64,000 nt of DNA from Physcomitrium patens (taxonomy: Eukaryota > Streptophyta > Bryopsida > Funariales > Funariaceae): contig NC_037255.1 in assembly GCF_000002425.4 (NCBI RefSeq), positions 13,483,626 through 13,547,625 on the forward strand, written 5' to 3'. The position numbers and the translations under genes were made by a program. Numbering within the stretch: position 1 is the first letter of the stretch; each line of letters begins with the position of its first letter. The notes beneath the pieces were generated by a model. The model saw only the letters and a list, made by a program, of their open reading frames with translations. It was not told where the DNA came from and ran no database searches. Shown one piece after another: positions 1 through 64,000 of this stretch.

Positions 1-1405
1 TAAAAATATAAAAAACTATTTAAACCAGCTAAGTACAAATGATTTCATGAAAGCAAATAAATCTTATTCTTTCTTGATAGTAAAAACTTATTATTTGATT
101 TTACTCTAAATAATTGATTATTTTTGTTTTGATTAATTTTTTTCCTCCAAAAATATCTCGTGTTAAGAAGACTGGAGAGTTTAGAAAATATTTTAATCTT
201 CTAAAACATCATTGCATGTATGTACGTGTGTATGTATAAAACACAGTGTCACATGTGTGTGTAACAATTGAATTTTTATCAAGACACTAAGTAAATTTTT
301 TAAATTTATCAATTATATGCACTGCTAAGTAGTTGTTTGCAATGCCAAATGCAATTCCAAAGATGGTTTGTGATCAATAAATTCTTTTGTAGTAAGTCAA
401 TGTATGGCCATTATCAAATAATTAAGATTATATTTTGAATTAGGCCTTTGTACATCAATTTATTGTCAACAAGTGAAACATTGCAAAATTTAAATCTAAA
501 TCATATATTCAACAATGAAATGTTATACAAGCATTGTTGTTGTTGTTGTTGTTGTTGTTTTTTGTTTTTTTTTTTTATTTTTGGTTTTTACAATTTATTT
601 TGTATTTTGCATATAAAAAATTAAAATATATTTTTAAAGAAATTACATTATGATGTCAAATGTAAATATTAATTGGTTTTTTTTGTATATATATTTATAT
701 AGGTGGAATGGAATTACATTGTTAAATATAAGAGGAGGTGTTGTGTTTCCATTTAGAAAATAAAACTATTTGAAAAAGTTAAATTCAAATTATTTTTTTT
801 AAAAAAAACCTTTTATTGCTATTGTACAATGTTTCAATACAATTGACAGTCAAAGTAATCAAAGACATGTAGAATTTCTTTAGAAAAATTGTGCATCATG
901 TAGCAGGTATGTTAGTTAAAAATAAACAAACATGTTATAAAAACTAATTATTGGATGGGTTAGAAATATGTGTTACAATCTTAAATACTGAATTTCTCAT
1001 GTCATGCAAGCATTGGTTTTTATTAAATTGATCAAGAAATATTTGCAATGTTCCAAGTTAATCCACGTTTCTTTGCTTGTTGCTTAGATGAGAATATCAC
1101 TGTTCTTTGCTATAACTCATTACCTAAACTATTGTACTAATTAATTGATGGTATTAGCTTTGAAGCAAAGGATTTTAGAGATAATCTATGTTTGTCTAAT
1201 AATTTACTAGCTATTACTTTTGTAGGTACTAAATTTGATAGTATTTATACATAAATACATAATTATATATCAAAATAAAAATAGAATTAAAAAATTAAAA
1301 AAACAAATAAGAAAAAAATTTTTCATAGCATGGATAGTCTCATTCTTAATGCAAGTGATAAACTCAATTCTATATAATTATACTTCTATATGATTAAATT
1401 AATTT

Positions 1406-1443
<38 letters not shown>

Positions 1444-1896
1444 CAAGTATCCATATTGAAATATTGAAAGCATCATATATACATAATTCAAATATAAAAC
1501 TATTTTTAAATTTTATAAACTTAAAGCAAGTTGATAATATTGTTAGAAATTTAAAATACCAAACTACCAATGTTATAGCAAGATAATTTATCAACTTCAT
1601 ACAAAGTTAGTGATTTTTTTTTTTTTTTTTTTTTTTAATTGATGGTAGATAAGATGTAACAAATCTATAATACAATGTTATCTAGCTAGAATGTCTAGTA
1701 AGTACATAATTTAAAAAAAATTATACTTAGAGATGCATGTAGGATTGTAAATAAATTTTTAAAAATAATTCTTATAAATGATTTAAGATTTTGAATTTAA
1801 AAAAAAAAATCAATCTTTTATATATTTTTAAGATGATTAAAAATCATATTGACATAGTAATTTATATAAATACACATTTAAACCAAAATTAATGTT

Positions 1897-1934
<38 letters not shown>

Positions 1935-2662
1935 AACATATATTTGAAATGATTGAGGACAATGTGCCTTCCAATTAAGAAGTAATTATTTTTGCACAGA
2001 TTATAATTAAAATAAACAAAAACCAACCCCAAAATCAAAAATAGCAAAAACCTCACTCAACAATATATCCAAACATGGAAGAGAACATATATATACCAAA
2101 ATTTTGATTCCGATTAATGTGATTTTATAATATTATTTTGTTTTGTTTCTTTATGTTTCTTTTTTACAGTGTGAAACACAGAACTTTACAGTTTGTGGCA
2201 GGATTTTAAAAATCACATGGAAAACACCCTCTACAGTTTGCAACCCTAAATGAATACTTTCTTTTTCTTTTTCTTTTTTTTAAATCTGCAGCTTTGGGAC
2301 TTTTATGAAACATGGGAAGTTCCAGCAACATGATACTAACTTAAGCATCTGAGATTGAAGTCCAGTTTCTTTTGCACCTGAGAGCCACAGAACTCAATTT
2401 TTTCCTTGTTGAGTTCCATGTTTGGAATAGTGGAAATGGGGGGTTTTGCCCTTTTCGGCCATTAGTTCATTAAGAAATGAGAGAATAACACTGTTATCAG
2501 TTTTAATTTACTGGGCTTGAATGAGATTATAAGCCTTTGATATGAGCAGTGTCTGCCTGATTTGAGGCTACAAGAGACATGTACTTTCTTATCTTCAAAA
2601 AGCTTTACTTTTTGTGTACAACATTCATGTTCATGTCATCCAAAAGGGACAATTATATAAAT

Positions 2663-2694
<32 letters not shown>

Positions 2695-2762
2695 AATTGC
2701 ATGATTAAATTGAATGAAGATGACAACTAGGTTTAAGAAAACTTCCTTCATATTTTCAGTAA

Positions 2763-2796
<34 letters not shown>

Positions 2797-3110
2797 CTTC
2801 TTTATTTCTATTTTGTCACTTTTCTTTTGACCCAAATTTTATAGGTTTATGCATCTTCTTTTAGTTTATGTCCTTGATACTGGCACATTATTACGTGTAT
2901 GTTTTCAAAATTGTCATTTTGAAGAGAATGTATTTCCATTACTTCGAGGAGGAATATATAATCAACAAAAAAAATATAATATTTGTATTTGAAGCACCAA
3001 AAACATTTATAATGAATCCTAATCCTACAATTAAAATGGAAAAATACCATTGAATAAGAATATACTTCTTTATATAAGAAGAAAGTTTTTGGATCCAATT
3101 GTAGACACTC
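1..3110. other. AT-rich intergenic DNA, no gene seen
   Basis: Very AT-rich, with stops in all frames and no coding-like stretch. It holds microsatellites: (TTG)n near 534-559, (TA)n at 1411-1441, 1900-1931, about 2669-2692 and about 2766-2791, and poly(T) near 1614-1636. The short open frames here are low-complexity and AT-driven. Confidence 0.7.
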
Positions 3111-3114
3111 TTAT

Positions 3115-4582
3115 ATATCACCTTGTGGAGTATAAGATGGTATTAGTATACAAGTGAGATGCTAAAGATTAAATAACTTGCTATAAAGCTTGTCTTATTG
3201 CCTAAAGATTTATCTAACAGTTTGGCATTGATTATAAATTCACATATTCTCTAATCATGGATTCAATTACATTCTAATATATTATTGGAATAACAGTCCA
3301 TGCTATTCTTGAGATGTGTCTCTTGGATGTGGTAACTACATATCTGTATGGTTTTCTTGATGCAGATATTTATATGAAAGTTCTACTTGGTTTGAAAATA
3401 AAAACTCCAAATGCACCTACTCTAGGATGATATTGTGGTATTAAATTATATAAGGCTATATATGGTCTAAAACAATCTAGATGTATGTGGTATCAATGCC
3501 TTTGAGATTATTTAATTATTAATAAGTTTATAAGTAATTCACTAATTCCTTGTTAATTTATCAAATGAGATAAAATTAATTTTGTAATCATCCATATATA
3601 TATTGATGATCTTAATCTAGTGGATATTAGATTTGCATGCATTGTAGCTACTAACCTACTTATTTATGAATTTAAGATGAAAATGCTAGGAAAATAACTT
3701 TTTGTATTGGTCTTCAAATTAAACATCTTACAGATGGTAGAATTTTTCTCTATCAATTAATGTATATTAGACAAATTTTATGAAGATTCAATATGATTGA
3801 TATTTATCCATTTTCAATACTAATGGTTGGACATGGTTGTAATGGTGATGATCCATACTGTCCATGCAAGGAGAAGGAAGAAATATTAGGAGATCAATAT
3901 CCATATCTTGGAGCAATTGAAGCACTTTTATATTTAGCTACATCTACAAGATCAAATATTACATTTTGTGGTTAGTATTCTTGTAAGACACACTGCACAT
4001 CCAACACTACAACATTAGAATGATACCAAATATTTATTACATTATTTAAAAGGCATTGAAAACTTGAGAATATATTACATACAATCCACAAATCCAAAAT
4101 TAGTTGGATATTGTAATGCAAGATATAAATCTGATATTGCAACTTCTAAATCTCAAATAGGCTATGTATTCTTAAGATATAGAGCTATGATATCATTGAA
4201 ATCATTGAAATAAACTATAGTTGTAACTTCATCCAACCATGTAAAAATTATTGTTTTACATGAAGCAACTTGGAAATGTATTTGATTGCGATCAATTGAT
4301 AAATTCATTCAGACAACTTATTGACTTTTATATGGTGATTCTTCAACTATTTTGCATAAAGACAATAGTGCTTGTATTGCACAAATGCAAGTCGGTTTCA
4401 TCAAAGGCGATAGGACAAAGCATATTGATCCAAAATATTTTAATTATATCCATGACTTGATTATTGATCAAGCACTTAAAATTTTAAAAATTGAATCTAC
4501 AAATAACCTTGCTGATCTTCTCACTAAAGCTCTTCCTTTGTGCAACCATTGCCAACTTACTTATGGCATTGACATGAGGTGA
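3115..4582 (+). pseudogene. Ty1/copia pol remnant (RT to RNase H C-terminus)
   Basis: Degenerate plus-strand copia pol. Conceptual translation with frameshifts and stops shows RT landmarks in order: an IDYK-like segment near 3228, LDVVTTYLYG near 3325, KAIYGLKQS near 3450, and the RT active-site variant YIDD near 3600. The RNase H end follows: DNSACIAQMQ near 4360, then HIDPKYFNYIHD and NLADLLTKALP near 4420-4540. Order and spacing match the end of a copia polyprotein. Many stops and several frame changes show an old, dead copy. Gag, protease and integrase were not found upstream, so the copy is 5'-truncated or decayed beyond recognition. Confidence 0.85.
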
Positions 4583-4638
4583 CTTGCTTTTCTTGAGCAA
4601 GAACGTTGATGAATTCTTTCAATAATTAAGAAAAATGA

Positions 4639-5100
4639 TGTTGTACTCTTTTTCCTTCATCTATGGTTTTTGCCCTTGAATGCAATAAGATTTTATTAGA
4701 TAAGGTTTTAATGAGGTAATAGCTATTGATTATGCAAGATTACAAAAAAATATAGATCATAATTCTATGAAAATTTTATGTTATATAAATATTATGACAA
4801 GCAAGAAAGAGTGTTGAGAGCATCTAATATAGTCAACACTTTCCATAACATTTATTATTATTATAGTGAATATTGTAGCTACAATGTTTAGAATTTAATG
4901 AGGAGAAACTACTTATCTTCTCCTCCTTCTCTTATATACAAGTGAAACAACCACATCAATAAATAATTTTGTTTAGAAGCTCTATCTCCTTCTATATTCT
5001 CTCTTGTGTGTGTATGTGTGTGTATGTATTTTGTATGTGTGTGCACATTACTTCTAGCTACTCTTGTATCTCTCTTTAAAACATTCTTAATAGTTATTAC
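4639..5100 (+). repeat. Probable 3' LTR of the copia remnant
   Basis: About 55 nt after the last recognisable pol codon the sequence starts TGTTGTACTC and continues with a TTTTTCCTTC tract, typical of copia 3' LTR starts. A TATA-like TTATATAC lies near 4932, followed by CT-rich and TG-rich sequence. The 3' end is not definable by eye (about 5090-5120) and no second LTR copy was found. Confidence 0.4.
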
Positions 5101-5319
5101 TATTATTTGGAGGTTCTCATGGAATTCTTAACTTTTTTTATCCACATTCAGTGACCATTTCACATTCTTCTATAACTTTTTGAGAATCATAACTTTTTAA
5201 ATGTATATATAAATGAATAATAAAAAAACATAATGTCTCTTATAATTTTTCTTATATAATTTTTTTTATGAAGCAAAAACATATAAAGATCAAACTATGG
5301 AAACACTTAAACTTGTTGC

Positions 5320-5412
5320 TTTTGTTTTTATCATCACTATGGCATTTTACTTGCAATCTACATTATATAAGTAGATTGCAAGTAAAATGCCATAGTGATG
5401 ATAAAAACAAAA
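5320..5412. repeat. Perfect 42-bp inverted repeat, 9-nt loop
   Basis: Arms 5320-5361 and 5371-5412 are exact reverse complements with no mismatch; the loop ATTATATAA lies at 5362-5370. The arms are mixed sequence, not simple repeats. Transcribed, this would fold into a perfect 42-bp hairpin. It could be a recent foldback from a template-switch replication error, a young small-RNA hairpin locus, or a tiny MITE. No flanking duplication is obvious. Confidence 0.95.
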
Positions 5413-7622
5413 TATAAAAGTGAAATAATGACAATAACATTTCCTTTTAGATCTGTTGAAAATGTGTAAGAAATCATTGGTACATTTAAAAACTATCTTG
5501 AATTAAGATATTTTTTCTTTAAATGGAAAATTCTACACAAAACATCAATTTGTAAATTGTGTGACAAGCCATTAGCATCCTAAAGGACAAATATTTGAGT
5601 GTTAAAAGTCGTATGAATTTAGCCAAGATTAAAATTACTCTTAATTTCGGGTTGTATGAATCTTGTTGTTTAAAAGCACTTATTTTTTGGTATTATTAAT
5701 ATATAATTAAGCTATTATATTAATTTTCATACCTTGTTATATTCATGAAATCTTAATTTCTTTCTAGTATAAATTTTATTACCTTCTTAGAAAATCGTTT
5801 AGTTTTTCAATGATTCAAAAACATGCTTGAAAATGTCATTTTTCAATACTATACAAATTATTTTGTATTTTTCAGATTGGATGTAAAATCTAAGAGTAAA
5901 GTTTGGTATGTTAAGCCAAATATCACATCATATAAGCCATGAAGATTTTATAAACTCTATGGAGCTTTCTTAAATATAATATATTATTTTATACAGTTAG
6001 CTACATTTCATGACCCCCCTTTGGCAGTGAGTTAAATCCAGTGCATTATGATTTTTCCTTTTTGTGAGTTCATGTTCTCACAAGGTGCTCATGTCACACA
6101 TTCATTGATCTATCTTCAAAATGAGTGGATATCAAGTCCCATGTCACTGAAATCAAATATGGAGCTGGGTTTTGAGACTTTGACAGTTTTATCACAGCCC
6201 TCCATTTCTGAATGACAGTTGTTTTGTTGGCTTGTGTGTGTATGTATATCTCTTATATAAAACAACTCGGGGGAATAAATCAATGGGATAAACTAGAGGA
6301 GACAAAAACCATCTCTAATTGGTTGCATATTTCATTTTTTTTCATTGAAAGTGAAGCATTATTTCAATTTTTGATCAATCAAATGTCAAAATTTGCATGT
6401 CGTTGATGCATATTGCCAAGAGTCGCAGTGCAAGATGTTTGTTCAGTTTCAAACATCTTCATAAAATGTAAATTGCAGTTTATGAATCTTTAAATGAACT
6501 CAAAAAGAGAAAGAAAAACATCACTCACAAGTACATCACAAATTACTCATGGAAACTTCTAATAGAGAAAGTCGTTCAAGAGTTCAAAATAAAATTTTCT
6601 TATTGGTCAAACATTTGCTAAGAATGATACTCATGTTTTCAAATTTTATGTTTTTCTCTGATTTTTTAAGGGTAGAATCTGAGTGCTAGTGTATTTCTTA
6701 TTTTTGTAGTTGGTAACCACTCAGAACAGCAAAACTTACTTAAAAATATGTTGAGTCTTAATTGGTGTTTAGTAACACTAAACAGCACTTTTTCTTACCT
6801 CTCTTCCTATGCTGAAACTGGCATTAGAAGTCACATGTGTAGTGTTTGTAGGAACAATGACATGTAAATATTGGTGATATCACATAAAAATATTGATAAG
6901 ACATATATTTGATAGTTTGAATATGATAACAAATATTCTTGTTGAAAAATAAGTTTGAATTGTAGACTATTATACCTAAATATTAAAATATTAATACATA
7001 TGCAAGTGTATCTATATATATTTTTCAAATTATATTTATAAAATATATATAACATGTAAAATATTAATAATACTATTTATAATCTACAATGGTGTTATCA
7101 ATGTGCAAGTGAATCTTTTATATCCACTTCCAGATTGAAGGTAATATGAGAATTATAAACAACCTCAAACAAAAAAATTAATATATATATATATATATAT
7201 ATCTACTAATATATTTTCCAAACATGTGAATTCTACTAAAAGGGTGAATTTATCTTCCCAGAGGTTTGTTTTCATCTAACTCTATTCTACAAATATTATA
7301 CATGTATATATATATATATATATATATCTTTAATTTATTTTTAGATTGTTTTGAAAATTATTTTAAAATAATCAGGGACAGTTCTTGAGTATTAACAAAA
7401 CTGTTTCAAGAATATATTTACAGAAGAGAGATGATTTCAGTTATGCTGTTATTCACACAAAATCATGCATGAATTTATGAAGTCAAAAGAAAGAAAGAAA
7501 AATCAAAGGAAAGTGTACTATTGACATCATTTCTTTTGACACAATAGAATAAAAATATATTTATAAAGCATGGAAAACTATTAATTAAAATAAAATTAAA
7601 AATAAAGCAAAAAATTAAAAAA

Positions 7623-7661
<39 letters not shown>

Positions 7662-7874
7662 TTGTATATATTAGAGAATGTCAAATACACCTAATGTTTT
7701 ACTAAATTTACCTATCCATCCCAACCATCAATAAAAGTAAAAATGACCTCTAGATTTATTTCTCCACTATTGGATTTGCAAGCAATAAAAACCAACCATA
7801 TTCATGAGGATTACCATATTCTTCATCAAGAGCGGGTCTATTTAGTAAAATTACTAGTCTATTTAACATTCCTT

Positions 7875-7905
<31 letters not shown>

Positions 7906-9820
7906 TCATAAAAATACATGTTGATTTGAAGATACATTGTAAGTAAGAAAAACCTTGATGTTTTTGATACAATTAAGGATTGTAGTTTAGATCTTTGCAT
8001 GATTAGAAGAATCACATATCTTTTTTAGTAGTTTTAGTGTATATATTGTACATTATTTTTAGGTAATATTTCTTTACTTGGATTCATTGTTCTTGAATTA
8101 TTCTTATCATCTATTTGCTGAAAAGATAAGAAGGGATACTAGGTTTTTTAGATGTGTCCAAATTCTTTAAAAAAGTTTTAACATATGTCACAAATATTCA
8201 TATTCTATTGCTCCTATTGTGGAGGTAGTTTCCTTTTAAGTTTAATTGTTCACATATTAGTATTTCTAATTACATTCGATAAAATACCTCAAACACCAAT
8301 TATGTATTTAGCATGAATAATTAAAAATTTGTGTTTGGAATGAATTTTATGGCTACAAAATAATTTTGAAAAGGTGTGTTTAAAGCTTAAAAAAATAGGA
8401 ATAATAAGAATAATGAAAAAACCAATAGAACAAGAACCTTACATGGAAACACTATTACATAGTAAAATAAATTTAGTCTTGATCTTAAATAAAAATTAGA
8501 CAATAACAGCCACAAATGACTTACACAAGAACATACATCTTATTGAACATACTACAAGTAAGTCTCTTCTTTCAAGATTCACATAAAGTTATATTTGATT
8601 GTTATTGCTAATAAATTTAATAGATGTCAAAGTGAACTATAATGTAGTGTACACTTTATATATTATTTAAATTCACAATAATAGTCTATTTTGTAATAAA
8701 AAATTGGAATATGTTAAGCTTGTTAAATAAAATATTATAGTTATTTTTATTTAAAAATATCTCCCATAATGTTATCTAGAGAATCATGTTATAAATTATC
8801 ACAAAGTTTGTCTTTTGGTAGAAAAAACCTTGTTTGTATTAAACTTGGTGTTCATACAAAAACTATAGATGGGCCATTTACTTGTAGATTTGATCATCAC
8901 CTTCTACACTGAGGATCTAATATTATTTATTAATTCCAGATAATAGATGACATTTTCTTGTCCAACTTTCTAAAATAACCAAGACTTTATTACTAATTAA
9001 ATCAATTTCACAACTCTATTTCAATTCTTTCTTAAAAAACAAGCTCTCATGTCCTATAAAATTAATAAAAAAATTCTCATGCAAACCAGCCTTAACAAAG
9101 TGAATTACTTTCTAGATATTTTAGACTCTTTGATACATGTCATAAAAAATTGCAAACAATATGTTAATTTATTTATATTTTTTAATCTAAAAAATAATTT
9201 TAAATAGAATATTTAATCTTAAAGTACTCCCATTGCTTAAAAGGTAGGTCTTATATGTTGTCTGTGCTTATATAGGATAATAAAAAGAAGTGAAAATACA
9301 TACATTTGTAAGAATACTAGATTCTTATAAAAGAAATTATTAAATGCCTCAAAGTTTATTACTTCTTAACCACATTGTTTATAAAGTTGAATATTATATC
9401 TTATAAGATTTGGAGATCTACCTAAGATTCTTACGTTTCACAATTATTTTTAAAGATGTGTTTAAGATATAATTTTTAATTATCAAAATCTAAAAATTAT
9501 ATAATAAAAAATATAAGGATTAAAAGTTTTATTGTGGTCCAAGGTTAGGTTCTTCATATTTGTTGTAATTTTTAAATATATCAATAGCTCTAACAAATAG
9601 AATATACAAAAAGAAAATATCAAATTTTTCCATCCATCAATTATTTAAGTGCTATATGTGGATTACTAATAGATAAAAATATCTTTTGGATTATTCTTAT
9701 TCACATCTTTAAAATCTCTTTTGATTTTGACAAATACTTCTTACAAAGTATTGTAAAGACAATATTACTTTCTCTTGTATAAAAAGAATATTATATTAAA
9801 AATTAGCATTTAATTACATT
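5413..9820. other. AT-rich intergenic DNA, no gene seen
   Basis: No supported gene. (TA)n tracts lie near 7182-7201, 7303-7327, 7629-7653 and 7877-7901. Open frames of 60-75 codons are AT-driven and lack coding character. Confidence 0.65.
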
Positions 9821-9952
9821 ATTAATGTCATAGACACAAAATACAGACTTGAAATCTAACAAGAAGTTCAAGAAGAAGTGGCAGAACTAGATTAAACAGA
9901 TGAGTACAAGAACAACACCAGAAAGGTGAGCTAGAACTCCAAGAGATGTGTT

Positions 9953-9982
9953 GTCGAGACTGAAGAACCCTTCAGCCTCGAC
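9953..9982 (-). repeat. Hairpin at the LTR start site (solo copy)
   Basis: Arms 9953-9965 and 9970-9982 form a 13-bp stem with one mismatch in DNA, which becomes a G-U wobble when the LTR sense strand is RNA. The 4-nt loop differs from those of both LTRs of the complete element, while the stem is unchanged. Confidence 0.8.
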
Positions 9983-10097
9983 TCCTATATATACTACTGA
10001 ATAGGAAGCTTCTCGAGCTACTTCCGCTAACTAGGACGCTTCTCCAACAACTTCTACTAATTAGGAAACTTCTCGAGCAACTTCCTAGAATCTATCA

Positions 10098-10181
10098 GAA
10101 TATTCTAGAATCTTCTAAGAATATTCTAGAACCTTCTAAGAGAATCTTTAGGGAATATTCTAAGAATATTCTAGAACCTTC
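10098..10181 (-). promoter_or_regulatory. Heat-shock-element arrays in solo LTR
   Basis: Three perfect runs of four alternating GAA/TTC modules with 2-nt spacing: 10098-10115, 10119-10136 and 10164-10181, with further partial arrays near 10210-10240. This is the consensus for trimeric heat-shock factors (inverted nGAAn units). They lie upstream of the LTR TATA element (near 9986-9993, minus strand). Confidence 0.75.
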
Positions 10182-10263
10182 TAAAGGAATCTTTAGAGAA
10201 TCTTTAGAGAATGTTCTAGAAGAATATTCGAAGAATCTTCCAATGTATGTCCATGACAATTAA

Positions 10264-12412
10264 TGCCTTAAGTTCTTTAAAAGCTAAAATAAATTTTGCC
10301 TATTTTGGTTATTCTACATGAAGTATTAAACTTTAGTATTTTCTTATTTTTTAATTAAGAGTAGAAAAATCTTATGGAGTTTATGCTCTACTAATTATTT
10401 TTAGAAAAATATTTTTTGGAAATAGTTATGATTTTTTAAAGATTTGGACCCCAAATAGGGCCGTTTGGGCAAAGATGTTTGCCAAACACATAACAACTAC
10501 AAGTTTGAGCAATTTTGGGAGCAATATGACAACAATATTCTAAGGCAATGTGTCCAATGTTGATCCAATGCAAAGTTTTAAAAGTTATTTTCTTGAAAGG
10601 CGTGGTTTTTGGCATTTTGGAGTTTGGAAGGTAAGATAACACAAAAAACTTTAGAATTTAAACATCTCATGTAGAATTTACTAAAAAATAATTGAAAATA
10701 AATTAAAATTAATATTCAATAAAGTGATTTTCTTAAATCAATTTACTTTTCTACATTTTTGTTTTATATTAGATAATAACTTGGTAATCTAAAGACTAGA
10801 AATTAGACCAAAACTTCTAAATATTGTTAATTCTCTCCTTAAATATTTCTTTTAAAATCATATTACAAAATACTATGAAAGTTTTATTTGAATTTTTAAA
10901 ATTATTAGGCTTCAAAATTATTATTTTTATGTGATCAAAAAGAAGATAATAAACAAATTAAAATCAAATAATAAGTGAAATATTTAGAATAGATAGATTT
11001 TTTATATGATACTTTCTAATCAAGATACAAGACAAATGTTGATTCTTAGTTCTTTACCTATATATGATACTTTAAAGATACTTAATATAGACAACTAAGA
11101 AACTAAAAAGACTAAAAGCTAAATAGCATGAATATCTCCAGAAACTCTAATCAACAAATTATATTTTTAATATATATATATATATATATGATTCTTAAAA
11201 TTGAAGAAGATGAATCTGGTATCTTCATGTTCAAACATATTTTCAAATAATTTAGTTTGGCATCTAGCTGAAAAACAAATTAATCCAAGAATATTGTTTG
11301 GTAGCAGTATAATAAATCAATCAAATCTCAATAAATAGATAGCTTTAGACACGCATGAATATTGTCTAATAACCTGCACAAAGTCTTAGGCACTCCATTT
11401 GGATTACTTTGTATATTCAATATCTTTACTTTATTTTAAATAAATAGAAAAAGGTGCAAGTTAGATTATTAATATTCTACAAAAACTAGTATATATATAT
11501 ATATATATATTATATTGTAATATGAGTATGATCATTAAAGCTATTTTTACAGTTAAGACATTTGTAAGGAATTATTTATGATAGAACATAAAATCTTTTA
11601 TTGTTTTTAGAGTGTCTTAGTTTATGTATTAGAAATCTAAAGATAATAAATGTTTTATAATGAATAATATTAAATAGGCTACAAAAAAAAATATCATTAT
11701 ATAAGTTGTGGGTGCTTTATATTCTAGAAAGTCAACATCTAAAACAATTAGATACAAAATAGTTCATGCTATACCAACTCCTATATATAAGTGATTGTTT
11801 GATTTTTAAAATTCTTTAAGGATAAATAGACCATTGCATCCAAATATTGGAATGAAATAGTATTTAGATAAACTTAAACAAGTTATAGATAGTTGATAGA
11901 ATCACATCTTTTAAGATCAATAATTAGATTAAACTTTAGAAATTAAAAACATTTTTTTCCTTACAATCATCTTCAAACCTATTTCCTACTATACAGATGT
12001 AAAAGAATACACATGCTTTATTTGGTCTAGATCCATAAATTTTTTTGTTATGCCTTGTTAGTATACAATCGAGACTCTTATATTATAACAAACATCTTAA
12101 TTTTAACCAAAACAATTACCCACCTCAAAAATCTATGTAACTAATTCAAAAGTATTCTAAATTTTTTAAAGTGTTTCTAAAATAATCTCTAAAAAATCGA
12201 AGTGAGAAGTTACCAAGTTCTTTCTAAGACTTATTAATGAATTAACATCTGATCCTAATCTTTAATATTACTGAAAAGGTATAGACCTACACAATAAAAA
12301 TGGATAAACAAAAATATTTGGAATTGAATCTAAAGTACTACCAAATAGAATATATTATTGGAATTATACTTTTATTATTAGTAACACATATTATTTAAGC
12401 TCCAAGTACACA

Positions 12413-12457
<45 letters not shown>

Positions 12458-12816
12458 TATATATATGGCTCATTTAGCATATAATTATAGTTGTAAACAA
12501 ATAGAAAAAGACAATCTGTTTCAAATATTGATATCCATTGTTTTATTTGTATAGGTGGAAAACAAGAAACTATTCTATAAAAGCTTGGAGAGTGCACATA
12601 GATTCAAAGAGTCTAAGACTAACCTACTTATTTCTTATGTAAATTAACATATAATTCCCAAAAATATAGGCCTTACAAAGTATTCTCTTAAAAAAAAATT
12701 GCATTTGCATGTGGTGTGTTATCTACAATTAAGAGATTTTGTACTATGTGGTCACTAGTTGGAGACATATATTAATAGACTATATTAATACTTTAATGAT
12801 ACTTTTATATTTGAGA

Positions 12817-12848
<32 letters not shown>

Positions 12849-13640
12849 AATAATAAATAGCCTCTACATATGAAAAAGTAGTATGTTTCGGATTAATTGA
12901 GTATGGATAAATCACATGAAAATACCATGTTACAAAACAAAAAAATAACCTAATATGAAAGATATTTTTCTCAAGAGATGAGACAAAACAAGGAAAATAA
13001 GAAATATGGCTGGAATGAGAGCTAGTTTGACAATGAAATGGAATTTAAAGGTACATCCATATGACTTGAAAATTCATGAAAAAAGAAAAAAGGAATTTCA
13101 TAGTTTAAAATTCCACACTTTGTAATTTATTTCATCTAATCAATACATTGGATATATTTTGTTTAACGGAAAAAAGACAAAACAAAAACAGATCTACATT
13201 GTTCCATACCAAAATTGAATAATTTTTTATTGCAATTGTTTATATCTCAAACACTAGTAATATTCTGGAGCAAATGAGTCCTTATTTTCAATAAAAAAAA
13301 ATTGTATGTATATTAAAAATCGTGATATTATGTAGGATAGTAAGTTAATAGACCTTGTGCAAGAATTCTTGTGCTAAATAATGGACTATGAAGTAAGAAA
13401 CTTGAAGATGGATGATAACAAAATATAGTATCTACTAATATCATTCAAATATTAGAAAATTTAATTTATTTTATTTTTGAGAAAATACACCTTTCTAAAT
13501 ATATTAAATCCTATGTTTATGACAATCTTCATTGTTGTCAAAAGTCAAAACCGTCTCACTTTCCAAGTTGTCCTTTTTCCCAAAAGTAGGCATATCTTTT
13601 ATGTTATAATTTTACTTTAAAGTTACTTTTTATAATGATC
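10264..13640. other. AT-rich intergenic DNA, no gene seen
   Basis: No supported gene. (TA)n tracts lie near 11170-11188, 11491-11509, 12416-12453 and 12817-12841. A 68-codon minus-strand frame at 10436-10642 has no recognisable domain. Confidence 0.65.
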
Positions 13641-13762
13641 CCACATGGTTCGTCCAAAAGGACCCCACCATGATCCATGTGCTACAGACCACCCACATCG
13701 TCCGTCGTGATGGGATCCAACGGTAGGGAGAAGCTTACGGTGCTGATGTGGATCCTCATCAC

Positions 13763-13774
13763 CTGACGCGTCAG
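13763..13774. promoter_or_regulatory. Palindromic TGACG-type site
   Basis: CTGACGCGTCAG is a perfect 12-bp palindrome made of two facing TGACG cores, the core recognised by TGA-class bZIP factors. It sits at the left edge of a GC-richer island that contains candidate exons from about 14.6 kb onward. A regulatory role is inferred from the motif only. Confidence 0.35.
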
Positions 13775-14580
13775 CTTCCAGGCTTTTGACTCAGCAACGT
13801 CTACCCCTACCCTCGTCATCCTCCTTTTTCACTTACTTTTTGCTTTTTCTTTACCTTTATCCTTTAATACTTCTCTCATGTTTCCAACACTAAAAGCTTC
13901 CCATGGTTACTTTTCACTTTTCTTCATTTCTCCATCTCTTTTTTCCTTTTGTGTGTTTCTAAAGGTAAAGAATAATAATTAAATGAAAAATATCTATGCT
14001 TGTGACACACTTCATCGAATGTAAACCCACATGGTATTTGGATCTATTTGGCTTCTATTTTCCCCATTAAAGGTTTACTCCACTACTTGTGTGACATACC
14101 ACAAGAGCAACATTGCCCTAAAATTGGTGGAGAGGAGGGAGAGTTCCTTTTTCATGTGACGTGTTGCAATCTCTTCTTTTTTTGATAAAGGCGACACAAG
14201 AAACAAAAACAAATTTATATATCAACCAATCTAATCACAATGGATGTAGTCTTGTGTGCCTCATCAAAACAATGCAGTCATGGGTAAGAGGGAAGTCCCC
14301 TAATGACATTCAATATAAGCAGTGCATGTCCATTTTCTTGCCTCCCTTGAACTAAAATTCTTCAAAAAGAAAATATACAACGTCCACTTCTGTCTTGTGG
14401 GTTAATACAATGTCCTATAGAAGAAGAAGAAGACGAAGAAAAACGAAAAAACATAAAACAAAACGAAACAAAACAAAACTGCATGAGTTTCTCTATTATC
14501 CTGAACCATTCTTCAAAGTAATCCCATGAATTCAAATAACAAAGAAGCTGACCTAAAAAGTAAAAGTAGTTGACTGTGGT

Positions 14581-15257
14581 GTGTGCGTGGTAGTGGGCGT
14601 GAGAGCGGTATCAGCGGTCGCGAGCGGGCGTCGGCGCGGCGCGAGGATGGCGTGGAAGTGGATGACGAAAGCTGTAGGAGATCGAAGGAACTACACTGAT
14701 GCGTTGGCAGGCAAAGGTGGACCTATCGAACCAGTTGGCGCACAATGCTTTCTCTCGCGACGCACCCACCTCACCAATTGTGATTTTTAAAGCGATTTGC
14801 TGTGCTTTCGACCACCTCGTGTTGTTTGTTGGAATCGTTCTGTCGACGTAGAGCTCGTGCATCGTGTTCCCAGTTGCATCCTCCTCCCCCAGTTGAGGTG
14901 ATATCACGAAGCCTCTCAGTGTGGGGAGCTTTCGCCCGTGGCAACGAAATAACCGACACCCGAAGGCAGCAGCGTCAGGATCCATCGGGCGGTGAGAAAC
15001 CAAAAAAATCGAATTTCTGCGACAGTGGTTGAAGGAATCCGGCGGCTGCTTTACCTTTCGGCTCCTCCCCCAGCATGGCCCATCATTGAACTGGTCATGT
15101 TGTCCCTGTTTCCGCGTCCGTTATGTAAAGGCTTCGTTGCTTTGCAGCCGTGACTCAATCACTCTGCTTTATTTGCGCTGGGGCTTGATAAGTTCCGTTT
15201 TCAGCCTTCGGTTGTGTAGATAGTTAGTCCCTCGTGTAATCGTCCTCCTCCGTCGCG
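14581..15257 (+). other. GC-rich leader-like region of a candidate gene
   Basis: Base composition rises sharply here compared with flanking DNA. Open frames exist on both strands (for example 14648-14790 plus, 47 codons after an ATG, and 14611-15003 minus, 130 codons), but none has a recognisable domain and they overlap antiparallel. A long 5' leader for the small coding exons downstream is the simplest reading. Confidence 0.35.
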
Positions 15258-15473
15258 ATGGACATGTTGGTGCTGTTTCCGCTGGAGTTTTTGGCCAATT
15301 TTCCTGCTGGCAATCCGGTGCTGAATGTGCTGAAAGCGGGGAAAGACGTCGCTGGGGCGAAGAATCTCATTGCGGCGGTTGAGGAAGGCGAGGATTTGAC
15401 GCCCAGTCGAAGACTCGAGGTTGCGAAGGCGCCGTCTCTGAGCTCCATGCCTAAGAAGGGACTTCTAGGATGA
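15258..15473 (+). CDS. Candidate 71-aa protein or upstream ORF
   Basis: The ORF starts with a strong plant initiation context (GCGATGGA) and uses mostly G/C-ending codons. The predicted protein begins MDMLVLFPLEFLANF, followed by a helical, charged middle and a basic end. No family was recognised. It lies about 200 nt upstream of a second well-formed start at 15680 on the same strand, so it could be a uORF of that transcript or an independent small protein. The opposite strand is also open here (15224-15490), which lowers confidence. Confidence 0.4.
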   Translation: MDMLVLFPLEFLANFPAGNPVLNVLKAGKDVAGAKNLIAAVEEGEDLTPSRRLEVAKAPSLSSMPKKGLLG

Positions 15474-15679
15474 GGAGCTGTTGGGGCCATGGCCTGTCGC
15501 TTGTAACATAGTGATGTCTGACGGAGTATTCTGTATCTAGAATAATATTGGGGTATTTGCCAGGGGAGATTGTCTTAAGAGTTCGCCGCGAGCTCGGTGG
15601 CGGTGACACCAGTGCAATGATTTGCGCTTCATCAGCGAGTGCGAGAGTGGAGATGTCTCGGTCATCGATGCTTTGAGCA

Positions 15680-15987
15680 ATGGCTCAGATCTACACCAAC
15701 AAGGACAACTTCAACAGAATGTGGAATAAGAGGTAACGCGTCTCTCTTGTCAGACATCCACTTAGATGTTCAAAAAACTTTGACTTAATACTTCTCAGTG
15801 TGGAATTCGAGCACTTGTGAAGGTGTGCATCAATGCAGGATCACGTTTTTATTTAGTTTTTTTAGCTGTTTCTTTTTTTCACTGATGATGAGGAGGATTG
15901 TTCTGCAGATCCCAGCTTTCGGATCCAACTGGCAACGTGCTCTTCCAGCGCTCTTCATGGTCCGACAGTATCAGAATATTCGTGTAG
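15680..15987 (+). CDS. Candidate two-exon 43-aa small protein
   Basis: Exon 1 is 15680-15732 and exon 2 is 15909-15987. The intron 15733-15908 begins GTAACG and ends in a pyrimidine-rich TTCTGCAG. The start ATG sits in an ideal plant context (GAGCAATGGCT) with an in-frame TGA 6 nt upstream. The frame continues across the junction to a TAG (132 nt in total). Exon 1 encodes MAQIYTNKDNFNRMWNKR, with ATC TAC ACC AAC AAG GAC AAC TTC AAC codons; exon 2 encodes a hydrophilic tail ending SIRIFV. No signal peptide or membrane segment is seen, and no family was recognised. Codon bias plus matching splice phases make it credible despite its size. Confidence 0.5.
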
Positions 15988-17801
15988 GGCGTCGACGTTT
16001 GTACAGATCGTGACATGGTGTAAAAAGAAAAAAAAAAAAAAACTGAAACTGCAACCAGCAATCAGATCAGCGTGTGTACAAAGTCGTGTTATGTCCATAA
16101 GTTTGCAATTTTCTAGAGGTTTTGATTATTTATTCAGGCAGCGCAGTTATGATCTACACTTCTTCTCTGTTATGTGTACAAGCTGTACAAACAGCGGTTG
16201 ACTGGAAGAGTTGCGCTATTGCACTTGTGAATATTCATAGTGTGTCGACTCAACTGTGCTTGCCGAACGCATCTCCTCTCCTACTTCTCTCCAAATCTCC
16301 TATCCTGCCTTTGCTTGCCTTTACTACCAGCGGCAACGGAGGTAGTTGTATGGGATTACAGTGACTCTGCGCAACTTGCATACAGTTGAGAGGATAGCAA
16401 AAAGTCGATGCCGATGCATAATTATTGCGTTGGAAAGTTTTAGCTTTAGATAAACAGATGCTAATTAATCAATGAAGAACATATAAACACGTATCACAAT
16501 TCAAGACTAGGTGATGTGATAGATTGACTAAGAAAGAGGTGAGCAAGTAGACCTTGACATGGTTAAACTGATGAAGAAGTGAAGTTTTGTTGCTACAAAA
16601 ACTAAGATGATAATTTGCAACTTGGGTTGTAACATCCTAATATGTTTTGTTAAATTAACGTTCACAATTTAAAGATACGATTGCTTTGATAGTGAAAAGT
16701 ATAAAAATGAAGTTTCTTACTCAGGTGCAAAATTAATCTAGAAAATTAAAAGTTTTGATTTAGAAGCACCATTTAAATACATTTATGCACCATGTAACGA
16801 TTTTCACGAGAATGCACTAATACAGTATTATTATAATTCTTGTGTGTTAATACATGCTCATTAGATTTCTTGGCAGTGACAAATCTAATGATGTATAATA
16901 GCTGCATAACCATTATGTAGTAGAGCGTATAAAAATATAATAGAAATTCAAATTACAATAAAAATACTTCCAACCACATACCAGAACAAAATAATATGTG
17001 AGGTACAAAATGAGAAGATTTCATGATTGTGTTTTTCAGCATCAACATGCAAAATTTAATTAATCACCTTTAAATGGATGCTTATTCTTTCCAAAAGTAT
17101 GAAAAATAAATTAAATAAATGTTACTAAAATTTTGGAAAAAAATAAAAAATTACAAAAAAATCAATAAAAAAAACTCGAGATTCAATTGCATTAATTTCA
17201 GTATAAAATATACAAAAGAAATGAAATTATTACCTTTTGTTGCAAAATAAATAAGAATAAAATAAAATTAAAACATTCTACAAAACCATATCAACTTTTG
17301 TTATTTAATTTTTTTTGTATAAAAATCAAAAAGTAAAAATTTAACATTAGTGTATTGAAAGAGTTTTTACATATTTATGATGTAAATAAAAAAAATATTG
17401 CATTATCAATTAAATATTTTCTTACTATCTTTGTCATAGTGGGGATAAACTTTGGTCAAGGTTATGTTAGGCAAGGTTGTGATTTTAAACCTAGGATTTA
17501 ATTGCCAACCCCTTTGACATTATTTTTGCATGTGCAAGTACAAAACACCATCCATTGTGTAGTTTAAAATCATTCCAAACCATTGTTAGTTGACAACTTC
17601 TAGTCACTATATTTGTGACTTGTCAACACATAATTGTCTCATCTTGTCAAGTTGTTGTATGACCTACCTAAATATATTTTCACATATCCATGAAACCTTA
17701 AAAACTTGACTAGTTGTTTGTGTGTTTACATTAAAACATTTATGTAGATAAAATATGGACTAGAAGTACAAGAATATAAATACAGATGTTAAAAATTCAT
17801 G

Positions 17802-17839
<38 letters not shown>

Positions 17840-18627
17840 AACGTTTTGATGTTAAGAGATCCTTTTGGTACATAATTTTTCATCCTTTACTTTCAATTAA
17901 TTTATAATCAATTTCAGAATTACATGTACAACTCAGTCATGTAAAGTTGGCCATTATTTTTAGTAAAACAGTGTCATATTTTTCTTGATCGATTGTAAAA
18001 TCCTAAACAAATCACTTCATCACACCCACGTGCAGTTGAAAGACCACAAAGCATAAACTTGAAGCATGATGGAATCAATGCCAGGATGCAATCAAGCAAC
18101 TACCAGACAAAAGGCAGAATAGATCAGGTTAAAATAGCTTGGCTTAATATCTATTTAAAAAAATAGACCGAGTGGCCAGAGTGCCTTGGAGCTGTTCATT
18201 CGCTTTCTGGAATCGCAGACTCTGCAATTGCCTTAATTACTAGCCACTACGAGGAAGATCGGTTTATTGGCGATCCCAACATGTGCAGAAAGCAAGTCTA
18301 CCGAGACTTCACTTCCTGATATATTTAGCTATCGTTTCCGAATCTGGAATGCGAATTTCCTGAAGATTTTGAGAGAAATAAGAGGATTTGGCTACTGTCT
18401 ACTCTACTGAAGCCTAAAATTGGGGAGCATATTTACCTGAGAATCAGATGCTTGCTTTCCTTGAATAAAAATGGCAGTAAGATGTGCGGTAGTGGTTTCA
18501 TGCGAACCCACCTCCGACAAGAATAGTCTCCTCTGCAAGGTATGACAGACTGAAGAATAGGGTACCACAGAACTAAAGGATTTTTGGTTTTTCCCACTAG
18601 AGACCAGGGGAATAGTCGTTCGCTGGG
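15988..18627. other. Intergenic region between two gene islands
   Basis: The first few hundred bases could be 3' UTR of the upstream candidate. 16.4-18.0 kb is AT-rich with a (TA)n tract near 17806-17833 and no gene. 18.0-18.6 kb is GC-richer and is probably 3' UTR of the minus-strand guanylate kinase gene; it contains a TTTATT (minus-strand AATAAA) near 18264. A CACGTG G-box hexamer lies at 18027-18032. Confidence 0.45.
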
Positions 18628-20321
18628 TTATGATGCTGGGATTCTTTTCGACCTTGGAGATCCTGCTGCTGAATGCATAGTAACCAAAATATCGGGTGAC
18701 GACAAAATTGGTAATGTGTGGTTGTAGTTGAAAGCTTTCATCACACCGTTGGGTTTTGGGCTGTGGGATCCATTCATGTACATCGCATCCGTCTTCACAG
18801 ATTCCATCATCAACCTGTCGTTGACAACCACAAGGGATGATCAGAGAAGAGAAATGAAGTGATTCATGCAGATCAAAGTAACTCTCAAAGCCACACTAAC
18901 TTCCGAATGAAATCAAGAAGCTAACATCCGAGTGATTGACGGCCCAAGTATTCTAGTGTAGGGACAAGTGGGGAGGTGCTAATCTGGATATAGAAGATGT
19001 TCAGGGCAGAAAAGAGTTGTTTACCCATGGCCGTTCGTAGATGAGCCGTTTTCTGATGGAAGGTGACCATTTGATAGTAGCTTCGATTTATTCACTACTG
19101 CACACACAGGGAGTCGTCCATTAGCTTGACTAAGAACGTAACATCGAAGAGACTGACTATACAGAACCAACGAAACAGAGGGACCCAATTTAAACAGGCC
19201 GTCTGCTACTTCAAGCAAATCCAGCAATCTCGACAAAATGAGATGCGAGGGAAAGCATCATACGAGATATGGCAACGCCATTAGAATGAGCAGATGCGAT
19301 CGGACTGCCAAGACCGAGAATGCCCTGCAACATATGACAGTACAGGCAAAAAAAAATCTACTTTGAAACCGGAGATGCTGTATATATATATGGAGAACAC
19401 AACCTCTACGTAGGAGATTCTACTGATCTCACATAAACCAACTGATCACCTAACACGTTAAGAGAAATTCAAAACTCGAAATCATGTTCGCAGCAGACTA
19501 TGTACCTTGAGTTCTACGTATGCATGATCCAAATTAGCATTCACTAGGATGTAATCAAACAGACTAGGATCCTTGGCTCGCTCAAGCTCTTGCTTAGCGC
19601 CTCTTAATCGTTTCTGGATTTGCTCTTCTGACTCCGTACCTCTGACATCAGACATGAACGTCGTTAAATGGTCGACAACAAGTAACACAATGACTGGTCA
19701 CATGGAGAACCGCATCGAGGTAAACCCCGGAATGGAATGGAATGAAACGAATATTGACACTCACCTCCCTCGAAGACGTCTCTCAAGCTCTTCCTCTTCG
19801 GGGGCTGGAGGCTTTATGAAAATATACTTTGCCTTCAAGGCACTCTTCTTCACTGCTTGGGCCCCTTGAACATCGATATCCAGAATACAGATCTTCCATA
19901 ATATGTGACAAAGCGCATTGGAAAAATTTCAGCGAATCGTCATGTGAATTTCCAGCATCGACGCTTGTAATCGAAAGGATACACACTAACAGATCAGTAG
20001 TAATTGTACCTTGCCGGCGTCGGCCACAGCCTCCACTGCTGCCCAACTCGTCCCGTACAAGTTCCCATGAACCTCAGCGGACTCGAGAAACTTGCCTTCT
20101 GTGATTTCTTGCGTCATGACAGGGCGGGAAGCGAAATGATAATGCACTCCGTCAATCTCCTTCAAACGGGGATTGCGCGTGGTGTGGCTCACAGAGAAGC
20201 CAAACTTCTCGGGGAAGTCCTTCATCAACTTACCGATCAGCGTGCCCTTACCCACACCCGATGGGCCACAAATGACCACTGGTTGTGGCGGTTCCGCCAC
20301 CATCAGAGTCTTCATGCCCAT
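18628..20321 (-). CDS. Guanylate kinase (GMP kinase), six coding exons
   Basis: ATP-dependent phosphorylation of GMP/dGMP to GDP/dGDP. Exons by my model (minus strand): 20010-20321, 19765-19892, 19506-19641, 19264-19324, 19025-19097, 18628-18814; total 897 nt, 298 aa, with GT-AG borders and consistent phases. P-loop GPSGVGKGT is at residues 19-27. GMP-binding residues lie in [10 protein letters not shown] (43-52), with Tyr61, Glu80 and Tyr89. [10 protein letters not shown] follows at about 105, and the lid [15 protein letters not shown] at about 145. An in-frame TGA 6 nt before the ATG supports the start. No transit peptide or N-terminal Kelch-like region is seen, so it is probably cytosolic. 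The last ~105 residues form a Ser/Asn/Gly-rich tail on three short exons. If the 19264 donor is not used, a stop at 19211-19213 gives a 229-aa form. Confidence 0.85.
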
Positions 20322-20985
20322 GATTCAATGAAGCACTACACAACCACCTTCACTCCTTGCCGTCTCAAAACAAAGCCCTTGTTGCCCTAACCTCCAAAAG
20401 CATTTGAAAACAAACACAACCCAGCACGTAATAGACCTCCGAAACGGATTCCCACAAATAGAAACCACCAAAGCAATGCCTCTTTACTAACGATGCACGC
20501 GACGAACCCTCGACAAGCTGACAACGATTAGAATGCGCGGAACTGTGCTGCCAGGGACCCCAACTCTGGGCACGCCCGTAAGACGAGCGTGGCTACCAAA
20601 AGGTTCGACACCCCGAGTAAATTTGTAGCACCCAAGTGGACATGGAGGGTGGACAACAGTTCAAGAGAAAAGGGGGGGGGGGTGTGTGTGAAGGGGACGA
20701 GGCAGTTACTCCTCCTCCAAAGATACGCGCCCAAATCCGCAAAAGCGCGGGAGGGGATCCCGACAAACTCAGCATAACCCAACAGCTACTCTCACAAGAT
20801 GCGCCTTGAGCGCACCCACAATCCAATAAAACCTCTCTCTCACACAAGGCCAATCAATCTCCTCTCACATTCTTCTTTGCCTCTGTCTCGCTGCTGCTGC
20901 TGCTGCTGCTTTTCCACTCTGCTCTTCTACCCCCATGACACCCACCCACCCTCCTGTTTTATTATGACTTCCTAATCACGGGCTC
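20322..20985. other. Upstream region of the guanylate kinase gene
   Basis: GC-richer sequence with a G run near 20672 and a (CTG)n tract near 20891-20911. On the minus strand this is where the 5' leader and promoter of the kinase gene should lie. Overlapping ORFs on both strands (20528-20853) show no domain and are not supported. Confidence 0.5.
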
Positions 20986-21435
20986 TCAAACCACTGCCGC
21001 AACAGCAGCCTCATGAACCACCACATGAGGAATCAAACCCAACTCTCTCCCCTGGTTCCCCGTCCTCCCACTGTTTCGATTCGCCACCGAGGATTCCGGC
21101 GAATTCACTGAAGGACGCCTACTTTTACTATGCGTTATTTTATTCTCCCCTCCTCCTCCTCTTCTTCGACGTGGTGCGTGTTTTTTTAATTTTTTGTTTG
21201 GTTTTGTCCCTATAGCTGCTGCTGCTTCTTCAATATCTTCTTCTTCTATTTCTTCGTCGTCATTTTTTCCTTTCTTCGCTCTTCTTCTTTCTTCTGATTT
21301 TGTAAGTGAGTGTCGTGCATGTGAGGGATTGTCCACCCCACCACGTTGCGCATGACTATTATTCCACCCAATTGTGGCCCTTAGCTCCCACACTGCGCAT
21401 GCGGCGACGTGCTTGCCGTGACGACGCCCCGCCAT
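20986..21435 (-). CDS. Hypothetical basic low-complexity protein (149 aa)
   Basis: A 149-codon frame starts in an excellent plant context (ACAATGGCG). The product is rich in Arg/Lys and acidic blocks: KSEERRRAKKGKNDDEEIEE in the middle, KPNKKLKKHAPRRRRGGGG after it, which resemble nuclear localisation signals. No fold or family was recognised. It lies on the same strand as the guanylate kinase, about 660 nt upstream. It may be a real nuclear protein or a chance frame in a CT-rich leader; the repetitive CTC/TTC base composition of the plus strand favours caution. Confidence 0.3.
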   Translation of the reverse strand: MAGRRHGKHVAACAVWELRATIGWNNSHAQRGGVDNPSHARHSLTKSEERRRAKKGKNDDEEIEEEDIEEAAAAIGTKPNKKLKKHAPRRRRGGGGENKITHSKSRRPSVNSPESSVANRNSGRTGNQGRELGLIPHVVVHEAAVAAVV

Positions 21436-21791
21436 TGTAGGGCTTGTTTGGGTTTTGCTTTATCTGGTCTTCACAAATTCAAACATAAAAAAATAAAAAA
21501 TAAATACTGCTTAGCACGTGCTGGTTTTTGTGGGTTACAATGTTAAAGTGCTACTCTCTTTCTTGTGTCGTAAAGATGTTGGTTAAAATATTGATTTAAA
21601 ATTTCGAATATCTGAGGTTGAGACCGACTTTTATTATCAGAAATGCTGTTTTAAAATTAAAGTGTGATGTTCAATTTTAAAGGATTTTCCAATCTTTCGT
21701 ATCTTTGAACAGTAACAACGTTGGAGTAACTGATAAAATTCTATTCATCTCTTCTTTTATTCGCCCCTTTTTGTTTGTTTGTTTTTGTGTG

Positions 21792-21804
<13 letters not shown>
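21436..21804. other. Intergenic spacer, nothing recognised
   Basis: AT-leaning spacer between the hypothetical ORF and the poly(T)/LINE block, ending in a (GT)n run near 21785-21806. No gene or domain seen. Confidence 0.5.
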
Positions 21805-21822
<18 letters not shown>

Positions 21823-24200
21823 TTTTTTTTTTGTTCTCATACATCTATTCCCCTTGTGCCAAAGAACAAGAGAGTATGTCTTAACTTCAATTTATTTATT
21901 ATTATATTTTGACACAAATGAAAACGAGTTGCATTGCAGAGGAGGAATGATACAACAGCTCAGCTGTCTGCAGCCTGAGGGAACCGACAGAGTTATAATT
22001 AGTAAATATTAGTAATGACTAGCTATGGATTAGAGTAAGGGAGCCTGACAAAGCCAGTGATGGGCCGATGGTCAGCCCGAATTTTTGACTGAGAGGCTAC
22101 GCTGGTTGAAAAACAAAACTATGACTGGGCCCAGATAAGATCCAGAGGGTGGCCACCCATGTTGCAAATATCTTAGTCTTACACCTCCCTACTGTAAAAA
22201 TTGCGAACAAGTTTATCCTGTGTGGCCAGTGCCCACTTGCTTTTGGTCCTTACTTGCTCCCAGTCCACTCACCCATAATTGATAAGGCCTAACCAAATTC
22301 GTTGTAGTTTTGCTACAAGCAGTTCCACTCTAACCAAAGAGTTCAGAGAATGACTGTTCTAAATGCCATCCATGCCAGACTTATTCTTTGGAACTTCCAA
22401 TGAATGCAATCAGAAAAAATGCCATGTTTCCACGTCAACAATGGCTAGGGCCCTTGAGCGTGTCGCAATGTGAGTAAAACATTCATGATGTGGAGGTCCC
22501 ATTGCTAGGCAGAGGGACATTCTTAAAACTTGTGTAGGACGGACTCTTTAGATTGCCTATGGCACGTAGGACATCACATATCAATTGTCATGCTTACTTG
22601 ATACTTGCTACATGTTCACAACTACTACCTTATGCCACACCAACCAAAAGAGACTTGCTTCCTTTGGGGTGCAACCTTTGGTCCAAATTAAAGACCAACA
22701 TGGGTGGTAATCAAGCAGCAAGACACCCTGCCATTTTTGCTTAATCATATTCAGAGTGATGAATCTTTATTGAAATAAGCTTCTTTCCAATTTGGCCAAG
22801 AAGTTCACGAATGGAATTGGAAAGTCTTTTCTAAGCCAATGCAACTGCCCGAGATCCCAATCTACATTATCCACTCTATCATAGAATATTAATATTAGAG
22901 TTTTTTTGTAGACTACAAGGAGCGGAAATTACTCTCACCTTGTGCAAGGTGCCTTGGAAGTTGTCATGGAGGCTCTCATTACCTTATAGTAGGAGGGAAG
23001 GTAGAGATAATCTTAAACAAGGCGAGGTTGGCAAAACCATGAATAAGAAAATACTAGCCATAAGGGCCCAAACTCAAGGGGGGCCACTAAAGATTATTGA
23101 TTGGCCTTAGGTGAAGCAGAAGACATGGCTTGATAGGTCATCAACATCTCCCAAAAACACCCCATCTACTCCTTGTCAAATGAAATAAGTGGAATTATAT
23201 TAAATAATTACCCCTAGAAAATTGTGAGGCCAAACCGTATCTTAATCTCTACCATTGTAAAGAAGCAATCATCTATTCTAGCATTTTTGATATGCAATAA
23301 GTCTACCTAATAAAATTGATTCACCTTCGCTTTGGAGAAACCTGCTTCAATTTGGGGGGATATAAGACGACCACCGAAATGACTTATTCACGAGTTTATT
23401 GTGAATTCTAGGTTGAAACAGCATAGAATCTCTTGTGAAGGATTGTCAAGAAACTTCTATTCTATTCAAGATCTTAGAACCCTATTTGGCTTGAAAATTT
23501 GGTAGAATAAATAAGCAAAACTTGGAGAGCACAAATCTCCTTTGAAAGGTTAGAATTGAATCATCAACTATAGGTTTTAAGATCTAAGCTCACATGCCAT
23601 GCTATCCATTTTGCCATCAATACAGTAAGTTCATCCATTGGATTTACAAAATTCAGTCCTCCTCGCTTGTAGCATTAAAGCCATATTAACTTGCTTCACA
23701 CTTGGTGTAACAAGCTTGACCAAATATAATTTTGTATGCTTGTATGCACTTTTGATATCTCATACTTTGTACCTCTTCCCTCCTTAGATGGGTGCAAAGA
23801 AAAAGATGGAAAATAATAACACCTTGTTAATTATAACCTCATGGCACATGGAAATGATTTTGGCTAAGTACCAAAATTTGAATTTTTTTGTCAATCTGGG
23901 TCATTAAGAATTCATTGACATTGAGAGGCAAGAGAGGTAGGCCAAATAGTATGTCTAATAGTATGCTAACCGTGGCCTCTTACATCCAAGTTATACTAAG
24001 ATGGTTAGTCTACGGAAGGTGATTGGAGGCATTGGTATCTTTCCAATAGCATCGGGATTTTTTCCAATTAAAAATTAACCCTAAGTTGTAGCAAAACATA
24101 TCTAGTATGCAAATGGCATCCCAAGCCAATGCCTCTTCTCTACAATTGTGAAAAAAATGTCGTTGGTGTATTAACTTTGAACTTTGAAATTACATTTTAT
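21805..24200 (-). mobile_element. 5'-truncated L1-like LINE remnant (ORF2 C-terminal half)
   Basis: Minus-strand conceptual translation, with several stops and frame changes, gives non-LTR retrotransposon ORF2 landmarks in order. These are the post-active-site RT segment (LGLIFNWKKSRCYW, about 24057-24110), an IINKVLL-like thumb segment (about 23810-23880), GGLNFVNPMDEL then MAKWIAWHVSLD (about 23585-23680), and a zinc-binding RT-associated module with CPTC...H...ECPSA (about 22490-22570) followed by W-rich sequence to about 22280. A poly(T) run at about 21807-21831 on the plus strand fits the 3' poly(A) tail of a minus-strand LINE. The 5' end fades at about 24180-24230, next to another poly(T). 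The copy is dead. Confidence 0.8.
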
Positions 24201-24234
24201 ATCAAGCATGTGGCATGCTTTTTTTTTTTTTTTT

Positions 24235-24799
24235 AAAACAAAATCTAAATTTATCACTTCATATTGTTGCTTCATATAAATACAAATGTGTATAATTTTT
24301 AGTTATTTGTAGTAACCATAGCTTGGATATAAATATACATGATGAAATGTCTTGACAATATTGCCTCCCAAGTTTCTATGATTTCAAATGTCAATAATGT
24401 TGTGCATGTTTCATGTAACATTAAAAATGTCAAGTTTCAAGTAAATAGACAAGGACAACTACAACATAGAGAATTTGGTAGAGAATTCGCAAGTGAGATG
24501 CAATTTATAAAATAAAATAAATTAAATTATTTTTTTGTATTTATTGAAACTTCTTGGGAATACATATTAGTTCTGTTATTTGACCACCAATATTTCAAAA
24601 ATATTTTGAGCAACAATTTGTTTCTTTGTTTTATTTTCATTTAAAATAAAAATATATAAATTACATTCAGTTTAAATCATTTTTTTTTATTATAGCACAT
24701 ATCAAGCTTCGTATCTTATTTTGAATATATAAATTACTCATAATTCATGACTATACTGTGCCTTATTATGTTATTTCAGAGAGAGTGTTTGTATGTAAG

Positions 24800-24832
<33 letters not shown>

Positions 24833-26359
24833 AAAAGATTTGTGATTGATCAGATATTTCTATGCATGTCAATCTGGTCTTTATCTAATTTAGATATATA
24901 TTTTTTTAAATACAAGAAACCATGGTTTACCACATTATATTCATTTATGAATTTGTTTATTTTTACATCTTCATATTGAAAACACTTTCTTTTTTACTTT
25001 TGAATAAAATTTTGAATAAAATTTTTAAGTAAATGCATATTGAAAAATTTATAAAAGTCAGAAACCTAGCTTTTGATAATAATAAGCAGTTTTGGTTACT
25101 TTTGGAACAAGTTGCTGCATCTATCATATTCATTATTTGACAGCATGATAATAATTCACTTTTTTTCTTTTTCTTCTTTTGAATACATTTATCAATCACT
25201 AAAAGTAAAATCAACTTATGCACTATTCATGATTTTAAATTCTGTTAAAGAAAAACTGTTGGGTTGTGAAATGATTAAGATAAACATCATCATTTTGTCC
25301 AATCCAAAACTTAGACTAATGATCACAATGTGTAAGCTATTCTAAAGAATGTAAAAATGTACTTGAAAAATTTCATCAAAGTATGGAGAAGATGCAATAA
25401 AAGTTATCTTCAACTGACTCACATGAAAACACCAATTTTTTTGTAAAAGAACACATGATGATGAAAGGAAAATTATGATTATAGATTTGAATGGTTTTAC
25501 ATCGAATTCCTCTTTGAGAAACAAATAAACTCCCAATTAATATCAAAATTAAGAACAAAAAATTGTACACAAGATCATTTGAATATAGAAGAGTTACCCC
25601 TTAGGCAACACACCACTTAGGGCTTTAAAACTCACAGGTTCTTTGCAATTTAAGATTTAAAATTTATGAAATTTTAGATTCATGATAATTGAAATAATTT
25701 TATATCTCAAATGATAGTTTCTTTGCTCATTATCTACTTACGAAGAATTTTTTTAATATAATGAGGTATGCATGGATTTTTCTTTTGTCAAACACTATTA
25801 CAATATGCATCATTACTCACTCAATACTATTATTACTGTTATTAAGTTATTGATCCACAAAATTCATAAATTTAGTTATTTCCTGTGAAAATGACAATAA
25901 TTTATTTTTTGACCTAATTATGTTTAATGGTATTGCTACTTCTGCTCCACCATTCACCATCAATAGTGAAAATATAAGTTCTTCAAATCCTAACATGGTT
26001 GCCTTTATGATGGTCATAGCAAGATATTGTTTTTTTATTGTTACTTGTAGCTATTTTAATTCAAAAAAATATTTTTAAAAGCTTATAATTATAGAATGAA
26101 TATTGGTAATAAGGAACCAACACTAACCAGATAATTTTTAATTTTTAATTATCTTGTAATATTTCATGGTATAGATGTGAAAAATAAAATCTATTTGTAG
26201 AATTATTTATAAAATTTGGTAGTTTAATATATCTTTGTATGTTTATTTATTTTTTATCAAAACACTAAAAAATATATAAATTATTTTATAATATTTTTTA
26301 TTTTTTATATCATAAGTTTTTTTGTTAAAAAGATATACATAAGATAAGTTTTATTCTTT
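24235..26359. other. AT-rich intergenic DNA, no gene seen
   Basis: No supported gene. A (TA)n tract lies near 24802-24829. Open frames at 24758-25570 are AT-driven, overlap on both strands, and contain no recognisable domain. Confidence 0.6.
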
Positions 26360-26403
26360 TAAAATATTAGGGACATAGTCCTTAGACCTTTCTAGAGACA
26401 AGT

Positions 26404-26542
26404 TTCTAGAACCTTCTAGAAAGAAGTCTCTAGAAACTTCCAGAAGATTCCTTGAATATTCTCTTAGAATATTCTTCAAAGATTCCATAAAATATTCTTT
26501 AAAGATTCCCTAAAGATTCCCTTTAAAGGTTCTAGAAGATTC
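26404..26542 (+). promoter_or_regulatory. Heat-shock-element cluster in the LTR U3
   Basis: Perfect 4-module arrays of alternating TTC/GAA at 26404-26421 (TTCTAGAACCTTCTAGAA) and 26433-26450 (GAA..TTC..GAA..TTC). Two-module GAATATTC sites lie at 26454-26461 and 26467-26474, and a 3-module array at 26530-26542. The modules have the strict 2-nt spacing that heat-shock-factor trimers require. The cluster lies about 130-270 bp upstream of the TATA box, and the same arrays recur in the 3' LTR (32496-32513, 32525-32542). HSF binding is inferred from the consensus. Confidence 0.8.
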
Positions 26543-26669
26543 TTAGAATATTCTAGTAGATTCTAGGAAGTTACTTGAGAAGCTTCCTAGCTCTTGGGTA
26601 GTTGCTCGAGAAGCTTCACAGTTCTTGGGAAGCTTCTTGATGCGCTTCCTTAGAACCATAGGCCAGTAG

Positions 26670-26712
26670 TATATATAGGAGTCGAGGCTGAAGAGTTCTT
26701 CAGTCTCGACAA
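26670..26712 (+). promoter_or_regulatory. LTR core promoter and inferred transcript 5' end
   Basis: TATATATA is at 26670-26677. The CA dinucleotide at 26701-26702 lies 32 nt from the first T of the TATA box, the usual plant TATA-to-start distance, and fits the pyrimidine-purine start rule. The first 11 nt from there, AGTCTCGACAA (26702-26712), are exactly complementary to 26840-26850 just behind the LTR. The start site is inferred, not measured. Confidence 0.7.
26681..26710 (+). repeat. Hairpin spanning the inferred start site
   Basis: GTCGAGGCTGAAG (26681-26693) and CTTCAGTCTCGAC (26698-26710) form a 13-bp stem with a 4-nt loop AGTT and one G-U wobble in RNA. In the 3' LTR (32761-32790) the loop is AATT, and in the solo LTR GGTT; the stem is the same in all three. 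Confidence 0.85.
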
Positions 26713-26839
26713 CACATCTCTTGGAGTTCTAGCTCACCTTTCTGGTGTTGTTCTTGTACTCATCTGTTTAATCTAGTTCTGCCACTTCTTCTTGAACTTC
26801 TTATTAGATTTCAAGTCTGTATTTTGTGTCTGTGACAGT

Positions 26840-26850
26840 TTGTCGAGACT
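26840..26850 (+). other. Candidate self-priming primer-binding site
   Basis: TTGTCGAGACT starts 2 nt after the 5' LTR end, where a primer-binding site should be. It is the exact reverse complement of the 11 nt at the inferred transcript 5' end (26702-26712). No match to a tRNA 3' end is apparent at this position. In the Tf1/sushi chromovirus group the first 11 nt of the element's own RNA pair with such a site and prime reverse transcription. Confidence 0.7.
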
Positions 26851-26860
26851 ACACTAACTT

Positions 26861-27240
26861 GAGATATCAGAGCTAGTTCTTTCTTAGTAGAGTGTCGATT
26901 ACCCTTCTACTTGAAGGTATATTAGCATTTTTTTAGAGGTTGCGGATTACCCTCCTCTAAACTGATATTTTCTCAATCACAATATCAGAGCTTAGTTCTT
27001 TGAGGCAGAGAGTGGACTACCCCTTTTCTTGGAGATACTTGAGCGTTCTAAGGGTTGCGGATTACCCTCTCTTGGACTGATATTAATTCCTTCTTTTTGT
27101 TTAGCATAGCTAGTAGAAAAGACTTTTAACATCGATTTCAGAGGTTTGCCTTCTTGATAGAGTGCACATTACCCCTCTTCTCGAAAGCATTGAGGCATTT
27201 TTAGAGGTTGCGGATTACCCTCCTCTAAAACTGAAATCGT
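26861..27240 (+). repeat. Three structured leader repeats
   Basis: Three degenerate units, 26864-26968, 26981-27084 and 27133-27239. Each opens with (A)ATATCAG-like and closes with its reverse complement: ATATCAG/CTGATAT in units 1 and 2, CGATTTCAG/CTGAAATCG in unit 3. Each contains the core GGTTGCGGATTACCCTC, and in units 1 and 3 this lies inside a TAGAGG/CCTCTA stem. A weaker second ATTACCC-type motif sits in the 5' half of each unit. Units 1 and 2 begin with TATCAGAGC, which resembles the usual initiator-Met-tRNA binding site. Confidence 0.8.
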
Positions 27241-27384
27241 TTAGTGTTTTTTTTTTTTTTTTTTTTTTTTCTTTTTCTTTTTCTTTTCTCCGAGTAGGTT
27301 TTAGTGACAGGTAGTGCTACAATTTTCTCCAAGAGACTTAGCAATTTCTTCTTCTCTCAAAATTTTTCCATCTATTCTCTAAAT

Positions 27385-28434
27385 ATGAGAGTAGACCAGG
27401 TCATAGACAGTGCATCTCCACAAGTAGACAATAGAGTGGCAACTCTTGCAGATCTTCAAGCTCTTATGAATAGTGTACGAAAGGAGATTGTATTTCTTCG
27501 CAATCCAAGTAAAGAACCTCAAATTGATCTAGTGACCGAAGAAGCTAGACGCGAAATTCATAGCCTACAACAAGAGATTATTCGACTAAGAGAAGCAAGA
27601 CATGTGTCACATACGACCCCTATAGATACTTCAAGGATTAGTACGAAAGAACCAAAAGCGAGTATGCCAGACAAGTTTGACGGAACAAGAGCCAACTTCC
27701 GAGATTTTGTGCAACAAGTACGGCTTTATCTACGCCTATATCCTTCTCGTTATCCGAATGGATTTACCCAGGTTGCTTTCATAGGTACTCTTCTATCAGG
27801 AAATGCTCGCTCTTGGTTTGCTCCACTATTGGAGAAGGATTCTCCAATATTGTACGACCTAGAGGCTTTCATAGAGAGACTTACTGCTGCGTTTGGAGAT
27901 AGCGATCGAGAAAGAGTGGCTGAAAGAAAGATACAAAATCTGCGACAAGGATCACGTTCTGCTGCAATCTATGCTGCAGAATTTCAACAGCTTACATGTG
28001 ATCTTGATTGGAATGATAAGGCGTTCATGACACGATTTCGATATGGACTGAGAGATGATGTCAAGAACTTATTGATCACCATGCCTAAGGCGGATACTTT
28101 AGAAGAACTTATATCTCAGGCAATTATTTGTGACAACCGCCTCTTTGAATTACGACAAGAAAGACGATCACGCTGAAGAAATGATGGAGCATTTGCTACA
28201 TTTTCAAAAGGTCCAGAGAATCACTCCACAGACCCTGAACCCATGCAAATTGATGCGGTACGTTTCAAACCCCTCACAGCTGAGGAAAGGAAGCGACGGT
28301 TTGAACAAAACTTGTGTTTATATTGCGGAGAAGCGGGCCATAAAGCTGTAGATTGTCGGAAGAAACAGAAGCCTCAAACAACAAGACTCAGGAGTACAAG
28401 CATGCAGGAAAACAAGGACGCCCAGCCACAATAG
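27385..28434 (+). pseudogene. Chromovirus gag, one in-frame stop
   Basis: Gag forms the virus-like particle. The first ATG is at 27385 (MRVDQVIDSA...). An N-terminal coiled-coil-like region (EARREIHSLQQEIIRLREA) precedes the capsid-type retrotransposon gag domain (FDGTRANF...GNARSWFAPL...). A TGA at 28174-28176 breaks the frame, which then continues to a zinc knuckle [14 protein letters not shown] (CX2CX4HX4C, about 28312-28353) and ends at TAG 28432-28434. The stop is one C-to-T change from an Arg codon. The pol frame is offset by -1 and overlaps the gag end from 28353. Confidence 0.93.
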
Positions 28435-28439
28435 GGACC

Positions 28440-31400
28440 ATGCGGCTGGACATCTCAACATCCAAAATTAATCAAGGTCCCTTTCTCTCAGCTCAACCTT
28501 CAGATTGTTTTATGGTACCTTTACATCTGGGTATTCAAGAACTACAAGTCGATGCTTTATTAGACTCGGGTGCATCCGCTTGCTTTATAGATGAAGAGTT
28601 TGCCAAGCTTCACAATATTTCTCTTGTAAAGAAACTTAAGCCTGTCCATGTAGAAGTCATAGACGGACGACCATTGTCTTTGGGCAATGTTATCTATGAA
28701 ACTAAACCATTGAAGGTACGTCTTGAAAACCATGAGAGCAATATTGTGTTTAATGTTATCAAGACCCCTTCATGTCCTATCATTTTGGGACTATCTTGGC
28801 TTGATAAATATAATCCATTGATAGATTGGAAGTTGCGGAAAGTGACATTTCCAACAAACTCCTTGAAGGTGGAATCTGCCAAGACAATGTCTAGAAACAA
28901 ATCCTTGTTTATAGGTGCAAGGGCTTTCATGAAGGAAGCCAAGCAAAATACACCTCTTGTCATCTTCGCAACTCCGACTCGAGAAGATGCAACTCCGACT
29001 TTGGTTATTCCAAAGCAGTATGAAGAATTCAAAGATGTCTTTGAAAAGAAGAATGCTGATATGCTGCCAGAGCATCGACCCTATGATTGTGCCATTGAAT
29101 TGCAAGAAAGAGCACAACCACCTTTTGGACCAATCTACAATTTGTCGTAGACGGAGTTGACTGAGTTGTGGAAGTACATTGACGAGAATCTAGCCAAGAA
29201 CTTCATCCGTCATTCGAAGTCGCCAGTTGGGGCACCAATCTTATTTGTGAAGAAGAAGGATGGCTCACTACGGATGTGCGTGGACTATCGAGGTCTCAAC
29301 AAGGTGACAAAAAAGAATCGCTATCCACTGCCTTTGATCTCTGGTCTTCTAGAACAACTTGGGCGTGCAAGGATCTTTACAAAGATTGACCTAAGGGGGG
29401 CTTACAACCTTGTGCAAATTAAGGAAGGAGATGAATGGAAGACAACGTTCTGAACAAGGTATGGCCATTTTGAATACAATGTCATGCCATTTGGTCTTAC
29501 TAATGCTCCAGCGGTCTTTCAGCACATGATGAATGACATCTTTCGAGAGCATCTAGACGATTTTATTGTCATCTATCTAGATGATATTTTGATATTTTCT
29601 AAGAACGAGGAAGAACATGAGAAGCACGTTCGTCTGGTACTCAAAAAACTACGGGAGCGAGGACTCTATGGCAAATTGGAGAAGTGCTTATTTCACCAAA
29701 CTGAGATGGAGTTTTTGGGATTCATCGCGACTACGGAAGGCTTGAAGATGGATCCAAAGAAGGTCGAAGCAATCATGTCTTGGAAAGTTCCGAAGACGGT
29801 TAGGGACGTATAATGTTTTCTTGGATTTGCTAACTACTATCGGATCTTCATCAAGAATTATTCTCAAGTTGCTGCCCCCCTCACTCGGTTAACGTGTAAG
29901 GACAAGCTCGAATGGGGACCTATCGCAGAAAAAGCATTTCAAGATTTGAAGATGGTATTTACTACAGCTCCAATCTTGGTACATCCGGACTTTACAAAGG
30001 CCTTTTATTTGGAGACAAATGCGTCGGATTTTGCTTTGGGAGCTGTACTTTCACAGATGGGCGTAGATGAGAAGCTCCATCCAGTTGCGTTCTATTCTCG
30101 AAAATTCTCTGCTGCTGAGATCAACTATGAGATCCATGATAAGGAACTCCTTGCTATAGTAGATTCTTTCCAAGAGTGGTGCCACTTTCTTGAAGGAACT
30201 GCACATCCAGTGACCGTATATACGGATCACAAGAATTTGGAGTATTTTATGTCGGCTCGGGTTTTGAATCGGCGTCAAGCCCAGTGGAGTATGTCGCTAT
30301 CCAGGTTCGACTTTGTTATTACTTATCGGCCTGGGAAGCAACAAGGGTTGTTTGATGCATTATCAAGGAGATCATATCTCGCGCCAAAGGCTGGAGATGC
30401 AGCATTTGATGAAGAGTGCACGACATTGTTGAAGCCAGAGAAATTTCGGCTCAACGCAGCTATTGTACCAATTGATGCTGACTTCCTCGATCAGGTACGG
30501 GCCGCAACCATTGAAGATTCTCTAGCCCTTGATATCAAGCAACATGCTAGTGATGATAAATTCAAGATGAAAGGAGATCTAGTATATTTCGAAGAGCGGT
30601 TGTATATCCCAAAAGGGCCAACACGACTCCGAGTTCTTCAATCTCGTCATGACTTTCCAACTGCGGGACATTTTGGATTCAATAAGACCTTGGAACTTAT
30701 TTCCCGCGATTTCTGGTGGCCTCAAATGTGGAAGGATGTGAAAGATTTTGTTGTATCTTGTGACATTTGTTCAAGATCCAAAAACCCTCGACATCGGCCT
30801 TCTGGACTTCTACAGCCATTGCCTATTCCGCGCCGACCATGGTCTTCGATTTCCATGGACTTTATTACGGATCTACCACCATCGAATTCATTTGACAGCA
30901 TTTTTGTTGTCGTAGACCGGCTTACAAAGATGGCGCATTTTGTCCCTTGCAAGAAGACATCGTCAAGCAAAGACACAGCAAGACTCTTTCTTGATAATGT
31001 GTATCGATATCATGGTCTACCAGATGATATCGTATCGGATCGAGGAACCCAGTTTGTGTCAAAGTTTTGGAAATCTCTTTTTGAAATATTGAAGGTGGAT
31101 ATCAAGCTTTCTTCGGCATTTCATCCTCAAACGGACGGCCAAACAGAACGGGTGAATCAAGTTTTAGAGCAATATTTACATTGCACCATCAACTATCAAC
31201 AAGATGATTGGGTTGCATATCTACCGCTAGCTGAGTTCGCATATAACAACACCCTTCATGCGTCAACTCAACAAACGCCATTCTTTTCCAATTATGGATA
31301 CCATCCGAAGCTTGACTTATGGAGTTCGTCAACGATTAACAATCCGGCAGCTGAAGGATTGGTGAAGGAGCTTTCGCAGCTTCAAACTACATTGAAGCTT

Positions 31401-31913
31401 CAATTGCAAACTGCCCAAGAATCTTACAAGGCGTCCGCGGATAAATTTCGAAATCAAGCACCTAAATTCACGATTGGAGACAAAGTTTGGCTGCTTCGAC
31501 GAAATATTAAGACCAAGCGGCCATGTGACAAATTGGACTATCGGAGATTGGGACCATTTGTTATCCAGAAGCAGATTAATCCTGTAGCGTATCGTCTGGA
31601 GTTACCAGCTACTATGAAGGTACATCCTGTCTTTCATGTTTCTTTGTTGGAGCCTTATCGAGAATCGTCTTTTCCTGGAAGAGTACAATGTCCACCACCT
31701 AGCATAGAAATAGAGAACCACGAAGAATACGAGGTGGAAAAGGTCCTGGATTCACGGCAAAGACGGGGTAAATTAGAATACTTTGTGCATTGGAGCGGTT
31801 ACAATATTAATGAACGAACATAGGAGCCGGCCGAAAATCTCGCGAATGCGCCACAAAAGGTACAGTAGTTTCATCGACGATATCCTGAGAAACCCAAGCC
31901 GGTTCGACGATAG
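28440..31913 (+). pseudogene. Chromovirus pol (PR-RT-RH-INT-chromodomain), five stops
   Basis: All in one frame, offset -1 from gag; the first ATG (28440) comes 5 nt after the gag stop. Protease active site DSGAS is near 28564. RT has DYRGLNKVT and the catalytic YLDD at 29574-29585. RNase H has DASDFALGAVLSQ and TDHKNLEYF. Integrase has an HHCC zinc finger (about 30640-30780) and DDE core (SMDF about 30853, SDRG about 31036, TDGQTE about 31130), then a GPY-like segment. A C-terminal chromodomain starts EYEVEKVLDSR (about 31725). In-frame stops lie at 29148, 29451, 29811, 31821 and 31866. Each is one transition from the Gln, Arg or Trp codon expected there. The stop at 31821 falls in the chromodomain core. 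Confidence 0.95.
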
Positions 31914-32058
31914 CTTCTTACTAAAGCTTGCTCATCTAGAAAACAGAAAAGAGGAGAGAGCACCACCAAAATCCATAGTTGATGTAGTCATTCTCTCCAA
32001 GATAGCGTAGAACTTTGTTAGTAGCCCAAGTTTGTTCTTATTGTTTTAGCCTTTGAAT

Positions 32059-32406
32059 ATGGATAGCCAAGATACTACACTTGTCATGTCATCTCAAGCA
32101 ACTAGCTCACAAAAACGACCGCGAGATGAAGAACCGCCTGCACCACGACGACGTCGAAGGATTCCGAGCAACAGATCGCTGGTGATTGTATTTGAGGTCG
32201 AGCCTGCCTACAATGGTCAGCCAGAAGGAGTGTTTGTAGGACAATTTCACAATGAAGACACGGAGGTTCATGCTTGGTCAGAAGTTGAAGGCGTGGGCCA
32301 CTACCGTTGGCTTCAAGGACCATTAAATCACTTGCCTCGTGAACAACAATTGGAGTTCATAGTAGAGGTTATGCGACAAATCTTCATTTTCTTGCGTTGG
32401 TATTGA
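32059..32406 (+). CDS. Extra Arg-rich ORF 3' of pol
   Basis: A 115-aa frame from ATG 32059 to TGA 32404-32406, between pol and the polypurine tract. N-terminal third: a Ser/Thr/Gln-rich start, then KRPRDEEPPAPRRRRR, a probable nuclear localisation or nucleic-acid-binding segment. The rest is mixed acidic/hydrophobic (EVEPAYNGQPEGVFVGQF, WSEVEGVGHYRWLQGPL). It has no stop although gag and pol have six. No signal peptide or membrane segment is seen, so it is not envelope-like. No family was recognised. It may be an accessory protein or a captured sequence; chance survival of a 115-codon frame is possible. Confidence 0.5.
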   Translation: MDSQDTTLVMSSQATSSQKRPRDEEPPAPRRRRRIPSNRSLVIVFEVEPAYNGQPEGVFVGQFHNEDTEVHAWSEVEGVGHYRWLQGPLNHLPREQQLEFIVEVMRQIFIFLRWY

Positions 32407-32442
32407 CTGACGATAACATTGCTTCTCGGAGACCTCGAAGCT

Positions 32443-32453
32443 AAAGGAGGAGG
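32443..32453 (+). other. Polypurine tract
   Basis: AAAGGAGGAGG lies immediately before the TG start of the 3' LTR, the expected site for priming plus-strand DNA. Confidence 0.85.
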
Positions 32454-32917
32454 TGATATTAGGGACATAGTCCTTAGACCTTTCTAGAGACAAGTTTCTA
32501 GAACCTTCTAGAAAGAAGTCTCTAGAAACTTCCAGAAGATTCTTTGAATATTCTTTTAGAATATTCTTCAAAGATTCCCTAAAGATTCTTTGAAGATTCC
32601 CTTAGAAGGTTCTAGAAGATTCTTAGAATATTCTAGTAGATTCTAGGAAGTTACTTGAGAAGCTTCCTAGCTCTTGGGTAGTTGCTCGAGAAGCTTCACA
32701 GTTCTTGGGAAGCTTCTTGATGCGCTTCCTTAGAACCATAGGCCAGTAGTATATATAGGAGTCGAGGCTGAAGAATTCTTCAGTCTCGACAACACATCTC
32801 TTGGAGTTCTAGCTCACCTTTCTGGTGTTGTTCTTGTACTCATCTGTTTAATCTAGTTCTGCCACTTCTTCTTGAACTTCTTATTAGATTTCAAGTCTGT
32901 ATTTTGTGTCCGTGACA
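32454..32917 (+). repeat. 3' LTR of the chromovirus
   Basis: 464-bp LTR, TGATATTAGGG...TGTCCGTGACA, followed by the TAAAA target duplication. It carries the same heat-shock-element arrays, TATA box and hairpin as the 5' copy. Visible differences from the 5' LTR are a few transitions and one indel region of about 11 nt. Confidence 0.95.
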
Positions 32918-32922
32918 TAAAA

Positions 32923-33386
32923 TCATGAGATGGTTTTAAACTTAGGAGCACTATCAAATTAAGAAAATGGTGAAAGGTCACAACTTTTAAATATTTTGGT
33001 TGGTTGAAAAAAAAATATAGAATATATATTTTTTTTATTGTTTAATTGTATCCTAGAATTGTTTTTGGGCCTAATTCAAAGACATTATTTTTTAAAAAAA
33101 ATTAAAAAGTTGTATCAAAATATATTACAAATAACCATTAAAAAATCAAGTTTTTTAAACATCTCATAATTGCTTGAATTAAGATATAGGTTAACATATC
33201 TAGACTTATAATAAAAGAATAATTTGGTCCATTTCAAATTCTCTTCTTTTTTATACTATATCCAAAGAATAAAGCTTCTAAAAGAGGATTTGTTTTTAAT
33301 TCCAAGCAAGACTTGATAAGACTCTTGAACTATGATTTTTCAAAGTGGACTTTTAGATAAAAAGTGCCTTTCAATATTTTATTTTT

Positions 33387-33438
<52 letters not shown>

Positions 33439-33466
33439 AAAAATTAATTTTAATTTTAATTTACTT

Positions 33467-33516
<50 letters not shown>

Positions 33517-36500
33517 TAAATAAATATTTTTTATTTTAATAAAATTGATTTTTAAACAATCAATCTTTTATCAACTTATTGTAATTGAACCATGTGATTT
33601 ATAATATAATGCAATAAAATTGCAATTTGATTCAATATTATGTATTAATAAAAAAATAAAAATAGGAAAATCTTACATACATTGAGTCTTTAAATGAAAA
33701 ATAAATTAATTCAAATGATTTAAATCAAAGTTTTATATTAATTGATGATTAGATATTTTTAATAATGCACTAATTTTATATTATAATTAAAGATTATTTT
33801 TTACTTAAACTGTTTGTTTTAGAATGCTCACAACTATTGTGTAAGGTAGTTTGGATATAAGATAAAGAAACAAAGAAGGCTTCTAATTGACCATGAAAAA
33901 AGAAATGTTGAGAATTAGAAAATTTGGAGGATGTAAAGTGATTAGGATCCTAAGGATTTTTAAGAATTGAGTTGTTGGAATCCTTCAAGAACCAAGTTGT
34001 TGGAACCCACCAAGAATCAAGTGATTGAGGATTTCTAATAACAACCTTTCTTCCTCTCTTGGACTTTTGTTTTAAATTTGCAAGTGATCAACCATTTTTA
34101 TAGATATGATTTGATTCCAAATTCTTAAACCAATATCAACCATTCTTTAGATATTGTCTACCTCTATGTGAGTTTTAACTATTACAATCTTGTAACAAAA
34201 GTTGATCATTGCAAGGACTTCAAACCTCCACAAACTTAACTCACAACTTTCAATTATGTGATTGTAGAGTTATAGCTATAGAATTAACAATGTTTAGAAA
34301 GTATTTAATTTGCAATGGTGTGGACTTGGTAGATTTTATCTAGATATAATAATTATAATTATAGAGTATAAAATAGATGAATAAATAAAAAAAAACTTAA
34401 AAATAATAAAGTAAAAAATGTTATGATACTAGTGATGCAACAAAGTGAAGGAATTGCACAAAAATTGACACATGCAAATTTTTCATGTAAAGTACAAAAA
34501 ATTCACCTCTAACTTTTCCAAAGATATCTTAAGCAACCATAAGAGATTTATAAATTTTAAAATTATTACTATTTTATAAAAAAACAATAGAATTTAGTAG
34601 AATTCAATACATATTGTTAGTGAAAAAAGAGGGGGTATTCCAAAATTGGAAAAAAATTAGATGTAATATATATATATATTAGGCAATAAGTATATAAAGA
34701 TGTTACAATCTTGTGGGAGAAAGCTAAAAATTTGTATAAATTGGCAAAAATATGTATTTTTTTTACTATCTTTATATGTAGCAAGAATAAAAGCTTAAAT
34801 GCATTGTGTAATCTTGCTTATTATTTTGCTATCACTCATTTTATTGATAATGAGATGTGAGAAGAGTTTAATGTTTTAAGTACTTGCAAATTTTATTAAT
34901 ACAATTATTAGTGTCATGTTTTGTGTTGCAAAACAAAGAAAAATTTAAGAATCTCAAATTGTTTAGTGATTTTTTTTGTTCAGTTGATTTTATGATTAGC
35001 CGATGCATCTCTTTACTAGCCAAGTAAATGCCATAGCCAATGAAAATGAAAACTTTAGAGAGCTTGGTGAAGATATCTTCTATTTCTTGGACATACAATC
35101 TCACCAATCAATGACAACAAGTTTGTCCTAGATAAGTTTTCAAGCTGCCACTTCTTTTTTCAATAAAATGTTATTATTGAAATTAATTAATTTACAAAAT
35201 CAACAAAGAAGCATGCCATTTAGAAACCAAACTAAAATTTTGAAGAGATTCTAATGGAAATTAATAACATGTTTTTTTTTCTCATTGACTACAATAAATA
35301 TAAAAAATCAAAGTCACCACCAAACAACTACTACAAAATGAATGATCTACTTAGTAAAATAAGTGAGAACCTTTACCAAAACACAAGAAGCAAATAACAA
35401 CACAACATTGATTGAGTCTAAATATCATGACTCTAATATAAATGTAAAAATGACTCTTACAAAACAAATTCTTCTTGTCATGAAGCAAATCAAAGCAATA
35501 AAGGCAAAAATACATTGACTCAATTGTAGCATAGGAATGGAGCAAAATAGAACGAATATGTGCTACTTTGGCAACATTAAGATAAGATGAAGGAAAGACA
35601 AGATCAGTAATATATATACACATAAAAACAAACACTCTCAATTTGCAAAAAATGATCACTTTTTGCATGTGAATGCAAGGTGTTAGAAATTGGAGAAAAA
35701 AAAGAAAAAAGAGTCACAAAAGTACTAGAGCAACACCATAACAAAGTACATAAAAAATGACAAATAGAGAAGAGAGATGAGAAAATAAAGCAATAAAAAT
35801 ACATTAAAGAAGAAGCATGTAAATATACGAAATGGAATAAATACAAGTGTGCAATTAATACACTTTTATAGGTAGACATTTTGGAGAATTAAGGGACATC
35901 ATTAAGGTTAATCAAATCATTTATTCAACATCTATTATTAAACAAATGTTGCAAAGGAAGAAAATATTTGTCTTTCTATTAAATATTGATTTGACTATAA
36001 TATAATCCAAAAAGAGAATATATTGAGCATAAATAATGCAATCACAATTGAAGGAATTGGAGTTGTAGGTAAGTCTAAGAAAAAATAGATTGCACCTATT
36101 TATTAATATATTTATATAAAATATGAAATTTTAATTTTTTAATCCAATATTTAATCAAGTAAAGATCATGTATAATGTGATATATATTTTTTCTTTGTTT
36201 AATTGAAGATTTGGTCTATTTTTTGGTACTAAACATGCTTATTTAATTCACAACCTGAGAAACTTGTCTTGCAAGTTAGACATGTGTCTTATAAGTTAAA
36301 TATGTGTTGGAGATCCTATAAAACTTTGCCACATAGCTCTTAATTAGATTTTATATATGGAGGCAAGAATGAAGCTTTCTTCACTCTTATCAATTCTTTT
36401 CTTGCTTCTAATCTAATTTTAAGATTTTCTAATTTTCTTGTTTTTTGGCAATAGCCATTCTAATTTCTTCTTGAATATACATATTTATATCTTTTTTTGA

Positions 36501-37036
36501 AAAATGTCTCTTTTGTTTATTTAGATTCTTCAAGTTATTATCCTTAACAATTTTTTGTAGAAAGAATTCATTATTTTGATGTAAGAGGATATAAATGGAA
36601 TTTAGATTTTGTAAAGGAGAAGGTTGAAGATCATCTCAATGAAAATAAAACACAATTGGCCATTTTAGAATATGATTTATATAATAGATGTGTGTGTATA
36701 ATGTGAGGAACTTTTAAGATACAAAAACAAATATTGAAATGAGGAAACATGGTAACCAAGAAATACAAGGAAGCATGGAATAAAAGAATAAATTGATGTG
36801 CCAAAGATTTTTGTGCCCAATGGCATGAGTTTTCACTAGAGAACATAAATATATAGTAAATAAGAATTATGTTTGCCAATTATATTGAAAAAACATAAAA
36901 TGGTTCCATTGTTATGCATGTATTCTTCTTTTTTCTTGATCAACATTTCATTGGGAGTAGTCAATTTTTGACTTAGCAACCACAAATTAAAATTTTACAA
37001 TTTTTTTGTGCCCAACAACACACATTTCTTCTTTAA

Positions 37037-37073
<37 letters not shown>

Positions 37074-38553
37074 CACACATACATATAAAAAAATTATTGT
37101 ACCATTTCAACTTAAAAGATCATGCCATTTTGTCATCATTTTATATTTCTTGCATCATGTTCTGTTTCTGGTTCTAAACAAACTTCATTGTGTAAGAAAA
37201 ATCATCTCCTAGTCATCTATTGGATTTTTTTTAAAAAAATGGGTTCAATTTCTTGAGTCCCACAAGACAAAAGTATAGTTCTATTTTTCATGTCAGGACA
37301 AATACTCTGTTTTTTTGGAGGTCACCTCTGAATTGGCATCTGCCAAATGTATGACGTGGCACCACTCTCCATTCCTATTTTTAATCACAAGTGAAATTAC
37401 TACTGACTAATTTCCACCCGGCACAATCGCTGCGTGCCATCTGTACATATCCTACCCCCCCCCTCCTTCGGATCGGTAGGAGATATATTCAACTTTTTAG
37501 TTAAATTCTTAATCTAAGCCATTAATTTGTGTTTCTATTTTAAATTTGTATATTTTAGAAAAAAAATAATAGTATGTAAACTTCACATGTGTTGAGGGAA
37601 GGGATAAATGAATGTTGATAAATATTTCAATCACAATAATACTTGTCTATGAATTATGAAAGATTATTACATCACTCCAAACATAAGAGATAATTTTATT
37701 TTGATTTATCATATCTTATTAATACGAAATTTGGGATTTTGTAAATTTGAATTTATGTGCATGTTCAGAGCAGTGAATGAAGTATGAAAGTTATGGGTTA
37801 TATTTTTCCACAGAAGGTATGGTGTAAAAAATAGACAATAACTAAAGCACTTACAAGTTTTGTGTTTTACTTTAATTCTATTCAGATGGTTTTAGAACTT
37901 TTATTGCATTAAAATCACAAATCACATCGATATCCATGAAAACCAGCTGAATGTTCAAATTATGTCACACAATATTTCTTAAAATCAAAACAAAATTGAG
38001 AAGAAACTGTACAAAAAGTAACCTACTGACATATGATCCTCATGCAATGTGAAAAATCTAAAAGTCACCACGTTAAACTTTGATGGAATGGATTTATTTC
38101 AGATGATTCAAAAAATAGGATAAATAAATAAATAGAAACACACACACACACACATTGTTGATCTACTGTAATTAAGATTCATCATTATCATACAAACCAC
38201 ACCACAAATGACAAGCCTGAAAACAACAATAAAATCGGTAAAAGCTACTCATTTCAAAAATAACTATTATATTATATAACAAACTATTCATCCAAGATAC
38301 ACACAACTTGTAAGAAAATTGATTCTACTATGGTTTGAAAACTGATGTTAAAAAACTTGTTGCCACAATGCCATGCAATATAGTCAACACTTGCAAATGC
38401 ACCCACAAGCTTTCAGAGAATCAAGGGAAGAGTGCCTTCGGCGTTCCACCTTCATTGCTTCAGAAAGCATCAAGTAAGAAGAAGGATCGGAGGTGTGTGA
38501 TTGTGTGTATGTGAAAAGGTTTCTTCTCAGTAGTTTATCCCAAGAAAGCCAGC

Positions 38554-38603
<50 letters not shown>

Positions 38604-39186
38604 ACATATATTAACATTTTCAGACACGTATGTGGACGTCATGTTCTGGCTTTCATTTGTGTGATGCTGGAGACCTCTTTCATGTGTAAATAAACTGTTC
38701 CTTCTCTCAACTTGGTGCATTCTCATCTCTCTGTCTGACTGTGTGTGTGTGTGTGTGAGAGCTCCGTGTGGTGCCGAGATGGTGTGGTGTGTGTCTTTGT
38801 TTACTTCAGAAACTGCGTCTTGTGGTGAGGAATTCCTACTGAGGACATCAAAGGCCGTGGACTATGAATCAGGTGGGGTACCAAGTCGTGGACGACTAGA
38901 CATCTTTTCGTTGTTTAGCAGCTATTGTGAAAGATCAGCAAGTGTTGCTTGGTATTGCACACACCCATAACGGAGAATCAGCATTCCATCTGCACTTCAG
39001 AAACAAGATGTGCCGTTTGAACAGCATGTGTGCACTGCAGGCTGCCATTTTCTCATCAACATGTGTTACTTGAACACTTAGTTGCAAATATTGAAACATC
39101 ACAGCCACAAGCTCACTGATTTGGAGAATCGTTGAAAGTGGTTGTGTTGTTTAATTCTTATTGAATCTGAGCTTTTTTGCTTTTGT

Positions 39187-39218
<32 letters not shown>

Positions 39219-39800
39219 TTTCCATTTTTTTCTTTTTTTCGCACTGTTATCATAATGAGAAAATTAGTGTTCTCACACTGACTTTTTCGAATTTAAAAAG
39301 CACATATTAAACTTTGAAAATTATGAGAATGATAATTTAAACAATTGTGACATCAATCCATTTCTCTTTGTGTTATTTGACACTAAACATTCTACTAAAT
39401 GTTTAATTTAAATTCCAGAAATTTCAATTAAGTTTCTAAATATATTTCCATTAAAATTTATTACTTGTGTTTATTTTTGAAATACCTGAAATTAAAAAAT
39501 AAAATAAAAACTTTTTAGCATCAATGTAGTTAGAAACTAGTGTAGATTATTGTAATAAAGTTTTTTTTTTGTTGAAGTATTTTAAAATATGTAAAAATAA
39601 TTAGGATATAGTGAGATAATATCATTATCAAAAAAATAATATTATTTATGAAATAATATATTTTTATTATATAAAAATTATCAAATTATTATTTTTATGA
39701 TATGATTAATATACTTTATAATTTTTATAACAAAGATACAACAAGATATGAAAAAAATAATTTTTGCTATGCATCAATCTTTCTACTACATAAAATAACA
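32923..39800. other. AT-rich intergenic DNA, no firm gene
   Basis: Includes two long (TA)n tracts near 33391-33434 and 33471-33510, and others near 37030-37072 and 38566-38586 (the last running into (TG)n). A GC-richer patch at 38.4-39.1 kb contains a 62-codon frame after ATG 38779 without a recognisable domain; I do not call it a gene. A (TTTTG)n tract lies near 39186-39215. Short minus-strand frames at 34868-35879 are AT-driven. Confidence 0.55.
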
Positions 39801-39807
39801 TTATAAA

Positions 39808-40061
39808 TAGGAAAATGATAAAATGATCCAAATTTTTATTAAATTAACTCATATGTTAAAACCATCATTGTATCCTTTCAACCTCGTCCCTATTCCTAGC
39901 CATTCCCTTGTTCTCAACCATTGTCTCCCTTCCCAATGTTCCCAGCCTCCTGCCTGCATCTTTAGCAATGGTTGAGAATGGAGAATGGCTAGGAACAGGG
40001 ATGGGGGCTATAAAGGTGCTATGATGGATAAGATAGAGTAGGTTGCTTTATCATTCTCCTA
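39808..40061. mobile_element. Foldback MITE-like element
   Basis: 254-bp element with 15-bp terminal inverted repeats TAGGAAAATGATAAA / TTTATCATTCTCCTA (one mismatch), flanked by TAAA on both sides (39804-39807, 40062-40065). An inner pair of ~62-nt imperfect arms (about 39862-39925 and 39970-40030, roughly 80% paired) folds around a ~40-nt loop rich in CCTCC. No coding capacity. The superfamily cannot be set, because TAAA could also be read as a shorter TA duplication. Confidence 0.65.
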
Positions 40062-40065
40062 TAAA

Positions 40066-43000
40066 TATTGTAAAAACCAAGTAGTTTAATAACTTTAAAA
40101 TATTCAATTAATTTTTAATTTTAGATTTATTATAGTAAAAAAATATATAATTCTTAATCAACAGGATACCTTATAGTTTTTAAATTATTTTTAATAGTCA
40201 CAATCAAATACAATCAAATCTTTGTTATTTTAGACTTATTTCAAGAATAGCATTACTATCTAAAAGTTAATTTTTGTATAGTTAAACTTCATAATGAACA
40301 CAAAGACAAAAACCATTTCATTTTGGTATGTATTTTGATTTCTTTTTGAATTTTTTGCAACAAGCATTAGTAATATGTTGTATTTAATGTTACATATTAT
40401 TGTAATAAAAGATATAAGTCTTGTTGGATGTCTTATCTAGCCATACTTGTCTTGGACAAAAAAATAAAAAACAAAAAATCTACTGTATAATTCATATTAA
40501 AGTTTTATTTTTAAACCAAGGAAAGTGTATTTTTAAATTGTAAGGTCAGCTAGTGAAATTGAAACTTCATTTTTAATGGATTATATTCAATTATTCAATA
40601 AATTTTCTTTCTTTAGATCTTGAAAAGATGTTTTAAATTAATCTAATATATTTAATTTTTAAGACAACTTTCTTTGTTATGAAGCATTTTTAGAAACGCT
40701 TCACAACAACTTTAGACCTAATAATTAGACTCAATAGTTATATTTTCAAACAATATATTTTTTTTAAATCTTTTTATTTATTTTTTTATAAACTTTTAGA
40801 CCTCTAATAATCCATGAAGTTTTCAATTTTTGTAAATACTTATTATAATATTTTTTTAATAAGAGACTATTTTTATCTTTAATAAAGACTATCAAAATAT
40901 ATAATTTTTTTTTATTCTAAACATTTTAAAAAAATCTTTAAATCTATTGTTGTATATTATTAAAAAAATACTTTTCTTTAATTTTCAAGAAATAAAAATA
41001 ATTAAAAATACATTTTCATAAATATATTTTATTAATAAATATATTAAATATTATGATATTACTTTTAATAAATTATAAAAATAATCAAAAACTAGTTTTT
41101 AATGTTGTAAAGTAGTTTATTTCTTTTTTTTTATTTTTTTCTCAATGTAATCATGTCATAGTTTATTTCTTTAGTTTAATCATTGATTTTTTTTTTAATT
41201 CGTTAAAATTGACTATTAGAGTTTTTCATGTATATAAAAAATAAATTTAAAAAATTAAAAAATTAAAAAATTAATATTTTTCATTTTTACAAATTTTTAC
41301 TAGAATATTACTATATTATTGTAATATAAAAGTGAAGTTGCTACAAAAACATTTTATTAAAAAAGATCTAAATTAAAATTAAACGAAAAATTTGAGTCTA
41401 ATTATGTATTAGTTATACTTCATTTAAATGGTGTTTTCATTAGAACCTTCATGAATACCAAATTTTTTATAAAAATTTAGAAAAAAAGAAAAAATCTCAT
41501 TTTTTTCCTTAACCTCAAAATATTTGAAAGAAAGTAAAAAAGAAAAAATAAGTTACGAAAATAATAGCCTTCATGTATTTTTTTAAATATTTATATTAAT
41601 TATTTATTTGAAATGATATTTGTTAAAACACAATTTTTTTGTATCAGCTAACTTAATTCTAATATTAGAAAGTATTTTTTTTCTCTTGTTGATTTGCAAA
41701 TTATGTATACATTTCAACTGCTATCACAAAATTATAGTTTTATTTTATTCCATTTATTCTTATTTTTTATTTAAAATATCTTAATACCTTGAATACTTAT
41801 TTGTAATTTTAATTTATAAAATAATAATATTTCTATATCTTGAACTAAGAAGAAATATTAGCAGATAATAAAGGACTTTTTAAAGACCAAAATGCTGTAA
41901 AATCCAACCATATAGCTTTTATTTTGGTTTTTTTCTTTAATTCTAAAGTTATTTGTTTATATTTGTTTAATAAAAGAAATCAATTAATTTACATTTTTTC
42001 GTAATTATTGTTATTTCTTTACAATGATAATTAATAAATATTCAATATATCTATATATTTATATATTTAAAGATAACTAATTTGAGCAAAAGAAAACCAA
42101 TAAATAGTTACCATTGAAATACAAAAAGATAAAAATATTACAATTTTAAAAATAAATAAATAAATAAAATGAAAAGATGGAGGTCGGTCTAAGTTTTACA
42201 CGTATTATATGCTGTGCTATTAAAAAACAAAAAACAAAAGAAAACTTCCAAATATGGCTTTATGCTCAAACTACTAAAAAATATTGGTAGATGTCTTGAT
42301 CTATTTATAAAAAAATTATAAAAAAAATTAAGTTTTATATATGGAGACATGTACTAATTAATAATAAAAATTATTATCAAATATGTTAATTTTTTTAATA
42401 GGATAAAAACCACATTGGATACGGTTATCTTTTCTAAATAAAAAATGGTTTTTTTTAATACTTAATTTTTTTGTTTTTGAAATAAATAATGAATCATAAT
42501 CTATAAATTTTATTTCACGTCTTTGAAAGACAAGCGTTAGTTAAGTGTATTAAGATAATAATTCAGTATTTATTTTTAACTTATTCTATTCCAAAAATAA
42601 TTTCTAAAAATAATAATTCTTATATGCACATTGGGGATAACATTGACATCTATTGTGCAATTATTTTGTTTGTTAATGGACCTATTTAAGATTAATTTTG
42701 TTGATTTTAGGTTCTTTTTATTGATCAATCTTTTAAAGTTTTTGCATTTAGTATCCATATTGAGTAGTGTTGCATAACATTATATCAAACTTATATCTAT
42801 TTCATTATGTTCCATATTTAATATATATATATACATAAGGTTCATTATACAAAATAAATTTCATTTTTAAAGCATCCTCTCACAGAAGCTCTCAAAATCA
42901 GTCACATTTTAGAACCTAGAAACATGATGCAATAAACTTCCTCTATGTATTTTTATGATGAGATCTTATTGCAAGTTCATTTTTCGTAATAAGAAACTGT

Positions 43001-43485
43001 GTCTTGTACAATGCATGGCCAAAATGATTCATCTTAAAGTACAATTTATGTGATTCAAGTCAAAGAATGCATATGATTATTTTATGATATATCTACTCCA
43101 CATGCAATACTCAACAAGTGGTACTTGTAGTACTTGTAATCATCTTTGCATCAATTTTGTATGGTTTTTTATTTTTATTTTTAAAGGATATAAAATAAAA
43201 TCCAAGACATGATTGCTAAATCAAGGTTCGAAATATAAATAAATAAATAATTTATGAAATTCTCAAATGCAGCACAATAAAAATATTTCTATTGGTGGCT
43301 TGTAAGAGAAGTAGCCAAGCCTTTTAAAACTTTTATTGTATTATCATTGTTTTAACAAGTCAAAACTATTTGGGTGTGTATACATATACAGTGATACATA
43401 TATGCCAGAACTTAACAGAGAACACACATGATGAATTTTTTGGTTTCATTCATGGTACTGTAAATATGTGCTGACATGATAACCA
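40066..43485. other. Extremely AT-rich intergenic DNA
   Basis: Long A/T homopolymer runs and no gene-like frame on either strand. Confidence 0.7.
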
Positions 43486-43585
43486 NNNNNNNNNNNNNNN
43501 NNNNNNNNNNNNNNNNNNNNNNNNNNNNNNNNNNNNNNNNNNNNNNNNNNNNNNNNNNNNNNNNNNNNNNNNNNNNNNNNNNNNN
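43486..43585. other. Assembly gap (100 N)
   Basis: Exactly 100 N, a conventional placeholder for a gap of unknown size. Frames read across it are meaningless. Confidence 0.99.
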
Positions 43586-43850
43586 ACGACAGACAGACAT
43601 ACATTCTGCATAGACTGTCAAGGATAGTGATCCCCACAGCTCTGGGGCAAAGTAAGGCCTGCACTGCCAAACCAAAGGACAAACTCTGCTCCCCAACTGC
43701 CAGAAAAAACCAAAACACACAACACATCCCAAGTAACAGTTTTGAAACAACAACAATCCCCCTCCAACAACATTAACAAACTCTATATTTAACAAAATAA
43801 AATAACTCGTTGAAGGGACAAAAACAAACAAAAAACAGAGCATGCTCACA

Positions 43851-43885
<35 letters not shown>

Positions 43886-46761
43886 TGGTTTTGAGAAACC
43901 CTAGAAAGGGCACAAGTGAGGTGGGGTTCACAGCCTGAGCACCAGTGCACACACTGCATGGGAGGGAACGCTAAGGCCAGTCAGTGCAGGGCAGAGTTGA
44001 GTGTTCCCTTGCATGGGGACTCTATTCATAGTGAAGACTCATATCTTTGCATGCTTTGGGTGGAAAACAAACATAAAAACATAAAAACATAAAAACAAAC
44101 ACAAAAACAAAATAGATTGCATGCCTCAGACAGTCAGAAAGACAGACATTGCTGTGTTTTGGTTTCTCTCTCTCTCTCTCTCACTCACCATGAGAATGAT
44201 TTTGGTGTGTTTGTTTTATGTTAGCTTTTTCAGGGCAGGGCTTCAAGGACTGTTGCAGTTTTTCATTTCAATGGGGACTGTCATTTTGGGAGCTTGTGGG
44301 TGCCATAGAGAGACATAATTTTTTGCTGTTCTATGTTGCTTTGAAGTTCATAGACAACTATAATATATTGAATTCCCCCAACATGGATGATCAATGAGCA
44401 ATGAGTCTGAGTACATGGGATTCTGTAACCAAGTGCATGAGATTCATATGGTCCACATTACACACACACACACACAATACAATTAGGTTATGATGTTGAT
44501 GCTTTTGGGCCATATACAGAAAAATGTATCAATAATAGCCTTATTCTTATTCGAATTTATTCTTTGTTAATTTAAATTCTCTGGTTACTTTATGGTTAGA
44601 ACAGTTATATACCGTTTAAAGCTGTAATATTTTAAGACACTTTTAGCAATTAATTTTGAATACAAAATACTTGTATAAAACCTCTAAATTCTACCCATAT
44701 ATTATGTTAGATAGTATTTTTTATTTTTAATTTTATTTTTATTTTGGACACTATCATTAAATTTATGGTATATGAATGTGTTTTATATTCAAAAGCAATT
44801 TATGAAACCTTTACAATTGCATGGTCTTGATAAGACAAGCTTGTAGTCTTATTAGCTTGCTTTCATAGTTATGATCTAGCATAATCCCACTTCCATGTTA
44901 AATGGATCTAATCCTAATATCAAAGCTTGTTATGAGATTAGAAGTTTGTATTGAGACTAACCTTGCTTTACTTCAAAGGGATAAAATAAATAAATAAATG
45001 AATAAAAGCAAAAAATCATTACCTTGTGCAAAACTCAGTATCTTTGTACTATCTTAGAATAATGACATAATATAAATATATAGACATTTACAAAACAAAA
45101 TCCAATGATATTAATGAGATATACTTTCAAAACATTTCTTGGCTAGTACAATGGTAATGAAAAATATTTTAAAATACCTTAATTTCTTCAAATTTTCTAT
45201 TTATGTATATAGTTAGAATTTGTTATAGTCAACTTTAGATTATAGTCAATTCATTTTGCCATTACCAATCTGCTCCACCTACACTATACTACACTATATT
45301 GTCAATAGTTTCTTTGGTTCCAAGAGATTGACTATAACTTGGGCTAATATATATATACATATATATTTTTTGACTATGAATATTTTGTGACATTCCATAT
45401 AATCTTTATTTTTTAAGTCTAGAAATCTTTTTTTCTTAACTTTCATAAATTTATTTAGATGTAAGTACAAATAATAACTAAATAATTTTCTTAATTATTA
45501 TATTTTCTTTATATACATTAACTTTTTAATTTTTTTTAAAAATAAAATTTTATATAAAATATTTAAATAATTATATATATATATTTATAATTATTCTAAT
45601 ATTATATATAAAAATTTAAAAAAAATTTAAACAATATATATATTATTTTCGAATGTTTGAATTTTTTTACAAGAAATAATTTACATCCCATACAGATTAT
45701 ATGGGCCTTATTTACTTCAATAATAATTTTACATTTCCAAGTTCTTAAATTGGCGGATATTTTTTTTAAAAGTTGAATTCATTTTTTATTTAGGAATTTA
45801 ACAAAAAACTTAATTAAGTCAATATGCTATTTCATGATGTTTCCTGGAAAACAAAATTAGACATCTGAGATATGTTTTAGTTGCAAGGTCTTTTCATAAA
45901 CTAAATTATATGTAATAAAAGAATCAATTCTGTAAAATAATTCTATATTCATAAATTATATATATAGTTCATCTTTTTATAGTATCTAAAAAACCACACC
46001 AATATTATAAATATTTATAAACTGGGGTGATTTTTTTAGATACTTCAAAAAGATGATATATATATATATATATATATATTTATTTATAAATCATTTTTTA
46101 CACCAATATTATAAATACTATACTTTGGCAACAAAGTATAGTTATTATTACATTTTTTGTTTTGTTTTGTGCTTTAATGTAAAATGTTTCAAATCATTTT
46201 ATTATGTTAGAATTAAGCTTTAAAAAGAAAATATCTAATAATTTTTTTTTATCAAATTCTCTAGTTACTTTGCAAGTTATGGTATTTTCAGAATAGGCAC
46301 ATTTTGATGCATTGTTGTTTTGCCACTAAAATTAAAAACGTTTTTACCTAAAACAAAAAATTGTAATGCTTCAATTCTTGTCTATAATATAAAAATAGTA
46401 TGAATTTTAACACTATCATTAGTAGGCTATATGTTATAAAAAAATACTATTTTTTCTTCTTCTATATTTTATTTTAAATAATGGCATTCTAAAAAAATAT
46501 ATATCGAAACAAAAACTATTAATAAATGTATTTTTAAAAAAATGGCTAAAAAATCAAGCAGAAGTATTGATAATTTTTTTTTAAAAAAAAAAGTCTGTGT
46601 AAATCTTTTGGTATTGTGGAGAATATTTGTACAATTGTTGGTCATTGTCATTATTCACACACATTGACCAACAATTGTACAAACATTTGCACATCTAATA
46701 TCACACTTAGATAATTACAAAAAAATAAGAATAAAAATAAATCATTCTTATTATTATTATA

Positions 46762-46833
<72 letters not shown>

Positions 46834-46850
46834 ACACATATATATTTATT
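43586..46850. other. Intergenic DNA with microsatellites and hairpins
   Basis: (CT)n and (CA)n runs near 43852-43885 and 44166-44183. The rest is AT-rich. An imperfect hairpin lies at about 45970-46056, a short perfect one at 46626-46683, and a (TA)n-(CA)n-(TA)n composite at about 46762-46832. No gene supported. Confidence 0.55.
46626..46683. repeat. Perfect 19-bp inverted repeat, 20-nt loop
   Basis: Arms 46626-46644 (TTTGTACAATTGTTGGTCA) and 46665-46683 are exact reverse complements. It resembles the other perfect foldbacks of this window. Confidence 0.9.
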
Positions 46851-46990
46851 TACTTTGTGAACACGAGAGAGTTACCATCTCTCCAGTATCACCCATTGTA
46901 CAATATTAAAATTTTCACAACTAGGATTTGAACCACCAATCTCACAATACTACCAGCCTACCCTTCTTACTTACTTTGCTTTGATAGTTT
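46850..46990 (-). repeat. Possible tRNA-derived SINE fragment
   Basis: On the minus strand there is a perfect pol III B-box, GGTTCAAATCC, about 25 nt after a weak A-box-like GTAGGCTGGTAG, followed by AT-rich sequence. This is the layout of tRNA-derived SINEs. No tRNA cloverleaf, poly(A) tail or target duplication was established. Confidence 0.3.
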
Positions 46991-47579
46991 AAAGTCATTG
47001 TACACAACGAGAAGTAAGAAACAAACCTACACAAAATAATCTTTTCTCTATGAGGGAAGGGGACATGGAAAATAAGGAACATCCTTCACCCTGTTTGTGA
47101 AGGATCGTCAAACAATCCCAGAATCGAGACGAGATCTCATCTACTTACACCCGAACTCCAGCTTTTTCCACAGCAATCGCGGGCACAATTACTACAACAA
47201 TTATAATAATCCCTCAGTCATTAGTGTAATCCTCGGAGGATTCACTAAACCTCCTAATCGGAGATCTGCGAGGAATAAAAAACAAGGCCCCAAGATCCCA
47301 GTCCGCAGCACAGACTATCTCCTCGTCACCTGCAAATCAGGATTCCGGGGCTGCAAAACTTCCAGTCCAGAGAAGAGCAAATCTGTCGCGGTTCCCAAGT
47401 GGCGAAAAGCGAGGTTTAAAGGCTAGAAAACGTCACAATAGCAAGAGTCCAGTTGGGATTATGATCTAGGACTTAAGGGCTGCTCCTGCTGCTGCAAGGG
47501 TCTGGAAGCCTGGAGCCTGGAGCCTGTGTTTCTTCAAAACGGTTACGGTGTAAGCCACTGGCAGTGAGCTCCGCCATGC

Positions 47580-47624
<45 letters not shown>

Positions 47625-48488
47625 ACACATTAAACTTGGATGCCTATGCATGTGATTAATCTAAGCTAGATTAACTAGCAGAGAGTTCTGCCCAGCTGGG
47701 TACACTGGAGAGAGATTACTGCAGCTGCTTAAGGACGGTGCACCTACTAATACCCCTTCTGATTCAAAACGCTCACATGCCCAAAAGGCGGCTGCAGGGA
47801 TAATACTCCCTCATTAAAACACATTCATTCCTCGACTGCTGCGTTGCCACAGCGTGATGAAGAGTTACGATTGCATTTATGATGAACTGGGCAGTGATTG
47901 CATCCCCCTGTTGCGAATGGAATCTAGCAGCTTTTGGGTTGGGTGGGTGGGGCGGATGCAACCCCATCGCAGTGGGATCCGCGAATGATTTCGCACGATT
48001 TCATTGCGCCTTGCTGTTCAGAGATTATCATATCTTACTGCGTGTCTTGTGAAACGAACTCGTCGCAAGTTTTTTCATCGTTCAAGGATTGCGCGTTGGA
48101 TTTTGTTGAGTCTCGGGCATTCTACAGTGAGACTCGTATTTACCCATACGAGTTTTGGGTTGCGATGAATACATTCGGTTTGGGTTGAGTTTTATACAAG
48201 AATAGTGGAAAAGTAACTCGTCTTTTATTTCGGTTTACATTTTTTGGTTTTCAAAAGGGATGTGACTAATCCTGGTGTACAAACAAGTCCTTGTATCATT
48301 TAATTGTGATGAATTTATTAGATCTAACATATTTCTTAATTTTGATATCCCACATGTTTTTTCTCTTACGCTACTATGTGACGTTCCTATCCGTTTTGTG
48401 AGCTTCTGAGACGATTCAGCATTCAATGTCAAAGATTTAAGGATTTTCACCACTAGATTTTATTTTTGTTTTTTTGTTTATTCGGCAG
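46991..48488. other. GC-richer stretch without a resolved gene
   Basis: A plus-strand open frame to TAG near 47426 (from about 47076) has plausible codon use but no ATG; it could be a terminal exon. A (TG)n(AG)n microsatellite lies at about 47581-47622. Other frames lack ATG starts. Nothing here is recognised. Confidence 0.4.
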
Positions 48489-48690
48489 GATGTTACGAAT
48501 TCCAGCCTCCACGAGGTGCCGATCCGAAGTTTCGAAATAAGAAGGGTTGCGCGATCGGATCCTTCAATTTAAAGGACACAGTTCCAACAAAAGCAGCTCG
48601 ATTCCAGCACATTGCAGGATATTATTCTGACATATTCGACATGGTTAAGAACCTTGTGGAACTTGGGCTTGGACACCAAGGCGGTTAGGG
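48489..48690 (+). CDS. Candidate coding exon of unknown gene
   Basis: A long T-rich tract ending TTCGGCAG precedes one open frame, GCYEFQPPRGADPKF at its start, running ~66 codons to GHQGG and a TAG at about 48686-48688. Right after it, AGG|GTACAAAT could be a donor, matched by an acceptor TTTTACTGTACAG ending at 48799. The other two forward frames are closed. No family was recognised and no upstream exon was found, so this is a fragment at best. Confidence 0.3.
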
Positions 48691-48799
48691 TACAAATATA
48701 ATTCCATTTTAAAAACTTTCTTCACTAACTTAATTGTGATTTAAATATATATATATATATATATGTATATTTAGACAACAGATTGTTTTACTGTACAGG

Positions 48800-50988
48800 T
48801 GCCCGATTCTGAGTCCATTGGGAGAAAAAGTTTCCGGGCGAAGAATCTTACAAGTTACACCCCCTGCAAGATTAGAATTGTTTTTAAAAAAACTGGGTGG
48901 AAATTACATAAGTAAACATATACCTAATAAGGGGCTTATGATTGATCACATTGACTTTTGGGTTCCACAGTGTGTACCCTATTTTCTACACGTCACAGCA
49001 ACATCGTAGAAAATGCCGAGAGGCAGTTTGGTGCATTAGAATTGTGGTAGAAATCAGATCACGTCGTCTGCTCCTCTCCTAGCTCACATCGACTTGACTG
49101 AAACATCATCGAAGTTTAGTTCTTTCAACGATTAAGTAAAAGAGAATTTGGTAACACCCCAGCTACCAATACATGAGGTGGACATAGCGAAAGAATAAGG
49201 TGTGGTCAGTTCTTTCTCTTGACAAAATCAAGATTTATTTACTGGACAATTTAGCCTGTGCTTCGGTGCATACACGTCCTTGAATGATGTTTTGAGTTGC
49301 TGTCTTCGCTAGTTCGAGGTAGGACACGTCAGGTATCTCATAGGTACAACGGCAGGCTTTTGTAAATCTTGTCCCACAGTGTACTGCTGGTATGTATCAA
49401 TGGTTTGATGGTGGTGATGGGCCATCGCTGAACTCATAAATTTCACTGTAATGTAGAAATCAAATACAGAAAACATTACAACGCACTTTTGCTCGATTAT
49501 CTTACAGTTCTTATTTTTGAAATTTCGGGGTCACAAAATTTCAAATCGAGTCTCGCAAGTTGCTGTTTGCTGATAAATGCGCATGTTATGCCGATTCCTT
49601 CATGTGGGCTCCACATCAGTTTGGATCAGAACTTCTATTCCAAATTGTATTCCCGCTTGTCATTAGGTAGTTCTTACTCCTTGTGATGGGATCCAGAGCT
49701 CTCCATCTACAGGCTTACATGGGTATTGGAAAGTTGACGATTCAACTTGGAGAAGGTGTGTGATTACTTCTACTCTCACTTGTATGTAGCAAAAAACAAT
49801 CTATTGTGAAGGTGGCAGATGTTGCCGAGTTAGCAAATGTGAATATCGGTTGTGTAATACTAATCGTTCTTTACTCCGGAGCTTGATCTTTCATGTACAA
49901 TACTCACTACGTCAAGCACCACTACGAAAGTAATAGACCTAATGCATAGAAATTGGTTTTTGTGAGAACTGCGACTTCGGTACTCTCTTCCAAATTATCA
50001 ACTGCTTTGCACGCACAACAGTGTTACCAAAATGTTAAGCGTAGGAACTCGTGAAACAATTGCAACGAACTGAGGTGGTAATTTTCTGATATACATGTCA
50101 TCAATCTGTATCCATACAGAGGTCAGAGAGACACTGTAACCATACAGTGTAATTTAAGCAACAGTTTAGACTGAGCATCTCGGTTTACATGTTACCCGAG
50201 AGACAGAACGTTTTATCAAGAAAAAAATTAACGATCTTCATCACAGGATTTGATAGATTTCTTGTGAGTTTCGCTCATTCGGCAGCAATCTATCTGCTAT
50301 GCACTTCAACAGAATACTACAAATCTACGGGTGGTTGATACCCTAGGTGAAAACAGAGATTGCACACATACGAGTTGGCAAGTAGGGTGGTAAGGTTACG
50401 TTTACAGTAGCCTGAAATGACATTCTCTTCTTGAAGTCAGTCGAAACGCTGTAAGACAGTAAATAAAGAGCAACAATCAACTTCACAAATAGTATCAAGA
50501 TGCACACAAGCCTCCACGCAGGTAGATGAGAATTTTAGATTTTCATTTGAATCTGATCGGTCAGTTTTTGCGTGGCAAAGGGTAGACACAATGAAGTCAA
50601 GAGTTGGCAGCGCTTGGTTATGTATCTTCATATACATGGATTACGAACTTGTGCAGAAACTGGAACAATATTTAATATGTGCAAGGGTGCTCAGGCTTGA
50701 CTAATGCGGGAGAGTTTGATCATAAATAAGTCCACATCGAGAGAGTTTGACCATAAAGAAGTCTCAATGTATGAACAATCCTCTCCTTAATCTAGCTAAT
50801 CGCTGATGACCAGACTATAAGTGCATTAGATGATCCTAAAGATGCAAGCCGAAATAACATTATTGGCCGATCATTCTTCAGAATATGCAGATGCGGCTGA
50901 AACGAATTGGCATCGCACCGTCAACAATGACACTACTCCAATGATATGGTACAGTAGAAAAATGAGGAATGTGTACCATAATATGGAC
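48800..50988. other. GC-medium region, probably UTR or intergenic
   Basis: No coding frame of note. The right end (about 50.4-50.99 kb) is likely 3' UTR of the minus-strand AP2/ERF gene. Confidence 0.4.
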
Positions 50989-52622
50989 CTAGTGCCAAGC
51001 ATGCGATGACAATGGACTCGGGGACCCTGGTGAAAAAGATGAGCTCGAGTACAGTTCCGACACAGAAGGAAAAGAGCACTCCGACGATTGATATGTCACA
51101 GTTGATTCTTGCGTACTCTCAAGGCTCGAGCACGACTTCGGACTCAAACCAAATCCAAGCTTAAGGTCGAGTTCCAGTGATCTACCCGCACTGGAGCCCG
51201 AGCAGTCTCTACCGAGCAGTGCATGAGCCTGGTTTTGGCTCAACATCGCGCTCTGCAATAAGACGCCCTTCTTTGGAGGATGGGTCATAAATTCCGAAGT
51301 CCTCACTTCGTCACTGACACGGATGACGCCTTTCGCGCTTGACAATTTAGAACCCTTGCATTCCTTGGAGTAACTTGGGACAGTGCTTCCATACGACCGT
51401 CTTTGGGGTGCAGGGTTGGTCCTCCGCACTGCTTGGGCACGTGATGTCAGTTGAGAGCGACATATAGACAATTGATTACATACAGTACTCTCAATCTTCC
51501 CTCGTAGATCGTCACTGCATGGAGGTGCGAAGTTTGTTTTGGCCTTGGAACCGCGAAGAGCTCGTGCAGCTGAAACATCGTCCACATAGGTAGAAATTAG
51601 TTGGATTCCAGGAAATCTCTCACCGTAAAGAAATGCATCGAGAGTATTGGAGCAATTTGAGTAAGTCCCACGAGTGATTCAGTAATCTCACCACTGTCGT
51701 ACGCTCGTGCAGCATCCTCAGCTGTGTCAAAAGTTCCTAACCAATGCCGACATCTGCCGATCCGATCACGGATCTCAGCAGACCACCGACCCCATGGCCT
51801 TTTCCTCACACCTCTGAACGAACGACCAGTACTAGTGGCCGCTGGGACCTTTGCAGCACTGGATTTACCTAGACTAGGCATCACTCCCGTTGGAGAGACA
51901 TCTAAAGAATGCCTGCAATTCTCAACAGATCCATACAATTGTGGCTGAAACTTCGGCTTCACATCGGCTGACTGCTTCATGAGAATTCTGTCAGGTGTCG
52001 GCCGAAAGTTACTTAGCGCAAATCGCAAGCCATCGGCGGTGAACTGTTTGGGATATTGCGATGTTGGCGACGCCAAACCAAAGTTCCAGCTGTGTGTCGG
52101 CGAGATCTGATTCACCTGTGCTGCAAGCTGATTGTCCCCTTGCCTCGCGGGCGGTGCGAGCCACGAACTGCGCTCCATCGAAAATGCAGACGTAAGCAGT
52201 GCCGAACAATGATCTTGATTAAGATCGCATGTTTCCGGCTTTCCGAATAGGACGGTCTGGCCAACAACTGCAGCAATGCCATCCAGGTCCTGCACCTCCA
52301 CGCTACTATTCGGAGATTCGCAACTTTGAAAGGAAGCAGGGACGGGCGAAACCTCCGTCTCCGATTCACCGTAACCAGCCAGAAAGGAGGTTGGGTTTAA
52401 CTCTCCGAGAATCTCATACAAATACTGGTCTCCAGAAAACCGATGGGAGTAGTCCATGTCTTGCAGAACTGGAATATCGATATTGTCGACTAATAAAAGA
52501 GAACTAGCAGAAGAATTGAAGCCAGAGAAATTGGCTCTCTTCGCTGTGCAGTTGTCAGGTGAGATGCCTCGCCACTTGCGCTTCGCAAGCACGGTACCAC
52601 CCAACATGTCATGTAGTGCCAT
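50989..52622 (-). CDS. AP2/ERF transcription factor with EAR motif
   Basis: Two coding exons on the minus strand: 51692-52622 and 50989-51569 (1512 nt, 503 aa). The intron splits the AP2 domain; junction [10 protein letters not shown] restores a perfect domain, with GT and TTTCAG borders. One AP2 domain (residues ~269-324) has [18 protein letters not shown] and [17 protein letters not shown], the three-strand GCC-box-binding fold, so it is a nuclear DNA-binding protein of the ERF family. [12 protein letters not shown] at ~441-452 contains LxLxL, the EAR motif that recruits TOPLESS-type co-repressors. A repressor role is therefore inferred. The N-terminal 260 residues are Ser-rich and low in recognisable motifs; a basic KRKW patch is near residue 14. 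The [13 protein letters not shown] segment resembles group VIII ERFs, but I cannot name an ortholog. The start is the first ATG after upstream stops. Confidence 0.92.
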
Positions 52623-53870
52623 GATCACTTGACTTCAGCTGATTACAAGTCCAGTTTGTGTAGATAGTCCTTGCAACTTGGGAGCAAAAAGCCCTTCTAC
52701 CACTCAAACTCCACACTCTCAACTTAGTATTCACGCTCCTTCAGTGATCAAAATGACACCGAACTCGTCTGCAGCGAGCCTGAGCTTGAGATGATGTCAG
52801 TTCTGTAGTTCCGCAGCCTAGAGATACTCTTGTACCACGCAGAATATTATGAACTCTTCTTGTAATACTCAAATTGCGCTGATCAGCTTCCAATTCAGCA
52901 ATCTCCAGGCAACAGTTGACAGAGACGCTGCTGAGGGTGGGGAATCCAAAGGGCGATGACTGCAAGAATGGACTCCCAATACATACACCATCCAGAGGTC
53001 ACCGACTTCCCTCAGATGTTGCGCTCATGACCGATGTGATCACCTCTACAGATGACAAAACAGCCACACCGCAAGGAACGTAGCGAAACCCGGCTACCGC
53101 AAATCAGCGCAACTTCGAGACGCTGTTGGCAGTGGCACCTACACCGACTGGAACGTCCTAGGAAAGAGCCAATAGTGGTCACACATGCGACCGGAGCTGC
53201 ACGTAAGCTCCGCACAAGCGCTGCAGCGGAGCAGTGTGCGTCCAGGTACGTGAACCTGTTGTTGGTTCGGACAGCCACACGAGCGGGCGTGGAGGAGGAG
53301 AAGACAGACACAGTAACCACATCACTCCTCAGGAGTGAGCCTGGAGACCCTAATGGCACCGAGACTAAGGGCACAGTGCTTAAAACATAATGCCCGCACA
53401 GTTTTTGTACTACACTTCGTCACTCAGCTCAACCTTGTATATGCAGTTGCTTGTGCACAGCTCTCTCTCTCTCGCTCTAAATGTCGCTCCCTCTCCACCC
53501 AAGTTATACAACGAAGTGTGTTGAAGTTACTGTTCACAGCTTGTCTTTCTCCACTCAACTCCCCAGCTACCTTTGGAGAGAGAGATGGAAACGATTGCGT
53601 AGCTCATCCAATTCAAGTTGGTTTGCAAGTAGGCATCGCTACAGTTGCTACAAACTAGCTAGGCAATGGGTTGAGTGGTCTTGGGTGCATCAGCCAGGAT
53701 GAAGCAGGGCCAGTGCTACCTTGTAGGGCACCTCGTAGAAGACGCTACATCAGGTTTTCACCATTTAAAAGGGTGTTATTGAGTGCTTGTGGATTTATCT
53801 GCACCTTGTCACAAGAATTTCTGGCGTGCTTGCTCATTCCTTTGTATGAGCACTCTAGCCTCCAATTTGA
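52623..53870 (-). promoter_or_regulatory. Leader/promoter region of the AP2/ERF gene
   Basis: GC-richer sequence directly upstream of the AP2/ERF start. Both strands contain open frames over 53012-53390 (about 112-120 codons, antiparallel), none with a recognisable domain. A long 5' leader on the minus strand is the simplest reading; no core promoter element stands out. Confidence 0.4.
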
Positions 53871-53876
53871 ATATGT

Positions 53877-53913
<37 letters not shown>

Positions 53914-55158
53914 TTGTATATAATAAGTGATTATTCATATGCACAATTTATATTTCATATTGAAATCTTTTTTCCAAAATTATCATATCCCATAAATCTT
54001 GTTTGGTGAGTTTCTAAACGGTTAATGAGATTTTTATAACTTAAGCGAAATGAATAAAACAAATCAAAAATCTTTTTTTTATGCAATTCTTGTATCAAAT
54101 CTTCCAAAATATATGTATGTAGCTTTATCGAGGAAAGTAGTACAACGCTAATTCCAAGACGTTCTGATGAATCATTACAAAAGTACTCTTTAGTGACCAA
54201 AGTCTAAATTTTAGAGCTGTTAATAGGAGTTACTTCCTGGATGTGATTGTATATATACTAGAATAAGTAAAGTTAGTACTTTCTAAAACATCGCAAACGC
54301 TATATTATCGTATCTTTTTTACTTCTAGCATTGTTGTTTGTTTGTTTGTTTGTTTTTTTGGTCATTTCAGTGCTCGTGCTTTTTTAATTAACTACATACA
54401 GTTTTCATTTAAATTATTAGATGGAGATGATATCAACTCTTAAAATGTATCATTGTCAAAAACGTTCTTAGAAAATGGGATTGGAATATTGTGATTAAGA
54501 TGTTAAAATACTTCCTCACAGTGCAAAAACTTTTGAGGTCTCAGGTATTGACATGCATCTTTTCAATTACATCACATTGTGTTCTTGAGTTCACCTCACA
54601 ATTATTACATATAACAGATAATTTAAATTTACCTCACAATTGTGGCATATAACAAATAATTAAAATTTTAAAAATTACAGCAGAGATTTTATTTCAAATA
54701 TTATCCAACCGTGTCATTATGTTTCATAATTTATTTCATACAAAATTACATAGATTTTTAATTGAACTGTTACATACTGAACTACAAAACTCATCTATGG
54801 TTAAATTGTTTCATGTCATTCGATCTTAGTGCCAAATCATTCCAATTTTATCTGAAAGCTGACTTCTCCCACAATCTCCTAATTTTGATTGTGATCCATG
54901 ATAATAATACTAATAAATTTTTACACCAATCTCACTGAAATGCAACGATTTCATTACTTAAAGATGATCTATTTTTGTCTACATGTGTGTTTGTGAACAA
55001 CTGTCCATTTTTAGTGTTAAACTTATGAAATAATAATAATGACGATAACAACAACTTCAAATCAATAAAGAAATAACAGCTACTTTACTGAAAGTACTGT
55101 TCTCACACAAGCTGAAAAATAACAGAAGTGGAGGTCTTATCCACGAAGATGCAAACAT

Positions 55159-55192
<34 letters not shown>

Positions 55193-56240
55193 GAAATTTT
55201 AAAAATGCAAGTTAAAGTATTTCAGTGGGGATGAGAATAATTCTGCTTACGTTAATCAAGCTCTCTTCCTTCCTCGTTAGATTTGCATGCTTCATGTAGG
55301 ACTCAATTTGTGTTTCAGTCTATACTACAAATCACCGTCGTTGCAGGCGATTAAACAGAGTCGTGAGCTTGGCATCCAGAGCTGGTTGACAACCAACCCC
55401 TCTCACCCAGGTCCTTGAATTCGGCAGACGAGGGAGAAGGTGGCAATTGGTGGGTCAACAGGGAGCTATTCCGGGCATTTTGAAGCACATGGATTCCAGC
55501 AACGACAAGGCAACGGCCTCCTGTTCCGCACCCTTCCACAAAAATCCAAGCCGCTTGCCGAAGGATTCCAATTTTGATGACGACAAATAAAGCAAAACCT
55601 CGGAGGTCCAAGCCTGATGCCCAACAACAAGAGAGCGTGCCCAGTCGCTCTCTCCTGACAGTCCTGGAATTCAACCCGACTCTGGTGTCTTATGCGGTGA
55701 GCTCATGACTAGAAAAACAACTTTATTAAATCAGTTATGTTTAGCAGTGGAGCTTTACATGGTCTGTTTCATGCTACGGCCACCGTCGCTGAGAATTAAG
55801 CGAGCCCTCTTCTGGGTCGGCTACGGAACTACGGTGTAGCTTCAGTTTGGGTTCCCTTTTCGTGCCTTTAGGCGGCAGCGCTGGTGGATCATGAGGCACC
55901 TCCTAATTCGTTCAGTTTCTGAAGCATTAGGGTGGCATATAGAATGTGGATCAATGCCCGCTTAGCACTTCTCTCATTGATCTATTGATTACGTGATTGA
56001 AATGGTGAGCCAACATCAGCAGTCTTTGTCATTGGCCTGATGTGCAACTGATTATGATTTTTATTATTACATATTATATATTATTGATACCATGCAAAAA
56101 GAAATTCCACTGAGGATATTCTAGTGCGGAAAATTAGGATATCCTGTTACGTCGAGATGGAATTGCCTAAACATAGAATCCGCTGATTCAGCATCTCTGA
56201 ACTATATGTTGTTTTCGTTCGGCGCACACGGTAAAACCTG
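53871..56240. other. Intergenic DNA, no gene seen
   Basis: AT-rich part with (TA)n at about 53876-53900 and 55167-55191. From 55.3 to 56.2 kb the sequence is GC-richer but has only a minus-strand frame (55351-55674) that lacks an ATG. Confidence 0.5.
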
Positions 56241-56269
56241 CTGAAACGATTGTCCCATGTCACCGTTAT

Positions 56270-56808
56270 TTTTTGGATTGCTCAGCGTTGCATTGCGCAT
56301 GGAAAGTCGAAACCGTACTAAGCTTCACAAATCTACGATGTTATTCCGAACTTGAAAAAACCGTCCCTGGAATCCCAAACCCAATCCATGAGGTGATGAT
56401 TCTTCAAGAGCGTGAATGCCGCCCATCAGTCATCACTGCAGTGACAACAGTACAAAAAGCAAAAACAAAACATCTATCAGCTCCTGTGACGAAACCAGCA
56501 AGGAGTGGAAAGACCCCACGTCCCAGATCTGATGCATGCTTCAGCATCACCTTCAAGGAATCTAACAAAACCAACTTCAAGGTGGCATGCACCGCAAGTT
56601 CACCCAACTGAGACTGGCCGCAGGTGCGCAACTGGTGGGACTCACAGCATCCGGGTTTGGAAAGCCACGTCTACGCAAATCCAGAATAGCAAGGTGTCTC
56701 CTGCGAGGATATAATCGTCACCCGGGGGCTTTGCCTTCCTGCATCACCATTGCCTGTAACGTACGATACATGGCCTCCAAAAGACGGCCCTCTGCAAAAG
56801 TATGAAGC
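56270..56808 (+). other. GC-richer patch with overlapping small frames
   Basis: Two plus-strand frames overlap: 56273-56611 (no ATG until 56395; ERECRPSVITAVTTVQ then KTKHLSAPVTKPARSGKTPR) and 56587-56805 (ATG at 56587, 72 codons, Arg/Lys-rich, MHRKFTQLRLAAGAQ). Either could be an exon of an unrecognised gene, but no domain, splice pair or second supporting signal was found. Confidence 0.25.
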
Positions 56809-57840
56809 AAAAAGAGGGGGGGGGGCTGGAATTACACCGTATGTACCGCATGGCCTCCTCTCCACGCCTTTTAAAAGCATCGATTTCTATCCCAGCACGG
56901 TATTTACTTCTCCGTCGATCTACGCGGCGTATCATACGACCCTCGGCATACTTAATTCTTGTAACGACACCCAGCCGGTGTCGGTGGTTTTACTATGTCT
57001 TGTCGACGCTTGTGTGTTGGCTTTTGTGAGTGTGTGTGTTTTGTGGTTGTAGCCTCCGAGGTTGAGAGAGAGTAAGATGCAGCAAAACCTTCGCTTTATG
57101 GGTTATTCACACAAACAGTGTTTCTTCCAATTGTAGTGTAAATATAGGCGGACACTGTTTGGATTGTTGTGAGCTATTCTTGCCCATGCCCCCTTGAGTT
57201 TTGTACTCACTTGGCCAGGGCGTTCCTGGAGACTGGTGAGCATTATTTATTCAATTATTAAGGAATGATTGGCTTCGGTTGGCATTGCTTTTGAGTGTCA
57301 AAGGAGAATGGTGTCGTAAACAAATTTTTCTAAAAAATATTGGTATATACAAGTAAAGCTTTCCAATGATAAATTTCTGGAAAAAAAGTGTTGTGAAGTA
57401 GCAGATAGTTTAGGAAACTCATGTTTCGAATAAATGGATTTAGAAAATACATGTGGTTGTTGTCTAAGTTATTTTGAAAAGCAAATTTATGTTGCCAACA
57501 TGTGAGTTACGTTATCTTTTACTATATTGGAAATTTAAACTTGTTTAGAAGAGTTGGGGAAGTTTCTTTTGTTATCTCTTTGAATTTAAAATGAGGTTTT
57601 GTAGCCAAGTTAGGCACATGGACTTCCATAATTTTTTTATCAAAAGGTAGTAATGGAAGAAAATAAGCCTAAGAATGTTTTATGAACAATATGATGTGGA
57701 CCACTGACAAATGAATGATTTGGAGACAATTGAGGGCATCTTAATTTGGAAACATAAAATAGATCTAGAAGATAGAAACTTTTTTTTGTGGGGCGGTGGA
57801 TCTAAATCTCTCTCCATCCATCATTACTTTAATTTAAGTC

Positions 57841-57895
57841 AAATTAGGTAAATCCTTTTAAAAATCTATGGAAGAAAAAAGGATTTACCTAATTT
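57841..57895. repeat. Perfect 19-bp inverted repeat, 17-nt loop
   Basis: Arms 57841-57859 (AAATTAGGTAAATCCTTTT) and 57877-57895 are exact reverse complements. Confidence 0.9.
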
Positions 57896-58275
57896 TGTTG
57901 GATATATAAGTAAACAAATGGAATGTGGACTCCTATGTTGTGGAACTTTAAAACTTATTGACATGAGAAACTTACAGTCTTATAATCCATCTTTCTAATG
58001 AGCAGGTTGCATTCTTTTGTTGTTGCATCGATGCAATTTTTAACATAATTGTGGATTTTATTAGATTTCATTGTCCGTTCCACCCTCCTCTTTTGCTACC
58101 CATATTAGACCTATTCTTGTCCTCATACCACCCTATATTAAATAAGGAGATTTTTGAAATCATATATAATACAGGATAAAATTCATGTGATTTTGTAATG
58201 TTAAAAAATCAAAACCAAGACAACTGAAAGAAAAAAAAAATACTAACAAATTGTAATGGTGTGTTAAAATATATA

Positions 58276-58354
58276 AAGTCTCTCTCTTTATATATATATA
58301 AAGTCTCTCTCTTTATATATATATAAAATCTCTCTCTCTTTATATATATATATA

Positions 58355-58388
<34 letters not shown>

Positions 58389-58411
58389 ATATATATATAT
58401 ATATATATATA
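58276..58411. repeat. Higher-order (CT)n-TT(TA)n composite repeat
   Basis: Four successive units of (CT)n followed by TTTA(TA)n and AAAG/AAAT; the last unit has greatly expanded CT and TA blocks. Confidence 0.85.
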
Positions 58412-59010
58412 CATATACCTATTGAAGGCTACTATGTCTTAGTTTATGTTAAATTAGCCATTATCATCTCCACATGTGTGAGGCCCAATCACCACACCAC
58501 CACATGCTCTGCTGCTATTCAGAGTGTAAGTAGCAAGCATGACACTTTAAACTGACTTGATTAGTGGTAAGTTAAGTGATTAACGTTGTTGATGGGTTGC
58601 ACAATGACAGGATTGGGGGCAGTGGGCAGGTCCCAAAACCCATGCCTGATTTTAAAACTCCCTGACAGCTGCTGATTACCAATATGCAATTGTGGAGAAT
58701 TCAGACACATCTGCCCATCCACAGCTTCTAAGAGTCTAAAATTTCCCTCCACCTCATACCCTCACTTTTGATACTCCTCATTCATATTTTTTTTGCAGTA
58801 ATATTCAAAATTACGATCGGTCATAGGTTTGAAGTTCCTAATTTTGATTTCCATACGAATAAAAATAATAAACTTACACACACAGTTTAGAAAAATTGAA
58901 AAAAAAAAAAAAAAAAAAAAACTTATTTTGTGTTTTTTAATTCAAAAATGATGTGTGTCTTATGTCAGTCTCATTTTATTGATGAGAAAAGATCTTTTTA
59001 GTTTCATTGC

Positions 59011-59086
59011 AATTCACTTATCCTTTTATTTTATATAATATTTATTTATTTGTAAATGTTATATAAAATAAAAGGATAAGTGAATT
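59011..59086. repeat. Perfect 28-bp inverted repeat, 20-nt loop
   Basis: Arms 59011-59038 and 59059-59086 are exact reverse complements, beginning AATTCACTTATCC. The loop is AT-rich. Confidence 0.92.
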
Positions 59087-59533
59087 TATTTATTTATTTA
59101 TTGCCTTTATTCTACAAGGCTATAACCTTGTTCTACCACAAGGTGTTTTGTTATTGTTCTCTTCAAATGTTCCATGTGAGTATTTTCAATTATTTAGTCA
59201 TTCATAGTCATTTTGCATTGTTTCAAGAAACATCATCACATCCATCTATCTTTACTTCTGTTTTTTTTCTTTTTTCGTTTCTATTTTACAAAACATAAGT
59301 AGTTCATAGACTTGTGTATCTCCCATTTGTGACCAATTTGCCTTGTTGATGATGGGTGGTATATCATCCTATTCAACCCAATCTCACTAAACCTTCTATG
59401 AAATTAACCAATGCCATCCCCAAAAATACACAAAGATTTCCCAGGTGGGATTCCTGAAGATAAATGGAGACATTTGAAAACACACAAACTACTGTAAAAT
59501 TTTGTGAAAAAATTCCACAAGCAGCTCATTTTG

Positions 59534-59534
<1 letters not shown>

Positions 59535-59604
<70 letters not shown>

Positions 59605-59605
59605 T
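59535..59605. repeat. (GT)n-(TA)n-(GA)n composite microsatellite
   Basis: Three dinucleotide blocks in a row: GT/TG to about 59565, TA to about 59580, then GA to about 59605. Confidence 0.9.
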
Positions 59606-60790
59606 GAATGGTATCAACCACATTGCCCATGGTTTGGCATTGGAACATCTCATGCACAATTTGAAGAAATGAGAGTAACCTTTTTCATAAACTGAGAGTA
59701 AGACATCAGCTCACTATATCACTTAATTTGTGTCTAGAATTTCAGATATAAATTAATGCCAAGCCTAATACATTCAAAGCATACAAGTGCCTTACTTTAC
59801 CTTTATGTATGTATGTGTACATGTGTACATACATATAATTGACAAAATATACAAATTGTTTAGTAACTTGGTATTGATTTAAAACAATTTGCCTATTTGC
59901 ACATGTATATGTATCTCTCTTTGTATGTACATATATATATATATATATATATGCACTTTTCAATCTGTCTGCCAGTGTGTTAGTGAGAATAATATGTTTT
60001 ATCCTCCCCAGAACATGTGTTGGACTGAATATCATCTATTCCTTGTCACTGCTGCCAATTGATTATTAAACATGTTTGAAACAATCAAAAAAAAAATTTA
60101 TGCATTTTTTTTTTTTTTTTTTGATTATGTTGTATGAATCTAATACAATAATATTAGTCCACATCAACTTTCTAAACAAAACACAAGGTTTCTTATACAT
60201 GTTTCATGTCTTCCTTTGTTTGTTAAATTTTTTGATCATGTATTATTTCTTTCATATATTTAAACATTAGCATGGCCCATTACTGTAAAATGATGTGAGT
60301 AAAAATTATAATTACTCAAATACATTAAAAATGTCTAATTCAAACTCAATGGATACATTTTTAGATCCAAAAGTTAAGCCAATGTAGAATTTTGAGTATA
60401 GTGTAAAAGAAGGAAGAATAGAATAGTGGATGTATTATATAAATTACTTGTAGAAATATTAAAACATATCATGAAAAAAAATGTTATTTTTTTAATATTT
60501 TACATTCATTAAAAGCCATTTCTTAGAAAATAGACTTAAATACATCAGATGTTTATTAATAATAGCATAAAATATTGTAAAGGACATTCATGATCCAATA
60601 TATTGTTGTAGAGGCAAGAACATTGTGTTGAAAAGACAACCATCCACATTGAATCTGTAATTTAAATGATAAAATATTTTTTATTGAATAAAGCTTCATA
60701 GAAAATAAATGTATACAGTGTTTGGAATAGTAAGCACCAACCAGTCATGGCAATATTAATATCATGTGAAACAACCAAGAAATATTTTCA

Positions 60791-60821
<31 letters not shown>

Positions 60822-61740
60822 GAGTAGAACAAATTGAGAATTTTGATAACATGCAAAAAATAATAGAGAACTTAAAAATTTAAAAGTAATTGATGAAAGC
60901 ACTTATTTCAAGTTGTTGCCAGAATTGCATACTTGGAATTATAATATTGAAAGAAAGACTGTCATGGAGGGAAAGTTGCACCACAACCCCTTGGGCTCCC
61001 TAAACCCAATGGAATGACAGGATGTGAAAGGGTTTTACAAATGCTGTACTAATATGCTAATTCCCTTTAAACCCATGAATGGACAAAGAAGAGAGAGGCA
61101 TATTATATGACTATTGCAGTTTTTTTTATTACAAATAAATAAGATCAGACACAGACAGCACCAGTTAATGACATTGCAAATCCCAATCACTTCATGCTAA
61201 ACAGCAAAACAGTGTGAAAGAGTCTTAAATTGTGGTAATGGGAATCTCAAAATATTGCTTTTATGCATTTTCCTAAAGTTGTGCATCCACACACACATAC
61301 ATACTCACTACATAAATTCTCCTTGGGCACTGTACTTTTGTTTGTATGTATATGTATAGATATATAGTGTCACACAAGCCGTCTTTGAAGTAAGCATTGT
61401 AAAATCTATTCCTCTGTCTCTACTTTGCCAACTACTGTAAATTCATCTTAATCATTCAAAACATCACTACTTCCTACTCATTTCCCACTTAATTTTACTT
61501 TTTAATCATTTTATATATTTTTGTGTTGTTGTTGTTTTTTTTGTTTTGCTTTGTTTTTCGCTTGTTGGTGATGGAAATGGTGGTACTCTACTCTAGTGCC
61601 TGATCATTCTGCACATGGGACAAATGGGGTGGACCCAGTCATTTGCAATTAAGTGTATGGATTAGTTTAACTTAGTGCCTGATTAGGCAGAGGGGATGAG
61701 TATTTAATTAGTGCCTGATAAGGTGATCTAATAAAGCAAG

Positions 61741-64000
61741 CCAACAAGAACAACAGCAGCAATGGCTTTGATTGAAAGAATTAGGAGCGCACATTCACCT
61801 TCACGGAAACCCAAAACGCGGGTTACAGAACTCCCAGACCCATCAGCTAAAAGCCGGAAGTTCAGGCATGTATCTGCAAGTTCTGATAAGATCTGGTAGT
61901 TACCAGATGAAGTGAATCCATCATACTTTTACCCTGTCAGAACCCTGAGCCCTCTATACCTGTAGCCATAGTAGGCTTCCTTTCCTAACCATGATTGATT
62001 CATTCCCATTCTTTCCCTGATGCAATAGACATACAATGTACATGAGCTACTCTCAATTTCAGTGTAACCTTCGATACTACAATGAATGAATCCATGGAAA
62101 ACCTGTCTAATGATGCCATGATTTGCTGTGGATTGTTGCAGAGAATTCATTCACAGTACACACCAAAGGAGCTTAATAATAATGAGTAGCAGCAGCAGCA
62201 GCCAACTAATCAAGCCAAGGCGAAGAGAGGGGTTATCTATGTGGGAGTGAGCAATCTGGAGCAGTAATATAAAATTCTACCAATAAATGCTGGTGTCAGG
62301 AATTTGTAGCTATGGCCTTCAAAGCGAAGGACCATAGATTCGCTCTCGCCGCGGCAACAACAGCAAACATCAAGCGGCGTTTTGAAACGTTACTATGATC
62401 TCGGATATTTGACGTATTGTGATCTTAAGGTGCCATTCAGACAAAAAACCTCCAACAGCCTCACCCCAGTTTTTTTAAAACTAGTTTGTCTGTCGAATCC
62501 AAAACTCTCCAACATCGACTAATCAAGCTTTCTTTTAAGTGAAGAGTTCTATATTAAGAAATAAAATCCACCGGGTTAGGTCTGCGGGAAATGCTCATTG
62601 GGATTCGGCTATGTCGACGAGAATCTCCAGCACCTTGAATTGGGAGGAACTCAGCTTTTTGGCAACACATTCCGATGTTCGGAGATGACGTCCACCTTCT
62701 TATTTAGCAAGATTTTTTGCCACTCGGGGCAAGCAGACTTCGGAAGCTCATCATCAACTCGCAACTGTGCAAACCGATGTCGAGGCTATCAGTTTTTTTT
62801 TAGTGTGTGTTGTGTTCGCGATATATTCCCGCACTTAATTACTCAAAGCCCTCATGAATTGCATGCCTGATTCCAATACCTTCGGTCACTGTGCAGCGCC
62901 CCATAAGATCAAGAATAGCCGTAACCAGTCAAAAGCGAAGGAAACCAAAGGGAAGAAGTTTCGGTGAAGCAATACATGAACAGGGAGGAGCTCCCACGAT
63001 GATCAAGTAAGATCTAGCGTTGAGCAAAAGTACTGTCAATTAGTGTTTCTGGGTGATGTGTAGCAAGGAGGATGAGTGACATAATGGGAGCCATCAATTT
63101 CCTTGTAAAGAATAGGCACGTTGTTTTGTGGACTATATATATCTGGATTTTGGCCATGTCGTTCCAGATTCTGCCCAGGAAGACCAAATCCAGAGCATCC
63201 TCTTGCAGGATTTTCTGTTTTAGTGCGAGAAGCTTCGTACCGTTTATTTAAAGGATTTCTAGAGTCTTTATCAGTTGTGTGTATTTTGTTTTTTTCAGTT
63301 TAACGGTGAATCTAGGTGATGAGGATTGTTCCAGTTGTTCTAAGATTGTTCCAGTTGAATTGAGACGAAACTTCTTATGAAACCGACGGAAACACTGAAA
63401 TCTCTGCCACCAAATATAGACAATTTTCCGTTGTGGGTACAAGCTTTTCCATGTAAACTCTATGTAGTGTGTGAGCCGGAGATTTTCACATCGCAGACCA
63501 GTGGGGTTATTACTATAATAACTGTTCAACAGACAATAAAGTGGGCTTCACAGCATCTACATGATGGTTCTAAAAGGCAATTTCAACGGGAAGAAACACT
63601 CTCAAATATAATCTTTCATTCTGTCTTTAAAATCACGAAGGCATAGGTCAGTGAGGATTGAAGCGGCATCAATCACATTGCCACAAACAACAGATACTGA
63701 ATGTGGGATTACGTAATCCAGATGTGCGCATTTACTGCCGAATGGTTAAGCTACGAGCTGAAACCGACATGAGCGGTCAGAAACAAAGTTTGAGGTATTT
63801 CAGATTTCCTAATGCACAAAAAAACACAAATACAAAAACAACAACTACTACTTCAATGTGATTCATCAAAAGTATGGTGCTGTAGTTTATTTTAGCAGGA
63901 GTTAATTTCAATTAACGAGACTGAGAAAGGTGTCACTGGGCAAAACAGTATCACGATTGGCATTCATTTTAAGCATACAATTCATCGACTATGAACTGCT
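61741..64000. other. GC-richer island with small ORFs, gene unresolved
   Basis: Composition changes to gene-like at about 61.74 kb. A 45-codon frame starts at ATG 61762 in an ideal context (AGCAGCAATGGCT) and ends TAG 61897-61899; it reads MALIERIRSAHSPSRKP at its start. A TG|GTAGTT donor overlaps its end, so it may be a first exon. A 28-codon frame begins at 62312 (TATGGCC). An 89-codon frame at 63377-63646 (MKPTETLKSLPPNIDNF...) has a true ATG. None is recognised; the gene, if any, may extend past the window end. Confidence 0.35.

What the first reader, a model, noticed from the sequence alone, without database searches (positions are those of the whole stretch)
26702..26850. Chromovirus with a Tf1/sushi-like self-priming signature
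The 11 nt at the predicted transcript 5' end (AGTCTCGACAA, 26702-26712; 32 nt from the start of TATATATA, preceded by C for a CA start) are an exact reverse complement of TTGTCGAGACT at 26840-26850, 2 nt after the 5' LTR, where the primer-binding site belongs. Fungal Tf1 and the related sushi group are known to prime reverse transcription with the first 11 nt of their own RNA paired to such a site; the length and both positions agree here. Plant LTR elements normally use tRNA primers, so a self-primed chromovirus in a plant would be a notable extension. The start-site sequence is also kept in the solo LTR at 9.8 kb.
Basis: partly seen in the sequence, partly recalled or inferred. Interest (0 to 1): 0.88.

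Follow-up and report, generated by a model that had tools for sequence, protein, structure and literature searches.

The report
Moss retrotransposon that primes itself
This is a moss jumping gene whose RNA most likely folds back so that its own first 11 letters start its copying into DNA; such self-priming was already predicted for moss elements, but here the matching sites are seen to change together between related elements, along with an unexpected third matching site just in front of the RNA start.

Summary
In detail: AGTCTCGACAA (26702-26712), 32 nt after the start of TATATATA, is the exact reverse complement of TTGTCGAGACT (26840-26850), 2 nt after the 5' LTR (position-bound shuffles: 2 of 40,000). 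The element (26365-32917) is a decayed gag-pol chromovirus on the fungal/vertebrate (Tf1/sushi) side of a tree; the host is a moss, probably Physcomitrium patens (inferred). Self-priming of moss and club-moss Tcn1 chromoviruses was already predicted (Neumann 2019), so that extension is not new. Added here: 1,638 such pairs in the host genome (control 0); in 35 copies chosen by pol, primer exact 35/35 and PBS 33/35, while flanks depart 8-9%; a second family in the same genome and mis-binned contigs have other 11-mers, each matched by its own PBS (77/77 Watson-Crick cells, 5 distinct pairs). One copy (L001, 5' LTR) breaks the rule. A third site just upstream of the start covaries too and forms a U3/R hairpin possible only in the 3' copy of R; one element (L004) lacks it. 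I suggest that it masks that copy so that only the 5' end primes. No RNA end or cDNA was observed.

The parts
26365..32917 (+). LTR chromovirus, whole element; target duplication TAAAA at 26360-26364 and 32918-32922
   Evidence: LTR alignment, termini, Pfam domains
26365..26837 (+). 5' LTR, lacking the first three bases (TGA) of the 3' LTR
   Evidence: 95.8% identical to the 3' LTR over 474 columns; start and end read
26670..26677 (+). TATATATA, likely TATA box
   Evidence: invariant in 36 copies
26681..26693 (+). U3 arm of the U3/R hairpin, pairs with 26698-26710 (one G-U pair)
26698..26710 (+). 3' arm of the U3/R hairpin; its last 9 nt are primer nt 1-9
26702..26712 (+). self-primer: predicted first 11 nt of the RNA (start of R)
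   Evidence: the transcript start itself is inferred
26838..26839 (+). 2-nt spacer GT between LTR and PBS
   Evidence: spacer of 2 also in L003, L004, L005, L006, L012 and family B
26840..26850 (+). primer-binding site, reverse complement of the primer
27304..28176 (+). gag ORF
   Evidence: Retrotrans_gag 1.9e-14, DUF4939, Ty3_capsid
28344..31823 (+). pol, in one frame interrupted by in-frame stops (open stretches 28344-29147, 29151-29450, 29454-29810, 29814-31820): protease, RNase H, integrase, partial chromodomain
32059..32406 (+). short extra ORF (115 codons and stop) between pol and the 3' LTR, function unknown
32443..32453 (+). polypurine tract AAAGGAGGAGG
32454..32917 (+). 3' LTR; primer copy at 32782-32792
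9826..10258 (-). solo LTR of a related copy with the same primer, target duplication TTAAT

Best explanation
A moss Ty3/gypsy chromovirus of the Tf1/sushi-like group that starts reverse transcription with its own RNA. Step 1 (inferred from TATA): transcription starts at 26702. Step 2 (complementarity shown; pairing in RNA inferred): the first 11 nt pair with the PBS at 26840-26850. Step 3 (inferred from what is known of Tf1): the element's RNase H cuts after nt 11 and the freed 11-mer primes minus-strand DNA. Step 4 (recalled from retroviruses): plus-strand synthesis copies the primer into the new PBS, so the PBS is a record of the primer used; this explains why primer and PBS change together between elements. 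Added hypothesis, rated separately in the section on the most novel reading: a hairpin across U3/R, which the 5' RNA end cannot form because it lacks U3, hides the 3' copy of the 11-mer.
For: Exact 11-nt match at the right place (2 of 40,000 position-bound shuffles). 1,638 pairs in the host genome, reversed control 0. In 35 copies chosen by pol, primer 35/35 and PBS 33/35 exact; departure 0 and 0.5% against 8.9% in the rest of R-U5 and 8.3% in the leader. L003 keeps both 11-mers although R-U5 agrees at 98 of 125 and the leader at 12 of 40 positions. Other elements have other 11-mers with matching PBS, TATA about 32 nt before and spacer 2: 5 of 69 contig loci on +, 0 of 69 on -; family B of the same genome 9 of 10. 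77 of 77 cells Watson-Crick over 7 elements, 8 of 11 positions variable. No TGG in 26838-26870, so no ordinary tRNA site. Tree and AU test place it with fungal and vertebrate elements.
Against: No RNA 5' end, cDNA or primer junction was seen. L001's 5' LTR does not match its PBS. Two of 35 pol-chosen copies have one PBS mismatch, and five of 19 usable singleton sites have a one-base mismatch in a partner. Tf1's three-duplex 'pretzel' is not clear in the window family: the upstream duplex is matched by 299 of 300 shuffles; a downstream one is better (5 of 300) but is not kept in L003 (217 of 300). Half-tRNA priming was not tested: no tRNA gene was available for comparison (one search found none in the window).
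Confidence: 0.9

Rival explanations
1. A tRNA or half-tRNA primes reverse transcription, and the 11-mer pairing serves another RNA role, such as packaging, dimerisation or translation control.
For: Seed-plant chromoviruses mostly use tRNA primers (PMC6317226, passages). The Tf1 'pretzel' is not clear in the window family.
Against: No TGG in the first 33 nt after the LTR. The conserved block after the LTR is exactly the 11-mer complement and changes with R between elements, which a tRNA site would not do. Half-tRNA sites were not tested.
Confidence: 0.06
2. The 11-mer belongs to a palindromic promoter element around the start site, bound as DNA, and the copy after the LTR is a second protein-binding site.
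For: The primer is the 3' half of a dyad across the start site in the window's three LTRs.
Against: The sequence of the dyad differs between groups while its pairing is kept, with G-U and A-U exchanged. PBS spacing of 2 nt from the LTR end is kept. L004 has matching primer and PBS but no dyad.
Confidence: 0.03
3. Chance or artefact.
For: Matches of at least 11 nt somewhere in the LTR arise in 93 of 20,000 shuffles and 184 of 5,000 random stretches.
Against: Position-bound shuffles 2 of 40,000; 1,638 genomic pairs, control 0; other elements with other matched 11-mers.
Confidence: 0.01

Closest known systems
Tcn1 chromoviruses of mosses and club-mosses (Neumann 2019, PMC6317226; Novikova 2010, PMC2864245; passages seen)
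   Same: Moss host, chromodomain, relation to fungal and vertebrate elements, predicted self-priming in place of a tRNA site, mostly 5-bp target duplications.
   Different: No named Tcn1 sequence was at hand, so identity with a described family is not shown. Those papers' passages report prediction only; one (Novikova) found neither tRNA nor self-priming in a Selaginella element. The U3/R hairpin is not mentioned in the passages seen.
Tf1 of Schizosaccharomyces pombe and the Tf1/sushi group (PMC10085805, PMC4600332, passages seen; Levin's papers only as references)
   Same: Self-primer at the predicted RNA 5' end complementary to a site just after a 5' LTR ending in CA; chromodomain; same side of the tree as fungal and vertebrate elements. 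The 11-nt length in Tf1 is recalled.
   Different: The three-duplex 'pretzel' is not clearly present in the window family. Priming is demonstrated in Tf1 and not here.
RLG1 of Physcomitrium patens (PMC7466625, passages seen)
   Same: Abundant gypsy family with a chromodomain in a moss genome of similar size.
   Different: Not compared by sequence; the name is an inference. Family B could equally be RLG1.
TAR-lineage Ty1/copia elements (Houba, Osr-1)
   Same: Also predicted to self-prime in plants (PMC6317226, passages).
   Different: Ty1/copia superfamily, not chromoviruses.

Membership tests
Tf1/sushi group | Position in the tree with fungal and vertebrate chromoviruses | tested here: met
   45-row tree, split 100/100, 13-row clade 100/99; tree joining the window clade with plant chromoviruses rejected, p-AU 0.0001, group named after seeing the tree
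Tf1/sushi group | Chromodomain at the end of integrase | tested here: met
   Pfam Chromo 28.1 bits, cut-off 25.1, profile positions 1-32 of 53, cut by an in-frame stop
Tf1/sushi group | Self-primer in R complementary to the site just after the 5' LTR | tested here: met
Tf1/sushi group | Self-primer is the actual RNA 5' end | not testable with these tools
   only TATA spacing of 32 nt
Tf1/sushi group | Three-duplex 'pretzel' of the 5' RNA | tested here: inconclusive
   window: upstream duplex 299 of 300 shuffles as good, downstream 5 of 300; L003: 291 and 217 of 300; upstream duplex better in L004, L005, L006, L012 (17, 21, 6, 2 of 300) and family B (21 of 300)
Tf1/sushi group | RNase H cut after nt 11 of the RNA | not testable with these tools
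   needs cDNA junctions
Tcn1 clade of plant chromoviruses | Groups with Cryptococcus Tcn1 and named moss Tcn1 elements | not tested
   no named Tcn1 sequence was at hand; a Tremellales protein (P0076) fell elsewhere, but its clade is unknown
Tcn1 clade of plant chromoviruses | Group I chromodomain with aromatic cage | not tested
   chromodomain of this copy is cut by a stop
tRNA-primed plant chromoviruses | TGG-starting site 0-5 nt after the 5' LTR | tested here: not met
   no TGG in 26838-26870

The most novel reading that the evidence does not exclude
Self-primed retrotransposons have a problem that tRNA-primed ones do not: the primer sequence occurs at both ends of the RNA. In these moss elements and several relatives a U3 arm complementary to the primer folds the 3' copy into a hairpin at least as stable as the PBS duplex, so that only the 5' end can pair with the PBS, be cut and prime. 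Primer, PBS and U3 arm evolve as a three-way unit; the PBS may follow R by copying, but the U3 arm is not explained by copying and so suggests selection.
Probability: 0.35. Interest if true: 0.75.

Novelty: new variant of a known kind. Interest (0 to 1): 0.55.

Why it matters
In the passages I saw, self-priming in land plants rests on sequence prediction. Compensated changes across families, two of them in one moss genome, are stronger evidence, and a moss is an accessible laboratory plant, so the mechanism can be tested outside yeast. If the U3/R hairpin is an RNA mask, it answers how a self-primed element avoids cutting and priming at its 3' end. If the Trichormus-bin contigs are fern DNA, the host range of these elements reaches beyond mosses and club-mosses.

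Tried and rejected
Chance was rejected by position-bound shuffles and family counts. A loose search for 11-nt complements in the 69 contig loci without a TATA rule did not discriminate (32 of 69 on +, 25 of 69 on -, 19 to 21 of 69 in five shuffles) and was not used. LTR-pair detection in those contigs gave few credible LTRs. L030 (9-nt match) and L033 (14-nt match, spacer 3, no TATA found, 7-nt arm) were looked at and left out of the tables. Two scans of viral contigs found no relative. Counts of compensated against uncompensated CpG changes and of family B genome-wide were asked for and never answered. The script printed 34 exact pairs; one is an empty row (L176), so the count is 33. The segment called 'U3 arm' is 26682-26694, one base off the arm given in parts.

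Rows dropped before counts: L001's 5' LTR from the primer/PBS table (its pair is broken); L004, L001's 5' LTR, L033, the window's 3' LTR and the solo LTR from the stem table; five of 40 fetched copies without a recognisable U5 in the stretch; one 11-base region.

The names Physcomitrium patens and RLG1 are inferences from genome size, contig sizes and moss relatives of a neighbour gene; no tool named the genome.

Full report
Observation. The match ends at 11 nt on both sides. TATATATA starts 32 nt upstream; the PBS starts 2 nt after the LTR's final CA. Complements of at least 11 nt somewhere in this AT-rich LTR are not very rare (93 of 20,000 shuffles; 184 of 5,000 random stretches), but at these positions 2 of 40,000 shuffles reach 11 nt.

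The element. LTRs 26365-26837 and 32454-32917, 95.8% alike, target duplication TAAAA, polypurine tract AAAGGAGGAGG. Pfam gives gag, aspartyl protease, RNase H, integrase and part of a chromodomain. A database relative aligns across 28962-31910 in one frame at 88%, and in-frame stops interrupt that frame, so this copy is decayed. A 45-row tree puts plant and algal rows and some contig rows on one side and fungal, vertebrate and moss rows on the other at 100/100, the window among the latter in a 13-row clade at 100/99 that holds the chytrid Powellomyces. Holding the window clade together with plant chromoviruses costs 252.66 log units, p-AU 0.0001; I named that group after seeing the tree.

Host. 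The best-scoring named relative of the neighbouring AP2/ERF protein is from the moss Ceratodon (44%); an unnamed protein is 99% identical. The assembly has 470,438,890 bases in 101 contigs; contig lengths that I saw run from 30.2 Mb (C1) to 11.2 Mb (C25). I infer Physcomitrium patens and that the family may be RLG1, described as the most abundant transposable element there, with a chromodomain (PMC7466625, passages). No tool named the genome.

Prior knowledge. Neumann 2019 (PMC6317226; passages) predicted self-priming for most Tcn1 chromoviruses of mosses and club-mosses from complements of at least 10 bp starting 0-5 bp after the LTR. Novikova 2010 (PMC2864245; passages) found neither tRNA nor self-priming in a Selaginella element and no Tcn1 clones in the ferns sampled. 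Levin's Tf1 papers were seen only as references. My ten paper searches (one search found nothing) listed no title or abstract start that speaks of a U3/R hairpin complementary to a self-primer; I read passages of seven papers on retrotransposons and of one on Azolla, no whole text, and no supplement.

Family test inside the genome. The 11-mer occurs 3,629 + 3,648 times on the two strands, against 47 + 38 for the reversed control. The pair with 112-142 nt between occurs at 1,638 places, control 0; the pattern is its own reverse complement, so both strands give the same count. To avoid choosing by the 11-mers I searched with the window's RNase H-integrase ORF: 70 copies scored of 50,744 candidates, 95-100% identical. 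Of the 69 other copies I fetched the 5' region of the 40 best-scoring; 35 had a recognisable U5 in the stretch, 5 did not (L168, L176, L179, L184, L186). Primer exact 35/35, PBS exact 33/35 (L172 and L175 differ by one base each). Mean departure from the majority letter over these 35 and the window: primer 0, PBS 0.5%, rest of R-U5 8.9%, leader 8.3%. A separate set of 20 copies was chosen because both 11-mers are exact and says nothing on conservation of the pair. Of 19 usable singleton sites, five had a partner changed by one base (L101, L105, L107, L115 in the PBS, L113 in the primer); the other 14 showed no PBS next to the primer.

Paired changes between elements. A scan of genome contigs gave 69 loci, which I take for eukaryotic elements mis-binned in bacterial assemblies. 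The strict scan (TATA 30-34 nt before, 11 exact, PBS 0-5 nt after CA, 90-250 nt apart) hits 5 of 69 on + and 0 of 69 on -: L003, the window's near relative, with the same 11-mers although R-U5 agrees at 98 of 125 and the leader at 12 of 40 positions; and L004, L005, L006 and L012 from one Trichormus bin, with three other 11-mers. L012 differs from L005 and L006 by C to T in the primer and G to A in the PBS. A search of the moss genome with L004's pol found copies at 58-60% identity (36 scored of 59,423 candidates), mostly listed with an open frame of 1,187 aa. Of ten whose 5' region I fetched, nine (family B) have ACTCTTGTCAA and TTGACAAGAGT with spacer GA and TATATATA starting 31 nt before; L193 showed no such arrangement. 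B differs from the window's family A at 3 of 11 positions, all three compensated. Over 7 elements 77 of 77 cells are Watson-Crick, 8 of 11 positions vary, and of 120 re-dealings of the 5 distinct pairs only one, the real one, gives full pairing. Against: L001's 5' LTR reads ATTCTGAACAA with PBS TTGTTCACCTC, while its 3' LTR reads AAGGCGAACAA; the contig may be chimeric or old. It was not in the table of 7.

Why they covary. In retroviruses the PBS is rebuilt by copying the primer (recalled). If R's first 11 nt prime, each round copies R into the PBS, so a change in R reaches the PBS without a second mutation. On this view the sharp 11-nt limit and the matched changes record the primer actually used.

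The third site. In the window's three LTRs an arm just upstream of the start pairs with primer nt 1-9; in the 5' LTR the stem has 13 pairs, one of them G-U, -22.5 kcal/mol, and 0 of 300 shuffles fold as well. The stem recurs in L003, L005, L006, L012 (0 of 300 each), L001's 3' LTR and family B (0 of 500 for L188). It is absent in L004 (162 of 300) and L001's 5' LTR (58 of 300), and weak in L033 (64 of 2,000 for the arm). In ten sequences chosen because they have the stem, 115 of 120 cells are standard pairs and 0 of 50,000 re-dealings of arms reach that. Two family A copies (L104, L105) change the inner stem, outside the primer, on both sides. G-U and A-U replace each other. The ten rows form about three independent groups, so the cell count overstates independence, and choosing rows with a stem inflates the percentage.

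Reading of the third site. RNA that starts at R lacks U3, so the hairpin can form only at the RNA's 3' end (or in DNA). It is about as stable as, or more stable than, the PBS duplex (-14.5 to -22.7 against -14.1 to -16.2 kcal/mol in five elements; family B -19.7 against -14.4; L004 -1.3 against -14.0). Predicted mean openness of the primer in those five is 0.27-0.64 in 5'-end RNA and 0.16-0.18 with U3 present. The hairpin covers nt 1-9 of R and leaves the rest for strand transfer. I therefore propose a mask of the 3' copy (probability 0.35); a promoter dyad is the main rival for the hairpin.

Pretzel. Tf1's three-duplex structure (PMC10085805, passages) is not clear in the window family: upstream duplex matched by 299 of 300 shuffles (L003: 291), downstream by 5 of 300 (L003: 217). 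The upstream duplex is better than most shuffles in L004, L005, L006, L012 (17, 21, 6, 2 of 300) and family B (21 of 300).

Verdict. A real self-priming signature in a lineage where it was already predicted. The new parts, as far as my searches show, are the covariation across families and the U3/R hairpin. The mechanistic steps remain unobserved.

Noticed in passing
L001, L002, L004, L005, L006, L012: Relatives of the moss element, about 60% identical in pol, on contigs of a Trichormus bin (ERR2144891; Trichormus is the Azolla cyanobiont). L019 of the same bin groups with seed-plant chromoviruses, which fits fern DNA. Novikova 2010 found no Tcn1 in ferns; a fungal source is not excluded, since a chytrid protein lies in the same clade.
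   Followed up: partly
L001-L069: 69 contigs of bacterial and archaeal genome records encode relatives of a eukaryotic retrotransposon pol, apparently contamination or mis-binning.
   Followed up: no
window 32059-32406: Short ORF with a basic stretch between pol and the 3' LTR; no family search was made.
   Followed up: no
window 9826-10258: The solo LTR (minus strand) is diverged in upstream U3 but has 3 mismatches in the last 174 nt to the 5' LTR, from just before TATA on: a mosaic with a break near U3/R, like that described for fission yeast elements (PMC10085805, passage).
   Followed up: no
window 26365: The 5' LTR lacks the first three bases of the 3' LTR, yet the 5-bp target duplication abuts it.
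   Followed up: no
window 26881-27228: The leader between PBS and gag holds diverged direct repeats containing GGTTGCGGATTACCCTC.
   Followed up: no
G000 C1 and other contigs: The 11-mer AGTCTCGACAA occurs about 7,300 times in 470 Mb; two related high-copy families with different primers share one genome.
   Followed up: partly
window 50989-52628 (minus): AP2/ERF transcription factor gene in at least two open stretches; nearest named relative is in the moss Ceratodon.
   Followed up: partly
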